Source: Bacteroidia bacterium (GTDB taxonomy: Bacteria > Bacteroidota > Bacteroidia > B-17B0 > Aurantibacillaceae). Taken from it: a DNA stretch of 64,000 nt. Below, piece by piece: positions 1 through 64,000 of the stretch. The translations under genes and the position numbers were made by a program. The notes under the pieces were generated by a model, which ran no database searches, was not told where the DNA came from, and saw nothing but the letters and a program-made list of their open reading frames with translations. The number at the start of each line of letters is the position of its first letter. Within the stretch, counting starts at the first letter, position 1. The stretch is from positions 45,810 to 109,809 of the forward strand of contig JAIOZA010000006.1 in NCBI GenBank assembly GCA_021740825.1, read 5' to 3'.

Positions 1-1640
1 GCTACTGGAATTTTCCAAGATACTAAGCCATTTTCGCCCACATAACACATAAATCTATCCCAACGGAACTTACCTTCTTTTGAGTTTTTAGTTAAGGAGC
101 CTAAAATAGATTTACCACTTACTGGATTATTTTTAGGATCCTTTATACTTAACCAAACAAACACGGGTCGTCCAACAATGTGATCAAATGGCACAACTCC
201 CCAACTGCGACTATCGGCAGAGTTGTGACGATTATCTCCCATCATCCAATAGTAACCTTGTTTAAATGTATATGAAGTAATAGGCTTTCCATCATATAAT
301 ACTTGTGCACCTGATGTTGTTAATTGATGAATACCATCATCATAAGTACTAAGCATTTTTTCATACAAACAAATATTACCCGTATCGATTTTAATAGTCA
401 TTCCCTCGGAAGGTAAAGTCATGGGACCAAAATTGTCATTATTCCAAGGATAGCGACGGTTATGAGGAAAAATACTTTGACTGTATTCGCCCTTAGGATC
501 AATACGTTTTTTTACACTAATTACATTAGGTGTGTTTTTAATATCTTCAGCAACATTTGCTGGCATATTAAATAAATAGACTGTTGTATCCTCTCCAATG
601 TTTTCTTTAATACCGGCCTCAGTTACGTATATATCATGCTTATCTAAAAAGAACTCATCAATGTTTAATAATCTGGTGGCTATTTTAACTTCATAAAAAT
701 GTTGAGCGTGCTCAGGCATGTTTTGTTTTTTATCATTGATAAATAATTCACCATCTTTAATTTCTAATTTATCTCCGGCAATACCAACGCAACGTTTTAC
801 ATAGTGTTCACGTTTATCAATTGGCCTACCAACTTTTTTTCCGTTTTTCACAGACATGCCACCTAGTTCAACAGTGAAATTTGGATTATTCATATTTTGG
901 TAACCATATTGTCTTACCATTTCATAATAACTTGTGTATTGCTGAGTACCAATAGTAACTGTATCTCCGTCAGGATAATTAAATACAATAATTTCTCCAT
1001 TTTTCGGTTTCGAATAACCTGGCAAACGCATGTATGGTAATTTAATCCATTCTAAATATGATTGCGTTCCCGTTGTAAATGGCAGCGTATGATGAGCAAA
1101 CGGAAAGGCTATTGGTGTCTGCGGAACTTTAGCACCGTAACACACTTTATTAACGAATAAAAAATCACCAACCATTAATGATTTTTCTAATGAAGAAGTT
1201 GGAATAGTAAACGCTTCAAAGAAAAAACCACGAATAATGGATGCTGCAACCACTGCAAAAATAATTGGGTCAGCCCAGTTTTTTATAAAAGAAGATTCTG
1301 ATTTTATATCTGTAACTCCAAAAAATTTAATGCCTTTATTAAATCCTAAATAAGCAAAGTATAAATATGGCATAAATGAAGCCATTATTAAATCGTTATT
1401 CATACGTTTTTTAAATGCCCTTGCTAAATGAAAACCATAAACACCATACATAATTAAATTAACGCCTGGCACAATCATAATTAATCCCCACCATTTGGGG
1501 CGATTAATAATAGTACCTAAAACCCAAAAATTATAGATTGGAATAAGTGCCTTCCAGCCTGGTAATCCTGCTTTTTCAAAAATTTTATATAAACCTACAA
1601 ATGAAATTAAAACGAGTATTAGAAAAATGATATTGCCCAT
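1..1640 (-). CDS. lepB: Signal peptidase I (partial; C-terminus off the left edge)
   Basis: Open minus-strand frame from ATG at 1640 (MGNIIFLILVLISFVGLYKIFEKAGLPGWKALIPIYN...) with S26 motifs: PTSSLEKSLMVGDFLFVNK, HYVKRCVGIAGDKLEI, YWMMGDNRHNSADSRSWGVVP. Not in the ORF track because it leaves the window. Confidence 0.93.
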   Translation of the reverse strand, partial: MGNIIFLILVLISFVGLYKIFEKAGLPGWKALIPIYNFWVLGTIINRPKWWGLIMIVPGVNLIMYGVYGFHLARAFKKRMNNDLIMASFMPYLYFAYLGFNKGIKFFGVTDIKSESSFIKNWADPIIFAVVAASIIRGFFFEAFTIPTSSLEKSLMVGDFLFVNKVCYGAKVPQTPIAFPFAHHTLPFTTGTQSYLEWIKLPYMRLPGYSKPKNGEIIVFNYPDGDTVTIGTQQYTSYYEMVRQYGYQNMNNPNFTVELGGMSVKNGKKVGRPIDKREHYVKRCVGIAGDKLEIKDGELFINDKKQNMPEHAQHFYEVKIATRLLNIDEFFLDKHDIYVTEAGIKENIGEDTTVYLFNMPANVAEDIKNTPNVISVKKRIDPKGEYSQSIFPHNRRYPWNNDNFGPMTLPSEGMTIKIDTGNICLYEKMLSTYDDGIHQLTTSGAQVLYDGKPITSYTFKQGYYWMMGDNRHNSADSRSWGVVPFDHIVGRPVFVWLSIKDPKNNPVSGKSILGSLTKNSKEGKFRWDRFMCYVGENGLVSWKIPV

Positions 1641-1694
1641 ATAATTAGTGATTAGTTTTTAATGCTTAGTTTTTAGTTATAAATTTTGTATTTA

Positions 1695-2402
1695 TTAAAT
1701 TAAATCATTCATTGTAAATATACCTTTTTTGCCTTTAATATATTCGGCTGCTATAACTGCGCCTAAAGCAAATCCTTTTCGGTTATGTGCTTTATGCATA
1801 ATTTCAATTTCATCAATTGCAGAAGTGTATTTTATAATGTGCGTGCCCGGAATTTCTCCTTCTCTAACATCTTTAATAAATAATGTTTCAGAAGAATTAT
1901 CAGTGATACTCCATTGTTTTTTTCGTTCTATTTTTTCGAGAATTTGATTAGCTAGCGAAATTGCTGTTCCACTAGGTTTATCTAATTTATGAATATGATG
2001 AATTTCTTCCATTTCAACATTATAGGAATCATATTTGTTCATTAATTCAGCTAAGTAAGTATTTACTTTAAAAAATAAATTTACTCCCAAACTAAAATTT
2101 GTTGCATGAAATAAAGCGCCATTTTTTTGCAGACAAAGTTCCTGAATCATTTCAAATTCATCATACCACCCTGTTGTACCAACTGCAACGGGTACTTGAG
2201 CATTGAAACATTTTTTTATATTAGCACTAACTGTTTGTGGCGTGCTAAATTCAATTGCAACGTCAGCTTTTATTAAATCCTCATTTGTAAAAGTTATTGA
2301 ATTACTTTCATCTACTTTTAAAACAATGGTATGGCCTCTTTGCAAAGCGATAGCCTCTATCTCTTTACCCATTTTACCGTATCCTAGTAATGCAATATTC
2401 AT
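1695..2402 (-). CDS. dapB: 4-hydroxy-tetrahydrodipicolinate reductase
   Basis: N-terminal GYGKMGKEIE nucleotide-binding motif, EIHHIHKLDKPSGTA motif, length 235 aa. Confidence 0.95.
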   Translation of the reverse strand: MNIALLGYGKMGKEIEAIALQRGHTIVLKVDESNSITFTNEDLIKADVAIEFSTPQTVSANIKKCFNAQVPVAVGTTGWYDEFEMIQELCLQKNGALFHATNFSLGVNLFFKVNTYLAELMNKYDSYNVEMEEIHHIHKLDKPSGTAISLANQILEKIERKKQWSITDNSSETLFIKDVREGEIPGTHIIKYTSAIDEIEIMHKAHNRKGFALGAVIAAEYIKGKKGIFTMNDLI

Positions 2403-2416
2403 AATATGTTTTTGTG

Positions 2417-2479
2417 TCCCGCAGATTTCGCAGATTTTACAGATTTAAATTTCTGCGTTAATCTGCGCGATCTGCGGGA
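2417..2479. repeat. Imperfect inverted repeat between dapB and the DUF5683 gene
   Basis: tcccgcagatttcgcagatttta... / ...cgttaatctgcgcgatctgcggga. Confidence 0.85.
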
Positions 2480-2482
2480 GAC

Positions 2483-3064
2483 TTACTTAAATTTTAATTT
2501 CAAAGTTAATCCTGCTTGTAATTTATTATTGTAATCTAAGTTCGAGTATGGATTTAATTGTAAACTCAAATCATCGCTTACATCGAAGGTTTTTAAATGA
2601 GCATCTACATTAGCATCAATTATATTTACAAGATAAACCAATGCTCCAAGAATTACAGCCATATCTCTGTATTTTCTGTAGTATCTTTTTTGTGTTATTA
2701 ATTGGTCGCTAGTATATAATGTTGAATTTATGGTACTTTCATTATCATCGTATATAGCTTTTAAATTATTACTATAGTATTTGTATTTAATTTGATTGGT
2801 AATTCCCCAGTATCCAATACCTCCTAATGCAACATAAACAATTGGGGCTTTCCAGTATTTTTTATTATAAATCTGACCCAAGCCAGGCAAGCAAGCACTC
2901 ATGATGGAAGCTTTGCGAGCTGATGAATAAATAGCTTTTTTTAAAACTTGCTTAGCGTAAATAGAATCTTTTCTGATTTTATTTTTTAAAGAATCATCAT
3001 ATTGAGCTTGAACACTTGAACAAACACAAACAAAAAACAATATATATAATTGTAAAATTTTCAC
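2483..3064 (-). CDS. DUF5683-type membrane protein
   Basis: Signal peptide; SACLPGLGQIYNKKYWKAPIVYVALGGIGYW motif; located between parB and dapB as in many Bacteroidetes. Confidence 0.8.
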   Translation of the reverse strand: MKILQLYILFFVCVCSSVQAQYDDSLKNKIRKDSIYAKQVLKKAIYSSARKASIMSACLPGLGQIYNKKYWKAPIVYVALGGIGYWGITNQIKYKYYSNNLKAIYDDNESTINSTLYTSDQLITQKRYYRKYRDMAVILGALVYLVNIIDANVDAHLKTFDVSDDLSLQLNPYSNLDYNNKLQAGLTLKLKFK

Positions 3065-3121
3065 CTAAGCAAAAGTAATCACAGTTCTTAAACAGAGTCC
3101 ATTACTGTAATTTATGGTTAG

Positions 3122-4021
3122 TTAATTAATGTCAAAAAAAGATAAAATATGTTCCAGTTCAGTATCATTACTAAAGCTCAAAGTAATAGAACCAGTGCCT
3201 TTTGGATTACGTTTAAAATCAAAAGATTTACTAAACACCTTTTCTAACTTTTTGGCTATTTGTTTATCCTCAATAGTGAGTGGTTTTTCTATTCGAGAAA
3301 CTTTTGGTTTGAATTGTAATTTTTCTCCACGAGCTAATTCTTCTAATTGGCGAACCGATAATTCATTTTCAACAGCTAAAGCAAAAATAGCTAATTGCTT
3401 GTCTTCATTTTCAATACTTAATAAAGCACGAGCATGTCCCATTGAAATATCTTTATCACGCACAGCTTTTTGAATAACAGCAGGTAATTTAAGCAATCGT
3501 AAAAAGTTGGTTACAGTACTACGTTGCTTATTTACTTTTTCACCAAGTTGTTCTTGTGTAATATTGCATTCATCTATTAAACGTTTGTAACTTAATGATA
3601 CTTCAATAGGATCTAAATCTTCACGTTGAATATTTTCAATTAATCCCATCTCCAACATTGCCTGATCATTTGCCACTCTAATATACGCAGGTATATCAGT
3701 TAGTTCAGCTAACTGTGACGCTCTAAAACGGCGTTCTCCAGAAATGAGTTGGTATTGATCATACCCTAATTTACGAACCGTTATTGGTTGTATAATGCCG
3801 TGTTGCTTAATAGAATCAGATAATTCTTGTAAAGCAATTTCTTCAAAATTAGTGCGAGGCTGAAACGGATTTGTTTCAATATTTTTTATTTTTATAATAG
3901 CAATAGAACCAACAACGGGAGCCTCATCGCCTGTTTGTTTGGTTGTAATATCAGTTTTAGCATTTTCTAACAATGCACTTAATCCTCTTCCTAATGCTGG
4001 TTTCTTATTATTGTTGCTCAT
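3122..4021 (-). CDS. parB: Chromosome partitioning protein ParB
   Basis: ALGRGLSALL start, NPFQPR, LISGERRFRAS, IENIQREDL, HARALL motifs. Confidence 0.96.
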   Translation of the reverse strand: MSNNNKKPALGRGLSALLENAKTDITTKQTGDEAPVVGSIAIIKIKNIETNPFQPRTNFEEIALQELSDSIKQHGIIQPITVRKLGYDQYQLISGERRFRASQLAELTDIPAYIRVANDQAMLEMGLIENIQREDLDPIEVSLSYKRLIDECNITQEQLGEKVNKQRSTVTNFLRLLKLPAVIQKAVRDKDISMGHARALLSIENEDKQLAIFALAVENELSVRQLEELARGEKLQFKPKVSRIEKPLTIEDKQIAKKLEKVFSKSFDFKRNPKGTGSITLSFSNDTELEHILSFFDIN

Positions 4022-4111
4022 CTTTCTTTAGTTTTAAATTTTTAGTTTTTAGTTTTTAATATTAGGTATTGTTATTACTGAACACTAAAAACTGAACACT
4101 AAAAACTGTTC

Positions 4112-4945
4112 TTATCCTTCATTAAATTCCGACTCTTCAGCTGTAAATGTCATCGTTCGATCTTCATCACTTATTTTTGTTAATCCATTGCGCTGCAATA
4201 TTTCACGCGCTAAGTTCAAATAATTAACAGATCCTTTTCCAATCGCATCATGCATAATAATAGTTTTACCATGACTTGGAGCTTCTGCTAATTTAACATT
4301 ACGCTGCACAATGGTGTTAAATACCATATTTTGGAAATGCATTTTTACTTCTTCCACTACCTGATTTGCTAATTTTAAGCGAGGGTCATACATCGTTAAT
4401 AAAACACCTTCAATATCTAAATTAGTATTAATATGTTCCTGAATTAATTTGATGGTTTGTAATAACTTACCCATTCCTTCTAATGCAAAATATTCGCATT
4501 GTACAGGTATAATAACACTATCAGCAGCCGCTAACGAATTAATTACAGTTAATCCTAATGATGGACAACAATCAATAATGATAAAATCAAAATCTCCTTT
4601 TATTTTATCCAATGCAGCTTTCATCATATAATCTCTGTTTGGGAGATTAACAATTTCTAATTCAATAGCTACCAAATCAGTATTAGTTGGGAGTAAATAT
4701 AAATTAGGAGTATCTGTTTCTAATATAACATCTTGCGGATTTTTGTTATCTAATATACACTCGTATAACCCTGCCTTGATATCTTTCGGTTCTTTTCCAA
4801 CACCAGAAGTAGCATTTGCTTGTGGATCAGCATCAACCAATAAAGTTTTGTATTCTAAAACTGCTAAGGATGCTGCTAAGTTAATTGCAGAAGTAGTTTT
4901 ACCTACTCCACCTTTTTGATTTGCTATTGCTATTATTTTTCCCAT
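4112..4945 (-). CDS. parA: Chromosome partitioning ATPase ParA/Soj
   Basis: IAIANQKGGVGKTTSAINLAA deviant Walker A; VDADPQANAT; DCCPSLGLT. Confidence 0.96.
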   Translation of the reverse strand: MGKIIAIANQKGGVGKTTSAINLAASLAVLEYKTLLVDADPQANATSGVGKEPKDIKAGLYECILDNKNPQDVILETDTPNLYLLPTNTDLVAIELEIVNLPNRDYMMKAALDKIKGDFDFIIIDCCPSLGLTVINSLAAADSVIIPVQCEYFALEGMGKLLQTIKLIQEHINTNLDIEGVLLTMYDPRLKLANQVVEEVKMHFQNMVFNTIVQRNVKLAEAPSHGKTIIMHDAIGKGSVNYLNLAREILQRNGLTKISDEDRTMTFTAEESEFNEG

Positions 4946-4949
4946 GTTT

Positions 4950-5630
4950 TTATTTATTAATCGTTTCTCCTATTTCTAAAAGGGTCAATTTCTTTCCTTG
5001 TCTATTAAATCTGTTAATTGCTGATGATTTATCTATTTTTATAAAACCAAATGTTTCGTAATGCATGCCTATAATATCATCACATTTAATAAATTCAGTT
5101 GCAATAATGGCATTATCTACTCCCATTGTAAAATTATCTCCAATAGGAAGCAAAGCAAAATCAATCTGACGATAATCGCCAATTAATTTCATATCACTTG
5201 TTAATGCTGTATCTCCAGCGTAATAAAAATTCTTATCACTGCTTTCAATTACAAATCCCATCGGGTTTCCTCCATAACTTCCATCGGGTAAACTACTGCT
5301 ATGGGCAGCATTTACACATTTTATGGAACCAAAGTCAAATAGTTTTTTTCCACCAATATTCATTGGATGAATATTTTCTACACCTTGTTTTTGAAGCCAA
5401 ATAAAAATTTCCCAATTACAAACAACAACTGCGTTTGTCCGCATAGCAATTGCTACAGCGTCCGCAATATGATCTTCGTGTCCGTGAGTAATTAAAATAT
5501 AATCAGCTTTAACAGCAGTTGCATCAATATGTTTGGCTAATTCATTCGAAGTAATGAATGGATCAAACAACAAGTTTTTTCCATTAACTTCAATTCCAAA
5601 GCAAGAATGACCGTAATATGTTATATTCAT
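4950..5630 (-). CDS. Metal-dependent hydrolase (UPF0173 / metallo-beta-lactamase fold)
   Basis: ITYYGHSCFGIE, LITHGHEDHIADA, YYAGDTALTSDM, GMHYETF motifs. Confidence 0.9.
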   Translation of the reverse strand: MNITYYGHSCFGIEVNGKNLLFDPFITSNELAKHIDATAVKADYILITHGHEDHIADAVAIAMRTNAVVVCNWEIFIWLQKQGVENIHPMNIGGKKLFDFGSIKCVNAAHSSSLPDGSYGGNPMGFVIESSDKNFYYAGDTALTSDMKLIGDYRQIDFALLPIGDNFTMGVDNAIIATEFIKCDDIIGMHYETFGFIKIDKSSAINRFNRQGKKLTLLEIGETINK

Positions 5631-5749
5631 TAGAGGCGTTGAATAAAAAGTAGAAATTGTATCACGTAAATTTAAACTATTTAGAAGGTTTATCTGTTTT
5701 TAGTTTTTAACACTAAAATTCATAACTTCGCAAAAATGTTAATAATATA

Positions 5750-6277
5750 ATGCATTCGATAACAATCATTTCAGCAACTAATAGAGCTGATAGTAATACT
5801 GAAAAAATATCTAAATATTATTTGTCAGCTTTAAAAAACAAGGGTGTTGATGCTGAGATTTTTAGTCTAAAAGATTTACCTGAATCAATTTTGCATTCAG
5901 ATTTATATGGCAAACGATCGGAAGACTTTCAAAAAGTAATTGATACTTTTATAGCTTCTCAAAATAAATTTATCTTCATTTCACCTGAATATAACGGGAG
6001 TTTTGCCGGAATTTTAAAGGTATTTTTAGATGCTGTTCCTCCAAGAATATGGACAGAAAATAAAGCATGTTTGGTAGGAATTTCATCAGGAAGAGCTGGA
6101 AATTTGAGAGGAATGGATGATTTGACTAATATTTTAAATTATTTAAAAGTTAATGTATACCATAACAAACTTCCTATTAGCAGAGTTGATAAACTTATTG
6201 ATGGACAAGGGGTTTTAGTAGATGCAGATACCTTAATTGTAATTGATATTCAGTTAGAAGGTTTTTTGAAGTTTTAG
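5750..6277 (+). CDS. NADPH-dependent FMN reductase family oxidoreductase
   Basis: SATNRADSNTEKI, FISPEYNGSFAGILKVFLDAVP flavodoxin-like motifs. Confidence 0.88.
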   Translation: MHSITIISATNRADSNTEKISKYYLSALKNKGVDAEIFSLKDLPESILHSDLYGKRSEDFQKVIDTFIASQNKFIFISPEYNGSFAGILKVFLDAVPPRIWTENKACLVGISSGRAGNLRGMDDLTNILNYLKVNVYHNKLPISRVDKLIDGQGVLVDADTLIVIDIQLEGFLKF

Positions 6278-6281
6278 CAAT

Positions 6282-6764
6282 TTACAAATCTTTTCCATTT
6301 TTACTTAACTCGTAACCTTCATCAATTAATAAATGTTTGCTTTTACTAGCGGCCACAGCTAATTCATCACAACGATTGTTTTCTCTATTTGAAGCATGGC
6401 CTTTTACCCAAATAAATTTAATGCTATGTTTTTTTTGAATGATTAAAAACCGTTTCCATAAGTCAGGATTAGCTTTGTCTTTAAATCCTTTTTTAACCCA
6501 ACCATAAACCCAACCTAAATTAATAGAATCAACCACATATTTAGAATCTGAATATACTTCTACTTCCGAATTTTCTTTTTTTAAAGATTCTAAAGCGATA
6601 ATAATTGCAAGTAATTCCATGCGGTTATTTGTAGTAAGTTTATAACCTTGCGCTAATTCTTTACGTTGATCTTTATATTTCATAACAACTCCAAATCCAC
6701 CAGGGCCAGGGTTTCCACTGCAAGCACCATCCGTATAAATTTGTATAATTGTGCTATTCATCAT
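6282..6764 (-). CDS. rnhA: Ribonuclease HI
   Basis: IYTDGACSGNPGPGGFG, NRMELLAII, YSDSKYVVDSI, WVKGHASNRENNRCDELA. The longer ORF (to 6827) probably overextends; the Met at about 6761/6764 fits the family N-terminus. Confidence 0.94.
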   Translation of the reverse strand: MMNSTIIQIYTDGACSGNPGPGGFGVVMKYKDQRKELAQGYKLTTNNRMELLAIIIALESLKKENSEVEVYSDSKYVVDSINLGWVYGWVKKGFKDKANPDLWKRFLIIQKKHSIKFIWVKGHASNRENNRCDELAVAASKSKHLLIDEGYELSKNGKDL

Positions 6765-6905
6765 TTTTGTAAATATAGTTCTTTTTAAAGAAACGATTTT
6801 AAACTGATATAAACGATTTAGATTCAAGTAGTTAATTTAATATGATTTTTATAATTTATTTTCCGTTCTTTTTCATATATTTAAGTCTTATATATTTCAT
6901 TAATT

Positions 6906-8012
6906 ATGGCAAAAAAAACGACTAAGAAAGTTAAAAGTATTCTTACACAAGATTCTTTAACATTCTTAAAAAATTATATCAATAACCCATCACCAACAGG
7001 TTTTGAAAGTGCTGGACAAAAAATGTGGTTAGGCTACATTAAGCCTTATATTGATGATTATTTTGTTGATACATATGGCACCGTGGTTGGTGTTATTAAT
7101 CCTGAGGCGGAGTACAAAGTAGTTATAGAAGCGCACGCTGATGAAATTTCCTACTTTGTGCATTACATTACAAAAGATGGATTTATTTATTTAAGAAAAA
7201 ATGGAGGGAGTGATCATCAGATTGCACCGTCTAAACGTGTAAATATCCATACGGATAAAGGAATTGTTCGAGGTATTTTTGGTTGGCCTGCTATTCACGT
7301 GAGAGATGCTGCTAGGGAAGAAACACCTACCTTAAAAAATATTTTTTTGGATATAGGTTGTAAAAGCGATAAGGAAGTTGAAGAATTAGGCGTGCATGTT
7401 GGCTGTGTAGTTACCTATGAAGATGAGTTTATGGAATTAAACAATCGTTACTTTGTTGGTAGAGCTTTAGATAATAGAGTTGGCGGATTTATGATTGCAG
7501 AAGTAGCTCGCTTATTAAAAGAAAATAAAACTAAATTACCTTTTGGATTATATATTGTAAATGCTGTTCAAGAAGAAGTTGGTTTAAATGGGGCTACTAT
7601 GATAGCTCACAAAATCAAACCTAATGTAGCAATTATTACAGATGTTTGTCATGACACACAATCGCCTATGATGAATAAAATAGCTAGTGGAGATTTATCT
7701 TGCGGCAAAGGCCCTGTCTTATCGTACGGACCAGCCGTGCAAAATAATTTATTAAAACTGATTATCGATTCGGCTACAAAAAACAAAATTGAATTTCAAC
7801 GACAAGCTGCCAGCAGAAGTACTGGCACAGATACAGATGCATTTGCATACAGTCATGAAGGAGTTGCTTCAGCATTAATTTCATTACCATTACGATACAT
7901 GCATACAACAGTTGAAAGTGTGCATAAAGATGATGTGGAGAATGTTATTAAATTAATTTTAGCGTCATTAAAAAGTATTAAAAATAATCACGATTTCAGA
8001 TACCTTAAGTAA
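6906..8012 (+). CDS. M42-family metallopeptidase (glutamyl aminopeptidase/endoglucanase-like)
   Basis: EAHADEISYFVHYI, GRALDNRVGGFM, NAVQEEVGLNGATM, TGTDTDAFAYSHEGV motifs. Confidence 0.9.
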   Translation: MAKKTTKKVKSILTQDSLTFLKNYINNPSPTGFESAGQKMWLGYIKPYIDDYFVDTYGTVVGVINPEAEYKVVIEAHADEISYFVHYITKDGFIYLRKNGGSDHQIAPSKRVNIHTDKGIVRGIFGWPAIHVRDAAREETPTLKNIFLDIGCKSDKEVEELGVHVGCVVTYEDEFMELNNRYFVGRALDNRVGGFMIAEVARLLKENKTKLPFGLYIVNAVQEEVGLNGATMIAHKIKPNVAIITDVCHDTQSPMMNKIASGDLSCGKGPVLSYGPAVQNNLLKLIIDSATKNKIEFQRQAASRSTGTDTDAFAYSHEGVASALISLPLRYMHTTVESVHKDDVENVIKLILASLKSIKNNHDFRYLK

Positions 8013-8060
8013 TTTGAACTTATGATTATTTATCGATTGAATTTGAATAAATAAAAAAAG

Positions 8061-8090
8061 GAAGTAAAATAAACCAAGCGATTTTACTTC
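8061..8090. terminator. Perfect 10-bp-arm hairpin in the gap after the M42 peptidase gene
   Basis: gaagtaaaat-aaaccaagcg-attttacttc. The A-run precedes the hairpin on the + strand, so the T-tail is on the minus strand. Confidence 0.45.
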
Positions 8091-8170
8091 TAATTAATTA
8101 ACAAAAAAATAAACTTACATCATACTACATTGGCTAATTGACTAATCATCTAATTAACTAAGTAACAAAA

Positions 8171-9706
8171 ATGGCAATACTAGGTTCTATATTAAAACGA
8201 GCAGTTAACTTGGGAAATAAAATTCCTAAACGCACCAATTATTATGCTCAACAATCAAAAGTTTTAAAAAAATTAATTACCAAAGCAGAACATACTGCAT
8301 TCGGCGAACATTTTCAGTTTACAAAATTACTTCAGGAAAAAGATCCGATTTCTGAATTTCAAGCCAATGTAAAGATATACGATTACAGCAGTATTTATAA
8401 AGAATGGTGGTATCGTGCCATAAAAGGTGAACCATACGTATGTTGGCCAAGTCATATTAAATATTTTGCTTTAAGTTCAGGTACATCCGAAGCTGCAAGT
8501 AAATATATTCCCGTTACTAAGGAAATGCTAAAAGCATTTAAAAGAGGAAGTGTTCGGCAAATGATTGCTCAAGCCAATTATAATTTACCAAAAGAACATT
8601 TTCAAAGAGGTATGTTAATGATTGGTGGAAGCACGTTGTTAGATTTTAATGGTAGTCATTATACTGGCGATTTAAGTGGAATAACTGCCGCTAATATTCC
8701 AATATGGTTTCAACGGTTTTATAAACCTGGCAAACAAATTTCTAAATATAAAGATTGGGAAACTAAATTGACCGAGATTGTAAAAAGTGCAAAAGATTGG
8801 GATATTGGTGTAATAGTTGGAGTGCCTGCTTGGATTCTAATTATTATGGAGCGTGTTATTGAATATTATAAAGTAGATTCGATTCATGATATTTGGCCAA
8901 ACTTAAAAGCCTATGTTCATGCCGGTGTTTCCATAGAACCCTATCGCAAGAGCATTGAAAAATTAACGACTTTTCCTTTAATTTTTTCTGATACCTACTT
9001 AGCATCTGAAGGTTTAATTGCCTATCAAGAAAGGCCAAACCCCGAGCAAGGGATGCGTATGCTCTTGGATAATGCAATCTTTTATGAGTTTGTTCCATTT
9101 AATGACCAAAATTTTGATTCAGAAGGTAATATAAAACCAGTTGCATCAGCATTAACTATAAAAGATGTTGAAGTAGGAAAAGATTACGCATTATTACTTT
9201 CATCTTGTGCAGGAGCATGGCGTTATTTAATTGGCGATACGATTCGTTTTACTAATTTAGAGCATGCTGAAATTGTAATTACCGGAAGAACAAAACATTA
9301 CTTAAGTTTGTGTGGAGAACATTTATCAGTTGAAAATATGAGCCGCGCCATTAAGTTAACGGCCGATGATTTAAAAATTGATATTAATGAATTTGCTGTG
9401 GCTGGAGTTCCTCATGGAACTTTGTTTGCTCATCAGTGGTATATCGGTTCTAATAAAATGGTATCTGAAGAAGATATTAAAACTAGATTGGATTTTCATC
9501 TACAAGAAATAAATGATGATTATAGAACAGAAAGAATTGCTGCATTAAAGGATGTTTATGTAAAGGTGTTATCAGATGATGCCTTTATTGCCTTTATGGG
9601 AACTAAAGGCAAACTTGGTTCAGCGCATAAATTCCCGAGAGTCCTAAAAGGAAAATTATTGGAAGAGTGGCAAGGTTTTATAGCTAATTATAAAAATATA
9701 TTTTGA
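8171..9706 (+). CDS. GH3 auxin-responsive promoter family protein (ANL-superfamily acyl-adenylate/amide synthetase-like)
   Basis: FALSSGTSEAASKYIPVT, DTYLASEGLIAYQ, YRYLIGDTIRFTN-like (WRYLIGDTIRF), VITGRTKHYLSLCGEHLSVENM motifs typical of bacterial GH3. Confidence 0.9.
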   Translation: MAILGSILKRAVNLGNKIPKRTNYYAQQSKVLKKLITKAEHTAFGEHFQFTKLLQEKDPISEFQANVKIYDYSSIYKEWWYRAIKGEPYVCWPSHIKYFALSSGTSEAASKYIPVTKEMLKAFKRGSVRQMIAQANYNLPKEHFQRGMLMIGGSTLLDFNGSHYTGDLSGITAANIPIWFQRFYKPGKQISKYKDWETKLTEIVKSAKDWDIGVIVGVPAWILIIMERVIEYYKVDSIHDIWPNLKAYVHAGVSIEPYRKSIEKLTTFPLIFSDTYLASEGLIAYQERPNPEQGMRMLLDNAIFYEFVPFNDQNFDSEGNIKPVASALTIKDVEVGKDYALLLSSCAGAWRYLIGDTIRFTNLEHAEIVITGRTKHYLSLCGEHLSVENMSRAIKLTADDLKIDINEFAVAGVPHGTLFAHQWYIGSNKMVSEEDIKTRLDFHLQEINDDYRTERIAALKDVYVKVLSDDAFIAFMGTKGKLGSAHKFPRVLKGKLLEEWQGFIANYKNIF

Positions 9707-10344
9707 TTTTAAGTTTAATATATCAAGCCATCGTTATTGTTTTACTCCTTACGTTTTCGTTTGGACCAGCTTTTTTTGCCCTAATAAATACAGGTATTAA
9801 ATTTGGTTATAGAACAGGATCATTTTTAGCATTAGGTGTAGTGATGAGCGATTTTTTTTTATGTCTATTAGTATGTCTTCTCGTTCATTTTGGAATGGCT
9901 AATCTTTTGCATTCTGAAAAAGCTCAAACTTTTTTCGCCATCATTGGTGGCATTATATTAATTGTATTTGGGGCCTTTTTCTTTAAAAAACAACCTGTAA
10001 AAACAGATGAAATTATTGATATTGAAAATCAATTACCTAGTCCTAAATTAATGCTTTTAAAGGGTTTTTTGCTGAATCTTTTTAATCCAACAGTATGGTT
10101 ACTTTGGCTAGCTAACGTAACTGCAATTAGTAAAACATTAGAATATTCTCTTATTAAAATGATTTTATTTTTTAGCATTGTTTTAGGAGCCGTTTTATTA
10201 GTGGAATTATTTAAAGTAAAATTAGCAGGAAAAATAAAAAATTATTTAACTGATAAAATTATGACTATTGTTAATTACATTACGGGTTCAGCATTAATTA
10301 TATTTGGGCTCATTTTAATTTATAATCACTATTTTAATAAATAA
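9703..10344 (+). CDS. LysE family translocator
   Basis: GPAFFALINTGIKFGYRTGSFLALGVVMSDF; LLKGFLLNLFNPTVWLLWLANV; multiple TM segments; TTG start overlaps the GH3 stop codon. Confidence 0.87.
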   Translation: MILSLIYQAIVIVLLLTFSFGPAFFALINTGIKFGYRTGSFLALGVVMSDFFLCLLVCLLVHFGMANLLHSEKAQTFFAIIGGIILIVFGAFFFKKQPVKTDEIIDIENQLPSPKLMLLKGFLLNLFNPTVWLLWLANVTAISKTLEYSLIKMILFFSIVLGAVLLVELFKVKLAGKIKNYLTDKIMTIVNYITGSALIIFGLILIYNHYFNK

Positions 10345-10619
10345 TGGCCACTAATACATTTGATGAGTTACGAAAAAAGTTAGAAGAGAGTATAAAATCT
10401 TTTCCATATATCTATATGTTTAAGTTCATTATTAAATCAGATAATAGAACTATGGCTTTAGTAGAAGCAATATTTGATAATGATGCTGATATTATTCAAA
10501 AACAATCTTCTAAAGGGAATTATATAAGTATTACAGTAAAGCAGGTTGTGATGAGTGTTGATGAGATTATTGATATTTATGAAAAAGCTGCAGTAATTGA
10601 AGGTGTAATTTCCTTATAA
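10344..10619 (+). CDS. DUF493 family protein (YbeD-like)
   Basis: 91 aa; FPYIYMFKFIIKSDN...SSKGNYISITVKQVVMSVDEIIDIYEKA. Confidence 0.8.
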   Translation: MATNTFDELRKKLEESIKSFPYIYMFKFIIKSDNRTMALVEAIFDNDADIIQKQSSKGNYISITVKQVVMSVDEIIDIYEKAAVIEGVISL

Positions 10620-11494
10620 TGGCTATTTTTCAGTTACAAAATAATTTGTTATCTATTAAGGTAAGTTCACTTGGTGCAGAATTATGTTCAGTGTTTTCTA
10701 AAGAAACAAACATTGAATACATTTGGCAAGCAGATGAAACTGTTTGGGCTAGACATGCTCCAAATTTATTTCCAATTGTTGGTAAATTAAAAGATGGAGA
10801 ATTTATATATCAAACTAAGTCATATCAATTATCTCAACATGGTTTTGCAAGAGATAGTGAATTTATATGCATTGAGCAGGCTGATGATTATTTATTTTTT
10901 GAGCTTAAAGCTTCGGAGCAAAGTTTAAGAATTTATCCATTTCAATTTAGTTTTCAAATTAAATATAAATTGATTGGAAATGATTTGGAAATAAGTTACT
11001 CAGTTTTAAATCCTGATAATTGTGATTTATATTTTTCTTTTGGCGCTCATCCAGCATTTAATTGTCCTTTACAATCAAATGAATCATTTAGTGATTACGA
11101 ATTAGTTTTTCCATTTAAAGAGTCGTTAATTATTAACAAATTAAACGATGGTTTGATTTCGTCTCAAACAAAATCAATAGATTTAATTCATCATAAACTA
11201 AGCGTATCAAAACAGTTATTTGATAATGATGCTTTGGTTTTTATGAATTCGCAAATTGATGAAGTTCATTTAGTTTCAAGAAAAACAAATCATGGCGTAG
11301 CACTTACGTCAAAAAATTGGCCTTCTTTTGGAATTTGGACTAAAAAAAATACAGAGCAATTTGTTTGTTTAGAACCTTGGTATGGAATTGCGGATAGCGT
11401 TAATACAAATAAAAATATACTTGAAAAAACTGGTATAATTAAATTAGAATCAAATTGTAAATTTAATGCCTCATTTACCATTTCTTTTTTTTGA
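10619..11494 (+). CDS. Aldose 1-epimerase family protein
   Basis: LGAELCSVFSKETNIEYIWQADETVWARHAPNLFPIVGKLKDG; SFGAHPAFNCPL; CLEPWYGIADS. Confidence 0.92.
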   Translation: MAIFQLQNNLLSIKVSSLGAELCSVFSKETNIEYIWQADETVWARHAPNLFPIVGKLKDGEFIYQTKSYQLSQHGFARDSEFICIEQADDYLFFELKASEQSLRIYPFQFSFQIKYKLIGNDLEISYSVLNPDNCDLYFSFGAHPAFNCPLQSNESFSDYELVFPFKESLIINKLNDGLISSQTKSIDLIHHKLSVSKQLFDNDALVFMNSQIDEVHLVSRKTNHGVALTSKNWPSFGIWTKKNTEQFVCLEPWYGIADSVNTNKNILEKTGIIKLESNCKFNASFTISFF

Positions 11495-11612
11495 TAAAAG
11501 AACTTTGCATTAAATTCTAAATAATTGTTTTGTAGAATTTAAACGCTAAAACAATAAGTAAAATGAATTAAATATATTTTATTAAATTTATACGTTAAAT
11601 ATTTTTATTAAA

Positions 11613-12194
11613 ATGATACAACACATTAAATCTCGCATACAAGCATCTATCGATTTAAAAACATCTTTGTTATCAAACGATGTTATTCTTAATACATTTC
11701 AATCTATCGTTAACGATATTGTAACTTGCTACAAAAACGATGGTAAAGTTTTATGGGCAGGAAATGGCGGTTCTGCAGCAGATGCTCAGCATTTAGCAGC
11801 AGAATTAACCGGGCGTTTTTATTACGACAGACCACCTTTATTTAGTGAAGCATTACATGTAAATACAAGTTATACAACAGCAGTTGCAAATGATTATAGT
11901 TATGATGTTATTTTTAGTCGTTTAACTAAAGCAATGGGTCGCAAAGGTGATGTGTTAATTGGATTATCTACCAGTGGAAATTCAACAAATGTTATTAAAG
12001 CCTTAGAAGTTGCTAATGAAATTGGTATGGTAACCGTTGCATTTACTGGTGAAACAGGTGGTAAAATGAAAGACTACGCTAAGTATTTAGTAAATATTCC
12101 ATCTAAAGATACACCTCGTATTCAGGAATGTCATATGATTTTAGGACATACTATTTGTGAGTTAGTAGAGATTGCTTTATTTCCTAAGCTATAA
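11613..12194 (+). CDS. gmhA: Sedoheptulose-7-phosphate isomerase (SIS domain)
   Basis: LWAGNGGSAADAQHLAAELTGRF; LIGLSTSGNSTNV; QECHMILGHTICELVE. Confidence 0.93.
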   Translation: MIQHIKSRIQASIDLKTSLLSNDVILNTFQSIVNDIVTCYKNDGKVLWAGNGGSAADAQHLAAELTGRFYYDRPPLFSEALHVNTSYTTAVANDYSYDVIFSRLTKAMGRKGDVLIGLSTSGNSTNVIKALEVANEIGMVTVAFTGETGGKMKDYAKYLVNIPSKDTPRIQECHMILGHTICELVEIALFPKL

Positions 12195-12200
12195 TATACT

Positions 12201-12914
12201 TTGCTAAAAGAAGCAATCATATTAGCTGGTGGATTTGGAACACGTTTGCAAGCAGTTGTAAAAGATGTACCAAAACCAATGGCTCCAATTAACAATGAGC
12301 CTTTTTTGAATTATATTTTCCCTTATTTAAAGCATTATAATATTGAACATGTTGTTTTGTCTACTGGTTATTTGTCAGAAAAAATTTCTGAGTATTATAA
12401 AAATGAATACAAGGGTATAAAAATATCTTATACGAAAGAAGTTAATCCTTTAGGAACGGGAGGCGGTATTCGTTTAGCATTAGAAAAATGCTTTACTGAT
12501 AATGTGTTGGTGCTAAATGGAGATTCTTTTTTTGATGTTGATCTTAATTCATATTATAAACAACATAGTATTTTAAAATCTAATTGTTCGTTAGCGCTTA
12601 GAAGCATTAACAATGCCGCTCGATATGGCACAATAAAATTGGATGATACATTTGTTATAAAAGCATTTAAAGAAAAAGATAATGTTGAATTACCAGGCTT
12701 AATTAATGGTGGAGTTTATATATTAAATAGAGAATTGTTTTTAAATGAAACAGAAGAAAATATAACGTTCTCAATTGAAAAAGATTTTTTTGAGAAACGA
12801 ATTGATCAATTAAAAATTTTAGGATTTGAATATCAGGGTTATTTTATTGACATTGGTATTCCTGAAGATTATAAAAAAGCACAAATAGATTTTCTCAATT
12901 TTAAGTATAAATAG
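12201..12914 (+). CDS. hddC: Nucleotidyltransferase, D-glycero-alpha-D-manno-heptose 1-phosphate guanylyltransferase-like
   Basis: AIILAGGFGTRLQAVVKDVPKPMAPINNEPFL; GTGGGIRLAL; VLNGDSFFDVD; next to gmhA; TTG start. Confidence 0.85.
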   Translation: MLKEAIILAGGFGTRLQAVVKDVPKPMAPINNEPFLNYIFPYLKHYNIEHVVLSTGYLSEKISEYYKNEYKGIKISYTKEVNPLGTGGGIRLALEKCFTDNVLVLNGDSFFDVDLNSYYKQHSILKSNCSLALRSINNAARYGTIKLDDTFVIKAFKEKDNVELPGLINGGVYILNRELFLNETEENITFSIEKDFFEKRIDQLKILGFEYQGYFIDIGIPEDYKKAQIDFLNFKYK

Positions 12915-12939
12915 AGTGAAAGTAGTTAAGTAGTATTTT

Positions 12940-13080
12940 TTAACCACATAAAAACATAGAAAAGCTAAATGAAAAGTAATTAGGTAGAAAAAATGTTTTT
13001 GCACATAGTTTACTATGTAAAAAGCTTAGCTTCTATGTAGCGACTTAAAAAAATAAAAATCTATGTGACTATGTGGTTAA
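12940..13080. repeat. Long imperfect inverted repeat (ttaaccacata...tatgtggttaa)
   Basis: Outer arms ttaaccacataaaaacataga / tctatgtgactatgtggttaa, inner copies cacatagtttactatgt, between hddC and the HAD gene. Confidence 0.85.
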
Positions 13081-13107
13081 ATTTTTTATATTCATAATAA
13101 TGTTAAA

Positions 13108-13662
13108 ATGACTTTAAAAGATTTACATATAGATAATACCTGGACTCTTTTTTTAGATAGAGATGGTGTTATTAATAAAAAATTAGAAAATGATTATGTT
13201 AAACATACTTCTGAATTTGAATTTATTGATGGCGTTTTAAATGCCTTGCGAATGTTAGATTCCATTTTTGGAAAGATTGTAGTTGTTACAAATCAGCAGT
13301 GTATTGGCAAACGAATTATTTATCCTGAGGATTTAGAATTGATTCATCAAAATATGTTGTATGAGATTTTTTATTTAAAAGGACGTATTGATAAAATTTA
13401 TTATTCACCATATTTAGCATCCGAAAATCATCCTACTCGTAAACCAGGAATTGGAATGGCTTTGCAAGCACAAAAAGATTTTCCAAGTATTGATTTTGAG
13501 AAATCTATAATCGTTGGTGATAGTTTAAGTGATATGGAATTTGGTAGAAACGCGGGAATGAAAACTGTATATATTAGCAACGAACCAAAAGAGGACAAGC
13601 GTATTGATTTTAATTTTAAATCATTAATTTATTTTGCGCACACATTAACTGTTAATTTGTAA
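13108..13662 (+). CDS. gmhB: HAD-IIIA family phosphatase, GmhB-like
   Basis: LFLDRDGVINKKL, VVTNQQCIGKRI, RKPGIGMALQAQKDFP, IIVGDSLSDMEFGRNAGM. Confidence 0.82.
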   Translation: MTLKDLHIDNTWTLFLDRDGVINKKLENDYVKHTSEFEFIDGVLNALRMLDSIFGKIVVVTNQQCIGKRIIYPEDLELIHQNMLYEIFYLKGRIDKIYYSPYLASENHPTRKPGIGMALQAQKDFPSIDFEKSIIVGDSLSDMEFGRNAGMKTVYISNEPKEDKRIDFNFKSLIYFAHTLTVNL

Positions 13663-13664
13663 TT

Positions 13665-14417
13665 GTGAAAGTATCAATTATAACTATAACATATAATAGC
13701 GAAGCTACGCTCAAAGACACGATTGAATCTGTAGTTAATCAAACTTACGGTGATATTGAATATATTATAGTAGATGGAAAATCAACAGATAATACATTAT
13801 CAATTATTCAATCTTATAAAGATAAAATATCAAAAGTAATTTCCGAAAAAGATCAAGGTTTATATGATGCGCTTAATAAAGGAATTGCTTTAGCAACTGG
13901 AGATTTAATTGGGATTATTCATAGTGATGATTTTTATACCAATAATTTTGTGATTGAAAAAATTGTAAAATCCATTGAAGAAAATAATTCAGATGCTGTT
14001 TATGCAGATTTATATTATGTAGATAAAGTGTATACGAATAAGATTTTTAGAAAATGGAAATCGGGAAATTATACTTACGGACAATTTATAAATGGCTGGA
14101 TGCCACCACATCCAACCTTTTTTGCAAAGCGCAGCTGCTATGAAAAATTTGGAAGCTTTAATTTAAGTTTTGTTTCAGCTGCTGATTACGAATTAATGCT
14201 ACGCTTTATTCATAAGCACAAAATTAACATCTCGTACTTACCTGAATTCATTGTTAAAATGAGAGTTGGAGGAAAAAGCAATGTCACTTTAAATAACAGA
14301 TTAAGAGCTAATAAGGAAGATAGAAAAGCATGGATTGTAAATGGACTAATACCCAAATTTTACACCTTGTACCTTAAGCCACTTAGAAAAATCATCCAAT
14401 TATTTACAAGTAGTTGA
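13665..14417 (+). CDS. Glycosyltransferase family 2
   Basis: VSIITITYNSEATLKDTIESVVNQTYGDIEYIIVDGKSTDNT; GIIHSDDFY; GTG start. Confidence 0.93.
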   Translation: MKVSIITITYNSEATLKDTIESVVNQTYGDIEYIIVDGKSTDNTLSIIQSYKDKISKVISEKDQGLYDALNKGIALATGDLIGIIHSDDFYTNNFVIEKIVKSIEENNSDAVYADLYYVDKVYTNKIFRKWKSGNYTYGQFINGWMPPHPTFFAKRSCYEKFGSFNLSFVSAADYELMLRFIHKHKINISYLPEFIVKMRVGGKSNVTLNNRLRANKEDRKAWIVNGLIPKFYTLYLKPLRKIIQLFTSS

Positions 14418-14467
14418 ATTTTGCGCTTAAAAAAAATACTTAAAGTTTGCTATAAGATTAAATCAAA

Positions 14468-16933
14468 CTAATTAATGTAAACTTTTTTTGTAGTTTGTCC
14501 ATTTGCATTAGTTACCTTGACAATGACTATTTGATTGTGTACATCTTTAAAATCTAAATAGGTTACATTTTCCAAACCTTCAATTTCTTTGTCATTAATT
14601 ATTTTTTGTCCCATCAAATTATATGCACTTATAACAGACTTCATATTTTTTTCAAATTTAGTTTTTACAAATACACCGGCAGTTCCATCTTGACCAATTA
14701 GGACATTATTATTATTTATATTATTGGTATTAACCGATGTTACTGTTTGATCAAGACAAATAGTTAATTCAAAACGAGCTGCTTGAGTAGTATCATTAAT
14801 GTTACAGATATAAGAACCTGTTCTTAAATCATGAGAAACGTTTAATAATTTATCAAATAATGATACGCAAGCATTACCCGGTAAGTTTTGTATATCAATG
14901 GGCGATATAGTGTACTGACCGGTTACCTGAGCTCTTGCAATTACAGGTATGACTAAATCTGTTGTAAAAATATCTGATAAACTATTTATAGCATAATCTT
15001 GATTTCCAGCAACGGTGGCAATATTAGTGTACTGCGAATAAGTAGGACCTGTGCCTGCATAACCAGGAGTTCCATACATTTTATAACAATCTAAAGGTAA
15101 GTCGTAACCCGGAGTTCCATTAGGATGTAATCTGATATATGTATTATCATAATCTCCTAAAAAACCTGTAATACCTAATTGAAACACAGCACCAATTACA
15201 AGCGATGAAGTTTGGCTAGGTGACATTGTTTTTTGAATATTTCGTGTTGATGTTACACTAGAGACATCCTTATTTGATTCATTAAAAGTAATCGATGCAA
15301 CACCATTTGCATAAAACCCTTGACCCATCGGTATAATATTACTTGGTATACCCCCATTTTGTGCTATATAACTCATGCTAACAGGATCATAACAATTTAT
15401 GCCACCCATTCCAGGATTACTTCCTTGTAAACTAGCTAAGGAAAGTGGACAAGCGTATGGATTTGCAGCAAATCTGCTTGGGCTAGTTACAGGTCCAGTA
15501 ACCGCAGCACCAATATCAGTTTGAGTAACATTTTGAGCAGTTGTTAAACTAGTTCCAACATAGGCCCAAAATCCTTCACCAGGAGTTAAAGGCGTGCCAC
15601 TAGATAATTCTACAAATGTAAGATCATCTCCTGAAGGATTGCTTTGTATAGAGCAAAATGGTGTAGGTTGAATTGCAGTTGGATCATAAATACATCCAAC
15701 ACATGTCATTGCAAAATCTGTTGTACTGCCGCTGCCACCATCCCAATCTGCAACCGTCAACCCAGAAATGCCAGGTGCGCCTAATGTTCTCCAACCTGCT
15801 ACTGTGCCTGGAATAAAATTTTCTACAATAATATTACCGGTAATAGCTCCAGTTGCACCAACAACCCCTATACGAGAATGCTGCCCAGAGCTGTTTTTTA
15901 ATTTAACATTACCTCCGCTTGCAATAGTTCCCGCGGTTGGAGTAATTGAATTGATAATATCCAAAGGACTACCAAGCGTTAAAGTTTCCCCTCCTCTATT
16001 AAGTGTTAAATCATAGATGCTAGGAGATAAAAGTAAACTGCCTGTAAAAGCACCAGTACCGCCAATACTAAGACTAGTAGTATTAGAACTTGTAATTGAT
16101 CCGCTAAATTTAGTTTTAGATTTACTGTTAATTGTTAATGACTTACCTGCAATATTTAATGTACCAGCTTCTATACTAAAAATACTCGAAGTGCTAGCAT
16201 TAACACCTAAATTAGAATTTAAAGTCACGGATGATCCAGGGCAATTTACTGAAAACGTTCGCACTACCTCAAAACCACTTGTAAATGCAATAGTAGATGA
16301 ACCATTAATAATTAATTGAGCTGTTGTTGCAGCAGCTGTAACAGATGCAGCGGCCAATCCCTTAAAAGTACCAGTACCAGAACAACTTGCAGAATTAACT
16401 ATTGTTAGCTTTTTACCATTTAAATCTAATTCAGCACCAGAATTAATTGTTAAAGTACTAGCGGTTGTGTTACTACCACCAAGTTTAGTTACCGAATTAA
16501 TAGTGAGAATATTAAAAGTGCATGGCGGAACACTTGAAGTTGTCTGATAATTAACTTCGCCACTTAGAGTAGCTGCAAATCTTATCGGCAGAGCTGCAGT
16601 TGAAGTAATTGTAACAGTAGCAGTATTCATAACATTAACTACTCCGAAAAGAGTCGACGTAATAGATTTAGTACCATCAATTGTGAAATGAACACCCCCT
16701 TCAACAATTACATCTTCAGTTACATCCCAATCTGCATCTAAAGTGACTGCAGCAGTATTTTTTATATGAAAATTTCCTGCTGCAAAATCAACAGGTGGAG
16801 TCACTCCATCAAATTGATCGACCCAACTATTTACATCAGTGATGTCTCCAGTTCCGATGTAGTCATAATCTGTACCTTGTGAAAAAGAATTAAAACTAAA
16901 TATTGTAATTAATAATGTAAGTAATTGTTTCAT
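14468..16933 (-). CDS. Large secreted protein with C-terminal T9SS type A-like sorting domain
   Basis: Signal peptide; Ser/Thr-rich beta-repeat N-terminal half; C-terminal ...SAYNLMGQKIINDKEIEGLENVTYLDFKDVHNQIVIVKVTNANGQTTKKVYIN. Confidence 0.85.
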   Translation of the reverse strand: MKQLLTLLITIFSFNSFSQGTDYDYIGTGDITDVNSWVDQFDGVTPPVDFAAGNFHIKNTAAVTLDADWDVTEDVIVEGGVHFTIDGTKSITSTLFGVVNVMNTATVTITSTAALPIRFAATLSGEVNYQTTSSVPPCTFNILTINSVTKLGGSNTTASTLTINSGAELDLNGKKLTIVNSASCSGTGTFKGLAAASVTAAATTAQLIINGSSTIAFTSGFEVVRTFSVNCPGSSVTLNSNLGVNASTSSIFSIEAGTLNIAGKSLTINSKSKTKFSGSITSSNTTSLSIGGTGAFTGSLLLSPSIYDLTLNRGGETLTLGSPLDIINSITPTAGTIASGGNVKLKNSSGQHSRIGVVGATGAITGNIIVENFIPGTVAGWRTLGAPGISGLTVADWDGGSGSTTDFAMTCVGCIYDPTAIQPTPFCSIQSNPSGDDLTFVELSSGTPLTPGEGFWAYVGTSLTTAQNVTQTDIGAAVTGPVTSPSRFAANPYACPLSLASLQGSNPGMGGINCYDPVSMSYIAQNGGIPSNIIPMGQGFYANGVASITFNESNKDVSSVTSTRNIQKTMSPSQTSSLVIGAVFQLGITGFLGDYDNTYIRLHPNGTPGYDLPLDCYKMYGTPGYAGTGPTYSQYTNIATVAGNQDYAINSLSDIFTTDLVIPVIARAQVTGQYTISPIDIQNLPGNACVSLFDKLLNVSHDLRTGSYICNINDTTQAARFELTICLDQTVTSVNTNNINNNNVLIGQDGTAGVFVKTKFEKNMKSVISAYNLMGQKIINDKEIEGLENVTYLDFKDVHNQIVIVKVTNANGQTTKKVYIN

Positions 16934-17087
16934 AATATTTTTTTATTGTAAATATAATTCCATTGTCAGTAATCTGCAATACAATTTTTACAATTTAGTA
17001 CAAAAATTAACAATAATGTAAATTATCTTGCGAAAAATTCTTTCAAAATGTAAAAAACAGAAAATTATTTCTTTTTGATCAGGTTAT

Positions 17088-17399
17088 TTATGCTTGAGCT
17101 GTTGGTCCGCCAAAGCTTAATGGCAATGCGTTCATTTCGCTATCTTTAATTTTACCATGCATTTGCTCATATTTTTGAACGTTTTCTGCTAACGCTTTCA
17201 TTAAACGTTTAGCATGTTGTGGCGTTAAAACAATACGCGATTTTACTTTTGCCTTTGGCACACCAGGCATCACTCTTATAAAATCAACCACAAACTCAGT
17301 TGGAGAATGTGTAATAATGGCAAGGTTTGAATAAGTTCCTTCTGCAATTTCTTCAGATAATTCAATATTTAATTGATTTTCAGGATTTTGATTTTCCAT
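17088..17399 (-). CDS. DUF3467 family protein
   Basis: YSNLAIITHSPTEFVVDFIRVMPGVPKAKVKSRIVLTPQHAKRLMKALAENV. Confidence 0.88.
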   Translation of the reverse strand: MENQNPENQLNIELSEEIAEGTYSNLAIITHSPTEFVVDFIRVMPGVPKAKVKSRIVLTPQHAKRLMKALAENVQKYEQMHGKIKDSEMNALPLSFGGPTAQA

Positions 17400-17451
17400 G
17401 GTTTATTTTTTAATAAAGATAAGATTAATTTTAAATTGGATTGGTTAAAAA

Positions 17452-17551
17452 TAGAACGCTGATTTTTATGATTATTAAGCTAAAAATTACTTTATGAACA
17501 ATATTGAACTAATCATATTTAATCATAACCATCTGTGTTATCAGCGTTCTA
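17452..17551. repeat. Imperfect inverted repeat between htpG and the DUF3467 gene
   Basis: tagaacgctgat...tatgattatt / aatcatatttaatcata...atcagcgttcta; one arm lacks about 9 nt present in the other. Confidence 0.8.
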
Positions 17552-17559
17552 TAAAAAAT

Positions 17560-19461
17560 TTAATTAATCATCTCAACACTACGCTTAACAAACTTGGTTA
17601 ACTCTTCGCCTTTAAGCAAACCTTGCGCTAATAAGGCTAAATCGGCTGCTTGCTTTGCTAACTGACTTTGTTTTTCTGTGTTAGCTTCAGCCATTATTTT
17701 AGTAATTAAAGGATGATTTGCATTCACAACTAAATTATACATATCGGGCATTGAACCATAAAAGTTCATTCCTCCGCCTCCACCCATGGCTTGCATATCT
17801 TTCATACGGCGCATAAATTCAGGGCGAGTAATTAACATAGGCGAATCAGTTTCGCTTAAGCTTTCAAAAACAACGGAATATTTTTCTTTAGCAACAACAC
17901 CTTCAATAATTGGTTTTAATGTTTTTTGCTCATCTTCAGTTAATTTACAAATTTGTCCATCATCTTTTTTAATTAATTTTTCAACGGTATCGCTATCTAC
18001 GCGTACAAATTGCGTATTAGTTAATTTACTTTCTAGGTGATTAATTAAATGAGCATCTAATGGCGAATCCATTAATAAAACATCATATCCACGAGATTTT
18101 GCTGCATCTATGTAGGTATGTTGTTCGTCAATATTTGTAGCATATAAATAAACTACTTTATTGTCTTTATCCGTTTGATTCGCTTTTACATGCGCTTCGT
18201 ATTCATCTAAAGTAAATGCTTTTGCTTCGGTATTTTTAACAAGAGAAAATTTTGCAGCTTTTTCATAAAATTTCTCGTCGCTAATCATTCCGTATTGCAC
18301 AAATATTTTAACATCGTCCCACTTAGCTTCAAAATCTGGTCTTTCTTTTTTAAAGATTTCTTCTAATTTATCGGCTACTTTTTTGGTAATGTGCGCCGAT
18401 ATTTTTTTAACATTGCTATCCGCTTGTAAATAACTACGACTAACGTTTAAAGGAATATCTGGACTATCAATCACTCCACGTAACATAGTTAAAAAATCAG
18501 GAACAATGTTTTCAACATTATCAGTAACAAAAACTTGGTTACTGTACAATTGAATACGATCTTTTGGAGCCTCAAACTTATTTGATAATTTAGGAAAATA
18601 TAAAATACCTGTTAAGTTAAATGGATAATCAACATTTAAATGAATATGAAACAAAGGTTCTTCAAACTGCATCGGATACAATTCTCGGTAAAATGCTTTG
18701 TAATCTTCATCTTTTAAATCAACTGGTTTTTTAACCCATAATGGAACAGGATTGTTGATGATGTTTTCGACTTGAATTTCCTCTTCTTTTTCATTTCCTT
18801 TTTCATCTTTTTCACCGCTAGGAACCCACTCTGATTTAGTGCCAAAAACAATTTCAATAGGTAAAAACTTACAATATTTTTTTAAGAGACCTTCAATTTT
18901 GCTATTCTCTAAAAACTCCAAGCTATCCTCGGCAACATGCAACACGATATCTGTTCCACGAGTTGTTTTAGTTTCAACTTCTTCAATTTGGTATTCCGGA
19001 CTTCCATCACATTCCCAACGAACCGATTTTGATCCTTCCTTATATGATAATGAGAAAATTTCAACTTTTTGAGCAACCATAAAAGCTGAATAAAACCCTA
19101 AACCAAAATGTCCAATTACGACGTTTTTGTCGACTTTATCTTGGTATTTTTGTACAAATTCCTCTGCACCACTAAATGCAATTTGAGTGATATATTTTTC
19201 AATTTCCTCTTTTGTCATACCAATACCTTTATCTTTAATAGTAATGGTTTTGGCTGTTTTATCAATTAGGACTTCAATTTTTAAATCACCTAATTCACCT
19301 TTGGCCTCTCCCATAGATGTTAGGGCTTTTAGTTTTTGAGTGGCATCAGTAGCGTTGCTTACTAATTCACGTAAGAAAATTTCGTTATCGCTGTAAAGAA
19401 ATTTCTTAATAATTGGGAAAATGTTTTCGGTTTGAACATTAATTTTACCAGTAGTGCTCAT
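17560..19461 (-). CDS. htpG: Molecular chaperone HtpG (Hsp90)
   Basis: FLRELVSNATDATQKL, DKGIGMTKEEI, GHFGLGFYSAFMVA, PLNVSRSYLQ. Confidence 0.97.
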   Translation of the reverse strand: MSTTGKINVQTENIFPIIKKFLYSDNEIFLRELVSNATDATQKLKALTSMGEAKGELGDLKIEVLIDKTAKTITIKDKGIGMTKEEIEKYITQIAFSGAEEFVQKYQDKVDKNVVIGHFGLGFYSAFMVAQKVEIFSLSYKEGSKSVRWECDGSPEYQIEEVETKTTRGTDIVLHVAEDSLEFLENSKIEGLLKKYCKFLPIEIVFGTKSEWVPSGEKDEKGNEKEEEIQVENIINNPVPLWVKKPVDLKDEDYKAFYRELYPMQFEEPLFHIHLNVDYPFNLTGILYFPKLSNKFEAPKDRIQLYSNQVFVTDNVENIVPDFLTMLRGVIDSPDIPLNVSRSYLQADSNVKKISAHITKKVADKLEEIFKKERPDFEAKWDDVKIFVQYGMISDEKFYEKAAKFSLVKNTEAKAFTLDEYEAHVKANQTDKDNKVVYLYATNIDEQHTYIDAAKSRGYDVLLMDSPLDAHLINHLESKLTNTQFVRVDSDTVEKLIKKDDGQICKLTEDEQKTLKPIIEGVVAKEKYSVVFESLSETDSPMLITRPEFMRRMKDMQAMGGGGGMNFYGSMPDMYNLVVNANHPLITKIMAEANTEKQSQLAKQAADLALLAQGLLKGEELTKFVKRSVEMIN

Positions 19462-19596
19462 TTTTAAATATATTTTTTGGTTAAGTTGATATTTTTTCAG
19501 TATTTATCAGTCAAAGGTTGTACCAATAGAATAAAAATGACAAAATGACAAAATTTTATCATTCTAAATTCAATGCTGATTGTACTTTTTGAAATC

Positions 19597-22119
19597 TTAA
19601 ACCGGATCAGCATCTATCTGTAAACGATAAATGCTTTTTTTATTATTGAATTGCAAAGTATCTATTTCTTGCTTCAATAAATTACGAACTTGTGTGGGCG
19701 AATATTCTCTATTAATTTTTAATAAAATACGTTTATGATATTGGTCTTTTATTTTCGCTATCAATGGAAATTCTGGGCCTAACATCATGCCGCCAAATAA
19801 TGGTTTTAATTGATTAGCTAATTGTTGAGCTATATCATTTACTACATTTACATCTTTTGAAACAACTGACAATTCAATTACACGAGTAAAAGGTGGGTAA
19901 TGAAATTGTTCGCGTTCATTTATTTGAGATTGATAAAACTGTAAATAATTATCGGCTAAAACATGATTTATAACCGAGTGCTCCGGCTGGTTAGTTTGAA
20001 TATAAACAGTTCCTTTTTTATCCTTGCGCCCTGCTCTGCCACTTACTTGAATAATTAATTGATAGGCTTTTTCGTAAGAACGAAAATCCGGAAAATTTAA
20101 AACACTATCCACATTTAAAACACCAACTACACTTACGTTATCAAAATCCAAACCTTTAGTAACCATTTGTGTACCAACTAAAATATCAATATTGCCTAAT
20201 TCAAATTCATCAATAAGTTGTTTATAAGCATATTTACTTCTGGTTGTATCTAAATCCATGCGAGCCACCTTAGCTGAGGGAAATAGAATTTCTATTTCTT
20301 CTTCAATTTTTTCTGTACCAAAACCTTTATACTTTAAATTATTATTTCCACAAGCACCGCAGCTTGTTGGAGGTTGCATAGCGTAGCCGCAATAATGACA
20401 ACTTAATTTATTTGTTTGTTTATGATAAATCAACGCAACATCGCAGTGGGTACAATGTGGTATCCAATTACAACTGGTACATTCTGTATACGGGGCAAAA
20501 CCACGGCGATTTTGAAACAAAATGACTTGTTCTTTTTTTGCTAATGCTTGAGTAATAGCATCAACTAATTGATGAGAAAAGATAGATTTATTTTGTTGTT
20601 GTTGAGTTTCTTTTTTTAAATCGCACACCACTGTTGATGGTAAACTTGCATTTCCATGCCGCTCAGCTATTCTTACTAATCCAAATTTATTATGCAATGC
20701 ATTATAATAACTTTCAAAAGAAGGTGTAGCTGTTCCTAATAAAACTTTTGCTTTGTGTAAATTAGCTAAATACATGGCTGCATCGCGAGCATGATAACGT
20801 GGCGCAGGATCTTGTTGTTTATAGGAATTATCATGTTCTTCATCAATAATAATTAATCCTAAATTATTAAATGGTAAAAATAAAGCAGAACGTGTTCCTA
20901 AAACAATATTAAAATGTTTAGCATCTTGTTTATGGTCGCCTTCATGTAAAATAGAATTCCAAATTTCAACGCGTTCGTTTTCACTAAATTTTGAGTGATA
21001 AATACCAACTGAATTACCAAATACTGCCCTTATACGACTTATTAATTGAGTGGTTAATGCAATTTCGGGAACAAGGTATAACACTTGTTTTCCTTGAGCA
21101 ATAACTTTATTAATTAATTCAGAATAAATTTCAGTTTTTCCACTTCCTGTTACTCCGTGCAATAAAACTGCTTGTTTAGTTTCAAACTGGTGTTCAATTT
21201 CTTTAACTGCTTTTATTTGAAATGCATTAAGTGTTTTATTGGTCTTTTCTTTATTATCGAATAACAAGCGACTTGTTTCAAGTTCAGTTTCAATTAAAAT
21301 TTCTTTTTTAACTAAACCTTTAATAACAGCTGTATCAAAAGTTTTTAGTAACGTTGCTTTTTTTACTAAACCTAATTGCTTGGCTGTTTCATCAGATTTT
21401 AAAAGATGAAGCACCATCAATAAAAGTTCAGCCTGCTTAAATGCTTTTTTTTCTAAAGTATCCAATACTTCTTTTAATTGCATTTGATCATTCAATAAAG
21501 TTAGATTAACACCAATGTAATCAACCAATTTAGGCTTATACTTATCTTTAATTTCTTCATAAATAACTATAGCACCTTTTTGAATTAACTTATTAATAAA
21601 ACCCTGAACAGTTTTTATAGAAAGCAAAACACTAACATCCTCAAAACTCAAGGAAGAATTTATTTGCAAAGCTTCTAAAACCGTATGTTCTTTTTCTGTA
21701 AAATAATCATAAGGCATTTCATCTAAACTAAAATCTGTATTAATAGTAATGTGTGATGTACTACTTAATTTTAAACCACTAGGTAATGCGGCATTCATCA
21801 CATCACCTGGATTACATAAATAGTAATGCGAAATCCAATCCCATAATTGTAATTGTGCTTTTGTTACAATGGGTTCGTCATCTAATATTGAATCTATATA
21901 TTTTGCTACATAATCTTTTGGAGGATTAGGATGTACATTATAAATAATAGCTGTGTAAAATTTTGTTTTTCCAAACTGAACAATAACTCTTTTTCCAACA
22001 ACTATTTGCTCATTCAATTCTTTTGGCACACGATACGTAAATTTATTAGCCACGGATAGTGGAACAATAACATCAACAAAAAAAGTTGTTTGAGAAGTGT
22101 TATTTGTTGTTTGATCCAA
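19597..22119 (-). CDS. priA: Primosomal protein N' (PriA helicase)
   Basis: LLHGVTGSGKTEIY, IIDEEHDNSYKQQDPAPRYHARD, zinc-binding CTSC..CTHC..CHYC..CGAC, QVSGRAGRK. Confidence 0.97.
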   Translation of the reverse strand: MDQTTNNTSQTTFFVDVIVPLSVANKFTYRVPKELNEQIVVGKRVIVQFGKTKFYTAIIYNVHPNPPKDYVAKYIDSILDDEPIVTKAQLQLWDWISHYYLCNPGDVMNAALPSGLKLSSTSHITINTDFSLDEMPYDYFTEKEHTVLEALQINSSLSFEDVSVLLSIKTVQGFINKLIQKGAIVIYEEIKDKYKPKLVDYIGVNLTLLNDQMQLKEVLDTLEKKAFKQAELLLMVLHLLKSDETAKQLGLVKKATLLKTFDTAVIKGLVKKEILIETELETSRLLFDNKEKTNKTLNAFQIKAVKEIEHQFETKQAVLLHGVTGSGKTEIYSELINKVIAQGKQVLYLVPEIALTTQLISRIRAVFGNSVGIYHSKFSENERVEIWNSILHEGDHKQDAKHFNIVLGTRSALFLPFNNLGLIIIDEEHDNSYKQQDPAPRYHARDAAMYLANLHKAKVLLGTATPSFESYYNALHNKFGLVRIAERHGNASLPSTVVCDLKKETQQQQNKSIFSHQLVDAITQALAKKEQVILFQNRRGFAPYTECTSCNWIPHCTHCDVALIYHKQTNKLSCHYCGYAMQPPTSCGACGNNNLKYKGFGTEKIEEEIEILFPSAKVARMDLDTTRSKYAYKQLIDEFELGNIDILVGTQMVTKGLDFDNVSVVGVLNVDSVLNFPDFRSYEKAYQLIIQVSGRAGRKDKKGTVYIQTNQPEHSVINHVLADNYLQFYQSQINEREQFHYPPFTRVIELSVVSKDVNVVNDIAQQLANQLKPLFGGMMLGPEFPLIAKIKDQYHKRILLKINREYSPTQVRNLLKQEIDTLQFNNKKSIYRLQIDADPV

Positions 22120-22191
22120 TTATATTTAAATTAAGATGATTTTTTATTTAATTGTCAAATTCTCTAATCGCTACATTGACTAATTAACATG

Positions 22192-22938
22192 TTAACTAAT
22201 TAAAGCAGCTAAAAATACACCGGCAATCATCGACATTATTTTAGCTAAATTATACCGATGATTTTCTCCGGTTTCAAACATAATAGCAGTAGAGATATGT
22301 AAAAATATACCAATAACTACTCCGAATGACAATTTTAAAAATCCATCATAATTATTTACACCTATCGAATTTAACACATAGCTAATCAAACAACCCAGAG
22401 GAGCCATTAATGCAAATCCCAACAATAATAATATGGTTTTTAATTTAGATGCCTTATGTTCTAATAATAAAGTAACAAAGGCAATTGCAATTGGTATATT
22501 ATGAATTGTAATTCCAAAAACTAATGATTGTTGAGTTGATAATAATGTGTTTGAGTGCGATACAATAATACCACTTTGGTAGATTGGTAAACCTTCTAAA
22601 AGAGAATGTAAATACAATCCTGTAATCATACCAAATGGTAAATGCTTTTTACATGAATCAGAATGAGCGTGAATATGACCATGTTCAATACCTGCACTAA
22701 AAAATTCAATAACGATTTGAATAAAAAATCCAATTAAAATAAATAATCCAACCAATTTATAATTACTATTTTCATAGCATTCGGGTAATAAATGCGTAAC
22801 AGAAATTGCAAAAAGATACGCTGCACTAAATGCTAACAAAAACCGCAAATTTTTTGCTTGTATTTTAAGAGATAAAAATACTGCGCCTGTAATTAATACA
22901 GGTAATGCTAAATATAAAGTAAGTAATCCTAAATTCAT
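22192..22938 (-). CDS. ZIP family metal transporter
   Basis: Multi-TM; AAYLFAISVTHLLPE, His-rich HGHIHAHSDS loop, GLYLHSLLEGLPI, ITIHNIPIAIAFV. Confidence 0.88.
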   Translation of the reverse strand: MNLGLLTLYLALPVLITGAVFLSLKIQAKNLRFLLAFSAAYLFAISVTHLLPECYENSNYKLVGLFILIGFFIQIVIEFFSAGIEHGHIHAHSDSCKKHLPFGMITGLYLHSLLEGLPIYQSGIIVSHSNTLLSTQQSLVFGITIHNIPIAIAFVTLLLEHKASKLKTILLLLGFALMAPLGCLISYVLNSIGVNNYDGFLKLSFGVVIGIFLHISTAIMFETGENHRYNLAKIMSMIAGVFLAALIS

Positions 22939-23666
22939 TTTTTTTGTAATACTACTATTAATCGTGGAGAAGTATTTTGATTAAATTCTTCTAATTGGTA
23001 ATTCCCAAAAGTATTTATAATTTGTAAATTACAATCATTTGCTAAACTTTCGAAATACGTTTTATCAAATAATTTTACTCGTTCTTCAAAATGAAATGTT
23101 TCTGAGTTATCTTCAAAATCAATATTCTTAATTACTGTATTATTTTCAATTATTTTAGAGATATGAAATGTGATACCATCCATTATTTTAGTGTCGGTTG
23201 CTATCATAGAATTTTTAACATAATCAGCATTTAAAAAATCAAAAACAAATAGTCCATTTGGCTTTAAACTTTTTTTAACGGAATCAAATACATGTAAATC
23301 ATCTTCTCGTTTTTCAAAATAACCAAAACTTGTAAATAAATTAAAAACAACATCAAAGTAATTTGTGCGAAACAATTTACGCATATCATGCTCATAAAAT
23401 TCTAAAGTTTCATTAGCACTTTTATTTGCTTCAAAAATACTTTGCGGAGATAAATCTGTTCCAATAACATCAAGTCCTTTTTTATTTAAATAAATACTAT
23501 GCCTCCCCTTTCCACAGCATAAATCCCAACATTTTGAATTTGAATGTAAGTTCAAAAAAAACGAAATGTTATCGATAAATTTTGAAGCTTCACTATAATC
23601 TCTGTTCTTATACAGAATATGATAATAAGGCGTATCAAACCAAGATGAAAACCATTCTTTTTGCAT
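22935..23666 (-). CDS. Class I SAM-dependent methyltransferase
   Basis: CWDLCCGKGRHSIYLNKKGLDVIGTDLSPQSI; FDVVFNLFTSFGYF. Confidence 0.9.
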   Translation of the reverse strand: MQKEWFSSWFDTPYYHILYKNRDYSEASKFIDNISFFLNLHSNSKCWDLCCGKGRHSIYLNKKGLDVIGTDLSPQSIFEANKSANETLEFYEHDMRKLFRTNYFDVVFNLFTSFGYFEKREDDLHVFDSVKKSLKPNGLFVFDFLNADYVKNSMIATDTKIMDGITFHISKIIENNTVIKNIDFEDNSETFHFEERVKLFDKTYFESLANDCNLQIINTFGNYQLEEFNQNTSPRLIVVLQKK

Positions 23667-23687
23667 AGTTTACAAAGGTATGAAAAC

Positions 23688-23721
23688 AAAAACACCGAAC
23701 TAATAACGTATGGTGTTTTTT
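23688..23721 (-). terminator. Rho-independent terminator of the 23739-25805 gene
   Basis: aaaaacacc ... ggtgtttttt hairpin with T-run on the minus strand immediately past the stop codon. Confidence 0.6.
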
Positions 23722-23738
23722 ATTCAGAAATTAATCTA

Positions 23739-25805
23739 CTATCTAGTCATTACTTTAACATATTGAAAAGGACCATATTTTTTATCATTTTTATAATCAG
23801 CGGCATAAACCGGGCCTTTAACTGCAGATAACTTCACGAATTTTATTTTATTTGCATCTCCACCTTTTGCAGAAACAGCTTCCTTAATTTTAACTACCAT
23901 TTTGTTAGCCCTCGACTTAGCTAACTCTTTATTACTTGAAAAAGCTCGTGTTGGAACTTGAGAAGCACTTGACATAACTTTCACAATAGCATTACATTCT
24001 TTTGTTTTTGTAACAATTACCTCTATCATCAACTCCCACTCTTTTTCTCGATCTATTTCATTTTTATTATAGGCAAAACTGTGTTTGTAATTAAAAGTAA
24101 TTCCACATCCCTCATTTTTCTTAGTACTTGATTTATCGGTATGATTAGCTACATTATCAATTAATTTAATTTTAGTAGAATCAATTAAATTAACAGGCTT
24201 CAAATTAATTTCTTTCTGTATTTGTTGATAAGTTAAATCATTTGATACAAATAAATCCTCCTTATAAAATTCATCGTTATTAACTAGATATGAAAAACTA
24301 TAATTATTATTTGGCGATAAAATAGAAGCAAACGATCCGCTGGATTTTGGTTTATAGCTTCCTACTATTTCTCCGGTTGCTTTATTTGTAACTACAATTA
24401 ATACATCGTCCATTAATTTTCCAGATTCTCCTAGTAAAATAGATCCTTTTACTAACACCATTGCTTTTTGTGAGTCATCAGATAAAGTGATGCTATACAA
24501 ATCTTTTTCGCCAAATCCTCCCGACTGAGCTGAAGAAAAGTAACCTCTTTTGCCGTCAGCAGTGGTAACAAAAAAAACATCATCATCGGTTGTATTAATT
24601 GGGTATCCAATATTTTGAGGCTCACTAAATTTATTATTGGCTTCAATTGTTGAAACAAAAATATCAAAGCCTCCCATTGATTTATGACCCATTGATGCAA
24701 ACAACAAGGTATTTCCATCTGGGTGAATAAACGGTCCATCTTCATCGTATTTAGTATTAATTGTAGGTCCAACATTTATAGATTTACCCCACAATCCATT
24801 TGGCAATTTAGCACAACGATAAATATCTCTACCGCCAAAACCACCTGGACGATCTGATACAAAATACAAAATGGTTTTATCAGAATTTAAGCAGGCATGA
24901 GATTCCCAATATTTGGAGTTAATATCCGAACCAAAATCTTGCAAAGATGTCCATTCATTTCCATCCCAATTACTAAAATAGATGTTGCCATCTTTTTCAG
25001 AGATTCCCTTAAAAATAATTAAAGTTTGATCATCAGATGTTAAGAAAATAGATGCTTCATGACCTGTTGTATTAATGTTTTGAGAAATAGACTTTGGAGC
25101 ACCCCACAATCCACTCGCAGTTTTTTTAGAAACAACTATACTTTCGTTGTATTGCCCTTCTTCTAAAACTTGTCCAAAGATACCGGTATTTGTTCTTTTA
25201 GTATAGATTAGCGTTTTTTCATCGTTACTTAAAACAGGACTATATTCAGAAAAGGAACTATTAATGCTGTCACCTAAATTATCTATTTTTAAAGCCATTG
25301 GAACTTCTAGCAATTCTTTGGCAACATTAGTATGCGATTCATAAAAAGCTAATTCCTCTTTGTTTGTTTTGTCTTTTGCATAATTTTTCTCAAAATAATC
25401 ATATTGAAACCTTGCTTCAGTAAATTTATAATTTATATGCAAGGCCTTGCCATAATAAAGAAATGCTAATGGTGGCGCAGCTTTTTCGTTTACATTATCA
25501 AATTGATATTTTTTTGTAATGTTGCTAATTGATTTTGCTAAATATTTTTCAGCTAGCGATTTATTTTTTGATGAGTTTAAATAACTAAAACCAATATTGA
25601 AATTAATATTAGCAGAGGTTGAATCTATTTTATAGGCTTCCAGAAAATTCTTAATTGCATAATCGTAATTTTCTTCGCACATTAAATAAACCCCTTCCCT
25701 AAAGTAATCAGTGTACTTTCCTGCCGCTAATTGTGCTCTGCAATCATTAATGCAAATAGCTAAGCAAATAATAATTATGTAGTGTGGCTTCATATAATTG
25801 TACAA
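23739..25805 (-). CDS. PorE-like protein: TPR + PD40/WD40-like propeller + degenerate OmpA-like C-terminus
   Basis: TPR-like N-terminus (YDYAIKNFLEAYKIDSTSANINFNIGFSYL); repeated PD40 motifs (YFVSDRPGGFGGRDIYRC, LLFASMGHKSMGGFDIFVS, GYFSSAQSGGFGEKDLYSI); C-terminal NKELAKSRANKMVV resembling OmpA NxxLSxxRA. Confidence 0.82.
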   Translation of the reverse strand: MYNYMKPHYIIIICLAICINDCRAQLAAGKYTDYFREGVYLMCEENYDYAIKNFLEAYKIDSTSANINFNIGFSYLNSSKNKSLAEKYLAKSISNITKKYQFDNVNEKAAPPLAFLYYGKALHINYKFTEARFQYDYFEKNYAKDKTNKEELAFYESHTNVAKELLEVPMALKIDNLGDSINSSFSEYSPVLSNDEKTLIYTKRTNTGIFGQVLEEGQYNESIVVSKKTASGLWGAPKSISQNINTTGHEASIFLTSDDQTLIIFKGISEKDGNIYFSNWDGNEWTSLQDFGSDINSKYWESHACLNSDKTILYFVSDRPGGFGGRDIYRCAKLPNGLWGKSINVGPTINTKYDEDGPFIHPDGNTLLFASMGHKSMGGFDIFVSTIEANNKFSEPQNIGYPINTTDDDVFFVTTADGKRGYFSSAQSGGFGEKDLYSITLSDDSQKAMVLVKGSILLGESGKLMDDVLIVVTNKATGEIVGSYKPKSSGSFASILSPNNNYSFSYLVNNDEFYKEDLFVSNDLTYQQIQKEINLKPVNLIDSTKIKLIDNVANHTDKSSTKKNEGCGITFNYKHSFAYNKNEIDREKEWELMIEVIVTKTKECNAIVKVMSSASQVPTRAFSSNKELAKSRANKMVVKIKEAVSAKGGDANKIKFVKLSAVKGPVYAADYKNDKKYGPFQYVKVMTR

Positions 25806-25850
25806 TACGTAAAAATAACATTATAAAAATATAAATAGCAATTACATCCA

Positions 25851-25878
25851 TAAAAAAATCCCGCCTAAAGCGGGATTT
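25851..25878 (-). terminator. Rho-independent terminator of the E2 acyltransferase gene
   Basis: aaatcccgc-ctaaa-gcgggattt, perfect stem followed by T-run on the minus strand. Confidence 0.85.
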
Positions 25879-25899
25879 TAATAAAAAAGTAAACTTTAA

Positions 25900-27243
25900 T
25901 TATGAAATTCTATTTGTATCCCATTGCTCCATATAATCAGCAACTCTCCTTAAAAAACTTCCTCCCAAAGATCCATCAACAACTCTATGATCATATGATA
26001 AAGATAAAAACATAAAATGTCTTATTGCTATCACATCGCCTTGAGGAGTTTCAATTACTGCAGGTTTCTTTTTAATAGTGCCTACTGCTAAAATTGCAAC
26101 TTGAGGCTGCAAAATTATTGGAGTACCCATCACATTTCCAAAACCACCTACGTTAGTTAAAGTAAATGTTCCACCTTGAATTTCATCTGGCGCTAACTTA
26201 TTTGCACGAGCTCTATTTGCCAAATCATTAACATCTTTAGTTATTCCTACAAGGTTTTTTTGATCTGCATTTTTAATCACTGGAACAATTAAATTACCAG
26301 TTGGCAAAGCAGCAGCCATACCTATATTAATATTTTTACGCTTAATAATTTTTGTCCCACTTTGATCAACAGATACATTAATCATTGGAAAATCCTTAAT
26401 AGCTTTGGCTACACACTCTATAAACAATGGAGTAAATGTAATTTTTTCTCCTTCTCTTTTTTCAAAATCTTTTTTAACCCTATCTCTCCATTGAACTAAA
26501 TTAGTAACGTCGGCCTCAACAAAAGAAGTAACATGCGGCGAAACATGCTTGCTCATTACCATATTATCAGCAATGATTTTTCGCATACGATCCATTTCGA
26601 TAATTTCGTCTCCAGCACCTACAGAAACAGCAGGACGTTGAACTAATACTGTATTATCTGGAACACCAACCATTGATTTAGTTGCTGCTGGTGCAGATAC
26701 GGCAGTAGGATTTTGAACTACTTCTGCAGGAGTACTTTGTTTGTTTCTGTTTGGCAAATAAGCTAAAATATCAGCTTTTGTTACTCTACCATCCTGACCA
26801 GTACCTTTTAGAGCATCTAATTCAGTTAAAGAAATTCCTTCTTCCTTAGCAATACTTTTTACTAAAGGAGAATAAAATTTATCGGAACCTGAAAAATCAA
26901 CATCTACAACTGGTGCAACAATTGCAGGAGCAGAAGATGCAGTAATTGGGGCAGTTTGAGAAGGTGCAGCAATTTGCGGAGCTTCTGCAGCCGAAACATT
27001 TGCATCAGATGAAATAATTGCAATGACAGCACCTACCTGTACAACGTCATTTTCGTTAAATAACTTTTTAATTAGTTTTCCCTCAAATGGTGAGGGAATT
27101 TCTGAGTCAACTTTGTCTGTTGCTATTTCTAAAACAGTTTCATCAATTTTTATTGAATCACCTTCATTTTTAGTCCATTTTATAATGGTTGCTTCTGCAA
27201 CACTTTCACCCATTTTGGGCATTGTTAATTCAAATTGAGCCAT
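25900..27243 (-). CDS. 2-oxo acid dehydrogenase dihydrolipoamide acyltransferase (E2)
   Basis: Lipoyl domain EIATDKVDSEIPSPFEGKL; peripheral subunit-binding domain YSPLVKSIAKEEGISLTELDALKGTGQDGRVTKADI; catalytic LSYDHRVVDGSLGGSFL. Confidence 0.95.
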   Translation of the reverse strand: MAQFELTMPKMGESVAEATIIKWTKNEGDSIKIDETVLEIATDKVDSEIPSPFEGKLIKKLFNENDVVQVGAVIAIISSDANVSAAEAPQIAAPSQTAPITASSAPAIVAPVVDVDFSGSDKFYSPLVKSIAKEEGISLTELDALKGTGQDGRVTKADILAYLPNRNKQSTPAEVVQNPTAVSAPAATKSMVGVPDNTVLVQRPAVSVGAGDEIIEMDRMRKIIADNMVMSKHVSPHVTSFVEADVTNLVQWRDRVKKDFEKREGEKITFTPLFIECVAKAIKDFPMINVSVDQSGTKIIKRKNINIGMAAALPTGNLIVPVIKNADQKNLVGITKDVNDLANRARANKLAPDEIQGGTFTLTNVGGFGNVMGTPIILQPQVAILAVGTIKKKPAVIETPQGDVIAIRHFMFLSLSYDHRVVDGSLGGSFLRRVADYMEQWDTNRIS

Positions 27244-27362
27244 TGTTGGTAAATTAATGTAGAACGCAAAAATAAGGTAATATAGCTATTACACAAATTT
27301 TTATTAGCCAAGAATTTTGCTACTTGCCCTATTTGATGTCATAAATTTACAATTTGAGATTA

Positions 27363-27548
27363 TTAACTCGCTACAACTTCAATAAAACCAACAAAATTTG
27401 ACTTTTTGATAGTTAAAGATTTGGAATAATTGAGGATATTTTGAATTAAAGAGTCAGAAGGCTCAAAGTCGTGAACAAAAGTTGCCTTTTGTTGCTTGTT
27501 TTTAGTGGTTTTTAAAATTGTAGAAACAAGAGTAGAAGTTTTTTGCAT
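27363..27548 (-). CDS. Small (61 aa) hypothetical protein
   Basis: Stand-alone ORF in an intergenic gap with no competing gene; C-terminal IQNILNYSKSLTIKKSNFVGFIEVV. Confidence 0.55.
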   Translation of the reverse strand: MQKTSTLVSTILKTTKNKQQKATFVHDFEPSDSLIQNILNYSKSLTIKKSNFVGFIEVVAS

Positions 27549-27687
27549 AGGCAGTTTTAAAATATAGTTTTATAAAAAACGAAAAGCAAAAAAAATTATT
27601 GTGTAATATTTGACGAATTTTTAAATATAATTGAAAATAACCATAAATAAAGTTTAGTAGCAATTGCATTTGAGCGTATTTTTTATT

Positions 27688-27695
27688 TAATTTTG
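27688..27695 (+). promoter_or_regulatory. Candidate Bacteroidetes -7 element (TAATTTTG) upstream of the alpha-2-macroglobulin gene
   Basis: Matches TAnnTTTG; TTTG at 27669-27672, spacing 15 nt (shorter than usual). Confidence 0.4.
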
Positions 27696-27718
27696 TTTAA
27701 AATTTCCCTTAAAAAGCT

Positions 27719-30700
27719 ATGTCAATAAAATCAATCTTAGCTGTGTTCTTCATCACAGCATTGTCCATTTATGGATTAACTTATTATTCCTCAACGTCTG
27801 CTAAAAATGATTCAGGATATATTAATCCTGCGTTCAAAGAATACATCTCAGCATACACAGCAGGATATGTTTCGGTTGAAAGTAAAATATTAATTGTTTT
27901 GCAAGAAGAAACAACTGCAGAAATTGAAGAGGGAAAAGAAGTGGACAACACCTTGTTTGATTTTAGTCCGAGTATAGATGGGAAATTAATTTGGATTGAC
28001 AAAAAAACCATTGAATTTAAGCCCTCTGCCAACCTAATTGGTAATCAAAGCTATAAAGCGAGCTTTCATTTAGGAAATATTGTAGTGATCAGTGATGATT
28101 TAAAAGAATTTGACTTTGAATTTACTACGATAAAGCAAGCGATGGAAATAGAGATTGATGAATTTAAAACGGATGAAACAAATAATTTAAAAATTGAAGG
28201 AACTTTAAACACTGCTGATTTTGCAGATAATGTGCTAGTTGAAAAAACTACACATGTAAACCAAGGAACCGCTTCATTACAATTAACATGGATTCATGAA
28301 AACTCTACAACTCATCATTTTATTATAAATAATGTGATTAAAGGAAATGGAAATGTAATGATTGCCTACAGCGGAGAACCTATTGGAGCTGCCGAAATAA
28401 ATACTAGAGAAATAAAAATACCTAATTCAAATGAATTTACTTTATTAAACGTAGTAATAAATAATGAACCCGACCAATATGCCACATTACAATTTTCAGA
28501 TAAAGTGGATCCTAATCAAAACTTAGAAGGATTGATTTCAATTACCAATCAAAATGGGGCAGCTACAGTTTCTGAGTATGATTATAGCGAAAATAATAAT
28601 GAAAAGTTGCCTGTTAAAGAATCTAAACTCACTTACTTAATCGAGAATAACTCGATTAAAATATACACAAATGAGCGCCTTGTTGATTCCAGAGAATTAA
28701 TTATTAGCAATGGAGTAAAAAATAGTGATGGAAAACATTTAAAAGAAGCCATTACTTACCCGCTATTTTTTGAAGATTTAAAACCTAGTGTTCGTTTAGT
28801 TGGTAAAGGTGTAATAATGCCAAACTCTAATGGATTAATATTTCCTTTTGAGGCAGTGAATTTAAATGCAGTAGACATAAGCATCACACGTATTTATGAA
28901 AACAATATGTTACAGTTTTTGCAAGTAAATAGTCTTGATGGTAATCAAGAATTAAGGCGCGTAGGAAAATTAATTATTAAAAAGAAAATCGCTTTACAAA
29001 ATAATGGTAATCCAACTCGTAACAAATGGAATAAATACTCTATTGATTTATCGTCTTTAATAAAAGCTGAACCTGGTGCTTTATATAATATTCGTTTAAG
29101 TTTTAATCGCAATTACTCAACCTATAACTGCCAAGGAGATACAAGTTCAAAAGGAGAAACTGATGTTTATGAGGATAATGAATCTAATGATGATGAAAAA
29201 GATTGGGATTATTATAATTCATACGATAATTATTACGATGAAGGTTATTATTATGATTATAGCGAAAGAGAAAACCCTTGCTCAAAAGCATTTTATAGTA
29301 ACAAGTCCGTTAACAGAAATATTTTAGCAACCAATATCGGATTAATTGCCAAGCGCGGCAATAACGGACAAATCAATTTATTTTGTTCAGATTTAATTTC
29401 AACAAAAGCATTGGGGAATGTTGTGATTGAAGCCTTTGACTACCAGCAACAAAAACTCAAACAAGTCATGACTAACGGAGAAGGTATTGCTTTTTTAGAA
29501 ACTAAACAAAAACCCTTTTTACTCATTGCTAAACTTGGGCAAGAACGCACCTATTTAAAATTAGATGATGGTAACTCATTATCATTAAGTTCATTTGAGG
29601 TGGACGGCGATGTGGTTCAAAAAGGCATCAAAGGATTTATTTACGGAGAACGAGGTGTTTGGCGACCAGGAGATAGTTTATTTTTATCTTTTATTTTAGA
29701 AAACAAAACCAAATCCTTTCCAGAAAATTATCCTGCATCATTGGAATTAATTAATCCTCAGGGACAAGTGGTTCAAAAATTAACGCGTACTAAACATGTT
29801 GATGGTTTTTATAATTTCTCTACTAAAACCGAAAATGCTGCACCAACAGGAGTTTACTTAGCAAAGGTAAAAGTTGGCGGAGCTGTGTTTACTAAAAATA
29901 TCCGAATTGAAACAATAATGCCAAATCGTTTAAAAATAAATTTAGATTATAAAAACGATAAAATTTATAGTAGCGATTTAACTTTAAGTAGTAATCTATA
30001 CATTAATTGGTTGCATGGCGCTCCCGGTAGAAATTTAGAAACAAAAATTGATGTATCTCTATCTAAAATTACAACAGAGTTTAAAGGTTACAAAGGATTT
30101 ACTTTTGACAATCCTGCGCAAAATTTTTATTCGGAAACGCAAACTATTTATAGCGGCAGAACAGATGATAACGGAGCAACGTCTGTTAATGCTCAATTAA
30201 GTGATACTAAAGATGCGCCAGGGTTTTTAGCAGCAAACTTTACTATCAGAGCATTTGAAGAAGGTGGTTCATTTAGTACAGACAGATTTACAATTCCCGT
30301 TTCTCCATTCACAAACTATGTGGGACTAAAAGTTCCTGAAACAAAAGATAACGAACAATATTTAGAAACAGATATTGGCCATAATATTCAAATTGTAACG
30401 GTTGATGAATTTGGTAAAGCAACGTCGCGTTCAAACATCGAAGTAAAAGTATATAAATTAGATTGGCGTTGGTGGTGGGATAATTACAATCAAGATTTAT
30501 CATCCTACATTGGAAGCAATTACCACGAACCAATTTACACTGAACAAATCTCGTCATCAAATGGAAAAGCAAATTTCAAGCTACGCGTTAATCGTCCATC
30601 TTGGGGAAGATATTTAGTTTACGTAAAAGATGTTGAAAGTGGGCATGCCTGCGGAAAAGTTGTATTTATTGATTGGCCGAGCTGGGCAGGTAAATCGCCT

Positions 30701-33346
30701 AAAGGAAATGAAGGAAGTAATGTATTAACCGTTAATACAGATAAAGAAGAATATAAAGTTGGAGAGAAAGCGAAAATTTTAATTCCAAGTCCTAAAGGTG
30801 GTAGAGCTTTAATTAATATAGAAAATGGAAGTCGTACGTTGTTAAGTAAGTGGATTGACACCGATGAAGGTGTAACTGAATATGAATTTTCGGTAACAAA
30901 AGAAATGACTCCAAATATTTATGTATTTGTTCATTTAATTCAACCACATGCGCAAACTATTAACGATCTACCTATTCGTTTATACGGCGTGGCTTCATTA
31001 ATGGTTAAAGATGAAAACACAATTTTAAAACCAAAAATAAAAACCGATGCTGTTTGGAAACCAGAGAGCCAAGCAATTGTAAAAGTTAGCGAAGAAAACG
31101 GGAAAGAAATGGCTTATACTTTAGCTATTGTTGATGAAGGTTTGTTAGACATCACTCGTTTTAAAACTCCTGATCCATGGAAAGTATTTTATGCGAAAGA
31201 AGCGTTAGGTGTAAAAACGTGGGATATATACGATAATGTTATTGGAGCTTTTGGAAATGCTATGAGTCGTATATTATCCATTGGTGGTGATGCCGCCACA
31301 AATAATAAACCAGAAAACAGTGCCTTACGCTTTAAACCAATGGTGCGTTTTGTTGGCCCATTCCATTTAAAGAAAGGTGAAACCGCTTCGCATAAAATTG
31401 ATATTCCTCAGTACGTTGGTTCAGTAAGAATTATGGCTGTGGCTGGTTACCAAGGTGCTTATGGAAATGCTGAAAAAGCCGTTCCTGTTCGCAAACCATT
31501 AATGATTTTATCAACGCTACCAAGAGTGTTAGGTCCGGGTGAAGAAGTAAATTTGCCAGTGACTATTTTCGCCATGGAGAAAAAAGTAAAAAATGCAACT
31601 GTAACAATTACCACTGATAAATTAATTCAATCGATAGGTGGTAATTCGCAAACCGTTACTTTTAATGCTATTGGAGACAAAGTGATTAACTTTAAATTAA
31701 AAATTAAAGATGCTTTAGGTGTATCTAAAATTAAAATTGTGGCGACAGGTGCTGGTGAAACTGCTTCTGAAAGTATTGAAATTGCTGTTAGAGCAAATAA
31801 CCCAAGCGTTACAGATGCGGATGAATATGTATTAACTGCTAATAAAAATTTATCCATTAATTATGTTCCAATTGGTATTAGCGGGACCAATAAAACCTTT
31901 ATTGAATTATCCACTTTACCTTCTATTAATTTATCACAACGCTTAGAGTATTTAGTTCAATACCCACATGGCTGTGTGGAGCAAACAACCTCATCGGTAT
32001 TTGCGGGATTATATTTAAGCGACATTACAGATTTAAACAACAATCAAAAAGAATTTATTGATAAAGCAACAAAGGCCGCAATTAATAGGTTAAAAGGATT
32101 TCAAACATCTAGTGGTGGTTTATCTTATTGGCCAGGATTAAATAGTGCTGATGAATGGGGAACAAATTACGCAGGTCATTTTTTAATTGAAGCAAAAACA
32201 AAAGGTTACACATTGCCTTATGGCTTGCTAGATAATTGGAAAAAATACCAAAAACAAAAAGCGCAAAATTTTACGAGTAATAAAAACACAGCTTACTATG
32301 GTGAAGATTTAACACAGTCCTACCGTTTGTATACGCTTGCGTTGGCGGGTTCGCCTGAGTTAGGAGCAATGAACCGATTAAAAGAAAAAGCCAGTTTATC
32401 TAACGAAGCTAAATGGCGTTTATCAGCTGCTTATGCGTTGATTGGTCAGACAGATGTAGCAAAAAAAATGGTATACAATGTTTCCTCAAATCCTAAAACT
32501 TACCAAGATTATTATTATACCTATGGCAGTTTAGAACGCGATGATGCCATGATTTTAGAAACCATGACTTTATTAAAAGATAATAGTAATGCGTTTTTAA
32601 AAGTAAAAGCATTAGCTGCTAAATTAGGTAACAATGAATATTGGTTCAGTACACAATCTACTGCTTATTGTTTAATGGCTATAAGTAAGTATGCTAAAGT
32701 TAATGGAGCAAGTTCAAATGTAACTGCTGACGTAAAGATTGGTAATGAAGTAGTTCTAGTTTCCGATTTCTCAAAAACGAAATTTAAAATGATTGAACTA
32801 AAAAATGCAAATAGCAGTGTGCCAATAAAGGTAACTGTAAAAGGTAGTGGTAATTTATTTGCACGTATTGTAAAACAAGGTATTCCAAAAGCAGGAACAG
32901 AAACTGATAAATTTAGTAATTTAGAGTTGATTGTAAATTACAAAACACTGAATGGCAATCCTATCGATGTTTCAAATCTGGAACAAGGGACTGATTTTAT
33001 GGCAGAAGTTACGATTAAAAATCCAGGGGTGAGAGGTATGTATCATAACTTAGCTTTATCACAAATTTTTGCTAGTGGTTGGGAAATTCGTAATCAACGT
33101 TTAGATAATATAACATATGCCAAAGGTGATACTCCTACTTATCAAGATATTAGAGATGATCGTGTTTACTCTTATTTTGATTTAGGCGCTGGTTCAGTAA
33201 AAACATTTAAGGTGTTGTTAAACGCTTCATACAATGGTTTGTATTATTTACCTGGAGTTAATTGCGAAGCTATGTATGATAACAGCGTTAGTGCACATGT
33301 ATCTGGTAAATGGGTAACCATTAAAAAGCAAGGAGAGATACAATAA
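27719..33346 (+). CDS. Alpha-2-macroglobulin family protein
   Basis: 1875 aa; MG-domain motifs (GFIYGERGVWRPGDSLFLSFIL), thioester region YLVQYPHGCVEQTTSSVFAGLYL, terpenoid-cyclase-like helical region (GGLSYWPGLNSADEWGTNYAGHFLIEA). Confidence 0.95.
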   Translation: MSIKSILAVFFITALSIYGLTYYSSTSAKNDSGYINPAFKEYISAYTAGYVSVESKILIVLQEETTAEIEEGKEVDNTLFDFSPSIDGKLIWIDKKTIEFKPSANLIGNQSYKASFHLGNIVVISDDLKEFDFEFTTIKQAMEIEIDEFKTDETNNLKIEGTLNTADFADNVLVEKTTHVNQGTASLQLTWIHENSTTHHFIINNVIKGNGNVMIAYSGEPIGAAEINTREIKIPNSNEFTLLNVVINNEPDQYATLQFSDKVDPNQNLEGLISITNQNGAATVSEYDYSENNNEKLPVKESKLTYLIENNSIKIYTNERLVDSRELIISNGVKNSDGKHLKEAITYPLFFEDLKPSVRLVGKGVIMPNSNGLIFPFEAVNLNAVDISITRIYENNMLQFLQVNSLDGNQELRRVGKLIIKKKIALQNNGNPTRNKWNKYSIDLSSLIKAEPGALYNIRLSFNRNYSTYNCQGDTSSKGETDVYEDNESNDDEKDWDYYNSYDNYYDEGYYYDYSERENPCSKAFYSNKSVNRNILATNIGLIAKRGNNGQINLFCSDLISTKALGNVVIEAFDYQQQKLKQVMTNGEGIAFLETKQKPFLLIAKLGQERTYLKLDDGNSLSLSSFEVDGDVVQKGIKGFIYGERGVWRPGDSLFLSFILENKTKSFPENYPASLELINPQGQVVQKLTRTKHVDGFYNFSTKTENAAPTGVYLAKVKVGGAVFTKNIRIETIMPNRLKINLDYKNDKIYSSDLTLSSNLYINWLHGAPGRNLETKIDVSLSKITTEFKGYKGFTFDNPAQNFYSETQTIYSGRTDDNGATSVNAQLSDTKDAPGFLAANFTIRAFEEGGSFSTDRFTIPVSPFTNYVGLKVPETKDNEQYLETDIGHNIQIVTVDEFGKATSRSNIEVKVYKLDWRWWWDNYNQDLSSYIGSNYHEPIYTEQISSSNGKANFKLRVNRPSWGRYLVYVKDVESGHACGKVVFIDWPSWAGKSPKGNEGSNVLTVNTDKEEYKVGEKAKILIPSPKGGRALINIENGSRTLLSKWIDTDEGVTEYEFSVTKEMTPNIYVFVHLIQPHAQTINDLPIRLYGVASLMVKDENTILKPKIKTDAVWKPESQAIVKVSEENGKEMAYTLAIVDEGLLDITRFKTPDPWKVFYAKEALGVKTWDIYDNVIGAFGNAMSRILSIGGDAATNNKPENSALRFKPMVRFVGPFHLKKGETASHKIDIPQYVGSVRIMAVAGYQGAYGNAEKAVPVRKPLMILSTLPRVLGPGEEVNLPVTIFAMEKKVKNATVTITTDKLIQSIGGNSQTVTFNAIGDKVINFKLKIKDALGVSKIKIVATGAGETASESIEIAVRANNPSVTDADEYVLTANKNLSINYVPIGISGTNKTFIELSTLPSINLSQRLEYLVQYPHGCVEQTTSSVFAGLYLSDITDLNNNQKEFIDKATKAAINRLKGFQTSSGGLSYWPGLNSADEWGTNYAGHFLIEAKTKGYTLPYGLLDNWKKYQKQKAQNFTSNKNTAYYGEDLTQSYRLYTLALAGSPELGAMNRLKEKASLSNEAKWRLSAAYALIGQTDVAKKMVYNVSSNPKTYQDYYYTYGSLERDDAMILETMTLLKDNSNAFLKVKALAAKLGNNEYWFSTQSTAYCLMAISKYAKVNGASSNVTADVKIGNEVVLVSDFSKTKFKMIELKNANSSVPIKVTVKGSGNLFARIVKQGIPKAGTETDKFSNLELIVNYKTLNGNPIDVSNLEQGTDFMAEVTIKNPGVRGMYHNLALSQIFASGWEIRNQRLDNITYAKGDTPTYQDIRDDRVYSYFDLGAGSVKTFKVLLNASYNGLYYLPGVNCEAMYDNSVSAHVSGKWVTIKKQGEIQ

Positions 33347-33419
33347 AGTTATGCTTAACTTGTTTCAGCACATCATACGAGGCACCTAAACAAGTAGAGT
33401 GTGAAGAATAAAACTTAAT

Positions 33420-33427
33420 TATATTTG
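33420..33427 (+). promoter_or_regulatory. Candidate -7 element TATATTTG upstream of bshB1
   Basis: Matches TAnnTTTG; only 4 nt before the ATG at 33432. Confidence 0.45.
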
Positions 33428-33431
33428 TAAA

Positions 33432-34148
33432 ATGAAACTAGATATATTAGCAATAGGTGTTCATCCCGATGATGTTGAATTATCGGCAGCTGGAACTATT
33501 TTAAAACATATTGCACTCGGAAAAAGTGTTGGTATTTTAGATTTAACCAAAGGAGAATTAGGTACCCGTGGCAGCGCAGAATTACGCACGCAAGAAGCAA
33601 CTAATGCAGCGAAAATTTTAGGAATTTCGGTGAGAGAACAATTAGAAATGAAAGATGCCTTTTTTCAAAACAACGAAGTACACCAAAAACAAATTATTCA
33701 AATCCTTCGCAAATACCAACCAGAAATTGTTTTATGTAATGCTATTTCCGACAGACATCCTGATCATGGACGATCAGCTAAACTTGCAGTAGATGCATGT
33801 TTTTATAGCGGATTAATAAAAATAAAAACAATACTTGACGGTATTAGTCAATCAGCATGGCGACCAAAAGCTGTGTATCATTATATACAAGATAATTTTA
33901 TTGAACCTGATTTTGTAATTGATATCACCGATTTTATGGATAAAAAAACGGAAGCAATTATGGCTTACTCCTCGCAATTTTTTAATCCCCTTTCCGTAGA
34001 ACCAGAAACCCCCATTTCTAGTAAAAACTTTACTCGAAATATAAAAGCTAAAGCATCCATTTTTGGTAGGGCTATAAATTGTGATTACGCCGAAGGCTTT
34101 AAAGTAAATAGGTATATTGGTGTAGAAAATTTATTTGATTTGAAGTAG
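33432..34148 (+). CDS. bshB1: Bacillithiol biosynthesis deacetylase BshB1
   Basis: LDILAIGVHPDDVELSAAGTI; LTKGELGTRGSAELRTQEA; ISDRHPDHGRSAKLA. Confidence 0.93.
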   Translation: MKLDILAIGVHPDDVELSAAGTILKHIALGKSVGILDLTKGELGTRGSAELRTQEATNAAKILGISVREQLEMKDAFFQNNEVHQKQIIQILRKYQPEIVLCNAISDRHPDHGRSAKLAVDACFYSGLIKIKTILDGISQSAWRPKAVYHYIQDNFIEPDFVIDITDFMDKKTEAIMAYSSQFFNPLSVEPETPISSKNFTRNIKAKASIFGRAINCDYAEGFKVNRYIGVENLFDLK

Positions 34149-34156
34149 TTTTTTTG

Positions 34157-34164
34157 TAAATTTG
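34157..34164 (+). promoter_or_regulatory. Candidate -7 element TAAATTTG upstream of the toxin-antitoxin pair
   Basis: Matches TAnnTTTG; 3 nt before the ATG at 34168. Confidence 0.45.
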
Positions 34165-34167
34165 ATT

Positions 34168-34401
34168 ATGAGCACAAAGGATTTAAAATATTTGTTAATC
34201 TCTAAAATAGATGACACCGATGATGAACAGCTTCTGAAAGCTATTTATACACTTTTAAATTCAACAAACCCTCAAGATAATTTCACTGTCAACGAGGCTC
34301 AAGCAACTTCAATCTACAAAGGAAAAAAAGATATTGAACTTGGTAATTATATCTTAAACGAAGACTTACATAATGATGTAATGAAATGGATAAGCAAATA
34401 A
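34168..34401 (+). CDS. Putative type II antitoxin
   Basis: Small protein (77 aa from the ATG at 34168) overlapping a downstream RelE/ParE-like ORF; LLISKIDDTDDEQLLKAIYTLLN N-terminus as in antitoxins of this type. Confidence 0.7.
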   Translation: MSTKDLKYLLISKIDDTDDEQLLKAIYTLLNSTNPQDNFTVNEAQATSIYKGKKDIELGNYILNEDLHNDVMKWISK

Positions 34402-34682
34402 TTTGGTCAATTAAAGCTAAAGAAGAATTATTTGATACTTTAGAATTTTGGAGTAAGCATAATCAATCAAATACATACTCGTCACATTTATATCAAAAAA
34501 TACAAATTAATATAAAATACATTTCCGAAAACAACTTTATAGGAAAAGCCACTAATATAAGCGGTGTAAGAGTTATTGTTGTATCGAATTATCTCCTATT
34601 CTATCAAGTTTCAGAAAAACATATTGAAATTTTATCTCTATTTGATAGTCGCAGAAATCCAAAGGATATCAATATTAAATAA
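34386..34682 (+). CDS. RelE/ParE-family toxin
   Basis: 98 aa; WSIKAKEELFDTLEFW, VSNYLLFYQVSEKHIEILSLFDSRRNP typical of ParE/RelE. Confidence 0.82.
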   Translation: MDKQIIWSIKAKEELFDTLEFWSKHNQSNTYSSHLYQKIQINIKYISENNFIGKATNISGVRVIVVSNYLLFYQVSEKHIEILSLFDSRRNPKDINIK

Positions 34683-34751
34683 TCTCTTTTCACTAATCTC
34701 TTAATTTTTTTATAAAAATATTTAGTAGCAATTCAGCATTTCGGAAAAACT

Positions 34752-37241
34752 CTAATTTATTATTTGAATTTTTGCAACACGATTACCAATTGCAATAAAA
34801 TATAAGCCTGATTGTAAATCAAGATTTAATGTAGATTTATTAGACTGAATTTTACCTTTTTTAACCTCTCTTCCTAATTGATCATAAATGCGATATTCAT
34901 GAGTACTCACTATGGCATCTATTTTTATTGTTATTTGACCGCTTGTTGGATTTGGATAAACAATAAGATTGGTAGTTTTCTTAATTTGCTCCTCAAGGCC
35001 TGTTACCGAAACAAATCCATCATAAATACGATGCGTTGTTGTATTTGTTGTAATCGGACTATTAAAGTCAAAATAGATGTCTGCATCATTAGTAATTAGT
35101 GTTCCCGGAGCAAGATTTGGAACTTGTTCTACGTGAAATGTAACGAAACCATTACTTCCTGCCAAATTGGTTGTGCTATCAGGTAAATTAATGTTATTAA
35201 AAGTCCATTCCAAAACTCTTGGCCCATACATTCTAAAGGTGTAATTATGACTTGATACTCCTGGGGTTACAGTAAAAATATTTAAATCTATATCCAAGGT
35301 ATCTCTAACAACTACTGTAAAAGCGGTATCTGTGCCGGTATTTTGAAAGCGTATCACATACTGTAATTGCTGATTAGGTTGAATAAAATTTAAATTGGTT
35401 TGTCCAATAGGATAACCTTTTTTATCATTAGGATCATAACTACCTGTAACCAAACCACAATAGATATCAACTACAGGATCGGCATCATCCAAAGGAAAAT
35501 CATTTACATTATCAGGTACCCAATTGGTAGTATCTCCGCAGGCTTCTACGTGGGCATTTGGATGCGAATTTCCGGGATGCAAAGGATGTTGCGCTACATT
35601 TAAAATCCATGTTTGTCCGTTACCAAAATAAGATAATATAATTGTTTGACCTCCAGAAATCATTATAGAATCAGTAATTGTTAATACACCATCCACTGTT
35701 ACCCACATAGGCGCATAGCATTCCATATCGCCACCGCCTGGGCTACCAGTGTTAGTAATAGAAAAATAAACGCTATCTCCTTGGCACCAACCATCAACAC
35801 TTAAGCTAGATTGATCCCAAGGCAAGGTGCAAGGTTGAGGAAAGCCATTTGTTGAACCGCCACCTCCGCCAGCAGGAGGCGGACTAGGCACTGTATCTAA
35901 AGCGCAAGCTTGTATAGGATATAATGTGGCATCCATACAAAGTGTTTGATTTAAAAGTGCATTACAACTTATAGTAGTTGACAAATTAAAATTAACGCAC
36001 TGACCAATATTTATATTACCCGTTTGAAAACGGAAAGTATTGTTACCTAAAGATGTATAGGGCAAAGTAGCACTATTAATGATAATTAATGGATCGAGTT
36101 CCACATCAACATACGATGCAAGTAAAGTATCAGATGCTGTGTTTTGATTACAAGCAGAAACAAATATTTTTTGATTACTAAAACATCTTCTTAAAAAAGG
36201 TGCATAGATACTCACATCTGGGCTAGTACAAGGGTTAGTGCTGATTAAGCCAAAGTTTGGACCATTTGTAAAACTATTTGGATTAATTACTGCAAAAGTT
36301 TGACTTGCCGAACAGGTGGGTAACCAATTTAGGTTAGTAGTATCTATTGTTATGGTATAATTACCAGAGGGTAATGAGTCAATTGACCAAATTCCGTTAA
36401 CTGTTTGTGTAACATAATTACCTGGCTGCACAACCAAATTGATATCATTTACAATTCCTGTTTCCACCGTTTCTTTTAAACAATTGGTATTTAAATCTTG
36501 CCAAATAAAACCTGAGCAGGTAAATTCATTACCACAATTACCAAATTTTATGTTTGGTCTGTATATTGTATTTGGTGCAAATCCACCCGGACAAGAAGAA
36601 CAACTACAAACATAAATTTGATCACTAATATACCATTTGACTGAATTAAATGGAGTTGCCGTGTAGGGTGAGGAAGAATTATTTGTATAGTTAGTTGTAA
36701 AATCAGTACATACATCAATTAAAAGGTTTGATACACCATCCCATACATAAGCGTTTTGAAAATTATAAGTATTCCAACCAGTTGTGATATTAATAATTGG
36801 TGAAAAATAAACTTGCATCAAACCTACACTATCAAATGCAGTAGCTGGGACTAAATCAATTTCATTGGTACATTTCATTTTTATTGAAAAGTTAGGATAG
36901 GTAGAGGTTCCATTAATTGTTGTTATATTCCAAGAGATACTTGATATTTTACCAGGTACAACACCAGCAGCTAATAATTCATTGGCTAAATATAATATTT
37001 GATGACGACCATTCTTATACCAATTACTATAGATTGCAGGATAGGTAGTACTTGAGTTCACATTTGTTCCAGTTCCTATTGCTATTAGGTTTGGAGCACT
37101 GCAACTTCCAGTAGTTGATAAACCGCAAGCAATTGAACTAGTTTTTGTTTTGTTTAGATTTACAATATCGCTGCTTTTAATCTGCGCTAATGCAACTGCT
37201 GCAGCAATTATAAAATAAAAGGTAAAAAGTTGATTTTTCAT
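34752..37241 (-). CDS. T9SS type A sorting domain-containing protein with DUF7619-like conserved repeat domain
   Basis: Signal peptide; TGSYDPNDKKGYPIG...LQYVIRFQNTGTDTAFTVVVRDTLD...ITNDADIYFDFNSPITTNTTTHRIY; C-terminal NLIVYPNPTSGQITIKID...GLYFIAIGNRVAKIQI. Confidence 0.9.
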   Translation of the reverse strand: MKNQLFTFYFIIAAAVALAQIKSSDIVNLNKTKTSSIACGLSTTGSCSAPNLIAIGTGTNVNSSTTYPAIYSNWYKNGRHQILYLANELLAAGVVPGKISSISWNITTINGTSTYPNFSIKMKCTNEIDLVPATAFDSVGLMQVYFSPIINITTGWNTYNFQNAYVWDGVSNLLIDVCTDFTTNYTNNSSSPYTATPFNSVKWYISDQIYVCSCSSCPGGFAPNTIYRPNIKFGNCGNEFTCSGFIWQDLNTNCLKETVETGIVNDINLVVQPGNYVTQTVNGIWSIDSLPSGNYTITIDTTNLNWLPTCSASQTFAVINPNSFTNGPNFGLISTNPCTSPDVSIYAPFLRRCFSNQKIFVSACNQNTASDTLLASYVDVELDPLIIINSATLPYTSLGNNTFRFQTGNINIGQCVNFNLSTTISCNALLNQTLCMDATLYPIQACALDTVPSPPPAGGGGGSTNGFPQPCTLPWDQSSLSVDGWCQGDSVYFSITNTGSPGGGDMECYAPMWVTVDGVLTITDSIMISGGQTIILSYFGNGQTWILNVAQHPLHPGNSHPNAHVEACGDTTNWVPDNVNDFPLDDADPVVDIYCGLVTGSYDPNDKKGYPIGQTNLNFIQPNQQLQYVIRFQNTGTDTAFTVVVRDTLDIDLNIFTVTPGVSSHNYTFRMYGPRVLEWTFNNINLPDSTTNLAGSNGFVTFHVEQVPNLAPGTLITNDADIYFDFNSPITTNTTTHRIYDGFVSVTGLEEQIKKTTNLIVYPNPTSGQITIKIDAIVSTHEYRIYDQLGREVKKGKIQSNKSTLNLDLQSGLYFIAIGNRVAKIQIIN

Positions 37242-37392
37242 GTGCTTGATTTAAATTAATAATTAAGAGAAAAAATTGAGAACAATTTATAACCATTTAT
37301 ATAATTTAAATCTACTAAAAATTTCTAAATACAAAAAGTTATTTACTGTGTTAAAGGGAATTATTTTTCTCGTAAAGAAAAATATAACTTAG

Positions 37393-39522
37393 TTAACCAA
37401 TCTTACTCCAAGAAGACCTTGTTTTACCTTGAAATTGCAATTGATGAAATAATAATTGATTTTCGGGAGTAGCTAAATTAGGATCTTCATTTAAAATTGC
37501 CTGCGCTGAAGAACGAGCTAATTGCAGAATTTGTCCATCCTTTGCCAAATCAGCAATCTTTAAATCCATCACTCCGCTTTGTTGTGTTCCATCTAAATCG
37601 CCTGGTCCACGCAACTTTAAATCTACTTCACTAATTTCAAAACCATCATTGGTTCTTACCATAGTTTCCATTCTTAATTTGCTATCGACTCCTAATTTAT
37701 AAGAAGTCATTAATATACAATAGGACTTATCGGCTCCACGCCCTACTCTACCTCTCAACTGATGTAATTGAGATAAACCAAAACGCTCAGCACTTTCAAT
37801 TACCATTACAGATGCATTAGGAATATTTACTCCTACTTCAATAACGGTAGTAGCAACCATAATTTGAGTTTCTTTTTTTATAAAACGTTGCATTTCAAAT
37901 TCCTTTTGCTGTGGTGTTAACTTTCCATGCACAATACTGATTTGATAGTGCGGTGGTTGAAAGTCGTTCAACAAATCATCATAACCACGTTCTAAATTTT
38001 GGTAATCCATTTTTTCGCTTTCTTGAATTAATGGATATACAATATATACCTGACGTCCTAAAGCAATTTCCTGTTTCACAAAACCAATTAATCGTAAGCG
38101 CTGACTTTCCATAAAGTGCATCGTAGTAATTGGTTTACGACCAGGCGGTAATTCATCAATAACAGAGGTATCTAAATCGCCATATAAAGTCATTGCTAAC
38201 GTTCTGGGAATTGGTGTTGCTGTCATTATTAAAACGTGAGGTGGCTGTGTATTTTTTTTGTGCATTTTACCTCGTTGTGCAACACCAAAGCGATGTTGCT
38301 CATCGATTACCACTAATCCTAAATTTTTAAAAACAACCACATCTTCAATCAAGGCATGAGTACCAATTAAAATATGAATAGCACCGGATGATAAATCAGC
38401 ATGTAATTCTCTACGAGCTTTTGTTTTTGAAGAACCTGTTAAAATCGACACTTTCAAACCTAAAGTTTCAACTAGTTCCGAGATTGTTTCGAAATGTTGT
38501 TTCGCTAAAATTTCGGTAGGTGCCATTAAACAGGATTGAAATCCGTTATCTACAGCCAACAACATGCTTAACAATGCTACTAACGTTTTTCCACTACCAA
38601 CATCACCTTGCACTAAACGGCTCATTTGTTTTCCTGAACCCATATCAATCCGTATTTCCTTCACAACACGTTTTTGAGCATTGGTTAATTGAAACGGTAA
38701 ATATTTATTATAAAAATCATTAAAGACATCGCCCACCTTTCCAAACACAAAGCCTTCAACACTTTGATGGCGAACTATATTACTTCGCAGCAATTTTAAC
38801 TGTACATAAAACAGTTCTTCAAACTTTAACCGAAAACGTGCTTTATCAAGTAGTTCTTTTGAATCCGGAAAATGAACTTGCTTTAATGCTTCTAGCTTTG
38901 ATAATAAATTAAAATCTTGAATAACGGCTTTAGTTAAAGTCTCCTGAATATTTTGCTCATTTAATTGAATGATAAGCAAACGCATACATTTGCGAATACC
39001 ATCACTGTCTAAATTTCTAAATTTTAATTTTTCAGTACTATTATATACCGATTGAAAGGAAGATTGACTTGCTAAAAATTCTGGTGTTATAAAATTAATA
39101 TCTGGATGCGCCATGTTAAAGCGACCCATAAAAGCAGTTGCCTTTCCGTAAACAATATATTCTGTATTGGATTTTAATTTCTCAGCCATCCATTTAGCAC
39201 CTTGAAACCAAACTAATTCTATAACACCTGAACTATCTCTAAATTTAGCCACTAAACGTTTAGCGCGCTTATCACCTGCAAAATCTATTTCAATAATATG
39301 CCCTCGTAATTGGTAGTAGGCCGAATCTTCAACAACCTCTCTTACACTATGAAATTGAGTTCTATCAACATACCTAAAGGGATAATGCGTTATTAAATCT
39401 TTATATGTAAATATAAATAATTCTTTTTGTAATACTTCCGCACGCTGCGGACCAATACCTTTGAGGTAACTAATTGGTGTATCTAAAAAAGAAGGAGTCA
39501 TTTGAGCAAAATTAATACACAT
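37393..39522 (-). CDS. recG: ATP-dependent DNA helicase RecG
   Basis: RLVQGDVGSGKTLVA, VIDEQHRFGVAQR, MTATPIPRTLAMT, QLRGRVGRG. Confidence 0.97.
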   Translation of the reverse strand: MCINFAQMTPSFLDTPISYLKGIGPQRAEVLQKELFIFTYKDLITHYPFRYVDRTQFHSVREVVEDSAYYQLRGHIIEIDFAGDKRAKRLVAKFRDSSGVIELVWFQGAKWMAEKLKSNTEYIVYGKATAFMGRFNMAHPDINFITPEFLASQSSFQSVYNSTEKLKFRNLDSDGIRKCMRLLIIQLNEQNIQETLTKAVIQDFNLLSKLEALKQVHFPDSKELLDKARFRLKFEELFYVQLKLLRSNIVRHQSVEGFVFGKVGDVFNDFYNKYLPFQLTNAQKRVVKEIRIDMGSGKQMSRLVQGDVGSGKTLVALLSMLLAVDNGFQSCLMAPTEILAKQHFETISELVETLGLKVSILTGSSKTKARRELHADLSSGAIHILIGTHALIEDVVVFKNLGLVVIDEQHRFGVAQRGKMHKKNTQPPHVLIMTATPIPRTLAMTLYGDLDTSVIDELPPGRKPITTMHFMESQRLRLIGFVKQEIALGRQVYIVYPLIQESEKMDYQNLERGYDDLLNDFQPPHYQISIVHGKLTPQQKEFEMQRFIKKETQIMVATTVIEVGVNIPNASVMVIESAERFGLSQLHQLRGRVGRGADKSYCILMTSYKLGVDSKLRMETMVRTNDGFEISEVDLKLRGPGDLDGTQQSGVMDLKIADLAKDGQILQLARSSAQAILNEDPNLATPENQLLFHQLQFQGKTRSSWSKIG

Positions 39523-39573
39523 CTGCTGTTAATACAATTTTGCTTAATCAAATTATAAACAATTAAACTCCAT

Positions 39574-39581
39574 TATTTTTG
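39574..39581 (+). promoter_or_regulatory. Candidate -7 element TATTTTTG upstream of the 39586 gene
   Basis: Matches TAnnTTTG; 4 nt before the GTG at 39586. Confidence 0.4.
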
Positions 39582-39585
39582 TCTT

Positions 39586-40254
39586 GTGAAACTAAAGTTG
39601 ATTTGCATTTTTATATTAATTTCCTTTTTTGTTAAAGGTCAGTTTTTAGATACCTTTAAAGTTTTCCTTCATTCTCGACCTAGCATCGATGCACGGTTGG
39701 AATCGCGTTATTCCTTTATAAATAATTCAGCCACAAAAGTTACAGGTGTTAGATTAGGATTAAGTTTTAAAAGAAAACTCCGACTAGGTTTAGGATATAG
39801 TTGGTTAGACACTGATGTTTTTGAAAAAAGAACTATAATGGATGGAAACGGAAATCTAATTAATACAAAAGATTATTTCAAATTTGGATATGTATGCTTT
39901 TACGCTGATTTTGTTTTTCATAAAACAAAGCGCTGGCAATTGAGTGTGCCAATACAGTGCGGCACGGGCATGTATTGGACACAATACAACGATGGAATTA
40001 AAATCATAAAATCAAAAAAACGTTTGTTGCTTTTTTACGAACCAGGAATTACTATTCAATTTAAAGTTACAAAATGGCTTGGCCTAGGTTTAGATGTATG
40101 CGGAAGGCTTGCCTTAAGAAACACAAACTATGTTGGTAATAAATTAAATTCGTTTGTATTAGCACCTAAACTACTAATTTGGTTCGATCAGATTTTTTAT
40201 ACAATTGCACCAAAATCAAAATTGACGAAAAAATTTGGTCCTGCTTATTGGTGA
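39586..40254 (+). CDS. Hypothetical outer-membrane beta-barrel-like protein
   Basis: Signal peptide; alternating amphipathic strands ending in aromatic residues; GTG start. Confidence 0.6.
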   Translation: MKLKLICIFILISFFVKGQFLDTFKVFLHSRPSIDARLESRYSFINNSATKVTGVRLGLSFKRKLRLGLGYSWLDTDVFEKRTIMDGNGNLINTKDYFKFGYVCFYADFVFHKTKRWQLSVPIQCGTGMYWTQYNDGIKIIKSKKRLLLFYEPGITIQFKVTKWLGLGLDVCGRLALRNTNYVGNKLNSFVLAPKLLIWFDQIFYTIAPKSKLTKKFGPAYW

Positions 40255-40308
40255 GTTTATTTAATTTTTATATAACAAAAAAAACATTCTTTAAAAGAAC
40301 GGGCTTCG

Positions 40309-40372
40309 TAGTGAGGAAGAGATTTGAACTCCCGTCCGCCAGCTGGCGGATATGAATGCTATGCTCAACCGA
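40309..40372 (-). pseudogene. Degenerate partial copy of the tRNA-Met gene
   Basis: tagtgagga[a]gagatttgaactcccg matches the intact tRNA at 41840 with one mismatch; the variable/anticodon region is replaced by a palindrome and the 5' half is scrambled (tatgaatgctatgctcaacc). Confidence 0.8.
40335..40350. repeat. 16-bp perfect palindrome TCCGCCAGCTGGCGGA
   Basis: Self reverse-complementary and GC-rich against an AT-rich background; a near-identical copy lies at 51269-51284. Confidence 0.85.
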
Positions 40373-40457
40373 TAAAATTCCAAATAAATTCTCTGCCTTT
40401 AGCACTTTTTAATTGCTAGTTAAATCGCTATTTAGTATAATTTCAGTAGAAGATAAA

Positions 40458-41648
40458 TTATTTTTTAAAGTCAACCTTGAAAAATTTCGAATATGAACTC
40501 TCAAATGAATTCTTACTATTATTGAACGAATTATTTATAATATCATATGAATACAAAACGATGTATTCATAGTTCCTTTGAAGGAATTGTATTTCCGTTT
40601 TATCATCTAAATTATATTTATTCGCATAAGAAAACCTTAAGTTTCCTAATGTTATAAAACCGTCATGAGTTTGTGGATATTTTAAAGTAACAAAAGTGTA
40701 TGGCGTCGTTTTGTTTTTTTTGAAAGCTTGATATTTCGGCCATAGCGTGTCTTTTTGAACAAGATTAATCGGTGCAAATAGAACTGTTGACGTTGTCATT
40801 TTTTTATGATTGTGTTTAAATTTAGACATAATTTCAGGCCAACGTTTATTTGCAATTTTAATGCTTCTTCCTTCTAAAGTTGTATGGAATGAAATGATTT
40901 TTTTAAATGATTTAGTTGAAGTAGTATCATATTTAATAAAATCCTGAGCACCCATGCTATGCCCCACAGCAAATATGTTATTAGAGTCTACGTTAAAGCT
41001 TTTTTTTGTTTGGTTTATAATAAATTTAATATCGGTAGCAAAATCAAACCTATCGTCACTTGAGCCGATTAAGCCTTCGTAAAAATCTGCAGGCAAGTTA
41101 TAGTTAGAAGAAACTACTAAATATCCTTTGCTAGCCATAAATTCACAAAAAACATTATTATCATTGGGGGTGCTTTGTGCTCCATGGTGGTATATTATAC
41201 AAGGTAATTTACCATTAATAATTGCTATGTCTTTTTTTGCATTAACTGTTGTTGATAATACATCATTATAAAGTTTTTTTGCTATTGTGTCAAATTGCAC
41301 ATTAGTAAATGTTTTAATATTTCTACAAATTGCGTCACTTATTAAAATCCTATTATATCTACAAATTAATGAATCATATAAGTTTTTGTAATTGGCTATT
41401 TTGTCAAAATCCCAATAATTTCTATACTTTAAATAATTTGATTCTGACTGGTCATGTGAAGGATACCAAATACATACATAAAATGGTTTATTTTCCTTTA
41501 AATCATAGAAAGAAAACTTTTCATCATTTTTAATGAAAATAGTGTCTTTATATCCGACCGCAAATTTACCTGGTTGCAATGCTCCCCATTGAGGAAATTC
41601 TTGTGAAAATAGGTTACTATAAATTATTAATAGAAATACGGTCCTCAT
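40458..41648 (-). CDS. Secreted alpha/beta-hydrolase (PAF-acetylhydrolase/dienelactone hydrolase-like)
   Basis: Signal peptide; LPCIIYHHGAQSTPNDNNVFCEFMASKGYLVVSSNYN; nucleophile elbow VGHSMGAQDF. Confidence 0.8.
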   Translation of the reverse strand: MRTVFLLIIYSNLFSQEFPQWGALQPGKFAVGYKDTIFIKNDEKFSFYDLKENKPFYVCIWYPSHDQSESNYLKYRNYWDFDKIANYKNLYDSLICRYNRILISDAICRNIKTFTNVQFDTIAKKLYNDVLSTTVNAKKDIAIINGKLPCIIYHHGAQSTPNDNNVFCEFMASKGYLVVSSNYNLPADFYEGLIGSSDDRFDFATDIKFIINQTKKSFNVDSNNIFAVGHSMGAQDFIKYDTTSTKSFKKIISFHTTLEGRSIKIANKRWPEIMSKFKHNHKKMTTSTVLFAPINLVQKDTLWPKYQAFKKNKTTPYTFVTLKYPQTHDGFITLGNLRFSYANKYNLDDKTEIQFLQRNYEYIVLYSYDIINNSFNNSKNSFESSYSKFFKVDFKK

Positions 41649-41804
41649 GTCTAATTATTTTAGATTGTTTCCATTTTTTTTACGTCAAAAACTATAATAA
41701 TGTTTTAAATATAAAAATATTAACGTAATAATTGTCAAATATTAGCTAACATAAATCTTTTGAAATTTCTCAGAATATAAAGCGTAAACAATATACATAT
41801 TTAC

Positions 41805-41835
41805 CAAAAAAAGCCCATTCTTTAACAGAACGGGC
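41805..41835 (-). terminator. Terminator of the tRNA-Met/tRNA-Arg transcription unit
   Basis: Minus strand gcccgttct-gttaa-agaatgggc followed by TTTTTTT. Confidence 0.8.
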
Positions 41836-41839
41836 TTCG

Positions 41840-41913
41840 TAGTGAGGAGGAGATTTGAACTCCCGACCTTCGGGTTATGAATCCGATGCTCTAACCAACT
41901 GAGCTACCTCACC
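41840..41913 (-). tRNA. tRNA-Met (CAT)
   Basis: GGTGAGGTAGCTCAGTTGGTTAGAGCATCGGATTCATAACCCGAAGGTCGGGAGTTCAAATCTCCTCCTCACTA folds as a cloverleaf, anticodon CAT. Confidence 0.95.
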
Positions 41914-41956
41914 ATTTTTTAAAACAAAACCCTCTGAATACAAAGGGTTTTATCTG

Positions 41957-42030
41957 TGATCGTGTAGGGATTCGAACCCCAAACCTTCTCATCCGTAGTG
42001 AGATGCTCTATCCAGTTGAGCTACACAACC
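41957..42030 (-). tRNA. tRNA-Arg (ACG)
   Basis: GGTTGTGTAGCTCAACTGGATAGAGCATCTCACTACGGATGAGAAGGTTTGGGGTTCGAATCCCTACACGATCA folds as a cloverleaf, anticodon ACG. Confidence 0.94.
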
Positions 42031-42098
42031 AATCCAAAAAATTGGAGTGCAAATATACTTATTTTACTTAAATTGCAAAGTATTTTAAACGATTTTTT

Positions 42099-42908
42099 AT
42101 GCAGTCAATTATTGAATCTATCTGGGACAATCGAGATTTATTAAATCTACCTTCTAATAAAGATATTATTCGACAAATTATAGAGAATTTAGATAAAGGA
42201 ATAATAAGAGTTGCTGAACCTATATCTGATGGGACTTGGAAAGTTAATGATTGGATAAAAAAAGCGGTAATATTATATTTCCCAATTCAACAAATGGAAA
42301 CTATTGAAGTTGGGCCATTTGAATTTCATGATAAAATGAAATTAAAAACAAATTTTGCTGAAGCCGGAGTTAGAGCAGTTCCAGGCTCGATTGCACGTTA
42401 TGGCAGTTTTATTTCAAAAGGTGTAATCATGATGCCCAGTTTTGTGAATATTGGTGCTTTTGTGGATGAAGGAACTATGATTGATACGTGGGCAACTGTT
42501 GGCAGTTGTGCTCAAATTGGAAAACATGTTCACTTAAGCGGTGGAGTTGGTATTGGTGGCGTATTGGAGCCAGTGCAAGCTGCTCCAGTAATAATTGAGG
42601 ACGGGTGCTTTATTGGCTCGCGCTGCATTGTTGTAGAAGGTGTTCGTGTTGGTAAGGAAGCTGTTCTTGGTGCAAATGTTTGTTTAACCATGTCTACCAA
42701 AATTATTGACGTTACAGGTGATACGCCTATAGAAACAAAAGGATATGTTCCTGAAAGAAGTGTTGTTATACCGGGCTCATACACAAAACAATTTCCTGCA
42801 GGAGAATACCAAGTGCCTTGCGCTTTAATTATTGGAAAGCGTAAAGCAAGCACCGATTTAAAAACATCCCTAAATGATGCTTTAAGAGAACATAATGTAG
42901 CCGTATAA
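42099..42908 (+). CDS. dapD: 2,3,4,5-tetrahydropyridine-2,6-dicarboxylate N-succinyltransferase
   Basis: Left-handed beta-helix; RAVPGSIARYGSFISKGVIMMPSFVNIGAFVDEGTMIDTWATVGSCAQIG; GGVLEPVQAAPVIIED. Confidence 0.96.
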   Translation: MQSIIESIWDNRDLLNLPSNKDIIRQIIENLDKGIIRVAEPISDGTWKVNDWIKKAVILYFPIQQMETIEVGPFEFHDKMKLKTNFAEAGVRAVPGSIARYGSFISKGVIMMPSFVNIGAFVDEGTMIDTWATVGSCAQIGKHVHLSGGVGIGGVLEPVQAAPVIIEDGCFIGSRCIVVEGVRVGKEAVLGANVCLTMSTKIIDVTGDTPIETKGYVPERSVVIPGSYTKQFPAGEYQVPCALIIGKRKASTDLKTSLNDALREHNVAV

Positions 42909-42911
42909 ACT

Positions 42912-43892
42912 TTGCTAACTCATAAAAACATACTTGTCATTCAAACTGCTTTTATTGGTGATGCTATTTTAGCCTCATCAGTTGTAGAAAAGCTACATGT
43001 TTTTTTCCCTCAAGCTAAAATATCAATTTTAGTAAGAAAAGGCAACGAATCATTATACAATGAACATCCTTTTTTAAATCAAACCTTCGTTTGGAATAAA
43101 CAAGAAGGTAAATACAAAAGTTTATTTCAGTTATTAAAAACAATACGAAAACAAAAATTCGATACTGTTATTAATTTGCATCGATTTGCAAGTTCAGGTT
43201 TTTTAACAGCCTTTTCAAAAGCAAGGTATACTTCGGGTTACGACAAGAATCCATTTTCATTTCTATTTGACAATAAATCAAAACATAAAATTGGAGATGG
43301 TAGGCATGAAGTAGAACGTTATAATGATTTAATTGAATCCATAACTGATAAAACTGTAGCTAAACCAAAACTGTACCCAACTTTCAAGCAATTTTCGAAA
43401 ATTGAAAAATATGTTGAAACGTCATTTGTATGTATGGCTCCTTCATCTGTATGGTTTACTAAACAATTACCAGTAAATAAATGGATTGAATTATGTAATT
43501 CAATTCCGAAAGAAGTAACTATTTATTTGCTAGGCGGCGCTGGTGATAAAGTTCTATGTGAAGAGATACTAAACAAAACAACTCACTCAACAGTTCGAAT
43601 TCTTGCAGGCGAATTATCACTTTTAGAATCATGTGAATTAATGAAGCATGCCAAAATGAATTATGTTAATGACAGTGGACCATTACATTTAGCATCTTCA
43701 GTTAATGCGCCTACAACGGCATTTTTTTGTTCAACAGTACCTTCGTACGGATTCTTTCCATTATCTTACAATTCAACCATTATTGAAGTAAGCGATTTAG
43801 CTTGTAAGCCCTGCGGTTTGCATGGATATAAAGAATGTCCTAAAAATAATTTCAGATGTGGTAACGAAATTAAATTGCCTTTATTGAAATAA
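42912..43892 (+). CDS. Glycosyltransferase family 9 (heptosyltransferase-like)
   Basis: ILVIQTAFIGDAILASSVVEKLHVFFPQAKISILVR; YVNDSGPLHLASSVNAPTTAFF; TTG start. Confidence 0.9.
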   Translation: MLTHKNILVIQTAFIGDAILASSVVEKLHVFFPQAKISILVRKGNESLYNEHPFLNQTFVWNKQEGKYKSLFQLLKTIRKQKFDTVINLHRFASSGFLTAFSKARYTSGYDKNPFSFLFDNKSKHKIGDGRHEVERYNDLIESITDKTVAKPKLYPTFKQFSKIEKYVETSFVCMAPSSVWFTKQLPVNKWIELCNSIPKEVTIYLLGGAGDKVLCEEILNKTTHSTVRILAGELSLLESCELMKHAKMNYVNDSGPLHLASSVNAPTTAFFCSTVPSYGFFPLSYNSTIIEVSDLACKPCGLHGYKECPKNNFRCGNEIKLPLLK

Positions 43893-46800
43893 TTGTAAAA
43901 AGCCCTGCTTTGTTATTTCCTTGTAATTAAGATCTTTTGCATTAATTATATAAAAATACGTTCCGTCTGGTACCAATTTATTATCAGTAGTTCCATCCCA
44001 ACCATTTCTAATATCGTCCCAATAATAAAGCTGTAAGCCCCAGCGATTAAAAATAGTACAATTAAATTCAATTATATTTTTACCAGTTACTCTAAACACG
44101 TCATTACTATTATCACCATTTGGAGTAAATACATTTGGAATAATTAGAGTTGCTTCTTCATTTAAGACACTAATTATTAAACTATAATTATCAGTGCATA
44201 GGCCGTTAATTGCTGTTAAATCAACAGTATAAACGCCAACTGCAGAATAAGTTTGTGAATTTACATTTTGAGTTGTAGCTGAATTTCCATTGCCGAAATT
44301 CCAAGAAAATGAATTTGCACCTGAACTATTATTTGTAAAACTAACCACTAATGGAACAGTTCCACTTGTTGGATTTGCACTAAAATTAGCATTTACATTA
44401 GTTACATTAACTACCGATATGGCTGTAAATGTACCGCAAGCATTTGTACTTGAAACAGTTACCGAGCCTCCATTTGCAATAACTACAGAACCTGTGTTTG
44501 AACTATTTGACCACGTGTAAGGTGCTGAACCTCCAGCAACCGTTAAAGTAGCAGTTTCGTTTGGACAAATTAAAGTTGAACTTGGAGTTATAGTTAATAC
44601 AGGCAAAGTTCCAGATGTAATATTTATCGATTCTGTTGCTACACCGCAATTATTTGAAACACTCACAGTAACAATTCCGGACGTATTTACAACTGTGGTA
44701 TTATTAAAACTTCCATTACTCCATGTGTAATTATTAACATTACTAATCGCTGTTAAAGTTGATGTTTGCCCCGAGCAGATGGTAGGTGCAGAAGCAGAAA
44801 TAGCAATTGTTGGTGTGACTTGAGTTGCAATTGTTACAGAACTTACTGCAGTGCCGCAAGCTGCTGTAACTGTTACGGTATACACGCCACCGTTTGTAAC
44901 GTTTGTGGTGGCAGTTGTTGCACCATTACTCCATAAAATTGTTCCAACACTACCTGTGAGAGATAATAGACTTGTTTGACCTGAACATAACAATGTTTGA
45001 GAGGCAGAAGCATTAATAGTTGGCAATGGAGTTATTATCACAGCAACGGTTGCAGTGGCCACTCCACAAGCATTAGAAACATCAACGGTATAAACACCGG
45101 CTGCATTTAAAGAAACTGTATTTGTATTTGCACCACTGCTCCAATTATAAGTAACGGGAGTATTTACATTTGCCTGAGCTGTAGCACTTTGACCTGCGCA
45201 CAAGGAAAAAGAATTTGCGCTTAATGTTACTGTGGGAATAGGAATAATAGTAATGGTTTGAGATGCCTGAGCATTTCCACAGGTATTAGTTGTTGTAACC
45301 ACTATTGGAGAACTAGTTACACTAACGGTTTGAGTAGTTGTACCACCGGTCCATAAATAATTTGCATCACTTGAGTTTGCTGTAAATGTTAGCGCACTTC
45401 CTGCACAAAGGGTTGTAGTTGGCACTGAAATTGAAACCGTTGGCAAAGGGCTTGTTCCAATAGTTACTGTAGTTGATGCGCTGCCGCAACTTGGGGTGCT
45501 AACTGTTGCGGTATAAACACCAGGTGCATTAATAGTTGTAGACGATGAGCTACCACCGTTACTCCATGAATAAGTTCCAGTACTTCCTGATAAAGACAAA
45601 CTAGCTGTTTGACCGCTTGCGCAGATTGATGGAGACGAAGAGGAAACTGAAAGCGTTGGAACTGCATTAACAGTAACATTAACAGTAGCTGAAGCAGTTC
45701 CACATAAATTAGATGCATTTACTGTGTAAATTCCTGCGGTATTTAAAGAAACCGTATTTGTATTAACCCCACTACTCCATGTATAAGTAACGGGTGTATT
45801 TGCATTCGCTTGCACTGTGGCAATTTGGCCAGAACATAATGAAATAGCATTTGAACTTAAAGTTACGGTAGGAATAGGAACAATATTTAGGGTTTGAGAT
45901 GCCTGAGCACTTCCGCAAGCATTAGTTGTTGTAACTACTATTGAAGAAGTATTAACACTTAGGGTTTGCGTAGTTGCACCACCATCCCATAAATAATTTG
46001 CATCACTTGAGTTTGCTGTAAATGTTAGCGAACTTCCTGAACAAAGGGTTGTAGTTGGTACAGAAATTGAAATCGTTGGTAAAGGACTTGTTCCAATTGT
46101 AATTGAAGTTGATGCGCTGCCGCAACTTGGAGTACTCACTGTTGCTGTATAAACACCCGGAGCATTAATTGTTGTTGAAGATGAATTGTCACCATTACTC
46201 CATGTATAAGTTCCTGCACTGCCTGATAAAGACAAACTAGCCGTTTGACCGCTTGAACATATCACTGGGGATGAAGTTGTTATTGCAATAACAGGTAATG
46301 GATCAACCGAAACAACAGCACTATTACTAACTATGCATGTTGCTACTGAGTAGGTAACTGAATAAGTAGCCGTATTAGCAGGGCTTACTGAAATTGTTTG
46401 AGTTGTTTGCCCCCCCGGTGACCATAAATAGCTTCCACCAATTGCAGAAGGTGTAGCTGTCAATACAACTGAATTTCCTAAACAAACTGTTTGATTATTT
46501 ATGTTTACAGTCGGAGTTGCTCCAGATGGCAAAATCGTTACATTTATAGAATCCTTGCAACCTATGTAAGATGTAGCAACAACTTTATAATCCCCAGCAC
46601 ATAAACCATTTGCTGTAGAAGAGGTTTGACCAATTGGCAACGCATTTGAATCATACCAAACGTAGGTATATCCACCAATAGATCCCGATGCATTAACTGT
46701 TGCCGAACCATCGCATAAACAACTAGCATTTACAAGTGTAGGTGTAGAAATAGCTAACGGTGTAATAGGCATACAGCCATTGTTAAACTGTGCAATATAC

Positions 46801-47540
46801 GCAGCATTCAAAGCATTATTTGGAGCCCCAGGAGTTTGATCACTGGGAGATGGAGAGGCGCTGCCTTCTGACCAATTTGCCTGAACGGTTGGATTACCAC
46901 CATTAAAATACCAAACGTTTTGTGAGCCTGTTGTACCTCCGGAATTAAAATATATTAAATTATTTAAATTATTAGAAACCCAACAAACCGAAAAAACTTC
47001 ACATCCATTTAAATCTACAATTCTTGCACAATCTCCAGCATTTGCTAATAATGTAGTATTCCAGTTTCCTCCGGGCGTCCAACCAGTTGCTGGATAAGAA
47101 CAAGCAATTGCCCCAGGAGTAGTAACATTTGATTCGAATAAAGTACTATTTACAGGGGCTATTATGGTACAATTCCCATCTGCCATTGATAAATCATCCG
47201 GTGGTATGGCTGGATTTCTATCCCCATTATTATAAATTAAAATGATAGTGCCTAATGGGACACAAGCCCACATTGGATCTTGAGAAAAACGCACGGCTCC
47301 ACCTGCTACCCCGCCAGTTCCGTGATAGCCGCTATTATCATCAAATATCCAGCCTCTAATATCTATACAAGGAGGGGTTAAATTGGTGCAAGTATATGTT
47401 AATGCATTACTTACAACAACAAACTCAACGTACTCTTGATTTCCAGTAGGACCATTAGAAACCTCATTGATGATTAATGTTTGTGATTGCAACTGGCAAT
47501 ATAAAAATATGGCAGGTAAAATTAGTTTAAGGTATTTCAT
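43881..47540 (-). CDS. Giant Ig/PKD-repeat surface protein with gliding motility-associated (CHU_C, T9SS type B) C-terminal domain
   Basis: Signal peptide, lamin-tail-like N-terminal region (LIINEVSNGPTGNQEYVEFVV), tandem Ser/Thr-rich modules, PKD domain (FSANPTSGTVPLVVSFTNNSSGANSFSWNFGNG), C-terminal IPNVFTPNGDNSNDVFRVTGKNIIEFNCTIFNRWGLQLYYWDDIRNGWDGTTDNKLVPDGTYFYII. Confidence 0.93.
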   Translation of the reverse strand: MKYLKLILPAIFLYCQLQSQTLIINEVSNGPTGNQEYVEFVVVSNALTYTCTNLTPPCIDIRGWIFDDNSGYHGTGGVAGGAVRFSQDPMWACVPLGTIILIYNNGDRNPAIPPDDLSMADGNCTIIAPVNSTLFESNVTTPGAIACSYPATGWTPGGNWNTTLLANAGDCARIVDLNGCEVFSVCWVSNNLNNLIYFNSGGTTGSQNVWYFNGGNPTVQANWSEGSASPSPSDQTPGAPNNALNAAYIAQFNNGCMPITPLAISTPTLVNASCLCDGSATVNASGSIGGYTYVWYDSNALPIGQTSSTANGLCAGDYKVVATSYIGCKDSINVTILPSGATPTVNINNQTVCLGNSVVLTATPSAIGGSYLWSPGGQTTQTISVSPANTATYSVTYSVATCIVSNSAVVSVDPLPVIAITTSSPVICSSGQTASLSLSGSAGTYTWSNGDNSSSTTINAPGVYTATVSTPSCGSASTSITIGTSPLPTISISVPTTTLCSGSSLTFTANSSDANYLWDGGATTQTLSVNTSSIVVTTTNACGSAQASQTLNIVPIPTVTLSSNAISLCSGQIATVQANANTPVTYTWSSGVNTNTVSLNTAGIYTVNASNLCGTASATVNVTVNAVPTLSVSSSSPSICASGQTASLSLSGSTGTYSWSNGGSSSSTTINAPGVYTATVSTPSCGSASTTVTIGTSPLPTVSISVPTTTLCAGSALTFTANSSDANYLWTGGTTTQTVSVTSSPIVVTTTNTCGNAQASQTITIIPIPTVTLSANSFSLCAGQSATAQANVNTPVTYNWSSGANTNTVSLNAAGVYTVDVSNACGVATATVAVIITPLPTINASASQTLLCSGQTSLLSLTGSVGTILWSNGATTATTNVTNGGVYTVTVTAACGTAVSSVTIATQVTPTIAISASAPTICSGQTSTLTAISNVNNYTWSNGSFNNTTVVNTSGIVTVSVSNNCGVATESINITSGTLPVLTITPSSTLICPNETATLTVAGGSAPYTWSNSSNTGSVVIANGGSVTVSSTNACGTFTAISVVNVTNVNANFSANPTSGTVPLVVSFTNNSSGANSFSWNFGNGNSATTQNVNSQTYSAVGVYTVDLTAINGLCTDNYSLIISVLNEEATLIIPNVFTPNGDNSNDVFRVTGKNIIEFNCTIFNRWGLQLYYWDDIRNGWDGTTDNKLVPDGTYFYIINAKDLNYKEITKQGFLQLFQ
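45060..46330. repeat. 636-bp tandem internal duplication (two about 212-aa units)
   Basis: Three separated landmarks recur with a spacing of exactly 636 bp: gatgcg at 45475/46111, tttgcatcacttgagtttgctg at 45361/45997, gtaacggg at 45151/45787. Confidence 0.9.
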
Positions 47541-47603
47541 TTTTTGGTTGTTAATGCAATTTCTCTAAATTACGAATTATTGTTGGTTGTGCTATAGAAC
47601 TTG

Positions 47604-50246
47604 TTATTTTTGAATAATAATTTTAAAATTTTCAGTTTTATATGGAGTCGTTATCCTTACGAAGTAAATTCCCTCCGCAAAATTTTGAACATTAATTTTA
47701 GTTTGAGAATTCTTAACTTCTTCTTCAGCTAGCAATTTACCTGATAAATCAAACAAACTAATGGTGCTATGTTTTGGAACCGAATTTTTAAATTCAATTA
47801 CTAAATTTTGTTCTTGCTGGTAATGATTGCATTTCCAATCATCAGATTTTTCATTAACTGAAATAATTTTATGAAAATAATCTTTCCCGTTTTTTTCTTT
47901 GGTTCCTAGTCTATAATAAGTAATGTCGCTAAATGGCTCTTGATCAACTAAATTATAAGTTTTAGTTTGAGAGTTACTACTTACAAAAACAGTTGTTAAT
48001 TCTTTGAAATCAATCCCATTATTACTTTTATCAATTGTATAATGCAAAACATTTTCTTCAGAACCTACTTTCCAAAAAACATCATTTACATCATTATTTT
48101 TTGTAGCATAAAAATCTATCAGTTCGATTGGTAAAATAGTTAAAGGCGGGTTACAGCCATTGTTAAAATAGCTATTGGCCGCACCTCCTCCAACTGTAAA
48201 AGCAATCCCTGCTCCATCTCCACCCACTAATAAATTAGGTTGATAATTATAACTAGTAGTGCAACCACCTGAAACTGCATTAAAATTTGCTGTAAAAAAT
48301 CTTAACTCTCCAACATTTCCACCATTAGAAAAATTACCACCCACTGTCCAAGAGGCATCTGTAGAATATAGCACATATATAGTTCCTAATGAACAAAATG
48401 TTGATAAGTCATAATCAAAACAATTAGAGTTTCTTGCAATCATAAAAACACTATTTGCGGGAATAATGCCTGCCGCTGTTGCATCAACAAATAAAGTTGT
48501 GCAGCTAGAGCTTGCCAATGAATTCAAATTAGCTGTTTGAGTGGCATTTGATGTAAATGAATCAGTGTAGGTAGCAGCAGGGTTTACCGTGTTACCATAT
48601 GTAACAACAATATTAGCCGGAGTGACAGGGATACTGCTTGTTCCTGAGTTAAAAAATAAAATCTCATTATCCCCTTCTTGACACGAACCAGTGCAGGAAT
48701 TAACTAGCACTCCTGTCATTTTAGGACAATTTGCAGAAGTAACATCATTAACATTTAGAATTCCAGTAGTACTAGTTTGTGAACCACATGAATAACTAAC
48801 AACACATTGATAAGAATAACTATTCATGCTTGTTGGAGGGTTAGAAACTGTTAGTAGAGAAGTTGTGGCGCCTGAATATACTCCGCCGCTAGAAATAGCA
48901 GAATAACCTGAGCCTGCATTCACTTGCCATTGATATGAAATTGGTGTACCTGTTGCAATAACAACAAATGTAGATGTTTGTGCTGGAGTGACATATGACG
49001 TGTATGGATTTGTTGAAATTCCAAATACAGTTAAATTTATGGCAGCAGTTGTAAAAGTGCATCCTGCACTTGTAGCTATTAAGCATCTATAATAGTAATT
49101 TGATACTGCCGAAGTGCCAGTAACTGATATAGTTCCAGTGGTACCACCTGAATAACTAACACCTGCTGGTGTTCCTGCAGCAACGGATAACCAAGTTGAA
49201 TTATTAGAACTCATTTGCCACTGATAGCTCGTTGCTGTTCCAGATATAGTTGTTGAAATCACAGCTGCATTACTAATACATACTGATTGACTGCTAGGAG
49301 AAATTGAAGGCGTAACACATGTAATAATAGATAATGTTGCTGTATTAGACGTTGCTGTGCCTGGGCAAGTATTGGTTACAACGCATTGATAGGAGTATCC
49401 ACTCATACTTAGTGGTGGATTTGATATTGTTAGAACTGCGCTGTTAGCACCTGCGTATGTTGGATTTGTCCCCCCATTTGTGATATTTGAGAAACCAGAA
49501 CCTGTATTTTCTTGCCATTGATAAGCAGGAGCAGTTCCAGATGCTACTACTGTATAAGAAGCGGTTCCTGCTGAAGTTGTTGATACACTTGTTGGCTGAG
49601 ATGTTATTGACGGTGGTACACAGCCACCGCAAGAAGACACGCTGCCGTTTACAACAATATCTTTATTGGTAGTATTGCCTCCATCTTCTGGCCCACCTGT
49701 ACCTGCAGTAGCCTCAGAATTATAAACATATAACCTAAAAGTAATTGGCGTATCACATGTAGGCGAAATAGCTGAAAAGCCAAAGTTAAATGTTTGGGTG
49801 CTAGTCACATCAACTCCAGCCAAAGCTCCTCCTAAATTACCCACATATCCATCAAAAGAACTTCGCAGAGCAAATGTCCTAGGTCCTGTACCTGAACGTT
49901 GGTAAAGAAAAACCACTGAAGTAACAGAAATTTGGAACCCAGCGTTTGGGGTAACAGTAAATTCAATGTATTTCGTTAAATCTATTGTTCCAGAAATTGA
50001 AAAATTTGTTGATCCAAATCTATCACCATTAGCAGATGCTGTCAATCCAGAACGAGTAATAGTAGAACTGCTAATATTTGGATCGTTTGTACTTGAAGGC
50101 AATGAAACTTCGCTTCCTGTCGCGCCAGCAAAATCAAATGTCAAAATTGCCTGCCCCCAAATTTTTGAAAAAGAAAAGAACACTAAAATCAAAAGCACTT
50201 TCAATTGAAAGTTATTGCTTGAAAATATTTTATTACACCTTAACAT
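47604..50246 (-). CDS. Ig-like-repeat secreted protein with T9SS type A-like sorting domain
   Basis: Signal peptide; repeated modules ending (S)YSYQCVVTNTC / YSYQCVVSYSC; C-terminal STISLFDLSGKLLAEEEVKNSQTKINVQNFAEGIYFVRITTPYKTENFKIIIQK. Confidence 0.88.
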   Translation of the reverse strand: MLRCNKIFSSNNFQLKVLLILVFFSFSKIWGQAILTFDFAGATGSEVSLPSSTNDPNISSSTITRSGLTASANGDRFGSTNFSISGTIDLTKYIEFTVTPNAGFQISVTSVVFLYQRSGTGPRTFALRSSFDGYVGNLGGALAGVDVTSTQTFNFGFSAISPTCDTPITFRLYVYNSEATAGTGGPEDGGNTTNKDIVVNGSVSSCGGCVPPSITSQPTSVSTTSAGTASYTVVASGTAPAYQWQENTGSGFSNITNGGTNPTYAGANSAVLTISNPPLSMSGYSYQCVVTNTCPGTATSNTATLSIITCVTPSISPSSQSVCISNAAVISTTISGTATSYQWQMSSNNSTWLSVAAGTPAGVSYSGGTTGTISVTGTSAVSNYYYRCLIATSAGCTFTTAAINLTVFGISTNPYTSYVTPAQTSTFVVIATGTPISYQWQVNAGSGYSAISSGGVYSGATTSLLTVSNPPTSMNSYSYQCVVSYSCGSQTSTTGILNVNDVTSANCPKMTGVLVNSCTGSCQEGDNEILFFNSGTSSIPVTPANIVVTYGNTVNPAATYTDSFTSNATQTANLNSLASSSCTTLFVDATAAGIIPANSVFMIARNSNCFDYDLSTFCSLGTIYVLYSTDASWTVGGNFSNGGNVGELRFFTANFNAVSGGCTTSYNYQPNLLVGGDGAGIAFTVGGGAANSYFNNGCNPPLTILPIELIDFYATKNNDVNDVFWKVGSEENVLHYTIDKSNNGIDFKELTTVFVSSNSQTKTYNLVDQEPFSDITYYRLGTKEKNGKDYFHKIISVNEKSDDWKCNHYQQEQNLVIEFKNSVPKHSTISLFDLSGKLLAEEEVKNSQTKINVQNFAEGIYFVRITTPYKTENFKIIIQK

Positions 50247-50582
50247 TTAAATTCATTTAAACTTAATGAAAGCGGTTTTAGTTCAATTTAAAATCAAATA
50301 GGCTATGATTTAAAAGACTTATAGGGTGTTCACTTGTGGTGCAAAATTAAACTATTAAATCTTTATTAATATGTATTAATTTTTAACAAATTGTTAAGCA
50401 TTAATAAGTAAAATCAAAGACATAAATGAAAAATTTATTGAAAACATTTAGCTTCAAAATACAAATTGTTTACGACTTTTATTTTTATCCACAATTACTA
50501 CTTTACGAATGTTATTATCATTTTAAATAATTAAGTAGGATTTTTTATTTGTTTAACTACTTTCGTATAAAATCAATCAAAA

Positions 50583-51194
50583 ATGAAAAAGGGTTTTATA
50601 TTTTTTGCACTATTAATTGCTTGTGGCGTTTTATTATCATTTATCAATAAAACTAATACTGAACTTGGCTTAAATGCTCCAATACCAATGGCTGATGAAA
50701 AAATGAAGGATATTAGTGGTAAAGATGTTTCATTAAATTCGGTAAAAACTGCTAAAGGATTGTTGGTGCTTTTTTCTTGCAATACTTGTCCTTATGTAAA
50801 ATTAAGTGAAACTCGAATTAAAGAAATATCAGATAATTGTTTAAAACTAGGAATTGGCTGTATTATTATTAATAGTAACGAAGGGCAACGCACTGAAGAA
50901 GATAGTTTTGATGCCATGGTAAAGTATGCTGCTGCTCAAAAATTTTCTTGCTTTTATTCAGTTGATGCGAACTCAAAATTAGCAGATGCTTTTGGAGCAA
51001 CTCGCACGCCACAGTGTTTTTTATTTAATTCAAAGGGCCTAGTTTATAAAGGCGCTATTGATGATAATGTAAAAGATCAAGCGCTAGTTAAAACTCATTA
51101 TTTAAAAGAAGCAGTTGATGCTTTAGCAAAAAATGAAACTCCAAAATTACAAGAAACAAAATCAATAGGCTGCACGATTAAACGTGTTGAGTAA
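50583..51194 (+). CDS. Thioredoxin/redoxin-family protein (peroxiredoxin-like)
   Basis: Signal anchor; LLVLFSCNTCPYVKLSETRI (CxxC), GATRTPQCFLFNSKGLVYKGAIDDN, C-terminal SIGCTIK. Confidence 0.88.
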   Translation: MKKGFIFFALLIACGVLLSFINKTNTELGLNAPIPMADEKMKDISGKDVSLNSVKTAKGLLVLFSCNTCPYVKLSETRIKEISDNCLKLGIGCIIINSNEGQRTEEDSFDAMVKYAAAQKFSCFYSVDANSKLADAFGATRTPQCFLFNSKGLVYKGAIDDNVKDQALVKTHYLKEAVDALAKNETPKLQETKSIGCTIKRVE

Positions 51195-51217
51195 TAGTAT
51201 AATTTAACGATATTAAT

Positions 51218-51249
51218 AAAGTTCTGCTAGTAGTTAGCAGGACTTTTTT
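51218..51249 (+). terminator. Terminator of the redoxin gene
   Basis: aagttctgcta-gtagt-tagcaggactt followed by tttt. Confidence 0.8.
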
Positions 51250-51268
51250 AATGTTTTTTTTGGTCGTT

Positions 51269-51284
51269 TCCTCCAGCCGGCGGA
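51269..51284. repeat. Second copy of the GC-rich palindrome (TCCTCCAGCCGGCGGA), nested in cgtttcc...ggaaacg arms
   Basis: 14/16 identity to the palindrome at 40335-40350. Confidence 0.75.
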
Positions 51285-51344
51285 AACGCCCTAATAATTC
51301 TAAAGATGAGATTAATTTCAATGTATGTAAAAACTTAAACAACT

Positions 51345-51377
51345 AAAAAAGTCCTACTAATTATGATAGGACTTTTT
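51345..51377 (-). terminator. Terminator of frr (possibly bidirectional)
   Basis: aaaaaagtccta-ctaattatga-taggactttttaa. Confidence 0.8.
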
Positions 51378-51399
51378 AAATATAACATAGCGGAGAAAA

Positions 51400-51960
51400 T
51401 TAAACAGTTAAAATTTCTTTCTCTTTTTGCTCCAAATGTTTTTCACATTTAGACGCAAACTCATCAACCAACGTTTGCATTTTTGTTTCTCCTCCTTTTG
51501 CTTCATCTTCAGGTAAACCTGCTTTTTGCAAAGCTTTTATTTTATCGATTGATTCTTTACGAATATTTCTTAAACCAACTTTAGCATCTTCGCCGCATGC
51601 TTTAGATGTTTTTACTAAGTCTTTTCTTCGTTCTTCAGTTAAAGGTGGCACAATAATCCGAATTAATACACCATCGTTTTGTGGATTAAAACCTAAGTTA
51701 GCGGCTTGAATTGCTTTTTCTATTGGTGTTAACATTGATTTTTCCCAAGGTTGCACTAAAATGGTTCTTGAATCTTGAGTATTAACGCTAGCTACATTGC
51801 TTAACGGCGTTCTCGCTCCATAATAATCTACCATTACATTGTCCAACATGGTTGGATTTGCTTTTCCTGCTCTAATTTTAGCCAATTCCATTTCTAAATG
51901 CGAAATGGTTTTTTCCATTTGCGTTTTTGCTGTTTCTAAAACTGTTTTTATATCGCTCAT
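51400..51960 (-). CDS. frr: Ribosome recycling factor
   Basis: LAKIRAGKANPTMLDNVMVDYYGARTPLSNVASVN; PPLTEERRKDLVK. Confidence 0.97.
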   Translation of the reverse strand: MSDIKTVLETAKTQMEKTISHLEMELAKIRAGKANPTMLDNVMVDYYGARTPLSNVASVNTQDSRTILVQPWEKSMLTPIEKAIQAANLGFNPQNDGVLIRIIVPPLTEERRKDLVKTSKACGEDAKVGLRNIRKESIDKIKALQKAGLPEDEAKGGETKMQTLVDEFASKCEKHLEQKEKEILTV

Positions 51961-52021
51961 AATTTAAATTTATGTAAAGTTAATTTTTATATGATTTAGG
52001 GTGAAAAAATATCTATTTTTT

Positions 52022-52816
52022 TTAAACAGCAACTTCCGCTTTTATATGTGGATGAGGGTCATAATTTTCTAAAATAAAATCGTTAATGGTGAAATCAAAA
52101 ATTGATTTAATATCCGGATTGATTTTCATTGTTGGTAATTTTCTAAATTCTCTTGTCAATTGCAAATTAGCTTGTTCAATATGATTAGAATACAAATGAG
52201 CATCGCCTAAAGTGTGAATAAAATCACCTAATTGTAAATTACATACTTGAGCTACCATCATCGTTAAAACTGCATACGACGCAATATTAAAAGGAACACC
52301 TAAAAAAATATCTGCACTGCGCTGATATAATTGACAACTTAATTTTCCGTCAGCCACATAAAATTGAAAAAATGCATGACATGGCGGTAATTTCATATTA
52401 TTAATATCAGACACATTCCAAGCGCTTACAATTAAGCGGCGAGAATCTGGATTGTTTTTTATCATCTCAATCACCTGAGTAATTTGATCAATATGTTTAC
52501 CGTCTGGTGTTGGCCAATTGCGCCATTGGTAGCCGTAAACTGGACCTAAATCTCCATTTGAATCAGCCCACTCATCCCAAATACGCACACCATTATCCGT
52601 TAAGTACTTAATATTTGTATCGCCTTTTAAAAACCAAAGTAATTCATGAATAATTGACTTCGTATGCAATTTTTTAGTAGTCAATAACGGAAAGCCTTCC
52701 GCAAGGTTATAACGCATTTGATAACCAAATACACTTATTGTGCCCGTCCCCGTTCGATCTTCTTTTTTTACGCCATGTTCCAAAACATGTCGCATTAAAT
52801 CATGGTATTGTTTCAT
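52022..52816 (-). CDS. thyA: Thymidylate synthase
   Basis: [54 protein letters not shown]. Confidence 0.98.
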
Positions 52817-52934
52817 TCTTATTTTAATTTACTTACAAAACTATTAAACCTTTCTGCAAAAATAAAAATGATTTATCAATCTTTATTAAACAACCGAGTA
52901 TGATATGGCTTTTGTAGGTGCGATGAATTGGATT

Positions 52935-53699
52935 TTAAATTAAAAACTTAACTTCTTTCATATCACATTCTTTCTCTACAGTATTTGATAATTGAATTTT
53001 AAGTTTACCATTATTTGATACACCTATAATTTCACCTTTAAATCTATTACCAACTGAATCGGTGAATGGCATTGTCTTATTCATTCCAAATAAAACTGCA
53101 AGATAGGAAGCATCAATAAATGCAAGTTTTTGCTGTTTCAATTTTAAATACCATTTTTCTATTTTTTCACATAATAAATTCAAAATTAATTCTCGGTCAA
53201 AATCATGTGCTGTTAGCAATTTTAAAGATGTTGCAAACCTTTCAAATTCATCAAATCTCATTTGATTTACGTTGAATCCAATTCCAATTACTACCTCCTT
53301 AATCGCCGTATTTGCTATATTAGTTTCAATTAATATACCTGCTATTTTTTGTTGATTCACTAAGATGTCATTTGGCCATTTTATTTTAATGTCATATTGA
53401 CTACTAGTTAAAATATCAGTCAATAAGTCATAAATAGCTAATGCCGTAATTTTACTAAGATAAAACGAATTCTCGATTGATAAAAACGTTGGTTTTAGAA
53501 TGATTGATGAAATGATGTTTTGCCCTATATTACTGCTCCATACAGTGCCACGCTGTCCTCTACCTTTTGTTTGATTATCGGTGTAAACAATAGTACCTTC
53601 AATCACATTAACATTCCTTAACAAGTTCATGGCATAAGTATTGGTGCTTTCTACTTCGTGTAAAAAAAGCAGATTCTTTCCAATAAACAATGTTTGCAT
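52935..53699 (-). CDS. birA: Biotin--[acetyl-CoA-carboxylase] ligase
   Basis: VESTNTYAMNLL, TDNQTKGRGQRGTVWSSN, IKWPNDILVNQQKIAGILIET. Confidence 0.94.
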   Translation of the reverse strand: MQTLFIGKNLLFLHEVESTNTYAMNLLRNVNVIEGTIVYTDNQTKGRGQRGTVWSSNIGQNIISSIILKPTFLSIENSFYLSKITALAIYDLLTDILTSSQYDIKIKWPNDILVNQQKIAGILIETNIANTAIKEVVIGIGFNVNQMRFDEFERFATSLKLLTAHDFDRELILNLLCEKIEKWYLKLKQQKLAFIDASYLAVLFGMNKTMPFTDSVGNRFKGEIIGVSNNGKLKIQLSNTVEKECDMKEVKFLI

Positions 53700-53774
53700 G
53701 TACGTAAAAAGGTTAAATTTGTTGCTTATAGCAAAACAAAAGTAAAAAACAGAATAGTATTAGCAATAAAAAAT

Positions 53775-54335
53775 ATGGCAAAATTACCAATAAAGAAATC
53801 CGCTGCGAAAAAAGCAAGTCCTGTTAAAAAATCTGCTTCAAAAAAAGTGGTTACAAAAAAAGTTGTAAAAGTTCCTTTAACAGAAAAAGAAGAAGCTCAA
53901 AAAGAAGCGAATCGAATTGCAAATACTGAAAATAAAAAGAAAGTTTCAAGCGGTGCCAAGCGACCTAAGAAAAAAGCAACTAAAGAACAAACAACGAGCC
54001 TGCTTGATGCCATTGTTGAGGGAATGCAGGATAAAAAAGCAAAAAATATTACAGTTATTAACCTAATTGGATTAGAGCACAGAGTGGCAGATTATTTTGT
54101 AATTTGTGATGCCGATAGTTCAACTCACGTTGGAGCTATTGCAGATTCATTGGAAGATTCTGCGATAAAAAAAACTGGCGAAAAGCCTTATCATAGCGAA
54201 GGTTACCAAAATGCTGAATGGATTTTAATTGATTATGTAAATATTGTTGCTCACGTATTTATGCGCGAAACAAGAGAATTTTACAACATCGAAGCACTTT
54301 GGGCGGATGGAGAAATAACCACTATTGCTAGCTAA
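53775..54335 (+). CDS. rsfS: Ribosomal silencing factor RsfS with a long Lys-rich N-terminal extension
   Basis: DAIVEGMQDKKAKNITVINLIGLEHRVADYFVICDADSSTHVGAIADSLED; start taken at the ATG at 53775 (MAKLPIKKSAAKK) rather than at 53694. Confidence 0.92.
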   Translation: MAKLPIKKSAAKKASPVKKSASKKVVTKKVVKVPLTEKEEAQKEANRIANTENKKKVSSGAKRPKKKATKEQTTSLLDAIVEGMQDKKAKNITVINLIGLEHRVADYFVICDADSSTHVGAIADSLEDSAIKKTGEKPYHSEGYQNAEWILIDYVNIVAHVFMRETREFYNIEALWADGEITTIAS

Positions 54336-54427
54336 AAAATTAAATTCCGAATTCAATTATTAATACATCAATAAACAAAATAGATCATTAACTGGTTACT
54401 AAGCTAACAACCGCATAAAATAAAAAA

Positions 54428-56572
54428 ATGAGCGACGAAGAACAAAACAAAACAACAAATAATGACGAACAAAGCCAAAATTCGTCAGCAGAAGAAGATA
54501 GAAAGAAGCAATTTGAAAAAATGAAAAATCGTTTTGGAAAAAAAACGTCTAATCCATTTGGAGGATCTAATAACAGTAATAATAGTGGGAATAGTTTTTA
54601 TTGGATTTACGGTTTAGTAATTGCAGGATTACTTGCATTTGTATTTTTTGGACAAGAATTTGAAGGCAGAGTTTACGAAACCGACCAAGCACAATTTGAA
54701 CAAAATATGCTTGCTAAAGGTGATGTAAAAGAAATTGTAATTGTTAATGAGAAGTTTGCAGAAATAACAATTAAGCAAGATAGTTTAAAACTTCCTCGCT
54801 ACTCAGCAATTGATAAATCTGGGAAAGTTGTTCCATTTTTTCCTGAACCTAAAAGTTCTCCGGGTCCTCATTTTAAATTATCTATTGCAGATAAAAAAGA
54901 TTTTATTGAGCAAGTTCGTAAAGTACAAGAACTAGTAAACATTCCTTTAAACATGCGTGTTTCTCCAACACGTGCAGATAGAACTGAATGGAGTGATCAT
55001 TTAGGTTGGATGCTTCCAATTGCAATTATGGTTATTTTATGGATTGTAATGATGCGCCGAATGGGTGGCGGCGGAAGTGGTGGTGCTGGTCAGATATTTA
55101 ATATCGGTAAATCTAAAGCTGTACTTTTTGATAAAGATTCAAATGTAAACGTTACGTTTAATGATGTTGCAGGTTTGGATGGTGCAAAAGTAGAAGTTAT
55201 GGAAATTGTTGACTTCCTTAAAAATCCAAAAAAATATACTGATTTAGGAGCAAAAATACCAAAAGGCGCTTTACTAGTTGGTCCTCCAGGTACCGGAAAA
55301 ACTTTATTAGCTAAGGCTGTTGCCGGCGAAGCAAAAGTACCTTTCTTCTCTTTATCAGGTTCCGATTTTGTAGAAATGTTTGTTGGTGTTGGCGCATCTC
55401 GTGTGCGAGATTTATTTAAACAAGCAAAAGAAAAGGCACCTTGCATAATCTTTATTGATGAAATTGACGCAATTGGTAGAGCTCGAGGAAAAAATGCTGC
55501 AGCTGGCGGAAATGACGAGCGAGAAAATACATTAAATCAGTTATTAACTGAAATGGATGGTTTTGGAACAAATAGCGGGGTAATTATTTTAGCTGCAACA
55601 AATCGTGCTGATATTTTAGATAGAGCTTTAATGCGTGCAGGACGTTTTGATAGACAAATTTATGTTGATATGCCGGACGTATTAGAACGTAAAGAGATAT
55701 TCCAAGTTCATTTAAAGAAAATTAAGATAGACACTTCTGTTGATATTGATTTTTTAGCAAAACAAACTCCTGGCTTTAGTGGTGCTGATATTGCAAATAT
55801 TTGTAATGAAGCTGCTTTAATTGCAGCACGTGCCAATAAAAAACAAGTTACAAGACAAGATTTTTTAGATGCTGTTGATAGAATTATTGCTGGTTTAGAA
55901 AAGAAAAATAAAATTATTACACCAGCAGAAAAACGCGTTATTGCATTTCATGAAGCAGGTCATGCCACAGTTAGTTGGATGTGTGAACATGCATCTCCAT
56001 TAATTAAAGTAACCATCGTACCTCGCGGAAGATCTTTAGGTGCAGCATGGTACTTGCCAGAAGAAAGACAAATTACAACTACCGAACAAATTGTAGACGA
56101 AATGTGTGCTACACTTGGAGGCAGAGCCGCTGAAGAAATTATTTTTGGTAAAATTTCAACAGGAGCATTAAGTGATTTAGAAAAAATTACGCGTCAAGCT
56201 TATGCATCCATTGTGTACTATGGTTTAAATGATAAAATTGGAAACGTTAGTTATTATGACAGTTCAGGACAAAGCGAATATAGTTTTAACAAACCGTACA
56301 GTGAAAATACTGCTAAAATAATTGACGAAGAGGTTAAAAAAATGATTGATATTGCTTATGCTCGAACAAAAGCAATATTAATAGCTAACAAAGAAAAATT
56401 AACCTTGTTAGCTGAAAAGTTATTGGATAAAGAAGTTATTTTTAAAGAAGATTTAGAATCTATTTTTGGCAAACGTCCATTTGAAAAAGATATAGCTGAA
56501 GATATAGCGCTAGCTGAAGAAAAAAAATTAACGGAAAGTTTACCTCCAGCAACAGATGAATCTATTGTTTAA
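54428..56572 (+). CDS. ftsH: ATP-dependent zinc metalloprotease FtsH
   Basis: [39 protein letters not shown] zinc motif, SRH region. Confidence 0.98.
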
Positions 56573-56577
56573 TTAAA

Positions 56578-56612
56578 TTTTAGTCCACGGATAATTTTAG
56601 GACTATTTAATT
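56578..56612 (+). terminator. Weak hairpin downstream of ftsH
   Basis: tagtcc-acggataatttta-ggacta followed by a short T-run. Confidence 0.35.
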
Positions 56613-56668
56613 GAATAATATGTCATCATATTACTTGATTACATTGAATACTATTGTAGCTTTATAAT

Positions 56669-57592
56669 ATGATTAATCGCGAGTTAATTGAACCATTTTC
56701 GAAATTAGAATTACTTGCAAAGCAAGTTGTAGAAGGTTTTATTACTGGATTGCATAAAAGCCCGTTTCATGGTTTTTCTGTTGAGTTTGCCGAGCACCGA
56801 ATTTATAATAAAGGCGAGAGCACCAAGCATATTGATTGGAAATTATTTGGTAAAACAGATAAACTTTTTATTAAGCGTTACGAAGAAGAAACTAATTTAC
56901 GTTGTCAAATTATTATTGACACTTCAAACTCCATGTTGTTTCCTTTAGAAAGGAAGCAAGATGCCATGAATAAATTATGTTTTTCGGTTTATGCAGCAGC
57001 AGCATTGATTCAATTACTAAAAAATCAGCGCGATGCAATTGGTATTACATTTTTTGATAAAGAAATTCATAAGCATTTTCCAGCCAAAAGCAACCCTACT
57101 CAGCAAAAGTTAATGTACCATGAGTTAGAGGAATTACTAAATAAAAAGGTTTATGAAGAAGTATCTTCAACTGAATCTGCAAAAGCGTTAGACCAAGTAG
57201 CAGAAATAATTCACAAACGCTCGTTAGTGGTTATTTTTAGTGATATGTTTGAAGCGCAATCAAATTTAGGATCTATTTTTGCAGCACTGCAACATCTAAA
57301 ATATAAAAAGCACGATGTCGTTTTGTTTCATGTAGCGGATAAAAAACAAGAATTAGATTTTGAGTTCGAAAATCGCCCTCACCATTTTATAGATATTGAA
57401 ACTAAAGAGGAGATTAAATTAAATCCTAATGAAGTGAAAGAAATGTATTTAAAAAAAATACGTGAATATACTGAGGCCGTAAAATTAAAATGCGGACAAT
57501 ATAAAATTGATTTTGTAGAAGCGGATATTAATAAAGGTTTTGATACTGTTTTACAAACTTATTTAACCAAAAGGAATTTAATGCTGAGGTAA
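56669..57592 (+). CDS. DUF58 domain-containing protein
   Basis: FHGFSVEFAEHRIYNKGESTKHIDWKLFGKTDKLFIKRYEEETNLRCQIIIDTSNSM. Confidence 0.92.
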   Translation: MINRELIEPFSKLELLAKQVVEGFITGLHKSPFHGFSVEFAEHRIYNKGESTKHIDWKLFGKTDKLFIKRYEEETNLRCQIIIDTSNSMLFPLERKQDAMNKLCFSVYAAAALIQLLKNQRDAIGITFFDKEIHKHFPAKSNPTQQKLMYHELEELLNKKVYEEVSSTESAKALDQVAEIIHKRSLVVIFSDMFEAQSNLGSIFAALQHLKYKKHDVVLFHVADKKQELDFEFENRPHHFIDIETKEEIKLNPNEVKEMYLKKIREYTEAVKLKCGQYKIDFVEADINKGFDTVLQTYLTKRNLMLR

Positions 57593-57829
57593 AGTTTTGC
57601 AACCATAACTTGTGCGTTCTTGGAACAATCGTCTACCGAAACGCTAATAATAAATATAACTTCTTAATGGACTTTTGCAAAGAAAAATAAATGTGTTTTG
57701 ATTAGCGACAATACATGCAAATACTTATACTTTTGCGAACCTTTTTTTAGCGTGTGCTACTTGCTGTTGTTTTCTTATGCATTTAGTTTAAACGTAGCTT
57801 TCGTTTCTGCATACACAGTTAAAACAATT

Positions 57830-58657
57830 TTAGTTTGTCGCAAACCGAAGCCCAATCGAAGGAGTCAAAACCATTTGATTACGCACACGATATGCTAAAT
57901 ATGAATAATTATTTGAATGATTAAATACAGTTTCGTATTTATAATCATTTGGTATATGTCCATCATAGGTGTAAGCGTATAGAAAAGATAGATTAAAGTT
58001 TAATGCAATTTTACTTGTCAAAAAGTAATAATAAGAGAGATTAAGATTAACACGAGGCATACGACCAAAATTTGTATCCCAGTTTTTTGCGTTTTTGGAT
58101 GCAGTAAAAAGTGTTGTGTCATTTATTTGATTTAATTTTGAATATGTATTGGTTACTGTAATATCATAAATTGCAGGAATGTTTAGTATTAAATTAAAAC
58201 TTAATTGTTGTCTATTATTGAATTGATAGTTATAACCGAAACCTAAATTTGCATATAAAACATTATACTTTATATGTTGGTACAATTTATAAGATTTAAG
58301 TTTAATACTGTCATTATATGCATTCATATTGAATTCTTTTCCTTCAAATTCACTTTGTAAATATGATAAAGCAAAAATATAGTTGAAGTTATTGTATCGA
58401 CGTGTTAATGATAATTCATAATAGCTTTTTAATTTTGAACTAACTGAGTAGATGTCACCATAATTAAGAGCACTATAAATTGACAATTTGTTGTAAACTG
58501 GAATACCATAATTTAAACCTATTTGAAAGCATTTTCTGCTAATTTTCAAAGAGTCATTTGCTTTAGCGGTGTTTTTTGAAATTGTAATTAAGCAAAGAAT
58601 AATAAACACTTTGTATACGAATTTCATTTGTCTTTTAAATTTTCGCCACATAGACAA
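57830..58657 (-). CDS. Hypothetical outer-membrane beta-barrel-like protein
   Basis: Signal peptide and many alternating aromatic strands (e.g. YNNFNYIFALSYLQSEF, VLYANLGFGYNYQFNNRQQLSFNLILN), C-terminal LTPSIGLRFATN. Confidence 0.6.
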   Translation of the reverse strand: MSMWRKFKRQMKFVYKVFIILCLITISKNTAKANDSLKISRKCFQIGLNYGIPVYNKLSIYSALNYGDIYSVSSKLKSYYELSLTRRYNNFNYIFALSYLQSEFEGKEFNMNAYNDSIKLKSYKLYQHIKYNVLYANLGFGYNYQFNNRQQLSFNLILNIPAIYDITVTNTYSKLNQINDTTLFTASKNAKNWDTNFGRMPRVNLNLSYYYFLTSKIALNFNLSFLYAYTYDGHIPNDYKYETVFNHSNNYSYLAYRVRNQMVLTPSIGLRFATN

Positions 58658-58810
58658 ACTTAATGTTTTTGAATTTAACGATAGCGTCTACATTTAGTGT
58701 TTCGGCAGTCGTCTAACAATTGCAAGTAACATCTTTATTTAAACAATAATAGTTACAAAGCATAGCTTCATCTATTTTTTTCATGAATCAGCTTAACTAA
58801 AAAAACACTT

Positions 58811-60046
58811 TTAAGGTTTTGGTTCCTCTTTGTTTTGATCTTTAAATGCATCAAAATCAAACGTTAAAGTGAATCTTAGTGTGTTTTGCAGTGGATTTCG
58901 CTGAGTTATAGGAACTAAATAGGCCATATCTAAACCAAAAACATTGTATCGTAAACCAATGCCTGCTGTAAAAAATTTACGATTACCTTTAGTTTTTGAT
59001 TCATTAAAATAACCTGCTCTTACAGCAAATGTTTTGGCATACCAATACTCAAAACCAACGCTGTAATTTATTTCATTCAATTCTTCTTTAAAACCTCCTG
59101 GTGCATCTCCAAATGATTGAATCATGCCTTTTGGAACAGCTACGTCTGGATTTTTTCCTGCTTCAATTATCTTCTCGTTAGTAGAAGAATTTATTGAATC
59201 ATTTCCATTTACTGTTTTTAAATAAATTGGTTGAGTAGGAACTAATAATTTATTAATATCACCGTATATACCAAATGTATTATAATCATCCACATTCATT
59301 TTTAAGCCTCCGCCTAAACGCAAATTAATAGGAATAAAATCTTTTTTAACAGAATAAGAAACTTTTGATCCAATATTGCTAACCACTAGTCCAGCACTTG
59401 CCGTTGCCTTTTTATCGTTAATTTTTAACTTTTTTGATTGATAATACAAGCCAACATCTACCGCTGCTGATTGGCCTGGTCTTGTAGCTTGTCCGTTGCT
59501 TAACGTGTAATTTCCAGTTAAGTTAGATCTAATATATCTTGCAGCAATTCCTGCCGAAAAAGTTTCAGATAATTTTTGTGAATAGGCTAAGTCAACAGCA
59601 AACTCATTTGGTCTAAATTGTCCGGTAGTATTACCAACAATATCTGTAAACGTAATGTTACCTAAAGAAAAATAACGCAGTGATGCTCCAATAGTTTGTG
59701 TTTTGCTGATTTTGCCATAACCAGCTACATAATATAAATAAATGTCGGGTACTAGTTGTTTAAGCCAAGGCGTTACTGAAATAGCTGCTCCTCCTTTTTT
59801 TTCGGCAAAAGACATTTTTGCAACATTCCAATGAATACTATTTCCATCTGAAGGAGTAGCTGCGCCAACTTCTCCCATACCGCCTTGCTTAGAGTCGGGG
59901 CAAATCATTAAAAAAGGTACAGCCGTCGTTATTGTATTAACTCTGCCACTTAAATCTTGTGTTGTTAAGGCGGCGCTTGTTTGAGCTGATGCCTGAGAAG
60001 ACATCAAAACAATCGTTCCAAAAAATCCTATAATTTGTTTTTGCAT
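58811..60046 (-). CDS. porV: T9SS outer membrane protein PorV (LptO)
   Basis: AVPFLMICPDSKQGGMGEVGAATPSDGNSIHWNVAKMSF; WYAKTFAVRAGYFNESKTKGNRKFFTAGIGLRYNVFGLDMAYLVP; adjacent to porU. Confidence 0.95.
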   Translation of the reverse strand: MQKQIIGFFGTIVLMSSQASAQTSAALTTQDLSGRVNTITTAVPFLMICPDSKQGGMGEVGAATPSDGNSIHWNVAKMSFAEKKGGAAISVTPWLKQLVPDIYLYYVAGYGKISKTQTIGASLRYFSLGNITFTDIVGNTTGQFRPNEFAVDLAYSQKLSETFSAGIAARYIRSNLTGNYTLSNGQATRPGQSAAVDVGLYYQSKKLKINDKKATASAGLVVSNIGSKVSYSVKKDFIPINLRLGGGLKMNVDDYNTFGIYGDINKLLVPTQPIYLKTVNGNDSINSSTNEKIIEAGKNPDVAVPKGMIQSFGDAPGGFKEELNEINYSVGFEYWYAKTFAVRAGYFNESKTKGNRKFFTAGIGLRYNVFGLDMAYLVPITQRNPLQNTLRFTLTFDFDAFKDQNKEEPKP

Positions 60047-60076
60047 TGTATTATTCTTTTATTAAAAAGAGAACTT

Positions 60077-60084
60077 CAAAGATA
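60077..60084 (-). promoter_or_regulatory. Candidate -7 element TATCTTTG upstream of porV
   Basis: Matches TAnnTTTG on the minus strand; ATG of porV at 60046. Confidence 0.5.
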
Positions 60085-60087
60085 TAA

Positions 60088-63000
60088 TTAATTTAGAATT
60101 ACCAACTTTTCTATTTTGTCAGCTTTTTTATTTGCACCATCACTAACTGAAACTCTATAAACATAGACGCCTCTTGCTAATTTATCACCAAATTCATCCT
60201 TACCATCCCATTCTATTCCATCAAAACGAAAACCTTCATTATTTATTGTTTGATTAATTGATTTTACTATTTTACCACTAATAGTATAAACTTGTATTTG
60301 CACTTTTAAGCTTGTGCAACATTGGTTATGTTCTATAAAAAATTTGGTTTTTGTTGTAAAAGGATTTGGATAATTTAGGATATGTGTTAATGCTAACTCT
60401 GCTTGACTCGAAACAACAAAATCGATAGCGGATTTTGAGGAATTGTTTTGTACATCCCACACTTTTAAACTTAAAGAATGTTTCCCTTCTGATAATTGAT
60501 TAAATGGATATCTAATTTTACCAGATTGGTAGGTATTTAAGTCGGAAACATAATAATCATTGAGTACAATTGCATCCTTTGTATTTTCGTCCAGCACAGC
60601 AATTACATCATGGCCTATTCCACTGCCAATTGTATTTATTCCGCTAATATCTGAAATTTTAGCATACACATTTGGATTTTCATTTGTTATTCCTCCCGAA
60701 ACAAATTTTTCATCATTCATAAACAAATCTATGGCAGGCCCTTGGTTATCGGCCACTGCATTTAAATTTGTTCCACCAATAACTATTTTATTATAAAAAC
60801 CGTTTGCATCATGAACACCATTATGAGCATAGTAACTAATTTTACCAATCCCATAATTGTATGAAATATCTTTTGGCACCAAAAATGAAAATGTAAAATC
60901 TCCATTTACAACTTCTGATTTTCCTTTATAGATACTGTTTTTTTGAAATAAAAAAGGCATAGCGTATGATCCAGCATCATTTGCTTGTGTGGTGACAGTT
61001 ATTTCTTTATCAAATACAGTTGGGTATATAACTCCATTAAAGTTCGTCATTTTGTTGCCACTATTATCACCAATATATCCACTAATGCTAACCAGAGACA
61101 ATGCGCTTAAAGTATCTTTTGATGTTGGTGTAACTATTTTTGAATTAATTGCAGTTGTATACACTTTTTGTTCTGGATAGGATAGTCTTAAAGCAGGATC
61201 GCCTAAAATAACAAAGTTCATATATTGCTGACTAAAACCAATTCCTCTTTTTGTGAGTTTGTAAATATCGCCTATGTGAGGCATTTTTCCATTAGCCATT
61301 GGAGTTAAGGCGTGTTCGTAAAATTCCTTATTTAAAATAAAATTCAGTCCCGAAAATGCTAACCTTACAGTTGTCATCAAACCAATAGCTCCTCCATTTT
61401 CATTCAATAAACAATATTCACCTGCTGATGTGCGATCGGGATCATCAAATCTGCTAAACTCGCACGTTGCGGTAACCATCAATGGTAAATTATTTTTATT
61501 CTTCCAATTTAATATCTGCGACACTTCAACAATACGTTCTTCAGTTAAGCCCAATTCTCCGCCATGTCCTGTGTAATTTACAATCAATGCACCTTTGTCT
61601 ATTCTCCTATTTAATGCTTCAACAGCAACAGGATAGCGATCTCCCCCGGGAGTCGATTCTTGAACATAAGCATCTAAAAAAATTTTATCTACATTAAATT
61701 GTTTTAAATTATTATAAACGATATCTGCTAAAAAGTTAGCCTGAGTAACATGTTCATTATTATCTTCATCATCAGCAACAAAACAAACCCAATTTCTCCA
61801 ATCACCTTGTGGATAATCATTTTCGGCTGTTACGCAAGAGGATTCAATGGCATTTACATTGAATCCAAAATTACGCTTATAATAGTGTTCAATTTTATTA
61901 GTTACTGCAACGGCCTCCGCTTTATTTTTTACAGGAAAACGCCCAACTCCAATATCTACAAGGTCCCCAGAAACTAAATCTCCCTCATTATCATCCATCA
62001 TTGCAAAATAGTCATCAGTAACAAATGAATTTGTCCACGATGAAGAATTAGAGGTTTCAAAAGATGGAATTAAAGCTGTATTTCCTGAAACATTAATGTC
62101 TTTATTTTTATATGATCCATCGCCTAACAAAAGCAAGTATTTGGTAGCTAAATTTGGATCAGTAGGACGCTTGTATAGCATTTTCACAAAATCTCTTATT
62201 CCGCCTATATCTGGAGTTCCAGATGAAAATTCATTATAAATTTGCTCAGTGGTTGCAATCGCATACGTTAAGGTGTCGTATTCTTGGTGCAAAGCCGCAA
62301 TTCGTTGTGCTTCAGCTAAAAATAACGGATGAGCAACGATTACAAAATCCGCCTGTTGCAACGCATGCAAGTTTTGATTAGAAATAGCACCATATGTTTG
62401 TGGAGTGTATGTTTGATTAAGATTAAAAATACAATATTCTCTTAAAGAATCCGATGTTGCCGTGAAATCTAAATTAGTTGAATTAGTATTATATTGCTGT
62501 TCTTTTATATCAAAAGGATTTGTAACATCCCATATTGTAGGACTTGAAGCGCTATTGTTCAAAAGTACATATTTCGCAAAAGTATTTGCACCTAAGGCAG
62601 TTTTTCGATCTCTAAAATTAAATTGATTTTGACCAAATAAAAGATTTCTTCGACAATTAAAAACAATGTTATCCAACCAAGCTGTTGCTTGTGTTGTTAA
62701 CTTTGATATTGTTACTGACAAATAATTTGAACTAAGAATTCCTCCCTTGGAGTTTTCTCCGGGGAATCCAACATCTGCAAGGTAAGATGACGTGTTTGTT
62801 GCAGCGCATGTAAAGGTAAAAGATCCAGTATTAAAATTAACAGCGTAAGAGGCACCACCAACTGTTGCAGCGTCGCTTCTCGACAAAACACCTGCTTTAA
62901 CAAATACACTATCTCCAATCGCGGCATCTGGTATTGAAAATGAAAATGTATAAAAAGTATTTAAGTCAAATTTTTCGCCATAAAATTCTCGCCCGCTTTT

Positions 63001-64000
63001 CACCACATTAACGGTGTTTTCTTCATGAAAACCATAATAATCTTGAGTACTAGTAGTTCTATTTGGAGAATTTGATAACGAGGCTATTGAAGATACTCTT
63101 TTTCCAGATCCTAAATCTGCAGTAAGGAAATAAAACGATGTATCGCTAAAATAATGAATTTGATGATCAAAAGGCATTTTTGATCCACTTCTGCGTTTCC
63201 ATGAATCTGTGCTTTGACCATAAAAAAGAATGTAATCGTCGTTATCAAAAACTCCATCATTTTCTCCAACAACAGTGATGGCATTTTCAAGCAAGTCGTC
63301 ATATCTGAAGGCGGAATTTTTTTCGGGAAGTAACTTTCCTCCATTGCCATATATACGAAGGTTTCTTGGATCTAAATTAGAAATATCTAATCCTAAACTA
63401 TTCAATATTGTTTTGTTAATTTTATAAACACCATCTTTAGTAACACCTAATTTATACCATTTTCCTGATGCTAAAACAGATGAATTACCATTTGTTGGTT
63501 TACTGTTATTTTTATATTGATTTATAGAGATGTCTTTATTGAAACTTTGATTATCCCATTTTGACTCATATGATTCTAAAAATTCAAATTTATTTGAGGT
63601 TGCATTTAACCTTATTGGAATTATTTTGGCATAAATTAGTTTATCTTGGCCGGACTTACCTGTAGAATATTCGATTTCAAAATTTGACGAAATAAATTTC
63701 TTGCAGGTAGAAATATCCTCTAATTCTAAGTTTGTCAATTCTCTTACTACACTATTATCAAGATTTAAAGAAGGAATTGTATTACTTTGAATAATTAGAT
63801 GTTTTAAATAATAAGGTAAATTTCCTTTGGTAAAATCTCGATGTGCATTAAGTAAAAAATGCTCCTTGGTATTTGCAGTTTTTTTATTAAAATTTTCAAT
63901 TACATTTTTATTAGCTTGAGAAATTAGATTTAATTGAGGAAAACTAAAAAAATAGCAGAATAAAAATATATTTAAAATTATTAGTTTATATTTTGACTTA
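60088..64000 (-). CDS. porU: T9SS C-terminal signal peptidase PorU (partial; N-terminus off the right edge)
   Basis: Gingipain-like C25 motifs LIVNYTGHGGELGLTEE and MVTATCEFSRFDDPDRTSAGE; the frame stays open upstream of the ORF-track start (63738) through a signal-peptide-like stretch KLIILNIFLFCYFFSFPQ to the window end. Confidence 0.94.
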   Translation of the reverse strand, partial: KSKYKLIILNIFLFCYFFSFPQLNLISQANKNVIENFNKKTANTKEHFLLNAHRDFTKGNLPYYLKHLIIQSNTIPSLNLDNSVVRELTNLELEDISTCKKFISSNFEIEYSTGKSGQDKLIYAKIIPIRLNATSNKFEFLESYESKWDNQSFNKDISINQYKNNSKPTNGNSSVLASGKWYKLGVTKDGVYKINKTILNSLGLDISNLDPRNLRIYGNGGKLLPEKNSAFRYDDLLENAITVVGENDGVFDNDDYILFYGQSTDSWKRRSGSKMPFDHQIHYFSDTSFYFLTADLGSGKRVSSIASLSNSPNRTTSTQDYYGFHEENTVNVVKSGREFYGEKFDLNTFYTFSFSIPDAAIGDSVFVKAGVLSRSDAATVGGASYAVNFNTGSFTFTCAATNTSSYLADVGFPGENSKGGILSSNYLSVTISKLTTQATAWLDNIVFNCRRNLLFGQNQFNFRDRKTALGANTFAKYVLLNNSASSPTIWDVTNPFDIKEQQYNTNSTNLDFTATSDSLREYCIFNLNQTYTPQTYGAISNQNLHALQQADFVIVAHPLFLAEAQRIAALHQEYDTLTYAIATTEQIYNEFSSGTPDIGGIRDFVKMLYKRPTDPNLATKYLLLLGDGSYKNKDINVSGNTALIPSFETSNSSSWTNSFVTDDYFAMMDDNEGDLVSGDLVDIGVGRFPVKNKAEAVAVTNKIEHYYKRNFGFNVNAIESSCVTAENDYPQGDWRNWVCFVADDEDNNEHVTQANFLADIVYNNLKQFNVDKIFLDAYVQESTPGGDRYPVAVEALNRRIDKGALIVNYTGHGGELGLTEERIVEVSQILNWKNKNNLPLMVTATCEFSRFDDPDRTSAGEYCLLNENGGAIGLMTTVRLAFSGLNFILNKEFYEHALTPMANGKMPHIGDIYKLTKRGIGFSQQYMNFVILGDPALRLSYPEQKVYTTAINSKIVTPTSKDTLSALSLVSISGYIGDNSGNKMTNFNGVIYPTVFDKEITVTTQANDAGSYAMPFLFQKNSIYKGKSEVVNGDFTFSFLVPKDISYNYGIGKISYYAHNGVHDANGFYNKIVIGGTNLNAVADNQGPAIDLFMNDEKFVSGGITNENPNVYAKISDISGINTIGSGIGHDVIAVLDENTKDAIVLNDYYVSDLNTYQSGKIRYPFNQLSEGKHSLSLKVWDVQNNSSKSAIDFVVSSQAELALTHILNYPNPFTTKTKFFIEHNQCCTSLKVQIQVYTISGKIVKSINQTINNEGFRFDGIEWDGKDEFGDKLARGVYVYRVSVSDGANKKADKIEKLVILN

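Follow-up and report, generated by a model that had tools for sequence, protein, structure and literature searches.

A second, partial copy of a tRNA gene is the probable scar of a tiny nuclease gene, selfish in appearance, located directly behind tRNA genes in many Bacteroidota

SegB, a phage homing endonuclease of the GIY-YIG family, cleaves within tRNA genes, is found together with tRNAs of many isotypes and makes tandem tRNA-segB arrays through homologous recombination (PMC13096335). It is the nearest known, and the nearest tested, case for the module described here. As with SegB of phages T4 and T6, a GIY-YIG nuclease lies beside tRNA genes of many isotypes and tandem tRNA-nuclease units occur (PMC13096335, PMC2988022). 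Unlike the phage-encoded gene, the module is chromosomal, its product is about 80 aa long, each locus has one cognate tRNA with the nuclease gene mostly just behind it, and the module is flanked by a partial copy of the tRNA carrying a hairpin. The nuclease also resembles the small UPF0213/YhbQ-like GIY-YIG proteins in length and in having a single domain, and its nearest solved structures by sequence (1ywl and 1zg2) are of this kind. However, linkage to tRNA genes, which the module nuclease has, was not found for these proteins in the literature searched. The 2006 survey of the GIY-YIG superfamily made no link to a tRNA module, and the full-text literature, subscription papers aside, held no description of a chromosomal module of tRNA, GIY-YIG gene and tRNA copy. 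Neither the nuclease domain nor the notion of GIY-YIG enzymes at tRNA genes is new. The wider family appears undescribed in bacterial chromosomes, and what looks new is the chromosomal module, in which the tRNA copy is local and contains a hairpin.

We analysed a 64,000-nt stretch of a Bacteroidia genome (the window), for which the original prediction had described a near-exact direct repeat of the 3′ part and terminator of a tRNA-Met gene, about 1.53 kb apart. The repeat is present as described: positions 40277-40337 and 41808-41868 share 61 nt at 90% identity with a spacing of 1531. The intact gene, an elongator-type tRNA-Met (CAT) on the minus strand (41839-41913; ARAGORN; Rfam tRNA, 70.3 bits), is the target tRNA of the module. 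It is followed by a terminator-like hairpin with a T run (41808-41838, minus strand), which forms the outer part of the left repeat, and preceded by a tRNA-Arg gene (ACG; 41956-42030, minus strand; ARAGORN), a neighbour conserved in the genus that marks the locus and lies outside the element. The outer part of the right repeat is a decayed duplicate of the terminator (40277-40307, minus strand). Next to it, sequence and repeat identify a partial tRNA-Met copy (about 40308-40376, minus strand) that neither ARAGORN nor Rfam recognised as a tRNA. Apart from itself, the copy has a single strong match within its own genome, the tRNA-Met gene (E = 5.5e-18), so the repeat is far beyond chance. The copy had been taken for a 3′ half; this half is indeed present, but the copy continues further in the 5′ direction through an anticodon-like CATA into a D-loop-like stretch. 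A perfect 16-nt palindrome, TCCGCCAGCTGGCGGA (40335-40350, no strand assigned), stands where the variable loop and the 3′ strand of the anticodon stem would be. Its core 14-mer has a chance value of 0.03 at two mismatches.

The only ORF of at least 80 aa between the repeats encodes a 396-aa alpha/beta-hydrolase-like protein (40458-41648, minus strand) with weak Pfam matches to BD-FAE and PAF-AH. It had been reported as the lone gene of the segment, but two short relics of a GIY-YIG gene had escaped notice. The N-terminal relic (41742-41798, minus strand) begins with ATG, encodes MYIVYALYSEKFQKIYVS, the start motif of intact genes, and then runs into a stop; by blastn the region from 41914 to 41743 is 82% identical to the module of sister genome G005. 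The C-terminal relic (40365-40415, minus strand) encodes QLKSAKGREFIWNFIG and ends at a stop inside the tRNA copy; the region from 40414 to 40301/40292 is 88% identical by blastn to the modules of G005 and G019. The first 18 GIY-YIG codons (from 41798) and the last 16 (from 40415) are thus kept on the two sides of the hydrolase gene, which indicates that an older GIY-YIG module lost its middle to the hydrolase region. About 45 GIY-YIG codons gave way to the hydrolase ORF and its flanks. The hydrolase is a later replacement, an unrelated enzyme gene that broke the GIY-YIG gene, and the window instance is a dead copy of the module.

Comparison within the genus places the hydrolase in context. 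A tRNA-Met copy recurs at the tRNA-Met / tRNA-Arg / dapD locus in G003, G005, G008, G017 and G019 without a hydrolase gene, where the tRNA and dapD parts lie on separate contigs in G003 and G017 and the contig of G019 breaks off at the tRNA. In G009 the copy is present in decayed form, and the contig of G015 ends inside the module. In these sisters a GIY-YIG gene of about 80 codons fills the gap between tRNA-Met and copy, and its stop codon falls inside the copy. In nine other congeners tRNA-Met is clean, and the sequence behind it is unrelated. The proposed comparison with relatives therefore gave a divided answer: a single clean tRNA-Met exists in part of the genus, but the copy is common to the rest, where the hydrolase is missing. 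On the dapD tree, presence and absence of the module are interleaved, in a pattern compatible with gain as well as loss. Well-supported cases are G015, which carries the module beside its sister G001 without it, and G008, which carries it beside G002 and G010 without it. Two features of a homing element are accordingly found here: empty alleles in relatives, and a GIY-YIG gene adjoining the tRNA locus. The window, G009 and the frameshifted gene of G019 show that modules also die.

These observations bear on whether the segment was left behind by a tRNA island with an integrase, or is a cassette that lacks one, with the hydrolase as cargo. As in integrase islands at tRNA 3′ ends (attL/attR), the 3′ part of the tRNA is directly repeated and a functional tRNA is retained. 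Unlike such islands, the module has one nuclease ORF of about 240 bp and no integrase, and its repeat extends as far as the anticodon and contains a hairpin. Between the window repeats we found no tyrosine or serine integrase, intact or relic, only the hydrolase ORF and the GIY-YIG relics, in agreement with the absence of an integrase noted earlier. The hydrolase had no strong match in 19 congeners, and its nearest relatives (28-31%), in two other genera, had no tRNA nearby. Hydrolase cargo was rejected on these grounds, together with the sisters that have the repeat and a GIY-YIG gene but no hydrolase, and we regard the island or cassette as very improbable. What survives of the idea of tRNA-targeted integration is that a tRNA-targeted element, not a chance repeat, left this footprint, though not one of the integrase attL/attR type.

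The sister GIY-YIG gene matches Pfam PF01541 (E = 1.9e-17). Residues Y5, Y16, R26, H30 and E63 are invariant across 33 members and are presumably the positions expected for GIY-YIG catalysis. The family thus has the catalytic domain and conserved active-site residues of a homing endonuclease, of which the window itself holds relics only. Where measurable, dN/dS was 0.05-0.28; this purifying selection indicates that the protein is used. The nuclease tree, built on 79 columns, has poor resolution. Members linked to one tRNA isotype group together in it (19 changes, compared with 30 or more when shuffled), and at least seven switches between fMet and eMet targets occur. Of 290 class-level genomes, 175 had an A3-type GIY-YIG match (E <= 1e-8); this number is an upper bound, as the matches may include other GIY-YIG proteins. 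Carriage by phages or plasmids was rejected: no relative was confirmed among viral contigs, and distant matches occurred only in Rhizobium phages, with one phage group 38-39% similar, and in one plasmid. As a separate observation, tRNA-Asn-linked members at L171, L173 and L216, from assemblies titled Cloacimonadota and LCP-89, sit within the Met-type nuclease clade, which suggests transfer across phyla with a change of target or, alternatively, binning errors.

The linkage to tRNA genes was examined in two sets of loci. The first set of 80 loci came from a scan of genome contigs with three sister GIY-YIG proteins, a query that biases towards tRNA-Met; nearly all belong to Bacteroidota, and a few are titled Cloacimonadota, LCP-89, Gracilimonas or Rhodothermia. 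The second set comprised 60 more distant loci from a class-wide search. A same-strand tRNA ended at most 250 bp upstream of the GIY-YIG gene in 54 of 70 usable loci of the first set and 40 of 59 of the second. No opposite-strand tRNA lay within 250 bp upstream in either set, and no tRNA ended 500-1000 bp upstream. The gap between tRNA and GIY-YIG gene is mostly 30-70 bp, that is, just beyond the tRNA terminator. In the second set the linked tRNAs represent fourteen anticodon types (Met, Val, Asn, Ala, Asp, three Arg, Gln, Lys, Pro, Thr, Ser and Leu). In the orientation of the tRNA, an intact module consists of a complete tRNA, a terminator, a GIY-YIG ORF of about 80-90 aa, a tRNA copy with hairpin that reaches from the anticodon arm or D loop to the 3′ end, and a second terminator. 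Units of GIY-YIG gene, copy and terminator also form tandem arrays: ten units of 457 bp in G134, eight of about 365 bp in G175 and three of 369 bp in G273. About a quarter to a third of the loci had no detectable upstream tRNA; some of these are truncated and some have a downstream tRNA. Seven loci (L255, L264, L285, L290, L293, L295 and L301) have a complete same-strand tRNA directly downstream of the GIY-YIG gene and not upstream, possibly another outcome of insertion or cases in which ARAGORN missed the upstream tRNA.

Such regularity weighs on the proposal that the 3′ end of the tRNA was simply duplicated as a segment, with no functional meaning. Unequal crossing-over can duplicate short stretches, and tandem arrays do occur, but this process would leave unexplained why the repeats enclose a nuclease gene, and do so for a dozen or more tRNA types. 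The same-strand spacing over many loci likewise contradicts it, and a simple duplication, offered earlier as one reading of the locus, is most unlikely.

The tRNA copy is equally widespread. Of the first-set loci, 59 have an upstream tRNA, and in 52 of these the sequence that follows the GIY-YIG stop is more like that tRNA than shuffled sequence is. In 53 of 54 cases no other, non-identical tRNA of its isotype fits the 3′ end of the copy as well as the local tRNA does, and the terminator was duplicated along with the tRNA part in 32 of 57; the copy is therefore derived from, or homogenised with, its own target tRNA. A hairpin of at least 6 bp replaces the anticodon-arm region in 59 of 76 copies, compared with 3.7 expected from shuffles and 6 in native tRNAs. 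It disrupts the copy, whereas the adjacent complete tRNA stays undisrupted. In Met copies the hairpin is TCCGCC..GGCGGA, 16 nt in length, fixed directly behind the anticodon. Covariation is seen in the stem, which is 98.8% paired (17 double-changed cells versus 4.8 in shuffles, 0 of 500 shuffles; the cells tally sequences rather than events). Met copies tend to have their left edge 4-15 nt 5′ of the anticodon, and the orphan elements L159, L214 and L249 start abruptly at the anticodon, junctions that point to a break near the anticodon. A second palindrome in the T loop was rejected as a rule, the T loop being intact in 45 of 65 copies.

The conserved hairpin suggests a role beyond homing. It could belong to a conserved host or RNA-level unit, in which the GIY-YIG protein acts on the tRNA or on its own transcript and the hairpin copy serves as a decoy, 3′-UTR regulator or antitoxin-like RNA. 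The covariation, the fixed hairpin position in Met copies, the strong purifying selection on the nuclease and the placement of the copy in the presumed 3′ UTR of its gene fit such a unit. Patchiness within the genus with relics, tandem arrays and switches of the target tRNA do not. Moreover, PADLOC matched no anti-phage defence model, and the fold energy of the copy is not exceptional (z = -1.4 to -1.6), for which reason a stable special fold was also rejected. Taken together, we consider an RNA-level unit rather unlikely.

The window feature is probably what remains, in degenerate form, of a GIY-YIG element of homing type that resides in the chromosome and is directed at tRNA genes, with cleavage and mobility inferred from sequence comparison. 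A free-standing endonuclease would cut its cognate tRNA gene at the DNA level, close to the anticodon, and repair against an occupied allele would copy the nuclease gene in, leaving the 3′ part of the tRNA duplicated. The displaced copy would then become marked by the hairpin, and arrays may arise through repeated cutting and repair between direct repeats. In the window lineage, about 1.3 kb with the hydrolase gene would have replaced the middle of the nuclease gene and killed it, after which the copy decayed. Group I introns with a homing endonuclease share with the module the tRNA target, and GIY-YIG enzymes occur in such introns; unlike there, the tRNA of the module is complete and uninterrupted, and in the window and 15 loci Rfam detected only tRNA, neither an intron of group I or II nor any further known RNA. 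In homing, the site is normally destroyed in the occupied allele. Against homing, therefore, the complete tRNA beside the nuclease keeps an undisrupted sequence, which leaves self-protection unexplained. The loci that lack a detectable upstream tRNA, the pattern in the genus that fits gain as well as loss, and the conserved hairpin also count against it. If the homing reading is true, the module would be among the smallest self-promoting elements known, placed directly behind essential tRNA genes phylum-wide. It would account for partial tRNA copies and for many genes annotated as 'GIY-YIG nuclease family', and would extend the phage SegB-tRNA story to chromosomes. It would also raise the questions of what keeps the host tRNA from being cut, by what route the nuclease switches to another target tRNA and what role the covarying hairpin has.

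The palindrome also occurs outside the module. The core palindrome CCGCCAGCTGGCGG is found at 14 places in the window's own genome (L001-L014), in intergenic DNA, in terminator loops and near contig ends, often within a larger REP-like family (TTGGGCGTGTCC...GGTCAGGCTTTCACTTCAATCTTTTA...). The exact core thus has 14 copies against 0 for a reversed control. A partnership like that of REP and RAYT, with the GIY-YIG protein recognising and mobilising the palindrome, would explain these scattered copies. The short palindrome beside a nuclease gene and its dispersal in the genome resemble REP/RAYT, and most tRNA copies carry the palindrome. Close GIY-YIG genes were also commoner in palindrome-rich genomes (15/28 versus 38/261, p = 8.6e-6), although these counts ignore phylogeny and are partly circular, as module-internal palindromes enter both sides. 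Unlike in REP/RAYT, the partner is a GIY-YIG protein and not a RAYT tyrosine (Y1) transposase, and the palindrome is embedded in a tRNA copy. The GTAG/CGTC end tags of REPs (PMC3733652) were not seen on the palindromes listed here, and the array units leave no room for another ORF such as RAYT. Moreover, the palindrome-rich genomes G203 and G140 have little or no close GIY-YIG, and the window's own genome has no intact module. Such a partnership is improbable as the explanation of the locus. A wider and much less probable version of the homing reading is that a chromosome-resident family of mobile elements of about 0.35 kb across Bacteroidota may parasitise many tRNA isotypes by a lone GIY-YIG nuclease, with nuclease and covarying palindrome cutting and marking, and also seeding the short palindromic repeats of these genomes.

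Several further fragments were observed in the genus. The window's own genome holds a second GIY-YIG fragment (L136; C25:33709-33822) that has an in-frame stop and lies at least about 1.5 kb from any tRNA. In G005 (L115, 2772-3053) and G008 (L117, 2543-2720), partial tRNA-Met copies, two to three in tandem, precede the intact tRNA-Met on its 5′ side; they consist of the tRNA 5′ half, a TCCGCTAGCTAGCGGA-type hairpin and part of the T arm, with no GIY-YIG gene between them. Downstream of tRNA-Met in G009 (L128, about 1195-1270) lie tandem copies of the T arm and acceptor with a different palindrome, TCACGCTACAGCGTGA, and G003 has a related palindrome, TCACGCTATAGCTTGA, at the matching position.
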